Shown one piece after another: positions 1 through 64,000 of a stretch of 64,000 bases of DNA. The notes under the pieces were generated by a model. It did not search any database, was not told where the DNA came from, and saw only the letters and a list, made by a program, of their open reading frames with translations. Position numbers and translations under genes: made by a program. The stretch's first letter is position 1. Every line of letters starts with the position of its first letter. The stretch is from Hexactinellida sp. DTS-2022 (Eukaryota > Porifera > Hexactinellida): the NCBI GenBank assembly GCA_028753945.1, contig JAPNXP010000001.1, forward strand, positions 4,454,501 through 4,518,500, written 5' to 3'.

Positions 1-1
1 A

Positions 2-409
2 TCTTCCATGAATGGACTGAGAGGTACCTCACACACATGCGACTATGCTGCTAGCAAAGCCGCGCTGTCTGGTTACGCTATATCACTGATGGGAGAAATG
101 GACAAAATTAAATGCAAGAATGTCTTTGTGTCCGTGGTGTATCCAGCGGTTGTTCGTACTCCTCTATCCCAGAAGATTATTGATAACAAACCACAGTTGT
201 ATCATGTTGAAGCAAGCTTCGCCGCAGGGGAGATTGTCAATGGGATTCTTCTAAAAAAGGAATTCATATTAATCCCTCGTGCCTTCAAGATATTAAGTAT
301 CTTTTCTTTCTTAGCACCGGTAGCTTTATACAACTCTCTTGTTAGCATTTGTGATTTTGAAGAGGTTGCCATAGAGGATGAGAATGTTAGAATGCTTAAT
401 CGATACTAG
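2..409 (+). CDS. Short-chain dehydrogenase/reductase, C-terminal part (5' end outside window)
   Basis: The reading frame is open from the window edge to a TAG at 407-409, giving about 135 residues that form the C-terminal half of a classical SDR. The fragment opens with the catalytic region: the Ser-Ser-Met-Asn-Gly stretch is followed by the Y-x3-K pair in DYAASKAALSGY, then the VYPAVVRTPL segment typical after the fifth beta strand. A hydrophobic stretch near the C-terminus (FKILSIFSFLAPVALYN) suggests membrane association, as in the SDR subfamilies that act on lipids, retinoids or 3-ketosphinganine at the ER. The NAD(P)-binding Gly motif lies upstream, outside the window, so cofactor and substrate cannot be judged. 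The ATG at 8 is internal to the domain and is not the real start. Confidence 0.85.
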   Translation, partial: SSMNGLRGTSHTCDYAASKAALSGYAISLMGEMDKIKCKNVFVSVVYPAVVRTPLSQKIIDNKPQLYHVEASFAAGEIVNGILLKKEFILIPRAFKILSIFSFLAPVALYNSLVSICDFEEVAIEDENVRMLNRY

Positions 410-1640
410 GAAGTTGTTTTTACGTTTCGAAGACTATTTATATTTTATAACATTTCTATTATAGTGGGGTCAAAATTAAGATTCCGTGACCAACCTCTGG
501 CTAGTTAAGTTTTATGCCTGGTTCTGATACTTTAGGGTATATCTAGCGATTTAAGCTCCCATGCCGCTCTGGAAAGTTTGGGCAAACTTTTTTATAGCGA
601 CAAATTCAAAGGGCGTCCGGCAATCATTTCGAAAAATTAATTTTTCGAAATGATTGCCGGAGGCCCTTTGAATTTGTTGAATTTGTGTGTATACTGATAG
701 TTGGTATTTTGTGCAGAATTGTTATATTTTGTTTAAACAAAGTGTTACTTATAAATTGCAGGGACGTAACCAGGTTGGCCATTTAGGGGGGTTTACAATC
801 AGCTATAACCCCTTGACTACGGTTTCGTGTAGTTAAAGGAGTTTCCGGGTAACGGTAAAATTATTCAAGATTTATCGTGATTTACCATAAATATCGAATA
901 ATTTTATCAAATCACGCTTTAGAGATCGGTGTGTGTATAATTATAGCTGAATGGAGTGGAAAGAGGGGTCACTTGATTGGGTAAGGACACAATTTGAGAA
1001 TGGAATTTTGACACATTCCTGATGCATTCCAGCGTTGCTATGGAAAATTCTTCCAAATATGGTCATGTGATATATCAAATTTATCGGAATTTTACCCGAA
1101 CCGAATTCAACAATAAAACACGAAGGGAACCTCCAACACTTTCATTGCTATACAGGCCCGTAGCACGCCAACATTTATTGGTGCGGCATAGTGACGTCAC
1201 CATATTTATTACAAACTGCCATGAATCCTTTGTACTTTATACGCTCTTTTACTCTATGTTTTAAGTTTCTCAACTGAGGGAAATACTATTAAAATTTCGT
1301 GTATACAGTCTTTATTGAAGTGTAGCAAGAGTTGCAACTTGCTAAATAATCTAATGGTTACAAATAAGATATATTATATTGGTACCGAAGTAACCGAACA
1401 GTTTTGCGGTATATTATAGTCTAGTCACTTAGTTACCGGGTGGTCCCTAAACTTGTTATAGGCGTAGTTAGTTTGTTAAGTCATTTATACTATATAATCA
1501 TTGTGTTGTAATTCTGGTCAGTTACCCAGAACCTATACTCTTCTATTTATCTATTTATTAAAGCAAATTAAATTAAATTGGGAATTTGTTTACTTAACTC
1601 AACTCACAGTGGATAACATTGCTAAAATAATTAACTATTT
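410..1640. other. Intergenic, no gene seen
   Basis: AT-rich sequence downstream of the SDR gene. It contains the palindrome at 600-677 (listed separately). The 80-codon open frame at 1022-1264 has no recognisable domain and is probably chance. Confidence 0.5.
600..677. repeat. Near-perfect 78-bp palindrome
   Basis: The two arms, about 39 bp each, pair around a central TTAA near 637-640 with a single mismatch (615 against 662). The outer arm reads ACAAATTCAAAGGGC and the inner arm CCGGCAATCATTTCG. There is almost no loop, so the DNA or its transcript would snap back completely. It is probably a solo foldback transposon. No target duplication was found. Confidence 0.75.
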
Positions 1641-1798
1641 ATATCATTTATTATACACGTATATACATAATGAATGAATGGCATTAAACTCAAGATGGTT
1701 CAAGATAGAAATAATTTAAAATGAACAATCGTTCCTTTGTCCATACAACTTGTTAAATGAGTCTAAACACTATGAGGCGTTCATGACATGGCGAAAAA

Positions 1799-1917
1799 AA
1801 TCCAAAATTGCAGCTGTGCCGACAGCATGTTCCTTTGAAGGCACTATCAATAAACCGCCACCAAAATATAGTGCCACAAAAGGAACATGCGTCGGCACAG
1901 GCTGCAATTTTGGATTT
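1799..1917. repeat. Foldback (hairpin) repeat family M, copy 1
   Basis: About 120 bp with long inverted ends (ATCCAAAATTGCAGC ... GCTGCAATTTTGGAT), bounded by A-runs on the left and T-runs on the right. Inside, GTGCCGAC, GCATGTTCCTTTG and GGCACTAT each pair with their complement on the far side, so the whole unit can fold into one long hairpin. The flank (about 1650-1798) matches flanks of the copies at 33.9-43 kb in reverse orientation. Other copies lie at 4207, 33925, 35310, 36488, 37474, 39047, 39851 (half), 41501 and 62228. Degenerate ones lie near 5160 and 47200. Confidence 0.85.
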
Positions 1918-2330
1918 TTATATAAATAATTCTACTCTAATTTTGTTAAAATTGTTATCAGTCCCACTCAACATAACATAAATGTGACTGTAAAAGTGGC
2001 ACAAGTGGCTTCCAATAAGAATTCACTAATATATAAAATAGTTTGGAATTTCAATGTGCCACACTGTTGAGCACAGAATCCCATATAACCTTCTAATTAT
2101 AGGCCTAATCCAATATGGAATAACTAATAAATTTACCTTTGACACAATGTCAATTTATGTGTCAGCCGTTCTACACCAAAGGTTTTCTTTTTGAGAATCA
2201 AAAAATAATTCTATTTGGTGTGAAACCTGGCGATAAGGCTCGACCCACACCTTCAGAACTATGAGTCCATTCAGATCCATAGTTATATCAGTTTTAGCCT
2301 TATCTATAATCTGTATATTAAAAGCGCAAT

Positions 2331-2404
2331 TGTTGTGTGTTTGTGTGTTTGTGTGTTTGTGTGTTTGTGTGTTTGTGTGTTTGTGTGTTTGTTTGTGTGT
2401 TTGT
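2331..2404. repeat. TTTGTGTG microsatellite
   Basis: A run of about eight TTTGTGTG-type octamers. The open frames through it on both strands (VCVFVCLC and THKHTNTQ repeats) are artefacts of the repeat. A shorter GT/TTTG run recurs at 2735-2760, just before the second copy of the sequence that follows this microsatellite. Confidence 0.95.
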
Positions 2405-2885
2405 CCAGAATTAATTGGAAAGACTACGAGTCCTAGAAAGCTGAAATTTGGCATGCAGAGGTAACTTTGTACTGCGACAACGATCTATTGGTTTTCTAAG
2501 CGAAATAACGGGATTATGACGTCACGGTTGCATAAAACAGATATTTTGTACTAGCATCCCAATTTTGCTCCGATCTGTAGAAAATTCAAATCATTAGACG
2601 TACACTAAATTTCTACACCTGGTAGCAGTTCACGAATTCCCATTTACTTCTGATTGTGACACAGTTAATTAATTAGTCCCTGCACTAATCAACCATAAAT
2701 AGTGTATCGTACCAACACAGGTATAGCAAAGTGCAAGTGTGTGTTTGTGTGTGTGTTTGTCCAGAATTAATAGGAAAGACTACGAGTCCTAGAAAGCTGA
2801 AAATTGGCATACAGGGGTATTTTACACGCTGACAACGATCTATTGGTTTTCTAAGCGAAATAACGGGATTATGACGTCATAAACG
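2403..2885. repeat. Tandem duplication, about 357 bp apart
   Basis: The sequence beginning TTTGTCCAGAATTAATTGG at 2401-2525 recurs at 2757-2880. It includes the stretch CGATCTATTGGTTTTCTAAG and a terminal TTATGACGTCA. Each copy follows a GT-rich microsatellite, so slippage or unequal exchange at the microsatellite may have produced it. No coding potential was seen. Confidence 0.75.
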
Positions 2886-3954
2886 CACATATTTGGGGAT
2901 AACTCATTCGGGGTTTTATTCGATTCGCCCACAATTTTCGATAATAACACAACATGCAATGAGACACACGTATACCAATTTATGGGAATGTGACGTCACG
3001 TAGGAACTAATTTGGATTCAGCTCTTACATTTTTGGTTCAATCGACAAATAATTTTGTCACATTATAAAACAGAATGTATTGCATGTCTCTAGAATTTTT
3101 TATAATTTTCGCACTTAATCTGCGCCAGGCAATAACAAAAATGTAACCTCCTATTGCTGCATCATTGCATATATTGAGGTTTGATGATTTAATCTTCACC
3201 TACATTATTTCCGAAATTACATACTTGATTAATCCAGTTTGGCTTCCATCAGTTTATTTCTATTCGTGATGTATTTAGCTTACGTCAATGACATAAGTAT
3301 GCATAATATTACTATCAATCTGATTTGTTTGTTAACAAAGAATGCGCTTAGAGTCTCTAATGCATTGTTTATTTATTACACCTATATTGGCTTCTAAAAT
3401 AAGACTATCAATGGAACCTAGGATTTCTACTAGAAATGAATTAAGTTAAGTAATCTAAGATTTTGGTTCTGCCTAACGATGGGATTTATTATGTTAATTA
3501 TTGCTATCAATTAAATTAAATAATTCACTAACCCAGCTCCTGCAAAATGAATTGTTTATGGTGAGATCTATAAATGTTTATTACTATTAAATCAAATATT
3601 TTGCAACTCCTCTTTAAACCATTATTATGGAGAGATTACACCCAGAGTTAGTAAATTACTTTGCAATACAATTTACTGAAATAATTAATTGCGATAATTT
3701 ACCAACCACATGTCTCAATTTAATTGAGCTAACAAGCTAACCTTTAATATAGCTGAACGAGCTACCCTTAAGAACTATTGAGCTATTAATTAACTAATAA
3801 TTAATAACTATTGAGCAATGAGAATAACTTACTCAACATAATTCCCCAAACAAATTACAGTAATCACAACCCAAAATGAATTTTAGGCACGCGTTATTAA
3901 GTCACAGTGTGTAATTCACTAGCCACAGGTGAACTCATTAGTAATATTATAGCT
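2886..3954. other. Intergenic, nothing recognised
   Basis: AT-rich sequence with no long open frame, no obvious repeat boundary and no RNA gene that I recognise. Confidence 0.4.
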
Positions 3955-4095
3955 TTTTGGGAAGGGAAAGGCCGCGAAGCGGCCGTTAATTGTATCGCGT
4001 AGTGCCTAACACGAACGAACAAAAGTCGCGAAGCAACTTTTGTGAGAGAGTGATCCGTCGCGAAGCGACCGAGACCGAAGGGCTCGTGATAACAA
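3955..4095 (+). repeat. Hairpin-cluster module (GCGAAGC minihairpins), copy 1
   Basis: Four short hairpins follow one another. They are GGCCGC-GAA-GCGGCC, an AAAAGT...ACTTTT stem capped by GCGAAGC, CGTCGC-GAA-GCGACCG, and CGAG-ACCGAAGGG-CTCG. Three loops are the motif GCGAAGC, known to form an unusually stable DNA minihairpin. The module is GC-rich within AT-rich flanks. Related modules lie at 16935-17110 (minus), 19877-19950 (plus) and in part at 52060-52115. No protein-coding potential was recognised; the 68-codon frame on the other strand is not conserved. Confidence 0.7.
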
Positions 4096-4206
4096 ATCCG
4101 CAATCAAAATCGAATTCGAATAATATTCGCTCGAGTGATTGAGTTTAGTTCCATATTAAGTAATAATAAATTTCTATACCTGACTGAAAATATTCGCGCC
4201 CGTAGT

Positions 4207-4336
4207 TTAGAAAAAAATCCAAAATTGCAGCCTGTGCCGACGCATGTTCCTTTGATGGCACTATATCTTGGTGGTGGTTTATTGATAGTGCCTCCAAAGA
4301 AACATGCTGTCGGCACAGGCTGCAATTTTGTATTTT
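4207..4336. repeat. Foldback repeat family M, copy 2
   Basis: Same inverted ends (TCCAAAATTGCAGCC ... GGCTGCAATTTTG) and the same internal GTGCCGAC / GTCGGCAC pairing as the copy at 1799. It is followed by the shared flank TTTTTTCGCCATGTCAT. Confidence 0.85.
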
Positions 4337-4349
4337 TTTTCGCCATGTC

Positions 4350-5320
4350 ATCATCACTATGAAGGTGTTAAATTATTTCAAAGCCACCAAAGGGCAATGC
4401 GGCGGCACCGATGCAATTTTTGAATTGTTTTTTTAGTCCGTATCCGCTCTACAGGCCAGAGTTAGATTTCTCCGGAGCTCAAAATTTTACCATCGGTGTC
4501 CCATATGTTACAGATGTGCATCTCGAGCCAATTTTGATAAACCATTTTTTAATACCACTTTCATTTAATACCACTTTTCATAAAAAATTTCTGGTCCATA
4601 ACTCAAAAAATGTTATACTAAACACCCAAATCGTATTTCACAATTGGATTCATCATAAAATTCTGCGTCTGATGGGAGAATAAATTTTTTAATAAAGGGT
4701 TTAGTCCATTACATAAATGGGGGTTGAAAATCTTTTGATTACTCACACTTAAGTTTCAGTAAAAGTGTTAAATATAATTCTATTGTGCAACTTGTAATAA
4801 ATATATTGATTTAAAACTTGTTAAATCTTACTCTATTGTTTCAACTTTCGATAATTATATTGATTTAACTTGTGAATTCGAGCTGGCCTCTATTTAATTG
4901 TAGTATTAGTCTATACAATGAATTAAAGCAAATGAAATTAAACAAGGAATTTGTTGACTTAAATCAACTCTCCGTGGATAACATTGCTAAAATAAATAAC
5001 TATTAATATAATATACTATCAATACATAATGAATGAATGCCATTAAACTCAAGATAGTTTATGATAGAAACAAACTTCAAATTTATCTATCCTTCCTTTG
5101 TCTCGTAACAACTTGATAAATGAGTCTTAACTACTTGAGGCGTGATAACATTGCGAAAAAAATCCAAAATTGCTGCTTGTGCCAAATGTATTTCTCTTTG
5201 GATGCCCAAATGTAGTGCCTCCAAAGGGAAATGCGTCGTACAGGCTGAAATATTTTTGTTATATACTCAGCAAGAGCTTCCCAAGGGTTATAGGCGGATC
5301 CAGGGGGGAGGGCCAGAGGG
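4350..5320. other. Intergenic with degenerate repeat flanks
   Basis: No gene was recognised. The stretch 4880-5150 resembles the flank of the foldback family M (compare 61930-62220). A badly degraded M copy sits near 5155-5255. Confidence 0.5.
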
Positions 5321-5328
5321 CCTGGGCC

Positions 5329-5793
5329 TAGTGCTGCGAACTGAAACTGAAATTAAACTGTAACTGAAATCCAACTGAAATAGTTTTAGCTTTTTTTTCT
5401 AAACTGTAACTGTAACTGTAACTGAAATGTACTCTTTTCTTAAACTGTAACTGTAACTGAAATGTATTCTTCTTCAACTGAAATTAAAACTGAAATTGAA
5501 TTTCCTCAAATTCAATTCCGGTTCGCAGCACTAGTGAGGCAACAGAAAAAAGAAATTAGAAAAATGAAACTAGAATAGGTTGTGTGCAGACCTGGGCTAC
5601 TGGATTAAACGATTACGATTATCTATTTATTTACTGTAACTGAAATGAAAATTGTAACTGAATGAAAACTGTAACTGAAATGAATGAAAACTGTAACTGA
5701 ATTAAAACTGTAACTGAAATGAAAACTAAAACTGTAACTGTAACTGTAACTGTAACTGAAATCAATCAAATTTAATTTCAGTTCGCAGCACTA
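5329..5793. mobile_element. hAT-type MITE with perfect TIRs and 8-bp target duplication
   Basis: The ends are a perfect 17-bp inverted repeat, TAGTGCTGCGAACTGAA at 5329-5345 and its complement at 5777-5793. The element is flanked on both sides by CCTGGGCC (5321-5328 and 5794-5801), an 8-bp duplication typical of hAT insertions. The interior is largely degenerate tandem AACTGTAACTGAAAT, which echoes the terminus. A second, internal copy of the right end lies at 5519-5533. It landed inside another G/C-run transposon whose parts flank it at 5292-5320 and 5802-5865. Confidence 0.9.
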
Positions 5794-5869
5794 CCTGGGC
5801 CCCGTATAAACTTTCCCCGACGGGGGGCTATTGCCCCCCCCCCCTGCCTCCCCCCTAGCGCCACCCCTA

Positions 5870-6300
5870 GATTGGATATCCACTTAGTTTGCATGATTCT
5901 TGCTGTAACCAACGACAAGGATGATCCAGAATCAAACAATGAGTTTACCATTATATAAACCTCCAATACACATAGTTATCATTGCAGACCGATCAACTGT
6001 TAACGAAGAAGGAAAGATAGATATAGAGACAATCTGGTAATCAGTAATTAGTTTGGTCTGAAAGTTTTGGGTTTGAAAGTTTTCATAAGCCGACCGGTGA
6101 CCCTTCCGGTTGGCCCTTGGTAGTTTTAAAGGACATTCTCGACGAAAATGACCTCTCTTTCCGCATAGCAAGCAAGTATTCTCAGTAACTCGATCTCTTG
6201 CTAAATGTCCGATTCTTTGACATCTAAAACAGCGTATTATAGATCTCCTCCTAGAATCTTTGTTCTGATATTGCTACGGTCTGATCGGTGGGTTGACATA
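5870..6300 (-). pseudogene. LTR-retrotransposon gag zinc knuckles and protease, decayed
   Basis: Read on the minus strand, about 6250-6140 encodes two CCHC knuckles in a row. In the first, CFRCQRIGHLARDRV, the last Cys is replaced by Arg. The second, CLLCGKRGHFRREC, is intact. Further on, in a different frame, SLFDSGSSLSLVTARI (about 5930-5885) is a retropepsin-type active site (D-S-G). Nucleocapsid followed by aspartic protease is the order of Gag-Pol in LTR retrotransposons. At least one frameshift separates the two parts, and no reverse transcriptase was found. The downstream part may have been lost when the G/C-rich transposon next to it inserted. Confidence 0.75.
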
Positions 6301-7169
6301 AAGCAGAATGCATTGGAAAGATATACTATCATTTTATCACGAGTGTGAATTTAGCAGCAAATTCCAGCAGTGAAATTTGAGCACCATTTCACATTTAATA
6401 AATTACTCATTTCTAATCTAATTCATCTGAAATTAGGCAGGTCTCTTTATTCACTATGGTGCTTTTCCATATTCGATTAATAACCCATATCACACCTACT
6501 CTTGCCACAATGACGCTGGAGAATTATATAAAATTTGTTAATAACATAGTGAGGAATATACTAAATAGAAAACATGTTAATCTCTAGAGATTTCTAAACT
6601 AATCCTTTGAACATTCTTGGAGCTAGGTTTCAGGTATTTTTCATAATACGCACTGCAGATCTTAAATTATTCTACATTACTACTTTATCAACTTTGATTA
6701 AGGGTTGAAAATGGTCATGAATCATGATGTACCTCAAATAAATCATTTTAGAGGTTAATGTCTGTGTATATTTTGTTATTGAATCCATAGCCGGAAACTT
6801 ATTCCAACATTGAAGACTGTCTCGTTAGACAAATATGTTGGTTGTCAATTTTTGTGAGGCGAGATATCTTTCCATATCTGTACCCCATGATCCAAGTAAG
6901 TGCATTCTACTTTTCTGTGATATAATCATCCACTAAGTGACATCTGTATTCTAGTAATAATTCATAATGTGATCAGGTCCACAGCAATAATTTGCTGCCA
7001 ATATCCTTATATTGCCTTTCATATTTTCATTCAGAATTTCACTGATTTCTTTATGAAAACAATCTGTTCCTGTAATCACATAGCTCAGTGAACTGTTTAG
7101 GTAGTTTCCACTGGTGAAATCCTCTTTTCTTTAGAAGATACCAATCACCTATTGTCTAATTTATTCTCT

Positions 7170-7760
7170 GTTGATTCTTGATCGATCTTCCAATACTATA
7201 CCAATAATAAATGCCAGTTTCAACATTTACATTTACATTTATCCTTTGTGCATTCTACTTGAGGGTAAAATGTTATTCCATCTTCTTGCTTCACTGATAG
7301 ACTATTGTCTTCGCTTGAAGCAACTGCATCTTTGTTTGGCAAAAGTTGAAACAAGTTTCCAGGATGTATGGATATTACCTTAATTGTTGACAGTTTCTTG
7401 CTATTGGAAGGCTCTAATAATAATACAGATTTAGATAATTTACTTGGATTGAAGAAACTATTTTTGCTTTTTTCTCCTTCATCAAATTTCTTCTATATGA
7501 GTATCACTCTTTGCAAGATCGTCTCTTTCTGCATTGAATTTTGGAACTTATTGGATTAAATTTCAAAATCAAAAGCATTTACTCTTCCATTAATACATTC
7601 TCGGATTTTTCTGTTGAAGTCCGCTGGTCTAAGTTTTACTTCCTTTGTTAAGATAATATGTTTGACTACTTTCATCCAATTTTCCAACATTGCATTCGAA
7701 CATCTACTCGTATTGATGATGTAGACATTTTTAGGTATTATTAGACTCGCAATTACTAAT
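7170..7760 (-). pseudogene. Decayed open frame of unknown origin
   Basis: The minus strand contains protein-like stretches interrupted by stops and shifts. One is MLENWMKVVKHIILTKEV followed by a segment rich in Arg/Asp/Phe (about 7720-7565). A later piece ends in Cys/Lys-rich sequence (about 7360-7215). Composition looks coding, but I do not recognise a family. It may be the upstream part of the retroelement at 5870-6300 or a separate dead gene. The plus-strand frames at 7171-7559 are its shadows. Confidence 0.3.
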
Positions 7761-8630
7761 TTTATCCAAACTAATAATCCCTGTACATTTGTAGAGAACA
7801 GTCATAATTGTTAAAATCCATGTACAGTAAGTACAGTTCAGTACATCCTTGTACGTTTGGCAGGCATGCGAATGACAAATAACACATTTATTGACTGCGA
7901 ATTTGCATCGTAAATATTACACTATAGTTTGAGTTTTCCAATCAAGTTCATAATTAGATTTGTAAATAAGACAAAAATATGCATTTGACTCATATTTTAA
8001 GGAAGTTACCTCTGAATTGTATTCCCTACAATCTTCTAGCTGTTCCTAACATCTGTATATGATATTTATAAGAACGGGTGTAGACAAATAATTATGTCTA
8101 CTGACTCTACTCAGTACTGTTTTTAAAATTAAATAATGATACAGTGATCTAAGGTGGCACCAACATGGCTCCACCTGATTTTAGGGCTAGTCACTCCCTC
8201 CTTATATTATAAATTTCAGATTAGGAATGTTGTATAAATGCCATTTGGTTTTATTTGTGTTCAATTCAGTAGTTAATAATGGGTTTGTATATTACAAATT
8301 AAATTACTTAAGTAATGCCATATTGTAATTGTAATTTAATTTAATTTACTATTCAATAACTTTTATTACAGTATACTATTTCACAAATCAATATAATTTG
8401 TCTTCCATTGCAATTTGATCTAACACAATTAAGATGCCAATTGAAATTCCTGCATTTTCTATGGAGTATGAACTTAACTACACATTATCCTGTAAGTTAT
8501 GCTCATTAAATATTCACTAATGAGCTCAAATTTCCTATCTCTTGTTTCATATAATCAACTTATGTTACAAAGTGTCCATGGTAAATACTACATACCGCCC
8601 CAATATAAATAAAGTCCACTTTGCCAAAAA
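7761..8630. other. Upstream region of the cadherin gene
   Basis: AT-rich and without recognised repeats or coding sequence. It presumably holds the promoter and any 5' untranslated exon of the gene starting at 8631. No clear TATA or initiator could be singled out. Confidence 0.4.
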
Positions 8631-11600
8631 ATGAAATATTCTACCAGTAACATTGTGTACAAATTAGTCACCAGAATGCGTCTAAAATTTAACACATTAT
8701 TTGTATTAAGTATACTTCTCATCAGTTTACAACCTAAATCTTCATATTGCACTTGCCTTTACGAGATAACGTTAATTGAACCTGTCAATGCAAACACGAT
8801 CATATATGATTTTACAAACTGCTCATCAGATGATCGGGGAAGTTGCCCATTGAGTAACTCTTCTTTGGAACTCGACTGTCATGATACAGAGGACCCCTCT
8901 CTTTATCCACTGGAAATCGCGGATAATATTATGCTAAAAGCCGCAGGGGAGCTAGACAGAGAGGATAAGGATACATACAACCTCAGATGCTTCTATTCCC
9001 TTGTGTCCGGCGGAGATTCTACTATTTGTCACTCTTTCGATTTCGTGCTGAATATCGAAGACATAAATGACAACGGACCTGTGTTTTCACAAGATTCATA
9101 TTCTATCTCCTTGTTTGAGACCGAAATTTCAGGTTTATATAATGTTAAGATTTCAGATTCGCCCATCATCAGTGATAAGGACGCAGGTAAATTTATTATC
9201 TGTTAGAAATATTGTCGTTCTGGTAATACTTATATATCGTCCAATACCTTTTCAGATGGAATTTTCAGGCACTGGCATTGTCATTTTTTAACATTATAAA
9301 TTCACTTTTTCCGAAGCCGGGCTTTATATTGAAAGGTGTTTGCTGATATATAAGTAAGCCCTATTGTTTTATACTCATCATTGCTTGTGAATTAATTAAT
9401 TCATTATTATCATTTATACAATATTATTTTTTGCATATTCTGATATTCATATTTAATTATCTTTTAGATACCAACTCTGATTATGTGTTGACATTTTCAA
9501 ACTCAAGCATTGGATCAGATGTTTTCGAAGTAATACAAGTAAATAATCAATACGGTATCCATATAATCAGGAACATTAAGCCTCTTGATAGAGAAGTTAC
9601 GTCTAATTACACCCTCACACTAATTGCAAGTGACATACTGGACAGTTCTATTAATTCTACTGCTCAGCTCATTATAAACATCATGGACGTTAATGACAAC
9701 CCTCCTTACATAACCAATGCAACAGGACAAATCTTTATAACTGAAAACAAACAGATTCATGATGAGGTATGTTTTAATTCATAATTATAATTTCTAATCC
9801 TAAAAAAATTTAAATACTGTTTAAAAAGCAAGGAAAATAGGATGTTATTTTATTGTATTAGATTTTTGCTCCAACGGTCCTTTAACCCAATTAAAAAAAT
9901 GCCATTTTGAAAGCATTTATCTATAATGTTAGAATTTTATAAGTACATATATTCTCTATTACATGAATATACGTATATACATTTAACATTTAAGTACATA
10001 GTACTATATACATAGTGACAGTAAACCTAAATTAGACCCGATTATTAGATAATATTTTCTATTACTTATTGCAATTAGGAGAGTCATTTAAATTATTATA
10101 AATTTTTAAATGTTGTTGTTTTAACCATAAATTTCTAATTAGGTGGGCAAGATAGTTGCTACAGATTCAGATATTTACCCTAATAACCAGATAAAGTATT
10201 ACTTGAGTGAAAGCTGCATTTACACAAGTTCTTCGTTGGATACTTTGTTACGTATTAATCCAGATACAGGTGTAATGACACTGAATAAATCTATTGATGC
10301 AGATGTAGTTAACTTGCAGCCTCAGATGATACAAGTAGTAGCTGTTGATCCAACAGATACAACAAAGTGAGTTTATTAATAAAGGATTTAGCAAAGTATT
10401 GATTTCATTTATTTAGTCAACTGTAGAACATTTGGCTTTGCAATTTCATTAAGAGTTAATTAGTTTTTCTGGGAAATCATACTTATTATGTAAGATTAAG
10501 AGATGATATACGTCATTGTGCAAAAGTTGAGTCATTCTTGCCTTCCTAATGATAACTCCTTGATGAAATGAAAAACAAAATTGAATCAATATTGAACAAT
10601 ACTCTAAAATATATTATCTCATATAGCATGTGTTATGAATGTTGAAAATATTCCTATTAGACATGCGCACTCTTTCGTTTTAATTTATGCAAACATTAAT
10701 GAAACTAATATTAATGTATATAAATAAAATCTGCAATTTAATAGAAAATTATTTTCGTGCAAACAAGGAAATTATACTTTGCAAATTTCAATGTGTGCTG
10801 TTATATATGACCAAAAGTATTGAACAACAGGAATTTTATTCCAGGCATAATATGCTCCTTGTAGCGTATTAACGATTAACGGATGTTTAACCTACTCTGA
10901 GATTGCTATAGTTATAAATTTCATAAACTGGGAATGTGGCTATGATATATATTTAATTAGCTAATTATATAGTTAATGAGTTTAACACCTCCATAAAAAT
11001 ATAAATTCAAATATTAACTTATTTTATTTTAGTTAACATATCGTTTTATATCAACATCCATGTTGAAGCATCTACAAATGTTATTATCCTAATAGAAACT
11101 TGAATGTATGAATACAAATTATTGTTGTTAAATACTTTTTGGCCGTTTGGTGTGATTGAGACAATGGTAGATATTATTCTTTAATTTCATTTATTTACAT
11201 AGATTTGACTGTGTTAAGTTGGAAATCGTTATATCTGATGTAAATGACAACTATCCACAAATACAAATTCAGCAGCGAGTGGAATCTGTTGAAGAGGAAG
11301 AAATTGGAGAAATCGAAATAGCTCTGGTGTTAATCAGTGATATGGACAGTGGAGAAAACGGGAGGGTAGATCTGAAATTTTATTGTGACAGCTTCCCTAA
11401 CTGCAGTAGTTACTTTGTACTTAACAAACTAACTACGGATGTTTACAAACTCCTCTTAACTCGATCGCTAGACTATGAGATGGGAAGCGAGGTGATTATC
11501 ACTTTCAATTATCAGGATAATGGAGAAACACCCAAAAACGGTTCTTTAGAGGTTAGTATTAATTTATATACACTTTTTATAATCGGCTAACACACCTTTT

Positions 11601-14600
11601 TAATTAAAACTAAGATTCGAAATAGTGAATTTTCATGCTAAAAACTACTTAACTTTGCCGGAAAATTACATTAGAGATTTGTTGACCAATATATGCTAAG
11701 CAATTCCTTATGTAAATTAGAAAATTAGTTATACCGTATGTAAATTTACTCTCTCAATCTATAGTTTATTCTCCCCATCGATCCCATCAATGAATATGAT
11801 CCAATTTTTCAAAGTTCGACGTACAACTGTCATATAAGAGAAAATCTTAAAATCGGCGAGTCATTCTGTACTCAGGTCCGTGCAACAGACTTAGATAGTG
11901 GGACAGACGGAGATATAATCTACTCAATTGTAGCTGAGACTGCATTGCCTACCATTGCAGTTGTTAGAGAGTATTTTGCAATTAGTGATTCAGGGTCTCT
12001 TGTTCTTTTGAAAGAGTTTGACTTTGAAGAGCTCTCAATTGACGATACAATGTACTTTTTTCAGTTAAGAGTGAGTTTTTTTTCAAATTTAATAAAACTT
12101 AATCAATTTGCCAAGTACAGTCAACTCCCGTTATAACCAAGTCGGATATAACGCAGTACCTGCTTATAACAAAGTCATTCAATGATTCGGAAATCCTTCT
12201 ATCTTATTACGTTATTAAAACTTCGGTTACAACGAAATGGATATAACGAAATTCTGTTATAACGAAGTCATTTAAATCCCATATAGCCTCCAAGCTATTG
12301 ATTTACTCCGGTTTTAACGAATTCCGGTTATAACGAAATCCGTTTATAATGAACTCCGGTTACAACGAAATTTAACTTGTAATGAACTCTTTTAAGATCG
12401 AATTCCGCTATAACGAACGCCGGTTATAACGAAATGAAACTACGGTCCTGAGAACTTCGTTATAACGGGAGTTGACTGTAAATGCTATTGTATTTGGTTA
12501 AACCAATTTTCGAATCGAAACGAATCGGATATTAGCTAAGCGAACAAATCCTCAAAGTATTTAACATTATATGTCCGTTTAGGCTTCCAACATTGACCCT
12601 ACCAAGTCTTCAATCACCAACATTTCGGTTGTGGTTATTGATGTCAATGATAATGCTCCCTACTTTAACGAACTCTCTTCAGAGTATTTCATCAGAGAAG
12701 ACGCTAGTATAGGCACCCAAGTAGTCTCGTTTCAAGCGACTGATATAGATTCTGGTTCAAACGGCGAAATAAGTGTTTCAATTCTTCCATTAGACACTAC
12801 TGAATTCAGAGTTGAATTCTTCGAAGGTTCCTGGTTGTTGCTTACTTCTGAAGCTTTAGACAGAGAAGTAAATCCTAGCTACAACCTCATTCTAGTTGTT
12901 AAGGATCGAGGAGAACCATCTTTATCTTCAGAACATATTATATCGATTAACCTACAGGATGTTAATGACAACCGTCCCTATTTCGAAAATTTGGAATACA
13001 TTTTCGAATTGTCGATGGCAAACGACACCTGGGGCATACCAGTTTCGGATAAAGATTTGGAGATAATTGGTGAAATTAGGTTTGATTTTAGTAATAGCCC
13101 TGAGCTTGAGTCTGCTTTAACATTCGATAACTATAGACGACACATAATTTTAAATAACCCTTCAGCTCTCATAGAGGGTAATTATGAGTTTTTTATTTTT
13201 GTGCGAGATGAGTCATTATCCCCGAAAGAGAGCTCTGCTCGGTTCATCCTTAATTATAAACCAAACTTCACTTCGCGCCCACCAGGTGACCCAATTGTTG
13301 CCATAGCTGGGGCAGGAATATCTATCCTACTCTTCCTTATTTTAATAGTCGTAGTAGCAATTATCGGTTTGACTATATGTGTAATTAAGCGTAGGGTGGT
13401 TAACATCAGATATACACCTCATGTCCAAAGAAGAAGGAAGCATCATACTGTACACAACCCATCATCAATTCTCAAACACAATGGTAGATTTCAAGAGTAT
13501 AATAACAAGAAGGTATCTTTCAACAGCAGCGTACAAATGATGACATTTAACCTTCCTAAGGTGAGCTCAGAGAGTACCAGTTACACCACTAGCGAAGTAT
13601 CCAACGAAGAACAAACAAACCAATGGACCACCTCCAATCAAGACCCAGACAACTTTTACAGTAATATTAATGGTAAGTCAATCTACATCACTATTTAGCA
13701 TTGTTTATAATATGATAATCGAAATATAAATTAGTTGAAGGATATAAGTTTAGTTTGCTGTTACATAAAAATAGCAAAACAAAACATCGATCGGCTGGGC
13801 CCTTAATTTCATTATTATATTATATGGACAGGACTGTCACAGGAGTAATCGCTGATAGGGCAGGCAAGATATGTCATGCCACTTTTTGTATGTACTCATC
13901 ACGTTAACTATCATTTTAACCTTACCACTCAATATAGCATGCAAATATCATTTTATTTTTATCATATATCTACGCTCCTACGAATATTATAGACTCATTA
14001 AATTTTTTACACACAAAAAAATACGTATTGTTCAAATTAATACTTTAGAGTCTAGATTTTAGACACATAAAAGCCAGCTAGAAATATGAATTTACTATAA
14101 AAGTAGAAGTAATTTACAAACTTCCATTAGATATTGGATAATAAATTGACGTGCTTGTCATTGCAGTAAATGTCATGTCACGCATTGTTTTATAAACAAT
14201 ATTATATGCAATTAATAGGTCTACAATATTACTGATTAATTTAAAACACTATTGTTGATATAATATGCAAGTTCAAATTTTGATCGTAAAGGAATACCAT
14301 TCAACAAATGTCATTAATGGTATTATTAAGTTCTTCACCGACTTGATAGTCATTTGCTAATTACTGACTATCATTGTATATTGCACCTGGATATCAGCTT
14401 AGAATTAAGTCGATGATGTTAAGTAATATAATATACCAAATTGGATTAAATGTTATTTCTACATTTTACTATTTGTTCAGCCCAAAACTGAAAGGAGAAA
14501 TCCTCAGTAACCTTTGACCATTTTAATAATTGTTGAGAATGTTTTAAATATTTAAAATACTTTTCCAGGGTTCATTTGATAATCAAAGTTCTCTAAAGTT

Positions 14601-16331
14601 TCAGTTACAACAGTCAAGATATTTGGTGTATCAATTTATACCATGATACTTTTAACATTACTTAATCTGCTCTTCACATGCATTCACTGTGCAGATGGTC
14701 TTGTTATCTGAGTATGCTAATTTCCATCTTAATCTGGTGATTCTGTTCTCCTACACTAATATTGATCAAAGTTATTTCCAACCCCAACAAATATTGATTT
14801 TGATTTTTTAACCTTTTAACAATAATGGTGTGCAGCATGCAATTAATTTATAATTATGTTGTGAATTATAGAATTTAGAATTATCTTTTTGACAGTATCA
14901 AGATACCCAGCAGCTTGGTAAATGCAAGAGATACAACCCAATTAAAATAACTAATTAAATTCTTAAACTCATAAATCAATAATTATTAACCACACCTTTT
15001 GTTGATATACGTAATCAAAATAATTTCTATAGATTTGGACATGAGTAAGCAAAAAAAAATTGATTTTACGATTTTAACACATTAACGTGAATATTTTTGA
15101 GATTTTAACCGAATTTAAAGAAAAAAGATTATTATAAATACTGTTGATTTATTTGGTTAATAATGATTTAATTAGCAATCCTTAATTAATGCATACTTAT
15201 AATTTCTAATTAGATCCAGAATCTTGGATTCCATCCACAATGCAGATGTACCAGCCTCCTCCAGGCCACAGACACACCGCATCAACGAGCACCAGCTCAG
15301 AGCTCTCACAGAACCAAGAATCAAAAGACAGCAACGCGCCTCTTATGGGACACAACAAGTAAGTTTGTATTTATCACATATTTTGAATTATTTATTGATG
15401 TATCGACTTTTAGTTTCCATTATAATATTTAATCCTGTAGGAATTTCTTCCATGGTACACAAGAGGTACTGATTTCTAACCCCAATACAGTTTATCAGAA
15501 CTATAACCAAGGTATGATGGGTTATGATCACCGAAATTTCAACCAATTGAGTCCTGAAGATTATAATGCAAACGCGACAGCAATGTATGGTGAGTATCCT
15601 AAATACATGAATATGCTATGGAATCGGATGTCACGAAACATTTTTCATAACTTCCTTAATTAACGTAATAAGTTATTAATATATTATTTATCTTCTAAAT
15701 ACATCTATGCTCTGTAGTTAAGTTAAATTTTAAAATACATGTAATACGCCTTCAGTTGTCTACGAACTAAGCGAACTATAGTAAATGAACAATTGGACAT
15801 ACTCGGTATTATGGACACAGTATTATGACATTATTATTTTGAACCACAACAAAGTAGTCTACTAAACTAATCGAATCTCTTGAGGAGACTGGTAGGCCTA
15901 TTTGTAGCTGGTCGTAGATTAGTAGGGCTATGGGCTAGGATTCATAATTGGTAGGGCCCTGGGCCCTGTGGGACAATTTACATTTTTATAAATAGACAAT
16001 AAAACTTCTAAACAAATATTGGTTCAAAATAATTAAGTCGAAATGCAATGATAGAATGTTTTAAAATTTTGAAATTAAGTTGGATTTTCTTAATCTAAAT
16101 TTTTTAGATGTGGGTGAAATAATGCCAGATATCCAAGATTCTGAGACTACAGATGACTCTGAAAAGCCACCCTACGGCGCTGTTCCTATCTACGTTAGCT
16201 CCGATATGACGTCAGAAGGAGAGCTAAGTGCTGCTATGTATTCTGACAATTGCACTAATATATCTAACCAGGCTGAGTATTGTATGACCAACATCCCTTC
16301 GGATAGTTATGATGGAGATTTTACTGTTTAG
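8631..16331 (+). CDS. Protocadherin-like transmembrane cadherin, nine exons
   Basis: Exons: 8631-9186, 9468-9766, 10143-10366, 11203-11551, 11765-12070, 12583-13672, 15214-15358, 15441-15589, 16108-16331. All junctions are GT-AG and all phases join, giving 1113 residues. A signal peptide lies near the N-terminus (FVLSILLISL); Met at 8676 is an alternative start just before it. Calcium-binding linkers (DxNDNxPxF type) mark about six or seven extracellular cadherin repeats: DINDNGPVF, DVNDNPPYI, DVNDNYPQI, a degenerate PINEYDPIF, DVNDNAPYF and DVNDNRPYF. LDRE and DxD/DSG motifs are present, and Asn-glycosylation sites are frequent. One membrane helix (GISILLFLILIVVVAIIGLT) precedes a Lys/Arg-rich stop and a cytoplasmic tail of about 280 residues encoded by four exons. 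The tail shows no beta-catenin-binding region that I recognise. There is no EGF or laminin G domain, so the layout is protocadherin-like. The likely role is calcium-dependent adhesion; the partner is unknown. Confidence 0.9.
12118..12478. mobile_element. pogo-like MITE inside cadherin intron 5
   Basis: The ends are CAGTCAACTCCCGTTATAAC and its complement, flanked by TA on each side (12116-12117, 12479-12480). CAGT ends plus a TA duplication are typical of the pogo/Tigger branch of Tc1-mariner. The interior is about fifteen degenerate copies of CGGTTATAACGAAAT in alternating orientation, so it carries no coding sequence. The host intron (12071-12582) remains cleanly spliceable on paper. Confidence 0.9.
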
Positions 16332-16437
16332 TATATTTTCACTCCTTATCCAGTGTTTGTTTATACATTCAATTTTTGTAAATTAACCAATTTTAATGTA
16401 TTTTACTGAATATTGTATCTTTTTACATAGGTATGTA

Positions 16438-16447
16438 AATAAATAAA
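16438..16447 (+). terminator. Polyadenylation signals of the cadherin gene
   Basis: Two overlapping AATAAA hexamers about 110 bases after the cadherin stop codon. No other candidate lies closer. Confidence 0.6.
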
Positions 16448-16930
16448 CTTTTCCATTATTTACTTAATTCTAAAGCAATAATTGCAGAATTTTAAATCAG
16501 ATATTAGAAGAAATACAACTAGCCTCCAGATAGAACATTTAATAACCTTAATGTTCAAAACCCAGATAATGTAATTAAGGAAGTAGCTAATTTTCTAATT
16601 AGTTTACTCGCAAATTAACTTTCCTTATCAAATCCAATATTTAATGCTTGCTATACATTGTTTCAATAGCCCATTAGTTAGCACCTTCTCGATTAATACA
16701 AACAGTAATTAAGATTATTTGAAAAATATTTAATTAGTCTATGCAGTTAAAATTGAATCTAATCGTGAAACCAACTTCAATCCCAAACTAGATATTACAG
16801 TTTGATTTATTCAGTTGACTTGTTCATTAGAAGTGATAGTTTTTGGGAAATTATTAATCTTGGACCACTACATATTAAATGGCATCTGATCCCTCATCCC
16901 TATAAGATTCTGCTATGTATGTCACGGAGG
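16448..16930. other. Intergenic, nothing recognised
   Basis: AT-rich sequence between the cadherin poly(A) site and the composite repeat; no gene seen. Confidence 0.4.
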
Positions 16931-17480
16931 AAGGTTTATAATAAGAAACGAGCACTTCGGTCTTGGTCGCTTTTGCGACGGATCGGTGCTACGCATCTCA
17001 AGTTAACGGCCGTTATGCGGCCTTACTCCTCACCCTTTCCACCAGGGGGATGTTGTATACATCCCTTTCTACTATTTTGCATCGTTTCAAGTTGTTTACC
17101 AATAATACCCGTTGAAAGCTAACTTCTAGGTTGATTTTGAATTTTTATTAATTTGTTTACCTATTGTGTAAACAACAACAACAAATATTCATATTATATA
17201 TTTATGAATGCGAAATTCGTGTTCAGCATACTTGTTTGCCCATAATACTCGTTGAAAGGTAACTTCTAGGTTAATTATGTATTTATTAATTCGTTTACCT
17301 AATTGTGTAAACAATAACAATAAATATTCATATTATAAATTTAGAAATGCGACACCAAAACATGCTGTTTACCTAATATAACATTTGGAAGTTAGTTTCT
17401 ATCTCATATATAAATGCGGTATCTATTCCTCCATCACTTTAATACAATCTGGACAAATAAATAAACAACAACAATCGAGT
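16930..17480. mobile_element. Composite repeat: hairpin module, two monomers, promoter-like end
   Basis: From left to right it holds the reverse complement of the GCGAAGC-type hairpin module (about 16935-17010). A stretch containing CATCCCTTTCTACTATTTTG follows. Then come two tandem monomers 137 bp apart (GTTGAAAGCTAACTTCTAGG at 17114 and its variant at 17251). Last is a segment with TATATAAA at 17407-17414 and TCACT at 17434-17438. The same order in reverse is found at 19200-19950, so this is one dispersed element. Its class is unknown; an LTR-like or Penelope-like terminal repeat is possible. No coding sequence was seen. Confidence 0.65.
17407..17438 (+). promoter_or_regulatory. Promoter-like TATA and initiator pair in a repeat
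   Basis: TATAAA begins at 17409 and an initiator-like TCACT has its A at 17436, the normal RNA polymerase II spacing of about 27-30 bases. Related copies keep both elements with the same spacing: TATAAA at 22065 with its A at 22092, and the repeat units of the 33.9-43.8 kb array. Function is inferred only. Confidence 0.4.
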
Positions 17481-17566
17481 TTTAATAATAAAGATTTATA
17501 ATGAAAATCTGTTGCTTCAAGATTGTTTTACGCACAGTTATCAACATCTTTGACAGTCACTGTCGG

Positions 17567-17823
17567 CATGGGCGTAAACTTCATCAAAATACCGATGGTG
17601 CCACGACACTGTTCATCTCCTAGTTATATATTTTTCTGGATAACTATTCATTTTGTGTTTTTGTATATTAATTAAAAAATTATTTAGCCCCCCATCTGCT
17701 AAATTAAGTTTATGGGGTTAATTTCGGTTTGAAAATGCCAGGGTGCCAGACACCTTTGGCACCATGGCATCACAGCCGTCAGGGTGCCAGGCACCCGCCG
17801 CATACCCCAAGTTTACGCCCCTG
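17567..17823. mobile_element. hAT-like MITE, 8-bp target duplication
   Basis: The ends CATGGGCGTAAACTT and AAGTTTACGCCCCTG are inverted repeats. ACTGTCGG flanks both sides (17559-17566 and 17824-17831). The interior contains AGGGTGCCAGGCACC-type palindromes and no open frame. Confidence 0.9.
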
Positions 17824-18073
17824 ACTGTCGGCAACATTATTTGAGACCAATTGGCCTTTCATAGTTTGCTAGATATTGTGAAAGTTTTTAGTTAAGATTT
17901 GAGCGGCCGTGTGTTGGGCACCCCTGGGTTAAACGATACTATAGGTTACTTTGAGCATACAAGCATATGCTGACGACCGGGGTCGATTCAATTAATACTT
18001 TTATAATTGAAATTGTATCTGAACCGAGGAACCTAATCCGAATACAATGCTCAATTTGGCAATACATAGTATA

Positions 18074-18258
18074 CAGTCGACTCCGCTTAATAGTGCCACC
18101 GGTTAATCGGTTTCTCCGCTTAATCGGGTCAAAATTTCACAGGATTTATAGGACAGAATTACAGTTTGACTTACAATATTTTCGGTTAATCGGTTTCTCC
18201 GCTTAATCGGGTCAAAACAACCTGGTCCCGAGGTGGCTCTATTAAGCGGAGTTGACTG
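18074..18258. mobile_element. pogo-like MITE
   Basis: The ends CAGTCGACTCCGCTTAATAG and CTATTAAGCGGAGTTGACTG are flanked by TA. The interior repeats the motif CGGTTAATCGGTTTCTCCGC, an echo of the end. A second, more degraded copy of the same family follows at about 18325-18500. Lone ends lie at 18978 and 21931. Confidence 0.85.
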
Positions 18259-19195
18259 TACTTCAAAATTATATTTATAGCAATTGCATTTAACTCGAAT
18301 ATTTGAAAAATGGAATACCTTCTACTCCGCTTAATAGAGCCACCAGTTAATATATTTCTCCGTTCAATGCGGCCATAATTTCACAGGATTTATAGGACGG
18401 AATTACAGTTTGACCCAAAATATTTTGGTTATTAGATTTCTCCGCTTAATTGGGTCAAACTACCCTGGAACAAACTGACTCTATTAAACGGAGTCAAATG
18501 TATTTATGTGTTTATGATAATATGGTAATTATGTATAAATTTATTAGCACTCACGTTACACCTTTAGCGGTTACATGTTCAATTAATAACATTGATTTCA
18601 TGCCAGTATCATACTTTATTCATACCCCTGAAGTATACGACTTATTTTTCTAAGTTTTATTGTTTAATATTTGACGATATTGCATTCATAAAGAGTATAA
18701 ATGATCTACATATATTACTTCTTATTCCCACTGTGTATTGTGTGATACAGTTAGTTTCCATAGCTAGCCAACTCAAATCATGCAATATTATTTCCTTTTC
18801 AGCTCGCTACGTAAAATTGAATAATGGAAGACTCTACAAGGTTGTTTGCCTAACACTCCTATTCTTATAATGAGGAGGAGCTATCACTGGTATTTGGAAA
18901 TGATAACTTAACGCATTGTATTTCTATTGGATAATCTGTATTAAGTTTCCCAAGTAAAACTTGACTTTGCATATACACTGTCAACTCCGCTTAATCAGGT
19001 TACTTTAGTCCGAGGCACCGCGGTCCGGTTCGTAACTATGTTTGTCGGTCCGGACCGTTGAGCGACTAGGCTAGCTAGAAATTAGAAAAAATGAAGCCTT
19101 TCTTAACACTTTAAATTGAAAAACCTAGCGATATTATCTGACATTCTAATTACATTCTAGTCCAATACCAACAATTTATTACAATTACTTTCCAA
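18259..19195. other. Intergenic with degraded pogo-like repeats
   Basis: Holds the degraded MITE at 18325-18500 and a solo MITE end at 18978. A GGTCCGG-rich palindromic patch lies at about 19020-19065. No gene was recognised. Confidence 0.5.
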
Positions 19196-19199
19196 TATG

Positions 19200-19950
19200 A
19201 AATTTATTGTTGCTGTTTACAAAATAGGTAAACAAATTAATGAAAATTCAAAATCAATCTAGAAGTTAGATTTCAAACGGGTGTTATAGGTAAACAAGTA
19301 TGCTGAATACGAATTTCGCATTTTATAAATTTCCGATATTAATATTTATAGTTGGTGTTTAGACACAAATAAGTAAACAAATTATTGAAAATTATAAATG
19401 AACCTAGAAGTTAGATTTCAAACGGGTATTATAGGTAAACAAGTATGCTGAATATCAAAAACATGTTAAAACTATGGAAATTTTATAAAGGGATGTATAT
19501 AGCGTCCCTTTCTACCATTTTCCTTGGCAGAAAGACTGAGGAGTATGGCCACACACATAGGCGCCAAGTTTGGGGTTTTGGGGGGGGGCGCCCCCCCCCC
19601 CCCCATATTGCTGATTGGGGGGCTGGGGGGTCACTGGGACTCTGGGAGCGACCTCCCGGACCTTTCGGTGGATTTAATTTTTGTATGAAAGTGGTCCTTT
19701 TGATCGACCAAGGGATGATAGAAGGTGAGAATCACGTTTGTTTACCCAATATATCCAGATTTTGTTTCTGAAGAAACAAATCTGGAAATATTTAGCAACC
19801 TCCCAGTGCCCCCCCCCCCAAGTGGCCCCCCCCCCCCCCCATCTTTGATTATAAGTTCCAAAACTTGACGCCTATGGCCACATAGCGGCCGTTAACTTGA
19901 GGTGCGTAGCACCGATTCGTTGCAAAGCCACCGAGACCGAAGGGCTCGTA
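19200..19950. mobile_element. Second copy of the composite repeat, opposite orientation
   Basis: Reverse complement of the layout at 16930-17480: two monomers (around 19260 and 19410, with TTAGATTTCAAACGGGT), then AAAGGGATGTATATAGCGTC, then the hairpin module ending CGAGACCGAAGGGCTCG at 19930-19950. It is interrupted by the hAT-like element at 19554-19876. Confidence 0.65.
19554..19876. mobile_element. hAT-like MITE nested in the composite repeat
   Basis: The ends CATAGGCGCCAAGTTTGG and CCAAAACTTGACGCCTATG are inverted repeats. GCCACA (possibly TGGCCACA) is duplicated at the borders (19546-19553 and 19875-19882). Long G and C runs sit just inside the two ends and could pair. A second, larger member of the family is at 57111-57965. 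Confidence 0.8.
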
Positions 19951-20960
19951 TATATATACACAAAGATAAACCCGGCTTTAGAAAAAATCGGTTTTCGACT
20001 GTAGTTGAACTTGATTTACTCCGCATTCCGTATATACTCGAATAGTAGGCTAGCCCCCAAAGTAGCAAATATTTTTTTACCGCTGCCCGGAGTAAACATC
20101 TTTATCTAATATAAGCCTTACGTAATCTTATCAACCGATTATAATAAATCAATTGTAATAAGTGCCATAGATGCATTAATTTATACGATTATACGTTATA
20201 CGTTCGAGGAGCGTATAATGGACCATATATACGTTAAAATCGTTATACGTTGTATGATGATTATACGTTACGTATGATGGCATTATACGTTCACCTATAG
20301 CATAGGCGTAGCACGCGGTCCGGCTGGTCCGGCCATGGCCGGACCACTTTTCATTTATTCTACTATATTATATAGGAGGGTCCGGTTTTGGCCGGACCAC
20401 TTTAACTGTTTGGCCGGAGAGTTTTTAGAGCCGTGCGACGCCCGTGTATAGTATAAATTTTAGGGGCGTGCCGTGACCATTTTGAGTGGGGGGGTGTAAA
20501 TTCTTGGTTTACCGACCAACATGCATTCTTCCTATCGTGGAGGTAGATAGATAAAATATTTCACAATTTCCCTGACCCTGCAGTGCTGCAACTTCTAGCG
20601 TTACTAACGTTGACTGCATCGACGACACTAATAAATTATAATTCTGAAAAATTGATTCTAATCGATCGGTTTTACCGACGACACAGGAATTACCGACCAA
20701 ATAAGAAAAAGTGGGGGGGGTGTCACACCCCCCCACACCCCCCCGCGCGGTACGCCCCTGAGTATAATGGTACCATATATACGTTATACGTTACGTATAA
20801 TGCAACTATGATAAGTGCGATATCATACACTCGAAGATTCATAATTTTTTTTGGTCCCAAATGGCGAAAAAAACAATAATGGCCTAGGCTACTATTCGAG
20901 TAAATACGGTATATCGAAGTAATTAAGGGTCCTTGGACTTGGTTATAACGGGAGTTCACA
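19951..20960. repeat. Repeats before the STARD10-like gene
   Basis: Around 20190-20290 and 20770-20800 there are clusters of TTATACGTTATACGTT. Between them, 20300-20410 is a GGTCCGGCC palindromic patch. A G/C-run transposon at about 20461-20760 has ends TAGGGGCGTGCCG and CGGTACGCCCCTG. A solo pogo-like end (GGTTATAACGGGAGTTCAC) ends at about 20960, only about 50 bases before the next start codon. Confidence 0.6.
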
Positions 20961-21009
20961 GTAGAAGCTGTTGAGTCAACAGAAGACACAGCCAGCAGCT
21001 GTATTCCCT

Positions 21010-21843
21010 ATGGATCTCCACCTCGGTCAGTCCGTGGTCCCCACTAAGCCCGGGGACTTTGAGTACTTCCGGTCGCTCTGTGAGAGCGAGCAGGGCTGGC
21101 AACTGCATCTAGCCAGTGACGTCACTGTATACAGCAGAGACTTCCCAGACACGACTACGAAGTGTATGCGCGTGAGAGGGAGAGCTAGGGGCGTGTGTGC
21201 TGAAATCATGTTTGACAGTCTGTGTGACAACGAGTACAGGGCGAGCTGGGACACGGCCGGGACGGAGTTCTACGATATTAGTTGGCTGGACAGACACAGC
21301 TCGCTCGGGTACTACTGTCTCAAGTGTCCGTTTCCGTTCCAAAACAGAGACTTTGTGTTCCAGCGCACCTGGGGGGAGGTGCCCGGGGGGTACATAATTA
21401 TGAACCACTCTGTAGAGCTCCCCTCTCACCCTCCCCTCCCTGGCATTGTAAGAGGCGCCTCCCTCATAACCGGATACTACATGGTAGACTCCGGAGACGA
21501 GTGTATATGCACCTATCTGACTCACTCAGACCTTAAAGTGGTACTGCCTCAATGGCTCTGCGACAGAGTGGGAACCTACCTGGCACCAGGGATATTCAGG
21601 AGAATGTACGCTGCTGTGGAGACATACCAGGCCTGGAAAAGCACACACAGACCCGAGTACAAGCCCTGGCGGCACGAGGAGCAGCGGAGTCTAGAGGAAT
21701 ACGATGGTATAGAAATGCTTGCGAGCTGGGGGTTCCCACCTCCCCCACTTTGTCTACTGGGTAAACAGACTCTAGCGGAGTCTGATACAGAGTCGTTCCA
21801 TAGTGCTGATGAGGGAGAGACTGCTGTAGATGCTAGCATATAG
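21010..21843 (+). CDS. STARD10: START-domain lipid-transfer protein, STARD10-like, single exon
   Basis: 277 residues from the first in-frame ATG at 21010. The frame stays open 13 codons further upstream but only to a TTG. One START domain fills most of the protein (about residues 15-215). Family landmarks are DNEYRASWD, GYYCLKCPFPFQNRDFV, the YIIMNHSV strand, VRGASLITGYYMV and the C-terminal LAPGIFRRMYAAVETYQAWK helix that closes the lipid pocket. Order and length match STARD10/PCTP-like proteins, which carry phosphatidylcholine and phosphatidylethanolamine between membranes. The acidic Ser/Thr-rich tail (SDTESFHSADEGE) resembles the phosphorylated C-terminus of vertebrate STARD10. The coding region is noticeably GC-richer than its surroundings and has no intron, which may mean a retrocopy or simply the local intron-poor style shared with its neighbours. 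No alternative family is likely. Confidence 0.9.
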   Translation: MDLHLGQSVVPTKPGDFEYFRSLCESEQGWQLHLASDVTVYSRDFPDTTTKCMRVRGRARGVCAEIMFDSLCDNEYRASWDTAGTEFYDISWLDRHSSLGYYCLKCPFPFQNRDFVFQRTWGEVPGGYIIMNHSVELPSHPPLPGIVRGASLITGYYMVDSGDECICTYLTHSDLKVVLPQWLCDRVGTYLAPGIFRRMYAAVETYQAWKSTHRPEYKPWRHEEQRSLEEYDGIEMLASWGFPPPPLCLLGKQTLAESDTESFHSADEGETAVDASI

Positions 21844-21929
21844 CTATTCTTTTTAAAACTGTGTATAATTTAGATTTAGATTTATGTACTTTGTTTATTT
21901 TATTGCTGGATTGAAATTTTGGAAATAGT

Positions 21930-22135
21930 ACAGTCAATTCCGCTTAATTTGTTGACCTATTTTGTAAACCACGACAATAAATATTAATACTAGAAATTTA
22001 TAAATTCGAAATCAGCATACTTTTTTTCCTATAATAACATTTGGAAGTTAGTTTATATCTCAATTATAAATGCGGTTTCCATTCCCCCATCAGTTTAATA
22101 TAATCCGGACAAACAAACAACAATCGTGTTTTAAC
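21930..22135 (+). repeat. Solo MITE end and promoter-like repeat fragment
   Basis: ACAGTCAATTCCGCTTAA at about 21931 is a lone pogo-like end. It is followed by a fragment of the promoter-like repeat (TATAAA at 22065-22070, CAGTT about 27 bases later), related to 17330-17460. Confidence 0.6.
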
Positions 22136-22512
22136 TCGGTGAAATATAATATATACAGTCATTAGTGTGATATATATCATATATATTACAATTATATAGT
22201 CTAATAAATATACTCAATAACCATAAATATTGTTATACGTACTTAACTGTAATATATTTTTAGCCCTCTGGCAGTGATAAAAAGAACAAATTGAAGTTTG
22301 TTAGGCTTTTAATGAATAAGCCGAAATAATCAGATTTCGGTGAATAGTTTAGTATATATTCTCAATGCAAGAGTACTGATTCATTAGTTGAGTGAGGATT
22401 TATTTTGATACTTTAGATTGATATAATCTAATACTTCCTATGAATTGGTTCTGTGTTGAGAGGGGTGAAAGGAACATCTCTGTTAATTCAAATTGATAGA
22501 GTGAGATACTAA

Positions 22513-23910
22513 CCTTATAGTAAACGGATGCACCAGCTGATAGGAGAGTAATATATAGGACTGTATTGTTCTTTAATTGTATGTAGAAGTTTAATGCTAG
22601 GTAACGGAGGGAGCAGGAGGAGAGCTGTTGAGAAATGAATAGAATTGGATTGGAATTGGATTCCTGATGTAATTCAGTGTTAGCAGAAAGCAGTGCCATT
22701 CGTTTGGCGACACAGAATCCGTGAAATTGAAGTATACATTCTCTGTTAACAGTTATCTTAGGCAACGGAAATACTTTGGGATTAGCAGAGAGTTTGTCTC
22801 TATTGTTACTGTTATGAGGAGATAGGAATTAATTAATTCTAACCAATCTGAGACATTTACGAAGTAGTAATAAAGTACGGCCGGTGAAAGCGGTCAGGCC
22901 GGTCAGGTCATGGCCTGACCACTTACGTCACTAGTTAGGCTGGTCAAGCCATGGCCTGACCACTATAACTGCTTCCACCGGCCCTGTAAAGGAGAGCGAG
23001 ATTAATGGCATGGTATCTGTTGTGAGGTTATGATAGATAATAGGAATGAGGCAGGAAGCTCTATCTTCCAAGAGACCACAGATGAATCGCATCACCATCT
23101 CATACATGGCAAACACTTCCTCAGAACTAACGAGAAATATAAAACCACACATTCCTTAAACCAATGCAATGCATGTCACTAAGGTACACAGCTGCCATGT
23201 GTTCTTGAATTGTCAAATGAGCAAAGGAAAAACATTTACTCTGACCTAATTTCAAGCTACTGACGTGCACCTGCATGATGCCTTGTCTCCCAGTAGTGTA
23301 GTCATTCTCGTCTATTCGAATGCGCATGTCCTCCTCTCTAGAGCTCAGTTCTCTATGGAGTATATACTCCTTCTTATGCCTCCTCATCCTCATAGCCTAT
23401 TCCACGGTGGCATTTCCGGATGGATGGGTGGAAATTGGAATATTCTATGGAGTCTCATTGGCCTCTTTAGTCCCATTCTAGACAACTGACGCCTAACTAT
23501 ATACAGTATCAGTTCCGTAAATTGGTTTGTCAGCGTCTGAGACAGGATTTAGTTGTCTCGTTGAAGAGAGACGAGAATAGAGTGGCGTTTACGGGGACAG
23601 TGACAGTTGGTTTATCTCGTCGTGACTGAAGAAAAGCAGTTTCGTCTCTCGTAGCTTATAGCTGTACAGATTCTCTTCTTAAGGTATGTGTCTCTCTTTT
23701 GGAGAGAATCCTAGCACCTGGTAGTTGCTTTCTACTTTCAATTCCTGGCCATGTTCCTCTGATTTTGCACCAGACACCGGGCCTGCTAGTAAGTAGGACG
23801 GTGGATCTCGTAACACTTGTCTATTTAGAAAGGAGTATACAGGGTATATTTGAATGGTACATCTTTTTAAACTCGTCCACTCCGTCTAGGATCAATAGCA
23901 GACCTCTTTA
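22513..23910 (-). pseudogene. NLR-type NACHT gene, degraded
   Basis: On the minus strand, about 23905-23867 encodes RGLLLILDGVDEF, a textbook NACHT Walker B. It is followed by an in-frame TAG (23821-23823) and then STVLLTSRPG, the sensor segment. About 200 bases of unclear sequence follow. The winged-helix signature FSFAHLTIQEHMAAVYLS then appears at about 23225-23170, a frameshift near 23145, then MYEMVMRFICGLL. A final frame (22765-22520) has LRYLALNFYIQL-like leucine-rich sequence and a splice-donor-like end. A MITE (22876-22986) interrupts the reading frame. No P-loop was found upstream. NACHT-leucine-rich proteins are intracellular innate-immune sensors. A stop, a shift, an insertion and missing parts make this copy a pseudogene. 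The plus-strand frames at 23265-23489 and 23699-23989 are its shadows. Confidence 0.85.
22876..22986. mobile_element. Short MITE with 5-bp target duplication in the NLR pseudogene
   Basis: The right end GCTTCCACCGGCCCTG pairs with the degenerate left end TACGGCCGGTGAAAGC. TAAAG is duplicated at the borders (22871-22875 and 22987-22991). The interior is palindromic (GGTCAGGTCATGGCCTGACC). A second family member at 45624-45693 also shows a 5-bp duplication. Confidence 0.7.
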
Positions 23911-24263
23911 TGTTTTAACTAAATGTTTTGGAGTAACTTACTCCATTTTGCATTTAATGGCAGTGTTTTTGCTAAGAAATCGCGAATGAAACGAAAGTTT
24001 ATTTTCTCTTCATTTCCTCCTCTTCTCATGGCACTGTGCTGACATTTGGTACATTAAGTTTTATGCTCCCTTTTTTGCATATTGGAGTGACAGGTATTTC
24101 CAAAGGAAAGTTTCCCAGATGCTGGATTCCCGATTAAATTTATTATAACTTGGTTATATACTTGAGAACTTTAAGGTAATGGAATTGTCCCGAATTGTCC
24201 CAAAGAGATATAAATTAATAAATTATTGTATTAAATGTTCCTCCCACCCAGTTAATAATAGAG

Positions 24264-24941
24264 ATGGCTTCAATGGCTTCTAAGCAGAGGGTAGCCCTCG
24301 CTCTATTCGGCTGCTTCAACCCTCCCACGTACCAGCACCTGCGTCTGTTTGAATTAGCACGTGACTTCTTACACAAGACAGGAAGGTATGAGGTTGTGAA
24401 AGGGATAATATCTCCTGTCCATGATAATTATGCTAAAAAGGGACTCCTCCCTTCGACTCACCGTATTGCTATGCTGCGTTTGTCATTAGAGAGTAGTGAT
24501 TGGATTTATTTAAGCGATTGGGAGGTCAAACAGAAAGACTGGAATCTCACAAATTTAGTGCTACAACATATCCAGAAAGAATTAGATATTGAGTATAAAG
24601 ACAAATTGCCGACACCTAAAGTTGTATTGTTATGTGGAGCTGACTTACTCCACTCATTCGTAACTCCAGGCCTGTGGGCGAGCAAGGACTTAGACGAAAT
24701 CCTTGAAAACAACGGTATAGTTGTGATTTCTCGAGAGGACTCTGATGCTGAAAAGTTCGTTCTCGAGAGTGATCAGTTGTCTGCTTACTACAACAGAATT
24801 TTGTTTGTTACTGAGTGGGTTAGGCACGACCTGAGCTCCACCAAGTTGCGGCTGTCCGTGAATAGAGGAGACTCCATCAAGTACCTCACTCCCGATTCTA
24901 TCATATCCTACATCAAGGAGCATGGATTATACACTGACTAG
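24264..24941 (+). CDS. NMNAT: Nicotinamide-nucleotide adenylyltransferase (NMNAT), single exon
   Basis: 225 residues. It joins ATP to nicotinamide (or nicotinate) mononucleotide to make NAD (or NaAD), the last step of NAD synthesis. The nucleotidyltransferase motif GCFNPPTYQHLR (residues about 16-27) carries the G-x-F-x-P-x-T-x-x-H signature. YEVVKGIISPVHDNYAKKGL, LLCGADLLHSF and the C-terminal SSTKLRLSVNRGDSIKYL (the ISSTKIR ATP-binding motif) are all present and correctly ordered. The length is at the short end for animal NMNATs: the variable central loop of NMNAT1 and the membrane insert of NMNAT2 are missing, so localisation cannot be assigned to a paralogue. Two Met codons lie close together at the start (24264 and 24273). 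The first is chosen because nothing upstream is in frame. It ends about 270 bases before the TAF3 start on the same strand. Confidence 0.95.
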   Translation: MASMASKQRVALALFGCFNPPTYQHLRLFELARDFLHKTGRYEVVKGIISPVHDNYAKKGLLPSTHRIAMLRLSLESSDWIYLSDWEVKQKDWNLTNLVLQHIQKELDIEYKDKLPTPKVVLLCGADLLHSFVTPGLWASKDLDEILENNGIVVISREDSDAEKFVLESDQLSAYYNRILFVTEWVRHDLSSTKLRLSVNRGDSIKYLTPDSIISYIKEHGLYTD

Positions 24942-25214
24942 GTACTTATTCTCAGAGCATATATAATAATTTCATTATCTGTCAGTCGTAGATATCAAAT
25001 TTTGAAATTTGTTATAATATTGCATTCCGTTGTAACTTAGTCGGAAATAACAGGCTTTGTGTAAAATTATACTTCTAAACTTGGTTAAAAATTAGTACGT
25101 ACTAAACCCAGGTACGTTATACCAAAATTTTACTGAATTTAAACTGAATAGAAACGTAAAGAAAAAGCGTTCAAGAGATCCTCAATTTAGTCACCTATTT
25201 ATACTTTTTACTGG

Positions 25215-28027
25215 ATGGAGAGCTACACTCAGTCTGCCCTGAAGATAGTAGTAGCTCAGATGTGCCAGGTGCTGGGGTGGCACTCAATGCAGTCTGCTAC
25301 ACTCGACATACTAGTGGATCTGCTGCACAGATACCTCATTAAGCTGGGATGTACAACCTGCGAGTACGCACTGTTAGCTAACAGAACTGAACCTAACCTC
25401 GACGACCTCGCCTCCACATTCCACCAAATGAGGATCAACCTGGAGGAGATCAGAAGCTTCGTACAGAATGTAGAGATGCCACGGTCTCTGGCTAACTTCC
25501 CATTCAAGCAGCAAGCAGTCTCTAAGCTTAGGTTCGACCACTGTACAAGCGGAGAAATGTTTGTTACCAGCGCAAATGAGAGGTTAGTGATACTCCAGGG
25601 GGTTCTTATTTCTCCGAAAAAGTGATTATTAGTAAATGGAATATGACACTCGCATATTTATTTTTTTGCCAAATACAGTCACTTAGCGGACAATATTCCA
25701 AAACTCGATTCGAACAAATGACAACTTATAAATTGGGACAAATGCATGCCCTCTTCTAGTTGAGTGATATCGGACTATGTATACTTCTGCTTCTCTAGAC
25801 TCCAATGCATTCCCATTCACATGCCTCCGTTGTCAGAGTCCAGCAAGGAGCAGCGAGAGGAGGACGAGGAGAGCGGGTTCGGAGATCTGCCCGATTTGGA
25901 TCTGCAGCTGGGGCCACACAGGGAGGAGGCTGTCGGCTCACACGCGGAGCCTCCTGCGCCCCGTGCCACTCCTCCCACGCAGCCAGAGAGCTCTCTACAG
26001 GAGACAGAAGACGAGGATGTGGCGCACAAACTAGAAACAGACCTGAGACTGTCTGAAGACGAGACGCAAGAGGCAGACAGGCCTACTAGCATTGAAGAGC
26101 CCCCCCTCCCCCCTGATACCTGTCCTCTATCTCCTGAGGATAACACCGCCTCTCTGCGATCTGACTGCCAGCCTCGGGTGGATACCGACCTATCTCCCCT
26201 CTCCCCCCGTAACTCCCCTACCCACTCGGGACTCGCTGCTGCTGAGATTAGGTTTGAGCCGGCTGATGATTGGACTAACCCTACCGAGGTAGTGGAGATA
26301 TCAGGGAGCCAGTTAATGTGCTCTGAGTCAGACTCCGGGGACTCCTCCTCGTCCTCTGGATCCTACAACAACAAATTAGAGGTATGCGTATAACGTTAAT
26401 TATAGTTAGATAAGGGCATTGGTTTGAAAATACAATAATTTAAGGGAGGGTCGAAGTTATAGTACCGTTGATTAGACCATGAGAATATATTACTTATTGC
26501 TTTCTTACTACCATTATTAATATTTGGAAACGTTAAAATAGATACAGCAAAGGAAATTACGATTTGAGATTGGGGATAATATCATTGCAATTTATTATTA
26601 TTATAATCCTAATTTAGTTAATCCTACCCGAACTCACTCAAGATACCTCAGTCGATCCTGACACCTCACTAATTGCCAATGCCCCAGAAGACTCCTCTCT
26701 AGCTGTCCCAGTAGACACACAAACAGAGCGCCTGTTAACGCCTGACAGTGCGCAGGGAACTCCTGACCGGATACACGAGAGCACTAGGAGACTGGAGCAG
26801 CTTACGAGGGATCACGAGCTGCGGCTGGAGAAAATAGAAGAGTCAGAATACCGAATAGATCAGCTGATAGAGCAGAGAGGCCCGCCTCTTGACGGCTCAC
26901 AGCTGGAACTCAATGTAGCAGATACCAGCGCTAGTGGAGAGAGGAGCATACAGGACAATTCTATACTTGTTATCAATAAAGCTGATATTACCACGTATTC
27001 CCTATCTAGCTCTGAGGTGAGCACACAACCACAGGCTAGTCTTCCAGTCAAAAAGAGATTCATACCGTCACACGAAGCCTTCCCAAGTACCTCCTCTCTC
27101 GAGATGACTCCAGAAGAATTACCGCGTCCTCCTATACTGCTCTCTCTTAATCTGAAGAAGAATGAGGTTAAAACTAGCCTGGTTCCTACCCCAACCTCTC
27201 CACTGCCTATCTCCATCAAGCTATCCAATCTCTCCCTGATGTCTCCTGGCATAAAATCACTTTCAAAGATTAAAGTTAAAGCTGCTAGCAAGCGTCCTCG
27301 CCTTGATTCCATACAAAAGAAAGTGGCCTCTACCAAAAAGCTTAAGAACAGTAAAGGCTATACCCCCGACTCTCCAGACACACCTCTCATTGTATCTATC
27401 AACCTAAGTTTAATTAAAGTTCCCGCGGATAATATTGAAGATCCGTTCCCTGAAGTGAAAGCTGCAGACGGTACTGAGCTCGAGGCCAGAGACGAAGACT
27501 TTGTGCCTCAAAAATCGCACAAAACTAAACACAGTCGGATACAATCTGAGCGATCGCGTAAATCTTCAACCTCTCCCAAGAAGATCTGGAGTGTTATAAG
27601 CATACCTCTCAGCAAGCTGGACCGTAAGCCAATCCACCCAGGACTAGTTGTGGTGAGCTCTCTCACTTCAGAGGTATCTTCTATCGAGAGAGTAGACATT
27701 GGCATCGGGGGACAGAAGGAGTACCTTTGTCCTGTCTGCACCAAGGGCTATGACGGAAGTCTTATGATCTGTTGTGACGGAAACTGTACAGACACTTGGT
27801 ACCATGGCAACTGTGTTGGAATCACTCATGCCCCAGGGACCGACCAGACTTGGTTCTGTCCACAGTGTCGTGCCAAACCGGGTCCTCACCCGGAACACAA
27901 AAAGCACAAGAAACACAAGAAACACAAAAAGCATAGACACAGTCATTCAGAATCTGTTACTTCAGTGCAGACAGCGCTGAGTGAAGTCGACCAATATTCA
28001 TCTCCCTCATTCGCACAAGATGTGTGA
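25215..28027 (+). CDS. TAF3: TFIID subunit 3 (TAF3): histone fold plus PHD finger, three exons
   Basis: Exons 25215-25582, 25799-26381 and 26618-28027 join in phase (2, then 0) to 786 residues. Residues 1-80 form the bromodomain-associated histone fold (SALKIVVAQMCQVLGWHSMQ, LHRYLIKLGCTTCEYALLA) that pairs with TAF10 in TFIID. A long acidic, Pro/Ser-rich linker follows, with a short coiled coil near the start of exon 3 and Lys-rich blocks. Near the C-terminus lies one PHD finger (CPVCTKGYDGSLMICCDGNC ... WYHGNCVGI ... WFCPQCRAK). In the family this finger reads trimethylated histone H3 Lys4. The protein ends in a His-Lys repeat (HKKHKKHKKHKK), like the basic tail of other TAF3 proteins. The layout matches TAF3 end to end, and both key folds are intact, so the gene should be functional. 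The finger carries one extra residue after GYDGSLMICCD compared with my memory of the vertebrate sequence. Confidence 0.93.
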
Positions 28028-28163
28028 CAGTCTAGATACTATTGATTCTATTTAATCAGGTATAACATATTAGCATTTTTTGTTAATTTTATGATATCTA
28101 CTTTAATTAGCAACCAAATAACTTTATTCCATATTTGGAATGTAAGAATCTATCAACTGCATA

Positions 28164-28328
28164 CAGTGAAAACTACGTGCTTGGAACCTGTAAAATTCCT
28201 TCGTTTCATCCGGATAATCGTTATAAGCGGATAATAATTCATGCATTTGCTCCTCTGGGGAAAAATCTCTATTTCATTATAAGCAGCTATTTCGTTATAT
28301 CCGACTTGGTTATAACGGGAGTTCACTG
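28164..28328. mobile_element. pogo-like MITE
   Basis: Begins CAGTGAAAACTACG and ends TTATAACGGGAGTTCACTG, with TA on both sides. It is related to the cadherin-intron element, with a shorter and more degraded left end. It lies between TAF3 and the next gene. Confidence 0.75.
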
Positions 28329-28513
28329 TAATTATATTAGGAAATATTTATATATCGGCAAACTCTTAATTTTCAGGCGGGCACTGGCAAGTTTATTACA
28401 TCAGAAATTGATCTTTGCAGATCCGGGTTTATATTGAAAAGGTGTTGGGTAAAATGTAATTGAGCCCTTCTACTATGCCAATTATCTTGTATAAATCAGT
28501 TAGAAAGCACTAG

Positions 28514-29263
28514 ATGAGTATTTCCGATGAAAACACTGACATAGAAAGCAGCTTGCAGTTGCTCTCTAGTTTTGAATTTAAATGTCAAGAATTGGTATCA
28601 GAGAATATTCGGCAGCAAGAGCAATTGGTTCTGACTACTGATGCACAAACAGACTACAACAAACAGATCCGAGATAAGAATGAGCAAATACTATTCCTGC
28701 AAGAATCTGTTGATATGGTACAGTCTGTCTTAGGGGAACATCTCCAGCAGCAAGAGGAGAATCTGGACTTAAGAAATAAAGTAAATCAGTTAGAAAATAC
28801 AGCTAAAGAGATTGAAATTAGTTTTGGGAAAGAGAGAGAGACATTCAGAGTACAACTTGAAGAATTAGAGTGTAAGCAGAGTTATGAAATAGAGACAATA
28901 AATGAGGAACAGCTTACTATAGTGAATAATCTTAATACAAAATTTAACTATGAAATATCACTCAGGGGCAAGAGAATAAGCGAGCTAGATGGTCTATTAA
29001 ATGTAGCTGAGAAAGATAAGAAAGAAGAGATAACCAAACTTAAGCTTGAATACGAGGCTCGCTTAATGAAAGCAATGCGGCAGAATTCAATAAGTTCTCA
29101 CCAAACCCAATCTGTGAGTGCAGGTGTGAACAACCCTCAAGAGATATATCGACGTAAGCTAGAACACGTGCAACAGCAGCACAATAGAGAAGTTAGCAGC
29201 TTGAAGCAGAGGATCAGTGAATTGCAGGGACGGTTCAATTCCAAAGAAAGAACAAGGTTTTAA
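28514..29263 (+). CDS. CCDC152: Coiled-coil protein, CCDC152-like, single exon
   Basis: 249 residues, almost wholly predicted coiled coil, with heptad-like Leu/Ile and many Glu, Gln and Lys. The C-terminal third carries EITKLKLEYEARLMKAM, then IYRRKLEHVQQQHNREVSSL and a final LKQRISELQGRF. From memory this matches the order and spacing of vertebrate CCDC152 (a roughly 250-residue coiled-coil protein with an IYRRKLQHFQ segment near the end), and the length also agrees. The function of CCDC152 is poorly known. No transmembrane, signal or enzymatic motif is visible. The start at 28514 is the first ATG of the frame. Coiled-coil similarity is easily misleading, so the symbol is tentative. Confidence 0.7.
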   Translation: MSISDENTDIESSLQLLSSFEFKCQELVSENIRQQEQLVLTTDAQTDYNKQIRDKNEQILFLQESVDMVQSVLGEHLQQQEENLDLRNKVNQLENTAKEIEISFGKERETFRVQLEELECKQSYEIETINEEQLTIVNNLNTKFNYEISLRGKRISELDGLLNVAEKDKKEEITKLKLEYEARLMKAMRQNSISSHQTQSVSAGVNNPQEIYRRKLEHVQQQHNREVSSLKQRISELQGRFNSKERTRF

Positions 29264-30454
29264 TCAGTATTTACTGTACTTTTGGCTTGTTTATCACTTA
29301 TTTAAGTTGTTAATTACTCTGTTTAGTATTATTTAATATAATTGTTGATCGTTGTATGCATTTCATTTTATTAAACTTCTATATAGTAGAACGGATTTAC
29401 TCAATACACACTTTCATTCTATTTTAAATCCATTCTTACATTCTTAGTTAAAGAGAAGTCAATACATATTTAGTATTCTCTTGGCCAGAGTAATGCGAAA
29501 TTACTCAATCTGGCCCGCAGGCTCAAAAGGTTGCCGACTTCTGGTCTAAATCAATGTAATTTATCTACTGGGTCTTAATTTTATCTAACATTCCAACATT
29601 TATTATTCGACTGAGCATAAAATGTTTGTGAAACTAGATAGGGAGGATCAGAAAATGTTAACAATACAACTATTATGAACATTCAAGGGACCAAAAAAAT
29701 TGTGTTCATATAGAGAGACACTTCATAATAACTAATAAGCGAACTCAACTTAATACAAACCCTATGTAAGTTGTTAAATTGGGACCATAGGGCTTGTTCA
29801 TAATAAAAAATCTCCACATTTTACACAGACGAAATCTTGTTCATAATATGCAGACCTGAATGTACTAAGATTAATATACTCTTCACATACTTATTGAAAT
29901 ATAAATACAAATTAACCATTCATTTCCTTAGAATAATTTTACTGATTTTGTTCAAAACTCCTCACTTCTCCCTTAATTAATTCTTAAATTGATGGCCTAG
30001 GCATCTGGGTGACACACCATATATTGGTTGCAACTTGATTACGTAGCTTTAGGCCATATAAAATAAATAACTTGTTTATCATCCCCGTTCAGTCCCAATT
30101 TTTTCCCTCCGGCCGGATATATTTTATTATTATCTTATAAACATAATCGTACAAAATATCTTGTATTTTAGAAAGCTCTTTAATTATTATTTTCTAAGCA
30201 TTGGCATGATATTTTCTAATTAAATTAAATATTAATATTGTTTGACTTAGGATAATGTTATTTGTATACTAATGAAATCAAAAATATAAAATCCCTTCCG
30301 TCGTCCGTATTTGCTGAAAAATCCGGATGATAAACATATTAATTTATTATACCTGGCCTTATCTCAATAACTGGTATAGTATAACCGCAATTATCCCAAC
30401 TCTTTTATCATCCGCAGTTCGGAAGCTCCTTTTTATATTGTACCAAATACACAG
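29264..30454. repeat. Intergenic region with a dispersed repeat (30045-30340)
   Basis: ATTAAA near 29371 may be the poly(A) signal of the preceding gene. Between about 30045 and 30340 lies a copy of a repeat with ends GTTTATCATCC and GGATGATAAAC and a conserved flank (CCATATAAAATAAATAACTT). Its other copy, in reverse orientation, is at 44716-45040. Otherwise no gene was recognised. Confidence 0.6.
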
Positions 30455-31593
30455 ATGGAAGAAGAATCTTTTAATTTAGTATTTGACAATGGTTCAGAGA
30501 TGATGAAGGCAGGCTTTGCTGGAGATGATGCGCCTCGTGCTGTCTTTCCCGCTATTGTCGGAAGGCCTCGATTTTTTAGTGTCATGGTTGGTATTATGAA
30601 CAATAAAGATGCTTATGTAGGGGATGAGGCCGCATCAAGTGGACGTAATATTCTCAGATACACTCGTCCCTTAGAGCATGGTGTAGTAACTACTGGGACG
30701 ATATGGAGAAAATATGGCACCACACCTTCTACAATGAGCTACGTGTAGCACCAGAAGAGTGTGCACTTCTGCAAACAGAACAACCTCTTAATCCGAGTGC
30801 TAACAGGGAGAAAACAACTCTGATAATGTTTGAGACATTCAACATTCCTTTCTTCCACCAGTGTAGCTGTCCTATGCTATCTCTCTATGCCTCTGGTCGT
30901 ACTACTGGACTCGTTATCGACTCGGGAGCCGGAGTATCGCATGTTGTGCCTATATACAAGCAACACGCTCTCACACACGCTATACAGCGTCAAGACATTG
31001 CTAACGGTAGAGACCTGACTGACTTCCTGATGAAAATATTATCTGAGCGAGGCTACTCATTCACCACGACAGCAGAGAGAGAGATAGTACGAGACATAAA
31101 GGAGAAGTTGTGTTATGTCTCTCTGGACTTTAATCAAGATTTACAGGACAGTAAATCGAGCTGTGATATAGAGAAGAATTATGAGCTGCCTGATGGCAAT
31201 GTGATAACTGTCGGGGTTGAGAGATTCCGGTGTACAGAGCCTATTTTCCAGCCTGCTCTGATAGGAATGAGTTCACAGGGATTACAAGACATAGTCCATA
31301 ACTCCATCATGAAGTGTGATATTAATCTACGTCCCTACCTCTATAGCAATATTATCCTATCTGGTGGCAACACCTTGTTCCCTGGAATAGGAGAGCGCAT
31401 TAAGAAGGAACTAACCGCTTTAGCTAGCTCAGGTGCGAGAATTAATGTTATATCTCCTCCAGAAAGGAAGTACAGTACATGGATAGGAGGCTCAATGCTA
31501 GCTTCTATGACTGACTTCAATAAAATGTGTATTTCTTTAGCTGAATATAATGAGTATGGACCAAGTATTGTATATAGGAAATGTATACTATGA
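30455..31593 (+). pseudogene. Divergent actin-like gene, intronless, one frameshift
   Basis: The two open parts (30455-about 30690 and about 30692-31593) together reproduce a full-length actin of about 376 residues. Landmarks present are [50 protein letters not shown], the phosphate loop [28 protein letters not shown] and the C-terminal [15 protein letters not shown] and [10 protein letters not shown] one-base deletion at about 30690-30694, in the segment where actin reads VTNWDDMEK, breaks the frame. Both halves are otherwise open and still recognisable, so the break is recent, or is a sequencing error in a live but divergent actin. The catalytic Gln position (IQAVLSLY in conventional actin) is replaced: the sequence reads CSCPMLSLY. 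No introns, so it may be a retrocopy. Confidence 0.85.
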
Positions 31594-32170
31594 TTTATAG
31601 CATACTTTTTAATGCCCTGACATTAATTTTAATATTTGGACCAAAGAGATAGTAATAATAGTATTTGCAACCATTAATACAGTTCATAAAACGATCACAT
31701 TGAGGAAATGTAAATACTATGTATATTAGGATTTCGCTAAATAGCACATTTCTTATAGCCGTCTGAGGTGAACCGATATATTTCTTTTGGCTTATTTGAA
31801 GATACATTAAAAATTTCAGCCCCATTTTGCCCATTGAGGTTTTGCATTATCAATGTTATGAGTGGGATAAATTAACTGTTCTTAGGTCAAGATTAAGTTT
31901 GGATTAACGGTTAATCATTAACCGCCATCGCTACTCTACACATATAAATCTAAAAATAATTCGATATACAATAAATAATCCATTCCATTTCCAATTAATT
32001 AAGCGCTTTGCATTGTATTTGTAGCTTGTTCAACAAAACAATAGTGTGTTCTTATAACAGCCAATTTATGAATAGCTAATTAATAATGGAAGATGAATCT
32101 TCTAATCAGGTGTTCTATAATAAATTAATTATGTATTATTAAACTATTAGAATTAATTTGTCAAGTTCAA
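31594..32170. other. Intergenic, nothing recognised
   Basis: AT-rich spacer between the actin-like gene and the GTPase gene. No repeat boundary or RNA gene was recognised. Confidence 0.4.
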
Positions 32171-32701
32171 ATGGCTGAAGGAATTTTAGTCGAAAAGTAT
32201 ACTCTCAAATTTGTTGTCGTAGGGGAACCGAGTGTGGGCAAATCGTCCATAATCCACAGGTATATATACGATGCCCACAACTGTCCAGTTGTATCTCCAG
32301 TCAAGATAGGGATGGAGGTTCATTTCAAGAGAATAACCTTAAGAGGGCGAGATACAGAGCTCCAGATATGGGATATGCATGGGGCTGACCCCTGTCTCAT
32401 GGGGAACTTTTCACTAACCCAAATGAATGGAATTCTCTTAGTGTATGATGTCACCGCTGCAGATTCTCTTGATAAACTAGAGCCTTGGTTGAGGGAGATA
32501 GAGAACTACACTACTCTCGCTTCTACACCCAGAGTACTGGTTGGTAATAAAGTAGACCTGGAATCTAAACGATCAGTGGAGAAGAGACAAGGTATTAAAT
32601 ATGCCGGTGACATTGGAGCTGTACACCATGAGATTAGCGCTACGGGGGACCCCAGTGTAGATGAACTCTTTTGGACATTGATTGATTTAAATTTATCTTA
32701 A
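32171..32701 (+). CDS. Rab-like small GTPase with altered switch II, single exon
   Basis: 176 residues, one Ras-fold domain. The P-loop GEPSVGKSS (residues about 16-24) and the G4 motif GNKVDL are canonical, and G5 is ISATG rather than SAK. The G3 motif reads WDMHGADP where Rab and Ras have WDTAGQE. The Gln that positions the catalytic water is therefore Ala, and intrinsic GTP hydrolysis is expected to be slow. Switch I is shifted (PVVSPVKIGMEV). The protein stops soon after the last helix with no C-terminal cysteine for prenylation. It should therefore be soluble or reach membranes through a partner, unlike true Rabs. The family is closest to Rab/Rab-like by overall layout, and I cannot name an orthologue. 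The frame is intact. Confidence 0.85.
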   Translation: MAEGILVEKYTLKFVVVGEPSVGKSSIIHRYIYDAHNCPVVSPVKIGMEVHFKRITLRGRDTELQIWDMHGADPCLMGNFSLTQMNGILLVYDVTAADSLDKLEPWLREIENYTTLASTPRVLVGNKVDLESKRSVEKRQGIKYAGDIGAVHHEISATGDPSVDELFWTLIDLNLS

Positions 32702-33860
32702 TTCAAGTTGTTGCTATATATTGTCTATGTTGTTTTTATTCATTACTGAGTTATGAGTACTATTAATAAACTATTGGGACTGATATTTATTGGTCTGTTG
32801 TAAATTAAACTGTTATTGACAAAATCATATTAATACTTAATAGAACCAGATTGGTATTTCCAGAGGCGTTGCTTGAGGTACAGAGGTTTTAACTATCTAT
32901 AATTTTATGATGTGTCTTGGTGTAATTTGGTTACTTACTAGAACAGCAACAAGTTTCTGGTACCATCATAATACAAACTGCTCTAATCTGGGGATGGGTG
33001 TTGTGCCCCATCAGGAAAAACTGACTACGCAACTGGGCATTACTCTGTAAGTAATCAGTTATTGTCTATTCGTGTCATTATTGGGAAATAAAAGCTTTTC
33101 TCAGAGATAATAATAGCCATGCATTTTCGAGATACAGTAGAGCCTCTGAACAACGGACACTTTGGGACCGGAGTCGTCCGTTATTTAGAGGTTGTCCGCT
33201 ATTTAGAGGTTGCTTTTCTATTAGACATAGTATGCTAAATTCAATCCGTGCCACGAGGGTTGTCCGTTATTTAGAGGTTGTCCGCTATTTGGAGGGGCCG
33301 TTATGGAAGGCTCCACTGTACTTGGTTCAGAATATCATCACAAGTTGAGACAATAGAATAAGATTTAAACTCAGGATACTGAACAATAATAATATACCAA
33401 GGTAGTCAAATTAGAACTGACCCATGGCCCACTACAATGGTGTAGGAACATTACAAATCGTGTACAGACGTATAACTTCATGTAAATCTAGTCATATAAA
33501 TGGGTGTTTACTGTTTAGTCCTAAAAAAATGTGTTCAACCATATATTAACGGTGTCCGGACTGGCCAAATTACCGAATTTCTTTTATTCCACCGGAATAT
33601 TTTTTTTTTCTAAATATACACTCAATGAGATTAATATTTCTCCTCCAATCTTAATTTTGATTTTGTCATTCATAAGTGTCACAATATGACGTTTCAACAC
33701 CTCCATATATGGCAAAAATTACAAATTTCGCCGATATCCTTGAAATTTTAAGAGTAGAGTAAGAGTAAGAGTAGAGATTATCTAGTTTTTTCTAGAATTA
33801 ATATATTGCGGGGGAATACTAAGACACTTTGGAATCGAATTGGAATGTTAGTAAGTGACT
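32702..33860. other. Intergenic with one MITE
   Basis: Apart from the MITE at 33135-33318, no gene or repeat boundary was recognised. Confidence 0.4.
33135..33318. mobile_element. pogo-like MITE, GTCCGTTATTTAGAGG type
   Basis: CAGTAGAGCCTCTGAACAAC opens the element and GGAAGGCTCCACTG closes it, with TA on both sides. The interior has four copies of the motif GTCCGTTATTTAGAGG. A left-half copy lies at 56217-56330. Confidence 0.85.
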
Positions 33861-35309
33861 ATTGAGACATTAGAACTAAATATACACTTAATTTTCAAAA
33901 GCTTCGTTCAAAGAATAATAAAAATCCAAAATTGCAGCTGTGCCGACGCATGTTCCTTTGTTGGCACTATATTTTGGTGGTGGTCTATTGATAGTGCCTC
34001 CAATGGAACATGCTGTCGACACAGGCTGCAATTTTGGATTTTTTTCGCCATGTCATGAACGTCACAGGGTGTTTAGATTCATTTAACAAGTTGTTACGGG
34101 ACAAAGGAACGTTTGATAAATTTCATGCTTCTTTCTATCTTAAACCATCTTGAGTTTAAGTTTATATTCCCATTATAAATGCGTTTTAGACCCCCTATCA
34201 CTCTAATACAATTCGGGCACCAAGTTGTTACGGGACAAAGGATCGATTGATAAATTGGAATTTTGTTTTTATCTTAAACCATCTTGCGTTTAATGCCATT
34301 CATTCATTATGTATAGAAAATAAATTGTATAAATAGTTAATTATTTTAGCAATGTTATCCACTGTGAGTTGAGTTAAGTAAACAAATTCCCAATTTAATT
34401 TAATTTGCTTTAATCCATTGAATATTAATATACTGTTAAAAATTGGAAATCAGCATACTTGTTTACTTAGAATGACAAAAGAGATTAAGTTTATATTCCC
34501 ATTATAAATGCGTTATAAACACCCCCCCTTCCCCTATCACTCTAATACAATTCGGGCACCAAGCACACACATAGACAAATATTTATACAAATAGATATTC
34601 CATCTCATTAATCCATTGTTTGAATATCAGAAACATTCTGAAATTGAACAACTGTGAGTGAAATTGAATTTTCATATAGGAGAAAACTTTAATACTGTAT
34701 TAGAAATCAATTTATATAGTATAGCAGCTATTGAATCAAATTGAATTACGTATTCATTTACAATATAATTATTTATTGTAACTATGATATCAGAAATTGA
34801 TTTGTATAGTAATAGCTATTGAATGTAAATTAATTATTCATATATACTAGAATTCTTTATTGTGATTATAATATCAACAATAACTTGAATCGAAATAACA
34901 CTGAATCAATTGAATTATTCATAAATAGTAGATCTTCATCGAAACCACGAAATTATTGCTTAATTGAATATTAATGATTTTACGATTTTAGAAAGTTAAG
35001 GGTGAATTGTGGCAACTTTGAGCCTAATTCTCAGGAAAATGAGGACGGATTAATAAAATCGTGAAGAGCTATCAGTTGCAAAATACTTTTCTGATACTAA
35101 TGATTCAAAAAAAATTTTTGTTATTGCATTTATTTTCTTGTGGGACAAAAAAAGCTAAAAGTCCCGTTAAAATTTTTTCCAAGTCGAAATTGAAAAATCG
35201 GGCCACGAGATGCACATTAATCAACAACCAGACACCTATCCTGAAAATCTCAGAGCTCTAGCACCTATGGTTTAGCCTGGGGAGGCGACACGGAGGAAAA
35301 AAAAAAAAA

Positions 35310-35429
35310 TCCAAAATTGCAGCCTGTGCCGGCGCATGTTCCTTTTGTGGCACTATATTTTGGTGGTGGTCTATTGATAGTGCCTCCAATGGAACATGCT
35401 GTCGACACAGGCTGCAATTTTGGATTTTT
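35310..35429. repeat. Foldback repeat family M inside the array
   Basis: One of seven full copies in the array (33925, 35310, 36488, 37474, 39047, 41501 and the half copy at 39851). Here the A-run is 13 bases long. All begin TCCAAAATTGCAGC (TCCTAAATTGCAGC at 37474) and end at TTTTTTCGCCATGTC. Confidence 0.85.
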
Positions 35430-35451
35430 TTCGCCATGTCTTGAACGTCAC

Positions 35452-35718
35452 CAGTGGCAGATCCAGACATGTTGAAAAGGAGGGGCTCAAGAAATAATGC
35501 GAGCGTAGTGAGCAACTTATAAGGGGGTATGGGGGGTAACCCCCCAGATTTTCTTTGGGTTATATACACTCAGAAGTCATTTTAAACGCTAATTTCTTTA
35601 TAATGAGCCATAATTCAAACTTGAGGCTGAAGTTTCTTAATTATTTTGTCATTTTCAGCTAAATTTCAGTCAATTTCATTTTTGAAGGGTGGGCCCAGGA
35701 CCCCTGGATCCGCCCCTG
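35452..35718. mobile_element. Transposon insertion in the array, with empty-site control
   Basis: Ends CAGTGGCAGATCCAG and CTGGATCCGCCCCTG; GTCAC is duplicated (35447-35451, 35719-35723). The paralogous array unit at 37611 reads straight through GAACGTCACATGG and so shows the uninterrupted target. The duplicated unit carrying the same insertion is at 39913-40179. Confidence 0.85.
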
Positions 35719-38700
35719 GTCACATGGTGTTTACACCCATTTATCAATTTGTTACGGGACAAAGGAACGTTTGATAAATTTCATGCTTCTTTCTATCTTA
35801 AACCATCTTGAGTTTAAGTTTATATTTTCATTATACATGCGTTTTAGACACCCCTATCACTCTAATACAATTCGGGCACCAAACACGCACACAGACGAAT
35901 AGTCATTTAATAGATATTCCAATTCATTAATCCATTGTTTGTATATCAGTCATCGTTTTAAAATTGAAATCAGCATACTCGCTTACTTTGAATTACATAT
36001 GGGATTAAGTTTATATTTCCATTATTAATGCGTTATAAACCCCCCCTTATACTCTAATACATTTCGGGCACCAAGCACACACATAGACAAATATTTATAC
36101 AAATATATATTCCATCTCATTAATCCATTGTTTGAATATCAGAAATCGTTCTGAAATTGAATAACTGTTGAGTGAAATTGAATTTTCATATAGGAGAAAA
36201 CTTTAATACAACTATGTATTAGAAATCGATTTATATAGTAGCAGCTATTGAATCAAATTGAATTATTCATTTACAATATAATACTTTATTGTAACTATGA
36301 TATCAGAAATTGATTTGTATAGTAATAGCTATTGAATGTAAATTTATTATTCATATATACTAGAATTCTTTATTGTGATTATAATATCAACAATAACTTG
36401 AATCGAAATAACACTGAATCTAATTGAATTATTCATAAATATTAAATAGTAGTTATTCATCGAAACCACGAAATAATTGCATAATTGAAAATCCAAAATT
36501 GCAGCTGTGCCGACGCATGTTCCTTTTGTGGCACTATATTTTGGTGGTGGTTTATTGATAGTGCCTCCAAAGGAACACGCTTGTGGCACAGCTGCAATTT
36601 TGGATTTTTTTCGCCATGTCATGAACACCTCATAGTGTTTAGTCTCATTAACAAGTTGTACGGGACAAAGGAACCATTGTTGATTTTAAATTATTTCTAT
36701 CTTGAACCATCTTGGGTTTAATGCCATTCATTCATTATGTATAGATAATAAATGATATAAATAGTTAATTATTTTAGCAATGTGAGTTGAGTTGAGTTGA
36801 GTAAACAAATTTCCAATTTAATTTAATTTGCTTTAATCCATTGAATATTAATATACTGTTTAAAATTGGAAATCAGCATACTTGTTTACTTAGAATGACA
36901 AAAGGGATCTAGTTTATATTCCTATTATAACCCCCTATCACTCTAATACAATTCGACCACCAAACACGCACACAGACGAATAGTCATTTAATAGATATTC
37001 CATTTCATTAATCCATTGTTTGTATATCAGTCATCGTTTTAAAATTGAAATCAGCATACTCGCTTACTTTGAATGACATATGGGATTAAGTTTATATTTC
37101 CATTATACGTAAATGCTTTATAAACCCCCCCCCCTTACACTCTAATACATTTCGGGCACCAAGCACACAAATAGACAAATATTTATACAAATAGATATCC
37201 CATCTCATTAATCCATTGTTTGAATATCAGAAATCGTTCTGAAATTGAATAACTGTTGAGTGAAATTGAATTTTCATATAGGAGAAAACTTTAATACAAC
37301 TATTGTATTAGAAATCGATTTATATACTATTGAATCAAATTGAATTATTCATATAAATAGAATAAATTATTGTAACTATGATATCAGAAATTGATTTGTA
37401 TAGTAATAGCTATTGAATGTAAATTTATTATTCATATATACTAGAATTCTTTATTGTGATTATAATATCAAAAAAAAATCCTAAATTGCAGCTGTGCCGA
37501 CGCATGTTCCTTTGGTGGCACTATATTTTGGTGGTGGTCTATTGATAGTGCCTCCAATGGAACATGCTGTTGACACAGGCTGCAATTTAGGATTTTTTTC
37601 GCCATGTCATGAACGTCACATGGTGTTTACACCCATTTATCAATTTGTTACGGGACAAAGGAACGTTTGATAAATTTCATGCTTCTTTCTATCTTAAACC
37701 ATCTTGAGTTTAAGTTTATATTCCCATTATAAATGCGTTTTAGACCCCCTATCACTCTAATACAATTCGGGCACCAAGTTGTTACGGGACAAAGGATCGA
37801 TTGATAAATTGGAATTTTGTTTTTATCTTAAACCATCTTGCGTTTAATGCCATTCATTCATTATGTATAGAAAATAAATGATATAAATAGTTAATTATTT
37901 TAGCAATGTTATCCACTGTGAGTTGAGTTGAGTAAACAAATTCCCAATTTAATTTAATTTGCTTTAATCCATTGAATATTAATATACTGTTAAAAATTGG
38001 AAATCAGCATACTTGTTTACTTAGAACGACAAAAGGGATTAAGTTTATATTTCCATTATAAATGCGTTTATAACCCCCCCTATCACTCTAATACAATTCG
38101 GGCACCAAACACGCATACAGACGAATAGTCATTTAATAGATATTCCATTTCATTAATCCATTGTTTGTATATCAGTCATCGCTTTAAAATTGAAATCAGC
38201 ATACACGCTTACTTTGAATGACATATGGGATGAAGTTTATATTTCCACTATAAATGCTTTATAAACCCCCCCCTTACACTATAATACATTTCGGGCATCA
38301 AGCACACACATAGACAAATATTTATACAAATAGATATTCCATCTCATTAATCCATTGTTTGAATATCAGAAATCGTTCTGAAATTGAATAACTGTTGAGT
38401 GAAATTGAATTTTCATATAGGAGAAAACTTTAATACAACTATGTATTAGAAATCGATTTATATAGTAGCAGCTATTGAATCAAATTGAATTATTCATTTA
38501 CAATATAATAGTTTATTGTAAGTTGTAACTATGATATCAGAATTTGATTTGTATAGTAATAGCTATTGAATGTAAATTAATTATTCATATATACTAGAAT
38601 TCTTTATTGTGATTATAATATCAACAATAACTTGAATAGAAATAACACTGAATCAATTGAATTATTCATAATTAGTAGATCTTCATCGAAACCACGAAAT

Positions 38701-39289
38701 TATTGCATAATTGAATATTAATGATTTTACGATTTTAGAAAGTTAAGGGTGAATTGTGGCAACATTGAGCCTAATTCTCAGGAAAATGAGGACGGATTAA
38801 TAAAATCGTGAAGAGCTATCAGTTGCAAAATACTTTTCTGATACTAATGATTCAAAAAAAATTGTTGTTATTGCATTTATTTTCTTGTGGGACAAAAAAA
38901 GCTAAAAGTCCCGTTAAAAAATTTCCCAAGTCGAAATTGAAAAATCAGGCCACGAAGTGCACATTAATCAACAACCAGACACCTATCCTGAAAATCTCAG
39001 AGCTCTAGTACTTATGGTTTAGCCTGGGGAGGCGACACGGAGAAAAAAATCCAAAATTGCAGCCTGTGCCGACGCATGTTCCTTTGGTGGCACTATATTT
39101 TGGTGGTGGTTTATTGATAGTGCCTCCAAAGGACATGCTGTCGGCACAGGCTGCAATTTTGGATTTTTTTTCCCGCCATGTCATCATCACTATGAAGGTG
39201 TTAAATTATTTCAAAAAGGTGTTACAGAAGGCATCGACCCTTAGAGTGGTGGAAGTTTCCATTTAGTTCACTTCATTTTAGAGATATTC

Positions 39290-39530
39290 AAGTTTGAGTA
39301 GAATATAATAGCTGATGACTCAGCATTTTTTATGTGAGTGTTGGGTCATCACCCAACATCAACTAACCCATTTTAAACATCGAATTAACAAAATTGTAAA
39401 AACACATTTTTTTAACGATCTCATCATCACTTCAAGGTGTCAAGACCCACTTGTATAGGTGGCACGTGCCATAAGGACCAATTGATAAATTGAAAGTTTG
39501 TTTCTATCTTCTATGATTTCTGAGATTTAT
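39290..39530. repeat. Repeat shared in inverse with the right end of the window
   Basis: Contains two consecutive hairpins, GCTGA-TGAC-TCAGC and GTTGGGT-CATC-ACCCAAC. It then has CAAGACCCACTTGTATAGGT and CAATTGATAAATTGAAAG. The inverse copy occupies 63780-64000 and runs off the window. The nature of the element is unknown. Confidence 0.7.
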
Positions 39531-39912
39531 GATATTTAATTAATTAGTATTAATAATTATTAATAATTTAACACCAATTTCAATGTCAACTTATATTTAT
39601 TAAGTTTAATTATTTTGTCATAAATAATTAATTAATTAATTTGGCTATCAAATTCAATTCCGCACACTCGATAACCCCTAATAAACAAATTGGGAGCATC
39701 TATATAAGTCATATACTGACTGAAATAATTATAATTAATTACGTCAGTATATTAACAGTGCAATAATATTCTCGCAGAAGTAAATATAATCACATCATCT
39801 GTCGTTGTTATGAAATATATAATCTTAGTTTTCAATTAGAAAATAGAAGCCTAGAACATGCAGTCGACACAGGCTGCAATTTTGGATTTTTTCGCCATGT
39901 CTTTTACGTCAC

Positions 39913-40179
39913 CAGTAGCAGATCCAGACATGTTGAAAAGGGGCGGCTCAAGAAATAATGCGAGCGTAGTGAGCAACTTATAAGGGGGTATGGGGGGTAA
40001 CCCCCCAGATTTTCTTTGGGTTATATACACTCAGAAGTCATTTTAAACGCTAATTTCTTTATAATGAGCCATAATTCAAACTTGAGGCTGAAGTTTCATA
40101 ATTATTTTGGCAATTTCAGCTAAATTTCAGTCAATTTCATTTTTGAAGGGTGGGCCCAGGCCCCCTGGATCCGCCCCTG
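39913..40179. mobile_element. Second copy of the same inserted transposon
   Basis: Same ends and the same GTCAC borders as 35452-35718, in the same host context. It was therefore copied along with the array unit and is not an independent insertion. Confidence 0.85.
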
Positions 40180-41468
40180 GTCACATGGTGTTTACACCCA
40201 TTTATCAATTTGTTACGGGACAAAGGAACGTTTGATAAATTTCATGCTTCTTTCTATCTTAAACCATCTTGAGCAAGTTGAGTTTAAGTTTATATTTTCA
40301 TTATACATGCGTTTTAGACCCCCCTATCACTCTAATACAATTCGGGCACCAAACACGCACACAGACGAATAGTCATTTAATAGATATTCCAATTCGTTAA
40401 TCCATGGTTGTATATCAGTCATCTTTTTAAAATTGAAATCAGCATACTCGCTTACTTTGAATGACATATGGGATTAAGTTTATATTTCCATTATATATGC
40501 GTTATAAACCCCTCCTTACACTCTGATACATTTCGGGCACCAAGCACACACATAGACAAATATTTATACAAATAGATATTCCATCTCATTAATCCATTGT
40601 TTGAATATCAGTCATCGTTTTAAAATTGAAATCAGCATACTCGCTTACTTTGAATTACATATGGGATTAAGTTTATATTTCCATTATTAATGCGTTATAA
40701 ACCCCCCCTTATACTCTAATACATTTCGGGCACCAAGCACACACATAGACAAATATTTATACAAATAGATATTCCATCTCATTAATCCATTGTTTGAATA
40801 TCAGAAATCGTTCTGAAATTGAATAACTGTTGAGTGAAATTGAATTTTCATATAGGAGAAAACTTTAATACAACTATGTATTAGAAATCGATTTATATAG
40901 TAGCAGCTATTGAATCAAATTGAATTATTCATTTACAATATAATACTTTATTGTAACTATGATATCAGAAATTGATTTGTATAGTAATAGTTATTGAATG
41001 TAAATTAGTTATTCATATATACAAGAATTTTTTATTGTAATTATGATATCAACAATAACTTGAATCGAAATAACACTGAATCAATTGAATTATTCATAAA
41101 TAGTAGATCTTCATCAAAACCACGAAATAATTGCATAATTGAATATTAATGAATTTACGATTTTAGAAAGTTAAGGGTGAATTGTGGCAACTTTGAGCCT
41201 AATTCTCAGGAAAATGAGGACGGATTAAAAAAATCGTGAAGAGCTATCAGTTGCAAAATACTTTTCTGATACTAATGATTCAAAAGAATTTCTTGTTATT
41301 GCATTTATTTTCTTGTGGGACAAAAAAAGCTAAAAGTCCCGTTAAAAATTTTCTCAAGTCGAAATTGAAAAATCAGGCCACGAAGTGCACATTAATCAAC
41401 AACCAGACACCTATTCTGAAAATCTCAGAGCTCTAGCACTTATGGTTTAGCCTGGGGAGGCGACACGG

Positions 41469-41504
<36 letters not shown>

Positions 41505-42948
41505 AAAATTGCAGCTGTGCCGACGCATGTTCCTTTTGTGGCACTATATTTTGGTGGTGGTTTATTGATAGTGCCTCCAAAGGAACACGCTTGTGGCACA
41601 GCTGCAATTTTGGATTTTTTTCGCCATGTCATGAACACCTCATAGTGTTTAGTCTCATTTAACAAGTTGTACGGGACAAAGGAACCATTGTTGATTTTAA
41701 ATTATTTCTATCTTGAACCATCTTGGGTTTAATGCCATTCATTCATTATGTATAGATAATAAATGATATAAATAGTTAATTATTTTAGCAATGTGAGTTG
41801 AGTTGAGTTGAGTAAACAAATTTCCAATTTAATTTAATTTGCTTTAATCCATTGAATATTAATATACTGTTTAAAATTGGAAATCAGCATACTTGTTTAC
41901 TTAGAATGACAAAAGGGATCTAGTTTATATTCCTATTATAACCCCCTATCACTCTAATACAATTCGACCACCAAACACGCACACAGACGAATAGTCATTT
42001 AATAGATATTCCATTTCATTAATCCATTGTTTGTATATCAGTCATCGTTTTAAAATTGAAATCAGCATACTCGCTTACTTTGAATGACATATGGGATTAA
42101 GTTTATATTTCCATTATACGTAAATGCTTTATAAACCCCCCCCCCCTTACACTCTAATACATTTCGGGCACCAAGCACACAAATAGACAAATATTTATAC
42201 AAATAGATATCCCATCTCATTAATCCATTGTTTGAATATCAGAAATCGTTCTGAAATTGAATAACTGTTGAGTGAAATTGAATTTTCATATAGGAGAAAA
42301 CTTTAATACAACTATTGTATTAGAAATCGATTTATATACTACTGAATCAAATTGAATTATTCATATAAATAGAATAAATTATTGTAACTATGATATCAGA
42401 AATAGATTTGTATAGTAATAGCTATTGAATGTAAATTAGTTATTCATATATACTAGAATTCTTTATTGTGATTATAATATCAACAATAACTTGAATCGAA
42501 ATAACACTGAATCTAATTGAATTATTCATAAATATTAAATAGTAATTATTCATCGAAACCACGAAATAATTGCATAATTGAATATTAATGAATTTACGAT
42601 TTTAGAAAGTTAAGGGTCAATTGTGGCAACTTTGAGCCTAATTCTCAGGAAAATGAGGACGGATTAAAAAAATCGTGAAGAGCTATCAGTTGCAAAATAC
42701 TTTTCTGATACTAATGATTCAAAAAAAATTTTTGTTATTGCATTTATTTTCTTGTGGGACAAAAAAAGCTAAAAGTCCCGTTAAAAGATTTTCCAAGTCG
42801 AAATTGAAAAATCAGGCCACGAAGTGCACATTAATCAACAACCAGACACCTATCCTGAAAATCTCATAGCTCTAGCACTTATGGTTTAGCCTGGGGAGGC
42901 GACACGGAGAAAAAAAAAAAAAAAAAAAAAAAAACAAAAACAAAAACA

Positions 42949-43197
42949 TCCAAGGCACTAAGACCAATACTGGGCCACTATACTATAGTATAGTCGGCAC
43001 AGTAAAAAAAACATCCAAGGCACTAAGACCAATACTGGGCCACTATACTATAGTATAGTCGGCACAGTAAAAATCCAAGGCACTAAGACCAATACTGGGC
43101 CACTATACTATAGTATAGTCGGCACAGTAAAAACAAACAAACCAAAGCACTAAGACCAATACTGGGCCACTATACTATAGTATAGTCGGCACAGTAA
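42949..43197. repeat. Palindromic S units, four tandem copies
   Basis: Each copy of about 55 bp reads GCACTAAGACCAATACTGGG then CCACTATACTATAGTATAGT then CGGCACAGTAA, separated by A-rich linkers of varying length. Two more copies lie at 43634-43757 and four on the opposite strand at 61258-61505. The 18-bp core ACTATACTATAGTATAGT is a perfect palindrome. The end GTCGGCACAG is shared with the foldback family M. Confidence 0.9.
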
Positions 43198-43633
43198 CAA
43201 TAACTTGAATCGAAATAACACTGAATCAATTGAATTATTCATAAATAGTAGATCTTCATCGAAACCACGAAATAATTGCATAATTGAATATTAATGAATT
43301 TACGATTTTAGAAAGTTAAGGGTGAATTGTGGCAACTTTGAGCCTAATTCTCAGGAAAATGAGGACGGATTAGTAAAATCGTGAAGAGCTATCAGTTTCA
43401 AAATACTTTTCTGATACTAATGATTCGACAAATTTTTCTTGTTATTGCATTTATTTTCTTGTGGGACAAAAAAAGCTAAAAGTCCCGTTAAAAAATTTCC
43501 CAAATCGAAATTGAAAAATCAGGCCATGAAGTGCACATTAATCAACAACCAGACACCTATCCTGAAAATCTCAGAGCTCTAGCACTTATGGTTTAGCCTG
43601 GGGAGGCGACACGGAGAAAAAAACAAACAAACC

Positions 43634-43757
43634 AAAGCACTAAGACCAATACTGGGCCACTATACTATAGTATAGTCGGCACAGTAAAAACAAAAAAACA
43701 TCCAAGGCACTAAGACCATTACTGGGCCACTATACTATAGTATAGTCGGCACAGTAA
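43634..43757. repeat. Palindromic S units, two more copies
   Basis: Same unit as 42949-43197, again starting directly after an A-rich run that follows the GCGACACGG block. Confidence 0.9.
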
Positions 43758-43769
43758 AAATTGATTTAG

Positions 43770-44710
43770 AAGCTTAGTTTTGATGAAATGCAATGAGTTA
43801 TCGCGACAAACTCAACTGCATTGTCAATAACATAACTATATCATAAAAAAATAGGAAGTAGAATGAGTAATTTATTATTTGGGATTGAATATGGGAACAG
43901 ATTGTGTGAAATTTCCCAATAAATTGAAGAAATGTGGACTTTGAATCGAAAACTGTAAAAAAATCGAGGAAAAAAAAGTAAATTCATTGTTAACGCAAGT
44001 TGGATAGGTTTCTAAGTAACTCAATATCTTATACAACAACTAGTTAGAAGAAGTTGGGAAGTGCTTCTACAAAAGATTATAGACTATTAGACTATGTTAC
44101 GGTCAATTAGAAGCCATTTTTAGAAATTCGATATATATTTAGTTACATTTTGAAATTTGAATTTTTTAAAGTGCAGTTATTCTTAGAAATGCCTTCCTAG
44201 ATACTTGTTATGAATCAAAAGTAGTTATGATGAATCAATAATGATTTACCATTATAAATTATGTAATCCCAGTCCGGATACCGTTAAGTCTATGGCAGTA
44301 TCTCTCAATCTTGCGCCTAGAAAAGTTTCTTTATAATTTAACGTAACTATATGGAACATGGAAGTGAGACAATCAGATTATAGCAATAAATTTAATGAAG
44401 CTTAATTTTTGCAATAAATGAATTCAAATTAATGATATCACCAATGTTGAATCTTAGTATAACGTTTCTAACTTAGATTGGATCTTGTGTATGTAGGATA
44501 TGAAATTTAAGAAGGCTAGCAATAGCTTTGTGCATATTATAAATTGAGTCAAGTAATTCATAAGATATATTGTACTACAGAAAGCATTTCAGAGAGAATA
44601 ATCAAGGGATTCTTGATACTTCAAACATTGCGGATATCATCAACAAGGTAAATTATAAAGCACGTATAAGTAATAGAATTTCTGAATAAGACCAGGTAAA
44701 ATTAATTAAT
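43770..44710. other. Intergenic, nothing recognised
   Basis: AT-rich, no open frame of note and no repeat boundary detected. Confidence 0.4.
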
Positions 44711-44715
44711 TGTTT

Positions 44716-45040
44716 ATCATCCGGATTTTTTCAGAAAATACGGACGGCGGACGGGATTTTATTTTTATTTTTATTTCAATTGATATTCAAATAACATTAA
44801 CCTATGCCAAACAACAAATATTATTATTTTATTTATTATAAAATCACATAACAATGTTAAATTATTAAATAATGCTCCAAAATATGAGACTTATTAAAAT
44901 TGATACATTAGGAGTCTTTACACAAGTTTATAGCTAATATTTTGTACTATTATGTTCGTGAGATATTAATAAAATATATCCGGACGGGGGGTAAAATTTG
45001 GGACCGGCGGGGATGATAAACAAGTTATTTATTTTATATG
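44716..45040. repeat. Second copy of the GTTTATCATCC repeat, inverted relative to 30045
   Basis: Begins GTTTATCATCCGGATTTTTT and ends GGGGATGATAAAC plus the flank AAGTTATTTATTTTATATGG, which mirrors the copy at 30045-30340. It is immediately followed by the MITE at 45046. Confidence 0.7.
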
Positions 45041-45045
45041 GCCTA

Positions 45046-45200
45046 CAGAGGCGGCACAAGGATTTTCAGGTAGGGGAGCTCAGGGGGGCCAGGGGGGATT
45101 TCAGGGGGGGCCACACTGTAGAACAATGTTATTCTAGGGGGGGCCAGCCTCAAAAGAGGGGGGCCATGGCCCCCCTGGCCCCCCCCTGGCGCCGCCACTG
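45046..45200. mobile_element. hAT-like G/C-run MITE with perfect 8-bp duplication
   Basis: The ends CAGAGGCGGCAC and GGCGCCGCCACTG form imperfect inverted repeats. ATGGCCTA flanks both sides (45038-45045 and 45201-45208). G-runs on the left and C-runs on the right could fold the whole element. Confidence 0.88.
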
Positions 45201-45623
45201 ATGGCCTAATCAAATAATCTGAATAGCCTACAACGCCAGTCATGTACAAAACTGTATAAGTAAAGTTTTTGATCCTCAATAGTGGAGTGATTACAACTTC
45301 ACATCAAATCATTATTAGCGAATGTACATAATTAACTAAAGTAAGATTGATTTAGATGTCGTGCGGGTCAATAAATAAAAGCGGCCTCTAGAAAATTACC
45401 TCATATCACACAATATTATTCATACAGTTTATCTCGGGGTTGACTGAATAGTGGATTATATTATAGTGGAATTTTAATGAATAACTGAAACTAGTGGAGT
45501 TTGACTGAATGATTGAATCTAGTGGAATTTGACTGAATGGTGGAGGAATATAGTGGAATTGGATTGAAATGTGAACTACTATATGCAAATTATATATTAT
45601 TCTTCAGTATACGTATATACAGT

Positions 45624-45693
45624 CAAGGCCGGCGGAAGCAGTTATAAAGTGGTCAAGCCTTGGATTGACCCCTGACCGCTTCCGCCGGCCCTG
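45624..45693. mobile_element. Very short MITE, 5-bp target duplication
   Basis: 70 bp with ends CAAGGCCGGCGGAAGC and GCTTCCGCCGGCCCTG, flanked by ACAGT on both sides. Same family as 22876-22986. Confidence 0.75.
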
Positions 45694-45796
45694 ACAGTGT
45701 TATGAAATTTATATTACATTTTCAGAATTTTTTCTGAGAGAGAGTAGAACAATTGGTGGGGGGCTGCATAAGGCAATGGCCTTAGAGGAAGGTACT

Positions 45797-46055
45797 GCTG
45801 GTCCGGTTTCAACTTAACCAACTTTGGGTTTGATTACTATTTACTACTATAATTATGGTACTGTCACGAAATATTCGGTTCGGGGTAAATTTGGTCCGGC
45901 CGGACCAAATTTACTCCGGGCCGAATATTTCAGACATTTTTGGTCCGGGTTTGCAAAATGTCCGGCCGGACTAAATATTTCAGATGTTTTTGGTCCGGGC
46001 TATTCTTCGGTCCGGCCGGACCAAATATATCAGAAATATTTGGTCCGAGTTGATT
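45797..46055. repeat. GGTCCGGCCGGACC palindromic repeats
   Basis: Three or four copies of a unit with GGTCCGGCCGGACCAAAT followed by ATTTCAGA, plus half-sites. Probably the interior of a degraded MITE. The 78-codon frame through it is not meaningful. Similar patches lie at 19020 and 20300. Confidence 0.65.
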
Positions 46056-46392
46056 CTTAATATTATTTTAGAATGTTAAGATATCTTGCATTTGATTGCC
46101 CCAATTCAACCCCACTGAAAAGATTATATATATTCTTCGAATATGCATTGTATAACAGAAAATAGACAGAATGTAATGTGTTCCGTTAGAAAATTGACTT
46201 GGAAAGAGTTGTCTAGTTTAACATTATTTTTTTCGTCCGGTGGATCTTTTAAGCAGAGTAGTATGCTGTTTTTCAGGTCACTGCACAGGTTTATAAACAT
46301 TGCACAATTTTGGTACCAGTCTCGACTTTCTAGTCACTGGTTCATACCAAACGTGCTGTGCTCAGGGATGGAAACAGCCAAGCTGTTAACAG

Positions 46393-46816
46393 CAGGGTTG
46401 CCAATCCAATCCAACCCAATCGACAATCCAATCCAATCGAGCCAAATTTGGACAATCGGCAATCCAAATTTCGACAATCGATGATTCGGATGACAATCCA
46501 ATCGCAATCGACAATCCAAAATATCATCGATTTTTTGGATTGTTTCTCCGATTTTTTTCGATCGTTTACTCCTCAGTATTATATCAAAAAGAGTTATGTT
46601 TCCTCATATGTTCAAACTTAAAACATATATTATTGGGTTTAATTGACGAGCAATTGAGCATATTAAATTTTGGCATTATTTAGAAATTGAAAAAACAAAC
46701 AATCGAAAAAAATCGATGAAAATTCATCGATTGCAATCCAATCGATAAAAATCGAACCAATCCAATCGATGAAAAATGCAGCAATCGGCAATCGAAAATC
46801 TTCTCGATTGGATTGG
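46393..46816. mobile_element. hAT-like MITE (CAGGGTTGCCAATCC family), right end shortened
   Basis: Begins CAGGGTTGCCAATCCAATCC. The interior repeats GATTGGATT and AATCGA motifs. CTGTTAACAG is present on both sides (46383-46392 and 46817-46826). The last eight bases of the expected right end are missing. It is related, in reverse orientation, to the complete element at 53132-53591. Confidence 0.8.
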
Positions 46817-47199
46817 CTGTTAACAGCAAAGGAAAATCGAAGCTGTTAACAGCTAGATGCTGACCGATGCAATAATTGAAATATTATTAATTATTATATA
46901 ATCATTTAGTTTCAAATTTCACTGTTATTTAAATACGATATACAATTCGAATTTAAACATTTTTGAGTATAATTTTCTTTGCTTGTCCCTTTCCTTAATT
47001 TTTACTGATACAATTATTGAATTGGCTGTTGGCTGTTAATAAGTTATCACCCCTTATTACCTATGAATCATATCATTTCTTACTGGAACTCGAATAACTC
47101 GGAAATATAATGGATAAGAAGGAACTTGCACTACACCTCTCTAAAATGGTTTATTACCTTATAGTGATGATAACGTATATAAAAATAAATTTCTAATCA

Positions 47200-47285
47200 C
47201 AGCTGTGGTGGCAATATTTCTTGTGGAGCAATAGCACTCAACCACCATTATAAAATGTTATCGGCACAGCTGTAATTTTAGATTT
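47200..47285. repeat. Degenerate foldback repeat
   Basis: CACAGCTGTGG ... TTATCGGCACAGCTGTAATTT is a worn relative of family M. Confidence 0.45.
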
Positions 47286-47342
47286 TTGGCTTCTGCCAAT
47301 GCTGTATTTTGCTCAAGTCAACTTTTCAAGGACAAATTTTTC

Positions 47343-47490
47343 TTACATCAAATTTCCGAGCTTAGAACTCTGGCTCTACATTACTTAGCAATCCCTGCCT
47401 CATCAGCACACATAGAACGTTTGTTCCCAATTGATTAGTTTGTCTGACAACAAATTCGAAGAACTGTGTTTATTAGGGGAAGTAAACATT
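47343..47490 (+). pseudogene. hAT transposase C-terminal (dimerisation) remnant
   Basis: The frame from 47343 reads ISELRTLALHYLAIPASSAH then IERLFPID and a stop at 47436. This is the hATC signature (x-L-A-L-x-Y-L-A-I-P-A-S-S-A-x-x-E-R-x-F). After a frameshift the next frame reads SLSDNKFEELCLLGEVNI, the usual continuation. The rest of the transposase is absent. It shows that hAT transposons, the likely source of the 8-bp-duplication MITEs here, were present in this genome. Confidence 0.85.
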
Positions 47491-47897
47491 TCAGAGTTGT
47501 GACGGTCCTTGATTTTTAGGGATTACATTATACCAAGACCGGACGTGACTGGTAAATGTGTATGCATTTCCATCCGGCAATATTCTTACACCGGACCGGA
47601 TCGGACGGATATTTAAAATTGGATCGGGTCCAGACTGGCGGTCTTGTGGCCGTGTGGGACAGTTGCAACTTCTGTAGTATTTAAATTGAACATTTATTAA
47701 TCTTTATCGTATTATTAGCTACAAATATATCAGCCGTTAAGTAGAATAAAGACGTATATGTATCTTCTCAATTTTAATTTTATTGATAATCAAAAATTGA
47801 AACTCCTCGTAATTATAATTGTATTATAATTAAGAAATATAATTGAACCCAATCCTAATTTGTAATTTGGCTCATTTTGCAAACTATGTATTTTTAG

Positions 47898-49638
47898 AAA
47901 ATGAAAGCGTGATTGGAGAAGATTCTACATTGGGTAATTTAGTCTCATTAGCGGTAGAACTACAAGAGCCAGATGTTTCCAGCTTAACCGCTTTATTGGA
48001 TATGCCCAAGGCATTATTATGTGATGTGAAAGATTCAATAGATTTCTTAAAGGCAATTAGAGATTGGGGTGGACATAACCCCTTTAGATTTCATCAAGTT
48101 TTACAAGATGTTCGGTCTGATTTAATCGCAATTGCTTGTGGCGTCGCATGGTTATGTGTATCAGAGGATAATCAAAGTGATTGTGGAGAACGACTGACTA
48201 TGCAGACTTTTCTGGTATTACTGAAAACAGAGATAACGATAAGTAATTTGAAATTTATTGTTATGTTCATGGGAAGATCCTCATGCAAAACAGTGAGTTT
48301 TGAATATACAATGAAATTAATGATTCTAAAAGGTATAATTAAAAGAAATTTGTCTGATTTGATACTGTTGATGATTAGGATTAAAAGGGGAGATGTTGCG
48401 AAAAAGTTAGAAAAGTACAAACCTCTATTTTCAGGAATGGACCAGATTGAGTTCTTTAGAGAATTAGACGAGGAGTTATTCCATTCCATTACCGAAGAAC
48501 AAATTGACAATTGGGCTAAAACGAATAAAGAATTCCTATATAATAAGTATCATAAGGTAAAGGAGATGGTAGATGAAGAACTAATAGTTTTATTTGATGA
48601 AATGTATGTGGATCTAACGCTATTTCAACTTGATTTCAGTTCAAAACCTCTAAAAGAGGAGCTAACACCCAATGAAACAACTCTATCGATTAAAAAAGTT
48701 GATCAAGATTTCAGCCAGTACATACCATTTAGCGAAGAAATTACATACATTTCTTCTAATCCTGGTATTTACTATTTTACAGGTAATTCTGGATGTGGTA
48801 AATCCATTCTTTGTAACAAAGCCGTTTTAATGTATTGTAAAGACTTACTAAAGAACATATTCTATTGTATATATGTTCAGTTCAGTAATCCAATTTGGAA
48901 TTTGATTGAGGAAACAGAAGAAACACACGAGAATGTATAAAACGCTGGCTTAGTGTTGACAACGAGGAACTTTGTGAACCAAAATGTCTAGCAGATTATT
49001 TCATCAAACACAATGGAGAAGGATTATTGCTGATAATAGACGATGTAGATGAATTTTTCACAAATGTAATAATATCAAAAGAGACGTATATTTTTAAATT
49101 ATTGTCACGCAAAGTATTGACACAATCCACTATAATTTATACCGCTCAAAAAGACTTGAAAGACTTTTCATTAAATATTTGCCGACAATATCAAATCCTT
49201 GAATTTTCTCCAAAGGATAGGGATTTATACTTCCACAAACATAATATGGAGAATGAAAAAGAATTTTTAATTAAATTTAGTGAAATTTCTCAACTGTCAT
49301 TGATACCAGTCAATGCTTCGTTATTTGTATCTCTATTACGCTCAAAATTTGTCAACATAATGCAACAAGATTCAGAAATTGAAGTATTGACACAATTACG
49401 TCATGAACTGACATGTTACTTAATAGGACGAAAACTTAAACAAATGATCAGGAAAGGTGTAGTTTTGAAGGAAAATCATGAAGAAATTTATTCGTATATG
49501 CTAGACTGCTTGTACAATATTTTCATTCAGTCATATCAAGGAGAAGAGGGATTGTTTGGGACTATAGAAAGTGTCCCACTAATTATAAAGGATCGACTCT
49601 CATTAGGAACTTCGATTTTATACCGTCAACACAAATAG
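47898..49638 (+). pseudogene. Tandem-DED plus NACHT protein (NLR-like), one frameshift
   Basis: First part 47898-48940. Residues follow a splice-acceptor-like TTTTTAG at 47891-47897, and no in-frame ATG marks a start, so a 5' exon is probably missing. It begins with two death-effector-like helical bundles. The first includes LLDMPKALLCDVKDSIDFLK, and the second ends DLILLMIRIKRGDVAKKLEK, close to the last helices of DEDs. A linker and then a P-loop, YYFTGNSGCGKSILCNKAVL, follow. The second part, 49027-49638, is one base out of frame. It has the Walker B GLLLIIDDVDEF and a sensor strand STIIYTAQ, then a helical region without the HLTIQE winged-helix motif. The shift lies between about 48910 and 48940, and no intron can be fitted there. 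Caspase-like DED signalling fused to a NACHT ATPase suggests an immune or cell-death sensor. It may be a young pseudogene or a sequencing error in a live gene. Confidence 0.75.
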
Positions 49639-49815
49639 TTTTATTATATTTTACCACATCTTTGTATTTTGCGTACACGTATAATATTTGTTTATTTTTT
49701 AGTGGGGAACTATTAAATACATAATAATTGTTGTTTGTTTGTTCAGAATCGATAGAGAAATTAGTGAAATTAAAAACTAGGATATCACTTGTATTTGACA
49801 AGATGATGTGGAGTA

Positions 49816-50137
49816 CACTCAAACCTCCCTTATCCGGGCAATGTCGTCCCGAGAGTTCCCGTAACTGGGATTTTTCCCGGATCTCAAAAATTCAATGGCT
49901 AGTACATGTGAAATCCCAAAGTGACCAATCCATATTTTCTAGATTCATTCGAAAATCAAAAACTGATGTTTAACGGGTCGTAGATAATTTAAGATATGTA
50001 TTTGTTATATATTTTTGTCATTAAACTTCATTATTGGTCATATGAATAGATATTTTAGTTTGGCTTTACATCAATCAGGGTGCCCGGTTGAGGGAGCTGC
50101 CCGTGTTTGGGAGGTCCGGATCTCGGAGGTTTGAGTG
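49816..50137. mobile_element. pogo-like MITE, TTATCCGGG type
   Basis: CACTCAAACCTCCCTTATCC opens and GGAGGTTTGAGTG closes an interior with CCCGG-rich echoes of the ends. A TA precedes the left end, and the right border is less clear. Confidence 0.65.
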
Positions 50138-50221
50138 GATTACATCGCTAATTAATTAATTTCGAGGAAAGTATCACGATAGTTCTAATTAAAATTTAAA
50201 TCGAGTCAATTCAATTTAGCC

Positions 50222-50790
50222 ATAACTTCAAGGCTTGCCGTGGCCCGTGGATATCCATGGAGATCTCCATGGATGGATATCGAGTTTTTGTCATATCCAT
50301 AGATATTGTGGATGTTGCAGCCTTGCAAGCCAAATGCGTTTCCAGGCGAAACGCGTTTCGCCTAGGCCAAACGCGTTTCCATTTTAATATAATCCTCATG
50401 CTATTATTAGATATTGAAATCACTATATGCTATTTATCGTTGATGTGGTAATTAGAGGCTATTATTAAGCAGTTAATTAAGATCATCCAAGCTCTTCCTT
50501 TTCATTCATACACGTATTTAATTATTATTTATTTATACGAATTAACCTAACCTTCGTTATAGTATAGTATTTTATTATTATACAGTAGATGTCGGATATA
50601 AGCACATCGGTTATAAGAACATATCGGATATAAGCACCTTAAGTGCAGTTCCCGACGATGTGCTTATAACCGGCATCCACTGTAATTCATTATTAATTAA
50701 GGATCAATACAATTTACACAAATTCTAATACTGAGTACTGTGAGTAGCGAATTTTTATATCTAAGTGGCCGATTTTGTGATTAGTATCTT
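50222..50790. repeat. Long repeat, inverted copy of 55150-55550
   Basis: Starts near GGCTTGCCGTGG, then GGATATCCATGG-type palindromes. The motif AAACGCGTTTCGCCT follows in several copies, and then an AT-rich body. The same body in reverse complement occupies 53960-53998 plus 55150-55550. Each copy has a different transposon inserted in it (50583-50682 here, 53999-55149 there). Confidence 0.8.
50583..50682. mobile_element. 100-bp pogo-like MITE with empty-site proof
   Basis: Ends CAGTAGATGTCGGATATAAG and CTTATAACCGGCATCCACTG, TA on both sides. The inverted paralogue near 55205-55215 reads TTATTATTATAATTCATT (as complement) with a single TA, so this is a clean TA-duplicating insertion. Confidence 0.92.
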
Positions 50791-51036
50791 ATGTGACTTA
50801 TTAACTTATTAATTTTCCAAGTTTGGTTGATTGCTTGTTATGCTAAATGTTTGGGGCAATTGGGGCCGTCGACATTTCAAAAGTGGCCTGCATATTCCTA
50901 CCATGTTCCACTTGTGGCACAGGTGGCACAAACTTAAAGTGACTAAGTTAAAAACTAATTGTAGGAATATTTATTGTAACGTGTGTCTCCTCAAGTAATT
51001 TCTTTGTCAACAGTATGACATTTAATGGGTGTACAA

Positions 51037-52184
51037 CAGTGGCGTAGCCAGGGAGGGGCCAGACGGGGCCAGGCCCGGTTAGCGGGGCTGAGGCTTGGGG
51101 CCCGACCGGCTCAGTATTTCAACCCTGGGACCCTGCTGAAATACATAGTCAGGGCCTGCTGCAAAAGGCGCATCTAGGACAAGGATGGGGTGCAAACGTA
51201 TTCTTCGTGGATACCGTTACTTTACTGTCCTATTATTGTTCAAACCAAATACTCTCGTTCAAAATCTAATTACTGACATACTTTCTCGAGTTTTTCTTTT
51301 CAAAAGTGTGCAACCTCTATTATCCGAACTATGTACAGTGCCCTACCAAAAGTATTCGTACGCCGCCGATAAATTCTGAATTTTAATTATAGATTTGCTG
51401 TCTAATTAAATCATACAATTAGCTAAAGGCTCGCACAAGGGTGGGGTTGGTTAACCGATGAGGCTACGGTTACAATTCGATTTCTCACCACGGTTAACTG
51501 GGTAACTGCCCATCCTACTCAATACTATAAATCCTTTATAAATTTTGATTATACTACAGAATAAGACTCAGGCTCAGCTGTATATAGTATAATCGCATAA
51601 GTATATGAACTGAAACATTTCGTGCTTTAGGTAAATTTAAATCAATGTTTTCTAAGAAAATTTATAAGTGGTGATAAGAAATAGATTTTGGACTACATAT
51701 TCTGATAAAATTCAAAAAGATTGAATACTTTATACATTAATTTCCCAATAACTCTGCTGATATTCAACAGACCGGCTAACTGGTTAATAAAAACTCTAAC
51801 CGTTAACCGAATCCAGCCTTGCCTGCAGGAGCAGGTGCGGCAGTTGTGGCCTTGACCGCAACAATATTTTAGAAAGCCGCATCAATATTCGGGTACCATT
51901 TTGAGTCAAACTGAGATTCAATAACTCGACGTCACTTCGCCACACCAATAATAATTTCCTTGCTATGAGCCTGTATGAGATTGTGCTTAATAATGGAAGG
52001 AAATTAATGTATCTAGAACAATGGCACACTATCTACGAGAATTGTTGAGATTAGTACCACAGAACAACCGTGAAGCGGTTGTTCTGTGGAAATTAGAGGT
52101 GGCGAAGCGACCGAGCAAGCGTTGTACGCTAGTATTATTTAATATTATAGTTAAAATACTTTGTTGTATGGATGCCGTATCCCC

Positions 52185-52215
<31 letters not shown>

Positions 52216-52461
52216 GTTATTATTGTTATTATTATTATTATGAATGATTGTATGACTAGTAGCAGCAAGAACAATAATGCCCTGGTTTTTCACATAAACT
52301 CTGTGTAAGATTTTACGAGGGGTTAGGGTTACACCCCCAGGCCCACTCTAGATCGCTCGCTGGGATAAAATTTTTACCCCCCTAGATTTTCTTCTGGATA
52401 CGCATGGGTGAGTGCCCCATGAGTGTGCCCAGGTTGACCTCAAGGTCTGGCTACGCCACTG
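51037..52461. mobile_element. 1.4-kb non-autonomous hAT-like element
   Basis: Perfect 15-bp ends CAGTGGCGTAGCCAG, flanked by GTGTACAA (51029-51036) and GTGTACTA (52462-52469). Inside are a partial hairpin module (CCACAGAACAACCG-TGAAG-CGGTTGTTCTGTGG at about 52058-52090, then GGCGAAGCGACCGAG) and an ATT microsatellite. No transposase reading frame was recognised. Confidence 0.88.
52186..52241. repeat. ATT microsatellite
   Basis: About eighteen TAT/ATT triplets with two interruptions (GTT). Poly-Ile frames on both strands are artefacts. Confidence 0.95.
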
Positions 52462-52789
52462 GTGTACTATGAGATCTATCTAATAGCTGTGTTCTGGTAC
52501 ACAACTAACACAACCATGATTCAAAGCGGATCATCGCCCTGTGTAGCAGCCCAGATTATACCCTCCACCAGAATATACCCGGTGTATAACTAGCCTAGCG
52601 GCGGCCCTAGCCTAGTTTGTACCCCAGGGGTTAAACTGGGCTAGCCCAGAATATTCCTCCTGTCTTCGTTTATAATAGCATGTGCAAAATATAGATTGTT
52701 TGGTGTAATCTATGATAGCATTATGTTGTATAAGTTACGGACTGTCTCATAAATAGGAAACCGCCTCAGAGTTCGTTTCAGTCGACAAT

Positions 52790-53745
52790 ATATATATTTA
52801 CTAAGTTGATTAAGTCTTAAGATCGATATTAAGTCTTAAGGTCGATCTTAAGTCTTAAGATCGATCTTAGTTAAGATCGATCTTAAGACCGAACTTAAAA
52901 ATAACGTAAGGTAAATATGATTAGAATACAGCATTATCCTAATTAAATACAAAACTAATGTATAATTTAGTTATTGTTTATTTATTATTGATCTAGTAAA
53001 AATATATACTGTATTTCTATATTTTTATTTTTGAGCGCAATTAATGTCAAATTATTAGGAACAAAGAAGAAATATTTAAAGTTTATTTGAAGTCTAATAT
53101 CAATCAAGGTAGATTAAATGTTCGATAGAAGCAGGGTTGCCAATCCAATCCAATCGAGAAGATTTCGATTGCCGATTGCTGCATTTTTAATCGATTGGAT
53201 TATCGGTTGGATTGCTGCATTTTTCATCGATTGGATTGTCGATTTGATTGCTTCGATTTTTATCGATTGGATTGCAATCGATGAATTTTCATCGATTTTT
53301 TCGATTGTTTGTTTTTTCAATATCTAAATAATGCCAAAATTTAAAATGCTCAATTGCTCGTCAATTAAACCCAATGATATATGTTTTAAGTTTGAACATA
53401 TGATGAAACATAACTCTTTTTGATATAATACTGAGGAGTAAACGATCGAAAAAATCGGAGAAACAATCAAAAAAATCGATGATATTTGGGATTGTCGATT
53501 GCGATTGGATTATCATCCGAATAATCGATTGTCGAAATTTGGATTGCCGATTGTCCAAATTTGGCTCGATTGGATTGGATTAGCAACCCTGGATAGAAGT
53601 ACGTTTGAACAACGTTTATGAAGTAATTAGTGAAAATCGAATAAAATACAATACTTAAGACACCTCTCTAAGTTGCTTAAGTTCGGTCTTAAGTTCGAAC
53701 TTAAATCTTAGTGAATACCGATCTTAGTGAATACTGCCGCTGACT
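52790..53745. repeat. CTTAAG-rich repeat split by a later insertion
   Basis: Left part 52790-52905 has repeated TTAAGATCGATCTTAAG and CTTAAGACCGAACTTAA. Right part 53655-53745 has GTTCGGTCTTAAGTTCGAAC and CTTAGTGAATACCGATC. The two parts look like the subterminal regions of one element with ends near CAGTCGAC and GCTGACTG. The hAT-like element 53132-53591 lies between them. Confidence 0.5.
53132..53591. mobile_element. Complete CAGGGTTGCCAATCC hAT-like MITE
   Basis: Left end CAGGGTTGCCAATCCAATCC, right end GGATTAGCAACCCTG; GATAGAAG is duplicated (53124-53131 and 53592-53599). The interior is dominated by TTCGATTG/CAATCGA repeats. The 60-70-codon frames there are repeat artefacts. Confidence 0.93.
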
Positions 53746-53998
53746 GTACTTGTTTACCTTATTTAACTTTTGGAAGTTAGTTATATCTCCAATATAAATT
53801 CGGTATCTATTCTCCTAACGCTTTAATACAATGCGAATTATTGAAATCTATTTCACTAGCATCATCTTATGCCATCTCTCTAAGTCCATTTTCCGTGGCA
53901 TTTTGATGGAGGAAAAACATAGTTACTAAACTAAGACTAAAGTGATAGAAATGTATAATATTGGGGTGATATGCAACACTTATTCGCTACTCAGTGAG

Positions 53999-55149
53999 CA
54001 GGGGCGTCAGGTTGACCAAAAAATCGGGGGGGGGGGGGCCGTTGTACTAGTTCATTCAATATGTCAAATACACAAATTGAAATGAATAGTAATATCAATT
54101 ATATTTTGAATCCTTCCATGTCTGCATTTCGTATTTGATCTAATATAGAATCCATAATTTCATGTTATTTCTTAATTGAACAATTAAAGGGTCTGTAGTG
54201 CTAATAATTTACACTGAATGTGTTTCCAACCATAAATACAAAGTCAAGATTCTAGTAAGTCAATAAATTATAGATCTAATAATTTGCTAATTCGTGTTCT
54301 GACTCTAATAATTCTTGAAAATAATAAATGTCTTATTCTGAGCGTTCCGCAAAAAAACCTAAGATTTCCCAGCCGCTATTTTTAGAAAATTCCCAGCACA
54401 AACATTGCCCACTTCTCCTGACTGCGATCCAGATTCTCAGTCCGCTGAAGGCTTAAATGAATTTTTACCCTCTCTCATACGCATTATGCAATGTACATAA
54501 TGAAATATTGGCAGGGTTGCCGTGGGTATGGGAATTCCCATGGGGATCCCCATACCCATGGGAATGGGATGGGAATGGCAATCAAATTTTCCCGTGTGGG
54601 GATACCCATGGGATATCCGAATATGGTTTCATTAGGTCATCCTTAATGAATATAGGTTTTACTATTGATACGAATCTGCTTTAGTAAATAAATTCGCTTT
54701 TATAAATATATTATACTCCCCTATGGGATTCATTATGGGAATGGGAATGGAAATTCAATTCCCACGGCAACCGTGAATATTGGACCAATTGGATATTGGC
54801 AAAATCACTGACGAATGTATTATCAGGAGTGAGGTCAGGATGAATCGATTTGTGCTAAGTGAAGATTGCTTGAGGAATGACATTAATTTGTTTATGATAA
54901 TATTAGTTGTCTTATATTACAAGTATACATTTCAAATTCATAAATAAATAATAAATAATCAGTTGTATCTAGTATTGCAATCACGCACTGCATATTTATT
55001 CAAAGCACAAAGAGTAAACTAGGATCAAAATACCTTTAAAGTGAGCATAAACTTTGAAAAGAAACTGGGGGGGCGGCCCCCCGGGTTTTTAGCTCATTTC
55101 AAAACCCGGGGGGCAAGCCCCCCCGCCCCCCCGGAACCTGACGCCCCTG
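53999..55149. mobile_element. 1.15-kb non-autonomous hAT-like element, copy 1
   Basis: Ends CAGGGGCGTCAGGTT and AACCTGACGCCCCTG; TCAGTGAG is duplicated (53991-53998 and 55150-55157). The uninterrupted relative near 50740-50770 confirms the site. A second element of the CAGGGTTGCCGTGGG type lies inside at about 54515-54775, with GGGAATTCCCATGGGGAT palindromes. No transposase frame was seen. An inverted, right-truncated copy is at 58364-59399. Confidence 0.92.
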
Positions 55150-56206
55150 TCAGTGAGTATTAGAATTTGTGTAAATTGTATTGATCCTTAATTAATAATG
55201 AATTATAATAATAAAATACTATACTATAACGAAGGTTAGGTTAATTCGTATAAATAAATAATAATTAAATACGTGTATGAATGAAAAGGAAGAGCTTGGA
55301 TGATCTTAATTAACTGCTTAATAATAGCCTCTAATTACCACATCAACGATAAATAGCATATAGTGATTTCAATATCTAATAATAGACACCCATGAGGATT
55401 ATATTAAAATGGAAACGCGTTTGGCCTAGGCGAAACGCGTTTGGCGTCTTTTCTCAGGCGAAACGCGTTTCGCCTGGAAACGCATTTGGCCTGCAACATG
55501 GATATCCATTTCAAAATTGAACTTCGAAAAATATTTCAAACCAGGGTTCTAAAAAATGAGTGTGAAAATTAAGTAGCCTTATTTTTTGTTGTTGTCCTAC
55601 CCCAATTGGTTTACTCGCCTTTATTTACTTGAATTAATCTTTTACACGGCTAATTTATTTCATCTAATGATATTATTTACTAGCCTTAATTTCTTTCGTC
55701 TCTCCTGAATATTTTTACTTGCCCTGATTTATATACCGTATTTGGCTTTTTCGTTAATCTTACTAGAAATACTATTTAGCTCATTAATTAACATAGAAGA
55801 GACAATTAAATTCCAATAAATTAGTCGCGAGGGACTCATCAAAAGCTATGAATTGTTATCGAACCCAATAATCTAGCAGAAGACATCAATAATGACCCAG
55901 AAAGAGATGTTTTGAGGCTAATAGCGATATTGACGAACTTTGACTATTTAATAGTACAACATTTAGTTGATAAATAATAAATATACATTAATTATAGGAC
56001 CTAAATCTTCTGGATATTTTGTTGATATGTGATATTAGGTGTTAGAAATCTATAAATATCAAATATTATCAATGGATAATATTGGATATCCACAAAAAAT
56101 GCTCTGAATATGGATATAGATTCAATTTTTCATCTCCACGGCAAGCCTGAAAAACTTAGATTTTAGCTGCGGCGAATCTTAATAGACTTATTCAAGAGGT
56201 TATAGG
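55150..56206. repeat. Inverted copy of the 50.2-50.8 kb repeat and its tail
   Basis: Matches 50330-50760 in reverse complement to about 55500, including the AAACGCGTTTCGCCT motifs. The right part ends near 56150 with GGATATCC-type palindromes and CCACGGCAAGCCTG, the counterpart of the left end near 50230. The whole may be one TIR-bearing element about 0.9 kb long. No gene was recognised. Confidence 0.65.
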
Positions 56207-56554
56207 CAGTGGTGTACAGTAGAGCCTCTGAACAACGGACACTTTGGGACCGGAGTCGTTGTCCGTTATTTAGAGGTTGTCCGATATTTAGAGGTTGCTT
56301 TTCTATTAGACATAGTATGCTAAATCAGGCTTTTATACAGGAAAAATCTACCGCGCTCCTAGATTTAGTTAGAGCTCGTTCAGTTTTCATATTATAGAAA
56401 AATGTGAAGCCCCCTTGGCGCCCCCAGGTCGCCAAGGCTGGCGCCGCCCCTGAAGGTATTCCATATCAAAGGTCAATTAATATATAAGGAGTGTGGTGAG
56501 CATGAGACACCGTAAATGTATCTCACACTCACCAGGATACTACATGTGGTGGAA

Positions 56555-56604
56555 GTGGTTTCGTCCTATCACAAGGACTCATCAGGAGGGTAACCCTCGA
56601 CCAC
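56555..56604 (-). ncRNA. Hammerhead ribozyme 1 (self-cleaving)
   Basis: Minus strand, 5' to 3': GTGGT then C (cleavage after this base, a GUC site), GAGGG-TTA-CCCTC (helix I), CTGATGA (core), GTCC-8-base loop-GGAC (helix II), GAA (core), ACCAC (helix III with the first GTGGT). Every conserved core base is present and all three helices pair perfectly in 50 bases. Helix III is the open one, so this is a type III hammerhead. Predicted cleavage lies between the complements of 56599 and 56598. Confidence 0.92.
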
Positions 56605-56792
56605 ACTACAACTGGTCTACTCCAGTTCTAGTTACCAGTGAGCCATGCCGTTCTCCTACCACAGGTACTAAGCACAACTCACCTACACTAGGACCCCTCT
56701 AGTGCACTCCTGTCAGCCCGTCATCACATCGTGGTGAGCATGAGACACCGTAAATGTATCTCATACTCACCAGGATACGACATGTGGTGGAA

Positions 56793-56842
56793 GTGGTTTC
56801 GTCCTATCACAAGGACTCATCAGGAGGGTAACCCTCGACCAC
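56793..56842 (-). ncRNA. Hammerhead ribozyme 2 (self-cleaving)
   Basis: Identical in all 50 bases to ribozyme 1, shifted by 238 bases. Predicted cleavage lies between the complements of 56837 and 56836. Cleavage at both sites would release a linear RNA of exactly one unit, 238 nucleotides, with 2',3'-cyclic phosphate and 5'-OH ends. Confidence 0.92.
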
Positions 56843-57110
56843 ACTACAACTGGTCTACTCCAGTTCTAGTTACCAGTGAGCCATGCCGTTCTCCTACCAC
56901 AGGTACTAAGCATAACCCACCTACACTAGGACCCCTCTAGTGCACTCCTGTCAGCCCGTCATCACAGGAGTACTATCGAAACCCACCTGGATTCGCCACT
57001 GATTATACTCGCTTAATCGCCCAATTAACTTGTCTACGCAAAATTTCTTTATAGTATGAAAAATTATAATTCGACAAATAGCCACATAAGAAAACTTGAA
57101 CTAAAGGAGT

Positions 57111-57965
57111 CATTAGACGCCAAGTTTGGAGTTCTGGAATATGGGCCCCCACAGGTTTTTGTGCCAGGTGGCTGACCAGATTTTCTTGCCCAGAAATTCT
57201 TGGATAAATCCCTGTTTGTGTTCCATACAAATTTGACCTCTTTCAAATATTTTCCGTATCATTGAAATATACCGCTCATGTTGTATGGCTAACACCTTTA
57301 GGGTGCCGTAAAATTTTAACCTCCATTATGAAGTGCCGGCCAAGAGAATCCTAGATAAACCCCTGAGTTTGACACACACCTAAGATCATATTTAGGCTGT
57401 AAACTATAAGGAAGATGTTACTTATACGATCCTAGTGTTCATGCATAGCATTCTATACATAAGGCAATGGCACTCACTCAAATTTCTGGACAAGTGATTG
57501 GTTAGTATAGTTTAACTAAATATATGCAATGCAATTATTCTTCGAAATAAGTATTCCAGGGGGCTTCTACTTATGTAATTGTTTTTTATAAAGGTAGTCA
57601 TGTACAAGACGCATATTTTTGAGGTAGCACTATGTCGAAATGACGTCACCGTTTTGTCTAATAGGCCAAATATGCTAAAACTTTGAACTCCTGTAAAATG
57701 TTCAATTTCGATTTTTCAAACAAATTGCTTTGACTAACCCTTATAGGAGTCATTTTACATTAATATCTCAGAATCAATTATGGAATGTTACCACATTCCT
57801 ATGTTGCTATGGAAACGTGATTTGAATGATTTAGGTCATATTTCGAGAAGGAATATAGGTACAGCTTATCCAATGGATATGTGCTATGTAATTATATTGC
57901 TGATCAAAAATCGGAGGCTATTCCCCGCAGGCTATTTTCTAAACTTCCAAAACTTGGTGCCTATG
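57111..57965. mobile_element. 855-bp hAT-like element (CATAGGCGCCAAG family)
   Basis: Left end CATTAGACGCCAAGTTTGG, right end CCAAAACTTGGTGCCTATG. AAAGGAGT (57103-57110) and GAAGGAGT (57966-57973) flank it. Related to the short element at 19554-19876. No transposase frame. Confidence 0.75.
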
Positions 57966-58363
57966 GAAGGAGTCTATTAAAGTTTAACAAGGGGGCTCCA
58001 CCCGTTACGCCCCCTCCCCCTCTTCTACACCACTGGTTATAGTTATTAAATGAATCTGGATCCATTAGGTTAGCTTTTTAACATTTCCCTAGTTCACCCA
58101 AGAGCTAAAATCATCAAACTATCATTTCACGTTGAGAATTTTGTTAAGTCTTTCGTTTGTGGCTACCGTGAATCCGTGATCGCAATTCTTGACCGCCCAA
58201 AAATACAAATTTAATGCTGATCAAAAGTAAAATTGTTGTCCAATTTGCAATTAGATTTATTTATAGTTAACTAAGTGGGTCCCACATGACTCATTAGTAG
58301 TACGTATATCGTTTTTAGTTTACTGTGATTTTTTTCTGTGAGCGCCCATGAGATACTTGAACG

Positions 58364-59399
58364 CAGGGGCGTCAGGTTCAGGGGGGGCGGGGGGGCTCGC
58401 CCCCCCCCTGTTTTGAAATGAGCCCAAAACCGGGGGGGGCGCCCCCCCCCCCCCCCCCAGTTTCTTTTCAAAGATTATGATCACTTTAAAAAGGTATTTT
58501 TATCCTAGTTTACTAATTGTGCTGTGAATAAATATGCAGTGCGTGATTGCAATACTAGATACTACTGATTATTTATAATATATTTATGTATTTGAAACAT
58601 AGACTCCTTAAGGAGTCTATGATTTGAAATGTGTACGTGTAATTTAAGAGAATTAATATTATCATAAACAAATTAATGTCATTAACTTATTTTAAGAATT
58701 CCTCAAGCTATCTTCACTTAGCACAAATCGATTCATCCTGACCTCACTCCTATTTAATCCATTCGTCAGTGATTTTGCCAATATCCAATTGGTCCAATAT
58801 TCACGGTTGCCGTAGGAATTGAATTTCCGTTCCCATTCCCATCCCATTCGCATAGGAATTGTGGGAATCCCCATAAGGAATCCCATCAGGGAGTATAATA
58901 TATACATAAAAGCGAATTTAATTACTAAAGCAGATTCGTATCATAGTAAAGCCTATATTAATTAAGGATGACCTAATGAAACCATATTCGAATATCCCAT
59001 GGGAATTCCCATGGGGATCCCCACAGGGGAAAATTTTATTCCCATTCCCATCCCATTCCCATGGGTATGGGGATCCCCATGGGAATTCCCATACCCACGG
59101 CAACCCTGCCAATATTTCATTATGTACATTGCATAATGCGCATGAGAGGGTAAATAATTCATTTAGGCCTTCAGCGAACTGAGAATCTGGATCGCAGTCC
59201 GGAGAAGTGAGCGATGTTTGTGCTGGAAAAAATGTTTTAATTGCGGCTGGGCAATCTTAGGTTTTTTAGCGGAACGCTCAGAATAAGACATTTATTATTT
59301 TCAAGAATAATTAGAGTCAGAACACGAATTAGCAAATTATTAGATTTAGAATTTATTGAATTACTAGAATCTTGACTTTGTATTTATGGTTGGAAACGG
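58364..59399. mobile_element. hAT-like element, copy 2, inverted and truncated
   Basis: Begins with the end CAGGGGCGTCAGGTT and runs as the reverse complement of 53999-55149, including the CCCATGGGGATCCCC-type interior. It stops at about 59399 (TGGTTGGAAACGGGG), where the other end is missing. Confidence 0.85.
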
Positions 59400-59560
59400 G
59401 GCGCATGCTTTTGTCGAATTTCTAGTATGCATTTGTCCGAAATTTTGGAGTATGCATTTGTCCGAATTTGTTGTATGCATTTGTCCGACTGGAGTATGCA
59501 TTTGTCCGAATTTTGTTGTATGCATTTGTCCGACAGAAGTAAGCATTTGTCATTGAGTTT
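59400..59560. repeat. Short tandem repeat of GTATGCATTTGTCCGAA
   Basis: Six to seven imperfect copies of about 20-30 bases, abutting the truncated transposon end. Confidence 0.85.
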
Positions 59561-59677
59561 TTATGGATCATTGATAAAACACTCGCATTTCTAAGTGTGA
59601 TTTTATGGTTTATTGTTAAAACGCACGCATTTCTAAAATTTTCAGTTCACACCGTTTATAATCAACAAATAAACAAG

Positions 59678-60913
59678 CTAGAAACATTGCAGAGAATAGT
59701 TGGGATTACGAGAAAAAACACAAATAGTTCCTAAGTTGGAAATACAAACTCCAAAGGGCTCAATAAACTCTCCCTTTCCCTCCCCTTTCCTTCCCAAGGT
59801 GTGAATATGATGTCCCGATTCAGTATACACCTTGATGGCATTACTCGCACAGTCGCTAATGATGATATTACCAGCGGAGTCCAAACAAAAGAAGGAAGGG
59901 CTAGCGACCAAAATGTCCTCTGTCCCTATAGAGACACAGGAACTGAGGGGGTGTCCTTCTCGAGAGAAGAAATGGACACATTTGGGACTCCTGTCTAGCA
60001 CCACGATTCGATCAGCTGACAGCATAACGTCTCTAGGGTAATACAGCTGTCCTATTCCGATGCAAGACTTGAATTTGAGGAGTTTCGAGTATACGCACAC
60101 TCTGTGGTTGAGGCAATCTGCAACTAACACGTCTCCGTTAGTGTCGATACAGAGTCCAAAGGGACCGTTAAACTCTCCTTCCTTGTTGCCTCTAGTTCCA
60201 GTTCTGTTCATTAGCTTGCAATCTTTCTTTCGGAATTGTAACAATGCATTGTACCATGTGTCGGTTACGAATATGGACTCGTTATTAACAGCTATTCCCC
60301 ATGGATGCACGAGCTTATCATTCTTGAATTGTGCCACAAACTCTCCCTTTAACGACACTATTTGCACACGATTGTTCGCATAATCTGCTACGTACACTAG
60401 CTCAGTGGATTCATCGAATGCTATTCCTTCGGCTTCCAACTCATTAGCACCTGCACCAAACTTCCCAGCTGTTAATACCGGTTCTCGCTTGAGAGAATAG
60501 TCCGGTATCTCACACGGGACTATCTCTCCTAGCTCGGATATCAGCTGTCGGATTGTGTCCTTATTTTGACACCTTAAGACGGGACATAGGAATGTGGCAG
60601 ATGGTCCCAGTTCCTTAATGCCCTGTTGGTAGGCTTGTTTGGCCTGTTCATGGAACTTTAGGTTTGGGTTTACCTTTATGCTCATTTCCTGCATTTGTTG
60701 CTGTACCCTTTCCAGTTCTTCTATGGCAGCGATACGAGTGGCATCTTTGTTCCTGTGGTCCTCTCGCAGCTCACGGACCCTCTGGAGGAGAGCGTCCCTC
60801 CTCGCGATCAGCTGATCGATTAGGGGATCGAATGTTTGGAGGATGATAGTGGCGACATTGTCGAAATGTGCCATTTTATCGAAAGTTACATTTGTAGGCA
60901 TATTAGTGGCCAT
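59678..60913 (-). CDS. Coiled-coil plus NHL-repeat protein (TRIM-NHL-like without RING or B-box)
   Basis: 411 residues, single exon, ATG at 60911-60913. Residues about 20-95 form an antiparallel-type coiled coil (LIDQLIARRDALLQRVREL, RIAAIEELERVQQQMQEM) like the one after B-boxes in TRIM proteins. From about residue 145, six NHL repeats make a beta-propeller (GIAFDESTELVYVADYANNR, HPWGIAVNNESIFVTDTWYN, GPFGLCIDTNGDVLVADCLN, YPRDVMLSADRIVVLDRSP, FFCLDSAGNIIISDCASN, EPFGVCISNLGTICVFSRN). TRIM-NHL proteins bind RNA or protein partners through the propeller and ubiquitinate through the RING. With no RING here, only a scaffold or binding role is plausible. From memory, sponge genomes contain many proteins of this coiled-coil/NHL design, a weak clue to the host. 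The plus-strand frames within are shadows. Confidence 0.88.
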   Translation of the reverse strand: MATNMPTNVTFDKMAHFDNVATIILQTFDPLIDQLIARRDALLQRVRELREDHRNKDATRIAAIEELERVQQQMQEMSIKVNPNLKFHEQAKQAYQQGIKELGPSATFLCPVLRCQNKDTIRQLISELGEIVPCEIPDYSLKREPVLTAGKFGAGANELEAEGIAFDESTELVYVADYANNRVQIVSLKGEFVAQFKNDKLVHPWGIAVNNESIFVTDTWYNALLQFRKKDCKLMNRTGTRGNKEGEFNGPFGLCIDTNGDVLVADCLNHRVCVYSKLLKFKSCIGIGQLYYPRDVMLSADRIVVLDRSPKCVHFFSREGHPLSSCVSIGTEDILVASPSFFCLDSAGNIIISDCASNAIKVYTESGHHIHTLGRKGEGKGEFIEPFGVCISNLGTICVFSRNPNYSLQCF

Positions 60914-61255
60914 TATAGTTTCAGTTAAGAATTGAGTTTATTCAAATATTTAATTAATCTAATACAGTCCTATCTTATACTTGTGTAATTTGAGAATACC
61001 AAAGTACGTCAATGGTTGCTATGGTGATATCTGGAAAGTTAGGGAATTTTTATTGGTTAGTTGTGTCTACTATGACTCGATTAGAATAATCTGGAATTGT
61101 TTATCAGTTCAAAGTAGTGTTTTACAAGTTTTTTAAATGTGCTTGTTTGCCACAAACAAAAGTTCCAATTCTTATCCTAAAGAACAATATTGCGTTTAGC
61201 CAAACATAGCTGATTCATTATTTGAATTCTCCAAACTAAATTTAATGCTAACATA
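60914..61255. other. Upstream region of the NHL gene
   Basis: AT-rich. It presumably holds the minus-strand promoter; no motif stands out. Confidence 0.4.
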
Positions 61256-61257
61256 CT

Positions 61258-61505
61258 TTTTACTGTGCCGACTAGTATACTGTAGTATAGTGGCCCAGTA
61301 TTGAAATGACTGCTTTGGGATACATATTAATATTATTATTACTGTGCCGACTATAGTATAGTATAGTGGCCCAGTTCTAATCTTAGTGCTTTGGTTAGTT
61401 ATTACTGTGCCGACTATACTATAGTATAGTGGCCCAGTGCTAATCTCACTGCCTTTATTACTGTGCCGACTATACTATAGTAAGTATAGTGGCCCAGTAT
61501 TGGAA
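61258..61505. repeat. Palindromic S units on the opposite strand, four copies
   Basis: TTACTGTGCCGACTATACTA followed by TAGTATAGTGGCCCAGT, four times at 58-80-bp spacing. These are the reverse complement of the units at 42949-43197, with spacers of TAATCTTAGTGC/CACTGCCTTTATTA type. They are more diverged from one another than those in the array. Confidence 0.88.
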
Positions 61506-61639
61506 TCACTGCCTTTATTATTATTTCTCCGTAGCAGGTGCCCTGGCCACACCTGTATACATTGAGGGCTGAAACTTGGCATGTAGTTGCGGAGGGACCG
61601 TCTAATTTGCACCTGGGGTTACGATTTTTTATCAAATGA

Positions 61640-62227
61640 TTTCAACACCTATTTAAACTAATTATAGCTCATAACATGAAATAATTAATATTGAGCTTGA
61701 AAAAATTTACATGTACGGATAGAGAATTAAATTCTACACCTTTTCACAGTGCACGAATTTTTAAATTGGGTTTCGTTAGTGCCACAATAGAGTTGCAAGT
61801 TTCCTTTGTTTACTAAAACTTCAGTTCCATTGAAAGTGTTAAATCTAATTCTATTGTTTCAACTTGTAATAATTATATTGATTTGACTTGTTAAATCTTA
61901 TTCTATTGTTTCAACTTGCGATAATTATATTGATTTAACTTATAAATTCCAGCTGGCTTCTATTTAATTATAGTATTATTATACAATGGATTAAATTAAA
62001 TAATTTAATATAAGGAATTTGTTGACTCAACTCAACCAACCGTGGATAACATTGCTAAAATAAATAACTAATAATATAACTTATTATCAATACATAATGA
62101 ATGAATGGCATTAAACTCAAGATAGTTTATGATAGAAACAAACTTTAAATTTATCTACCGTTCCTTGTGACTCGGACCAATTAACAAATGGTTCTTCACA
62201 CCTTGGGCGTTGATGACTTGGCGAAAA
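61640..62227. repeat. Flank of a foldback repeat; no gene
   Basis: Resembles 4730-5150 (TAAATCTTATTCTATTGTTTC, ATAATTATATTGATTTAACT). Part of this block recurs at 62530-62740, so it is a local duplication around the M copy. Confidence 0.6.
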
Positions 62228-62348
62228 AAATCCAAAATTGCAGCCTGCGCCGACAGCATGTTCCTTTGGAGGGACTATCAATAAACCACCAACAAAATAT
62301 AGTGCCACCAAAGGAACATGCGTCGGCACAGCTGCAATTTTCGATTTT
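62228..62348. repeat. Foldback repeat family M
   Basis: TCCAAAATTGCAGCCTGCGC ... GTCGGCACAGCTGCAATTTT, with the usual internal pairing. Confidence 0.85.
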
Positions 62349-62785
62349 TATTTTCCCTCCGTATCCTCTCCACAGAACTGAGTATTATTAATTAAGAGCC
62401 CAAATTTTCAGGATAAGTGTCTCATGGGTTACAGATGTGCACCTGGGGTCACGATTTTGTATTACAAATTTTTGGCTACAGCCGAGGGTTAATATTAGAA
62501 AAAGAACAATAAATAGTGCGCGTATATTTAATTTATATGCATTCGATAGAGAATTAAATTCTACACCTTTTCACAGTGCACGAATTTTTAAATTGGGTTT
62601 CGTTTGTGCCATAATTGAGTTGCAAGTTTCCTTTGTTTACTAACACTTCAGTTCTATTGAAAGTGTTAAATCTAATTCTATTGTTTCAACTCGTTATTAT
62701 TATATTGATTCAACTTGTGAGATCGAGTAGGCTTCTATTTTCCAATTGAAAACTTAGATTTTACATTCCATAACAACGACAAATT

Positions 62786-63488
62786 GGGAATGCTGCATTT
62801 ACCAACAAAATTCATTCAAATTACCAACAAATTTGTGACTGTCATTATACCAACACATGTTGTCAATTTACCAACAATAGAACATCTATTGTGCTCTATT
62901 GTTGGTAAATGACAGTTGTCAATTTACCAACAACTCTTGTCATTATACCAACAACTGTTGTCATTATACCAACAAGTGTATTCAATTTACTAACAAGTTT
63001 TCCCCATTTAGTTTTATGTTTTCCGCCTACCCGTCAAATGAATAACATGTGCAATTTTTATATAAATTACAATCGCATAAATGGGAGACTGTTCAGACGA
63101 CTGGGGTTTTAACTTATACTCAATAATAGTCAATTTAAAAGGTTTGGTTTTCCACGAGACATTGTCCGGACGACTGGGGTTTTCACCAATATGCAATAAA
63201 ATCAATTAAAAGTTCGCGTTTTTAGTTCGTTACTGGGGGCATTTGTAAGACGATTAAGGGGCCTGGGAGTAGATAGAATAAATTTTCTACAATAGATTTT
63301 CTATTGTTGGTAAATTGACAACAGTTGTTGGTAAATTGACAACATGGTTGGTAAATTGAAATCGGTAGTTAACTAACAATAGAACACAATATATTTTCTA
63401 TTGTTGGTAAATTGACAACAGTTGTTGGTAAAATGACAACAGTTGTTGGTAATTTGAATGAATTTTGTTGGTAGAATGCATGCTTCCC
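62786..63488. mobile_element. 703-bp MITE with 45-bp TIRs and 8-bp target duplication
   Basis: The ends GGGAATGCTGCATTTACC and GGTAGAATGCATGCTTCCC extend into about 45 bp of near-perfect inverted repeat (CAACAAAATTCATTCAAATT inside). GACAAATT flanks both sides (62778-62785 and 63489-63496). The two halves are tandem copies of TTGTTGGTAAATTGACAACA facing each other. The centre has two copies of GACGACTGGGGTTTT. No transposase. Confidence 0.92.
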
Positions 63489-63779
63489 GACAAATTATGT
63501 GATTATATTTATTTCTGCTTAGAATATTCTTGCACAATGGATACATGACATATTTAATTATAATTAATTCGCTCTGTGTTTAACTTATAGAGACGGTTCC
63601 AATTAGATTATTGGAGTTATCGAGTGCGCTGAATTCAAATATGATGGTGAAATTATATTTAAATTAATAATTATTGCAAATAATTGAACTTAATTTATTT
63701 TGCTGTATATAATAATGGTGTTAAATAATAAATAAATAAATTAAATATTTATACTAATTAGATAAATTTCATTAATCTC

Positions 63780-64000
63780 AGAGATGATACAAGATAGAAA
63801 CAAACTTTCAATTTATCAATTGGTCCTTATGCCAGGTACCACCTATACAAGTGGGTCTTGACACCTTGAGGTGATTATGACATCGTCAAAAAAATGTACT
63901 TTTACAATTTTTTTAATTCGATATTTAAAATGGGTTAGTTGATGTTGGGTGATGACCCAACACACACATAAAAAATGCTGAGTCATCAGCTATTATATTC
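63780..64000. repeat. Inverted copy of the 39290-39530 repeat, running off the window
   Basis: Reverse complement of 39290-39530, with both hairpins (GTTGGGTGATGACCCAAC and GCTGAGTCATCAGC) conserved. Confidence 0.75.

Follow-up and report, generated by a model that had tools for sequence, protein, structure and literature searches.

Retrozymes are divided by kingdom, with LTRs and type III hammerhead ribozymes in plants and non-LTR elements with type I hammerheads in animals (PMC7229834, PMC7761336, PMC11722881; these and all other papers are cited for the portions of their text that were available). The animal elements are described as carrying type I hammerheads and as being without LTR, PBS or PPT (PMC7229834, PMC7761336, PMC11722881), whereas type III hammerheads in animals are described from delta-like RNAs and some insect genomes (PMC7936874). 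The origin of LTR retrozymes is left open (PMC7761336). In the genome of a glass sponge, Hexactinellida sp. DTS-2022 (112.4 Mb in 18 contigs), we analyzed a stretch of 64,000 nucleotides (the window) in which an initial annotation had placed a retrozyme-like tandem element with two type III hammerheads on the minus strand. Which kind of retrozyme is this animal element, and how would it move?

Comparison with Rfam covariance models (cmscan), the check that had been proposed, matched both units on the minus strand to RF00008 Hammerhead_3 over the full model (1–54), at 58.3 bits each (E 2.2e-10; gathering score 48.5), so that both type III hammerheads are borne out; these were the sole Rfam matches at gathering score within the window. 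The 238-bp tandem pair was likewise recovered by TRF (period 238, 2.0 copies, 98%). The two units differ at 4 positions. Hammerhead cleavage follows GUC (the GUC rule), and 238 nt separate the predicted cut sites of the pair. The annotated limits of the element, 56493 to 56965, were one base short at each end and otherwise held: the TG...CA ends place it at 56492–56966, with a GGAG duplication on both sides. Read in the ribozyme sense, the window copy consists of a 236-nt LTR ending CACCAC, then GA, then a 237-nt LTR, and the central region is absent. Its features are as follows.

56488–56491, no strand: target-site duplication GGAG, left, read in the sequence; relatives with an exact 4-bp duplication have the same type of boundary
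56492–56728, minus strand: LTR unit of 237 bp, the 3' LTR in the ribozyme sense, with TG...CA ends; single copies elsewhere have the same ends
56553–56606, minus strand: type III hammerhead (RF00008, 58.3 bits), predicted by the GUC rule to cut between 56599 and 56598
56599–56836, minus strand: predicted 238-nt RNA monomer between the cut sites (spacing 238), putatively cleaved out and circularized
56729–56730, minus strand: junction, GA in sense, identical to the two bases that immediately precede the LTR of the relative L078 (CCTGA, then TGTGATG)
56731–56966, minus strand: LTR unit of 236 bp, the 5' LTR in the ribozyme sense, without the last A, read in the sequence
56791–56844, minus strand: type III hammerhead (RF00008, 58.3 bits), predicted to cut between 56837 and 56836
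56967–56970, no strand: target-site duplication GGAG, right, read in the sequence

Reading frames in the window match the cadherin, actin, PHD and NHL families, as suits an animal; a protein search with the cadherin returned no close relative bearing a name. Positions 20965–21840 encode a START-domain protein with 11 relatives, the best an unnamed protein at 89% identity; both of the named ones are from the glass sponge Oopsacas minuta (63 and 60%). Of two overlapping frames at 47843–49638, the second resembles NACHT weakly, scoring under its cut-off; together they perhaps represent an NLR-like immune gene. Blocks of ~193-bp and 84–91-bp repeats, with about three occurrences, lie at 35814–41051 and resemble a dispersed satellite or a repeat-bearing transposon, and short repeats of the kind GTTGTCCG(A/C)TATTTAGAG are found at 56258–56297, near the element, and at 33176–33295.

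In the ribozyme of the window, helix I has 5 bp and a UUA loop, and helix II has 4 bp plus a fifth pair within the loop of the model. The annotation had described three fully paired helices; this is correct for helix I, with its 5 bp and 3-base loop, but helix III is incompletely paired (its second pair is non-standard in the 7-pair model, and 5 pairs form in the fold). A compact type III motif with a 5-bp helix I and 3-base loop had also been called unusual for an animal genome. The motif does depart from the norm in PMC7936874, where most type III hammerheads have a helix I stem of 6 bp and a loop of 6–8 nt, as against 5 bp and 3 nt here, but a 3-nt loop 1 is the consensus of the Rfam type III model. 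The 238-nt circle is predicted to fold with -94.5 kcal/mol, which lies 5.1 s.d. under the values for 100 base shuffles; in the predicted circular fold the ribozyme is not assembled, and the isolated 54-mer is predicted to fold as a hammerhead.

The initial annotation had allowed that core mutations in most genomic copies would count against it, and we found the opposite. We compared 33 copies of the window's family, which were found by whole-unit similarity and not via the ribozyme and which include the window's own two. Core and helices I and II are intact in 27 of them; the core is altered in three, and a helix I pair is broken in the other three. In the 28 full-length copies, 8 of 1288 cells depart from the majority letter within the 46-nt ribozyme, and 111 of 5314 do so outside it (p 1.5e-4, a value that assumes independent cells, which these are not); change in the ribozyme is 3.4 times lower than in the rest of the LTR.

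A wider, non-random sample, picked by list order and similarity, contained 112 distinct ribozyme sites at 121 loci (looser pattern, identical copies merged), and 108 of these sites fit the 54-position frame, yielding 58 distinct ribozymes. Over all pairs of these 58, 88.9% of cells are paired; 500 shuffles gave 85.6%, and at most 87.5%. Within helix II, the fifth pair is CG in 41, UA in 15 and UG in 2, and is never broken; the third is CG in 43, UA in 10 and AU in 2, with 3 broken. Helix III is frequently open at its two outermost pairs, which are formed in 11 and 30 of the 58. The sequence of loop 1 is UUA or UCA in 56 ribozymes, and that of loop 2 is UGNRAU in 54. The ribozyme of peach latent mosaic viroid has similar loops.

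These results bear on the proposal that the window pair is an accident, in which LTRs carrying fossil ribozymes became joined through their cDNA ends or lost their center, and in which the ribozyme is idle in movement today. Fossils would not be expected to change 3.4 times less than the remainder of the LTR that contains them, nor to show paired changes in helix II across families, and the same ribozyme is common to groups with different LTR tips and primer sites. We regard this proposal as unlikely, while recognizing that it accounts for two features of the window copy described below.

The first of these is the rarity of the pair. A whole-unit DNA search of the genome (50 matches listed, 40 of 305 first-look candidates scored) returned only the window's place as a match over the full 474 bases, a result that the accidental origin would explain. 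The initial annotation had suggested a search for further tandem copies; among the 30 window-family loci taken from this search, 25 contain a single unit and four contain additional pieces, the remaining locus being the window pair itself. The ribozyme itself is abundant. Sixty-four of 68 scored candidates (among 12,319 first-look candidates) reached or exceeded the Rfam cut-off in a genome search with RF00008, and gathering-score matches, 21 in all, were present in 12 of 12 relatives scanned. The pattern GGTC-N9-15-CTGATGA-N10-24-GAAACC, which has the core letters built in but leaves helix I, helix II and outer helix III free, had 239 genome matches (their places listed in part) and none for the reversed control, which excludes a chance origin of the ribozymes. 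The description of the element as retrozyme-like and type III is thus supported by RF00008 and by a large genomic family.

What had been overlooked is that the unit is, to judge from its TG...CA ends and 4-bp duplication, an LTR, and one that mostly occurs singly elsewhere. With the TG...CA ends fixed, 14 of 27 full-length rows of the window's family have an exact 4-bp duplication and none has one of 5 bp; a 4-bp duplication arises by chance in 1 of 256 rows, so that ~0.1 would be expected among 27. Three of the 14 rows (L035, L036 and L038) have common flanks. Of the 13 rows that do not have the 4-bp duplication, some form one half of a longer arrangement, as in the window pair and L079. In the TGTTAT/TGTGAC group, 6 of 16 rows combine TG...CA ends with an exact 4-bp duplication, and among the single-LTR rows of group A, many of which are halves of pairs, 1 of 16 has a duplication of 5 bp. 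Fixed boundaries were used for these counts because automated detection of TG...CA ends plus a duplication also succeeded at 428 of 2000 random places, and its count of 40 of 112 was discarded.

One region stands out for the density of its copies. At C1:13.05–13.40 Mb (including L081, L082, L106 and L108) there are nine consecutive ribozyme sites, all on the minus strand and some 20–80 kb apart; L081 and L082 have common flanks. The LTR seems to have been copied there inside a larger duplication.

Several relatives have the anatomy of an LTR, a short center, a polypurine tract and a second LTR. In L076 (C15), 332-bp repeats that are 99.7% identical are flanked by the duplication TACT, and the center ends with AAAAAGGGAAGGTGA immediately before the 3' LTR; the polypurine tract AAGGGAAGGTGA directly precedes TG in both L056 and L076. 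L073 (C2) has LTRs of 222–223 bp and a 5-bp duplication, ACATG, and duplications of 5 bp also flank L091 (ACATG), L092 (AATAC) and L093 (GTTAC). A non-coding center lies between the two LTRs of L073, L076, L091 and L093, whereas the window copy has GA alone. L061/L069 and L070 have the same R1-center-R2 form, with the first repeat shortened, at two places with different flanks and different duplications (CTAC and ATAG). The spacing from ribozyme to ribozyme is 372 in L073, 380 in L091, 371 in L093, 504 in L076, 486 in L056, and 385 in both L069 and L070.

A search with a polypurine-tract pattern gave 38 genome matches, compared with 3 for the reversed control, and many of the 38 lie in an unrelated repeat. 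Among four of these places, L097 is the 3' end of a coding element on C6 described below, L095 is a similar LTR (85%), and L096 resembles a decayed relative without a ribozyme. The patterns that retrieved further polypurine tracts and primer sites had been derived from those already known, which partly builds in their resemblance. On C11, at ~3.3–10.3 Mb, fifteen places have AAGGGAAATTGATGT, apparently an unrelated repeat that is abundant on that contig.

The second feature is the junction of the window pair. In L078, which belongs to the window's own family, the center ends with GGAAGGGAACCTGA directly before TGTGATG, and the GA at the junction is, by sequence identity, the end of this polypurine-tract box. 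This too favors the accidental origin. In our main reading, the window copy, two LTRs and GA, is probably an LTR-LTR product formed through joined cDNA ends or by internal loss. Because it has no central region, it is not a textbook retrozyme, and the pair is possibly a by-product; the copy would nevertheless still encode the predicted 238-nt circle.

The region that follows the 5' LTR differs between groups. In L073 and L063, 18 nt located one base after the LTR fit tRNA-Ser(GCU) and tRNA-Gly(GCC). Genes for both tRNAs were found in the same genome, tRNA-Gly at C1:8725891 and tRNA-Ser at C11:13500607 (the latter with a looser pattern, a stricter one having given 0). Including the added CCA, six places match Ser over 18 nt and six match Gly over 18–19 nt; these were found via patterns made from the L073 and L063 sites, so that none but L073 and L063 themselves is independent of the patterns. 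Among the twelve places, L086 and L088 are irregular and L092 has a shortened 5' LTR, and not all have two intact ribozyme LTRs. A tRNA-Met primer site was not seen in either group: group A fits tRNA-Ser(GCU) and tRNA-Gly(GCC), and the window's group has a hairpin at six loci.

No tRNA primer site of any kind was found in the window's group, and its primer is probably not a tRNA. At the six loci the hairpin stands directly after the LTR; its stem extends across the final 7 nt of the LTR, and six distinct arm sequences occur. The hairpin accounts for 9 of the 69 sites (of 112) at which a script found the LTR end; the other 60 have none, and many of these are single LTRs beside host DNA. Inverted LTR pairs are also linked by this hairpin, for example at L079, where a CGTA duplication surrounds the whole inverted pair, and at C1:7628k. 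Another fold-back form occurs at L051 (C1:6828541), where a ribozyme copy lies between inverted pieces of its own LTR start.

The position of the hairpin suggests that it may take the place of the tRNA site and prime by folding back, which would also explain the inverted LTR-hairpin-LTR copies. We therefore put forward, tentatively and at somewhat less than even odds, a fuller proposal: that these retrozymes prime their own reverse transcription, with the tRNA site replaced by a palindromic hairpin whose stem takes in the final 7 nt of the LTR; that fold-back cDNA would give rise to LTR-hairpin-LTR inverted copies that insert as units; and that bare LTR-LTR copies would lead to LTR-only circles.

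The short inverted tips, the 4-bp duplications, the many single copies and the inverted pairs could also be those of a MITE, a small inverted-end DNA transposon, in this case one carrying a hammerhead by chance. Such a transposon would not account for relatives with LTR-center-LTR anatomy and a polypurine tract, for 18-nt tRNA sites, or for boxes like those of LTR elements that encode reverse transcriptase (RT), and we consider this explanation very improbable.

Those boxes recur in coding elements of the same genome. L089 has a 467-bp LTR-like stretch that starts with TGTAGTATC and ends with ATTATTACA, followed by the Ser site and a 244-aa frame; its LTR tips and Ser site are as in the retrozymes. 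The frame had no Pfam match itself, and 14 among its 120 listed relatives carry Pfam domains, with accessions that we take to include gag, zinc-knuckle and protease families; one relative is named polyprotein, and we regard the frame as gag-like. L094 has the same Ser site as L089, and RT and RNase H 230 bp further on. The candidate partner for the window's group, at C6:3745102–3749961, has 187-bp LTRs that are 99% alike, with tips TGTGAT...ATCACA, a duplication ATGT and RVT_1 inside; AAAAGGGAAGGTGA stands before its 3' LTR, and AAGGGAAGGTGA runs directly into TGT as in L076 and L056. This element was found with a tract pattern derived from the retrozymes, which partly builds in the likeness of its tract but has no bearing on its tips, duplication length or coding content. 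Just downstream of the 5' LTR, a run of 14 nt is complementary to the element's own LTR; in the relative L101 the run measures 10 nt. We conclude from these common terminal boxes that L089, L094 and the C6 element are likely coding partners of the retrozymes. Their naming as Ty3/gypsy-type is our assumption from the LTRs and from Pfam RT and RNase H families, which we take to be typical of gypsy elements. The initial annotation had not recognized these boxes common to coding LTR elements, nor the center, the polypurine tract and, in one group, the tRNA primer sites that the relatives carry, as read from their sequences.

Taken together, type III hammerheads in LTR-like units, duplications, a polypurine tract, primer sites and boxes common with coding LTR elements lead us to conclude with good confidence that the window element and its family are an LTR retrozyme built like the plant kind, in a glass sponge, and putatively moved by coding LTR partners. 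Points that weigh against this reading are the missing center of the window copy, the lack of a tRNA primer site in its group, the rows that have no short duplication, the often open outer pairs of helix III, the unassembled ribozyme in the predicted circular fold and the shorter self-complementary run of L101. In build, the sequences match the plant kind and not the tandem non-LTR kind reported from animals. Plant LTR retrozymes likewise have type III hammerheads in their LTRs, a short non-coding center (present here in relatives of the window copy), a polypurine tract and 4-bp duplications, and they have boxes in common with Ty3-gypsy elements (PMC4918200), to which the partners here putatively belong. 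They differ in having a tRNA-Met site, in contrast to the tRNA-Ser and tRNA-Gly sites or hairpin and the animal host found here (PMC4918200), and their RNA is 600–800 nt, compared with 238–504 nt predicted here (PMC7229834). The 3-nt loop 1 and the inverted LTR-hairpin-LTR copies are peculiar to the sponge elements in this comparison. Because it has no tRNA-Met primer site, we do not place the sponge family within that of the plant LTR retrozymes.

The animal host is shared with the non-LTR retrozymes, as is a unit of a few hundred bp with hammerheads, and the 238 unit and tandem layout of the window element fall within their 150–450 bp range (PMC7229834). A non-LTR retrozyme, with tandem repeats moved by LINE or Penelope-like machinery, would carry its type I hammerheads in multimer repeats; it would be free of LTRs, of a polypurine tract and of a primer site, and its duplications would exceed 4 bp (PMC7229834). 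The sponge elements have type III and not type I hammerheads, TG...CA ends, duplications of 4–5 bp, a polypurine tract, primer sites, and boxes in common with coding LTR elements; a genome search for the type I hammerhead RF00163 gave no match, and control genomes gave none either. We give this explanation very little weight.

Least probable in our judgment is an integrated viroid-like or satellite RNA, which the type III hammerhead with the Rfam consensus loop and the stable predicted circular fold would suit. It is opposed by the fixed LTR ends, the duplications and the boxes common with coding LTR elements. A 25-base piece of the ribozyme also had 0 exact matches in a viral contig collection, and 0 in prokaryote genomes.

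Other small or self-priming elements resemble the sponge retrozymes in part. TRIMs, including those of bivalves, are small non-autonomous LTR elements of animals in which inverted repeats replace a clear primer site, and the words "hammerhead" and "ribozyme" are absent from the main text of the bivalve paper as available (PMC6934838). Self-priming elements of the Tf1/Tj1 type have a primer site complementary to their own LTR, as the C6 partner, with its 14 nt, may have too; they are protein-coding elements of yeast, whereas the retrozymes here have a local hairpin after the LTR instead (PMC4600332). The Conserved Hairpin Site of fungal GalEa elements is a formal precedent for the proposed hairpin priming, in that a hairpin, and not a tRNA site, directly follows the 5' LTR; GalEa is a Copia element, the available text makes no mention of a ribozyme, and in the sponge the stem includes the last 7 nt of the LTR (PMC5445492). 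In the open-licence PMC literature, as far as its listings, abstracts and text were available, we found no report of LTR retrozymes in an animal.

The LTR retrozyme reading suggests the following cycle. The minus strand would be transcribed across both LTRs, and each hammerhead would cut after GUC, releasing a 238-nt piece whose ends could be ligated to form a circle. RNA would be copied into LTR-ended DNA by a coding partner's reverse transcriptase, and the putative integrase of the partner would insert this DNA, producing the 4-bp duplication. The boldest step concerns the window's group, where the hairpin that some copies carry after the LTR may fold back to serve as primer, a step that fits the inverted pairs.

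An LTR build in a sponge would break the division of retrozymes by kingdom, and would mean that this build is ancient, evolved repeatedly or was transferred between kingdoms. As likely coding partners are present in the same genome, the dependence of the retrozymes on them is directly testable. A hairpin that replaces the tRNA site suggests a simple priming route for a small RNA and, if this reading is true, an early-branching animal would contain both tRNA-primed and hairpin-primed LTR retrozymes, each dependent on its own coding partner.
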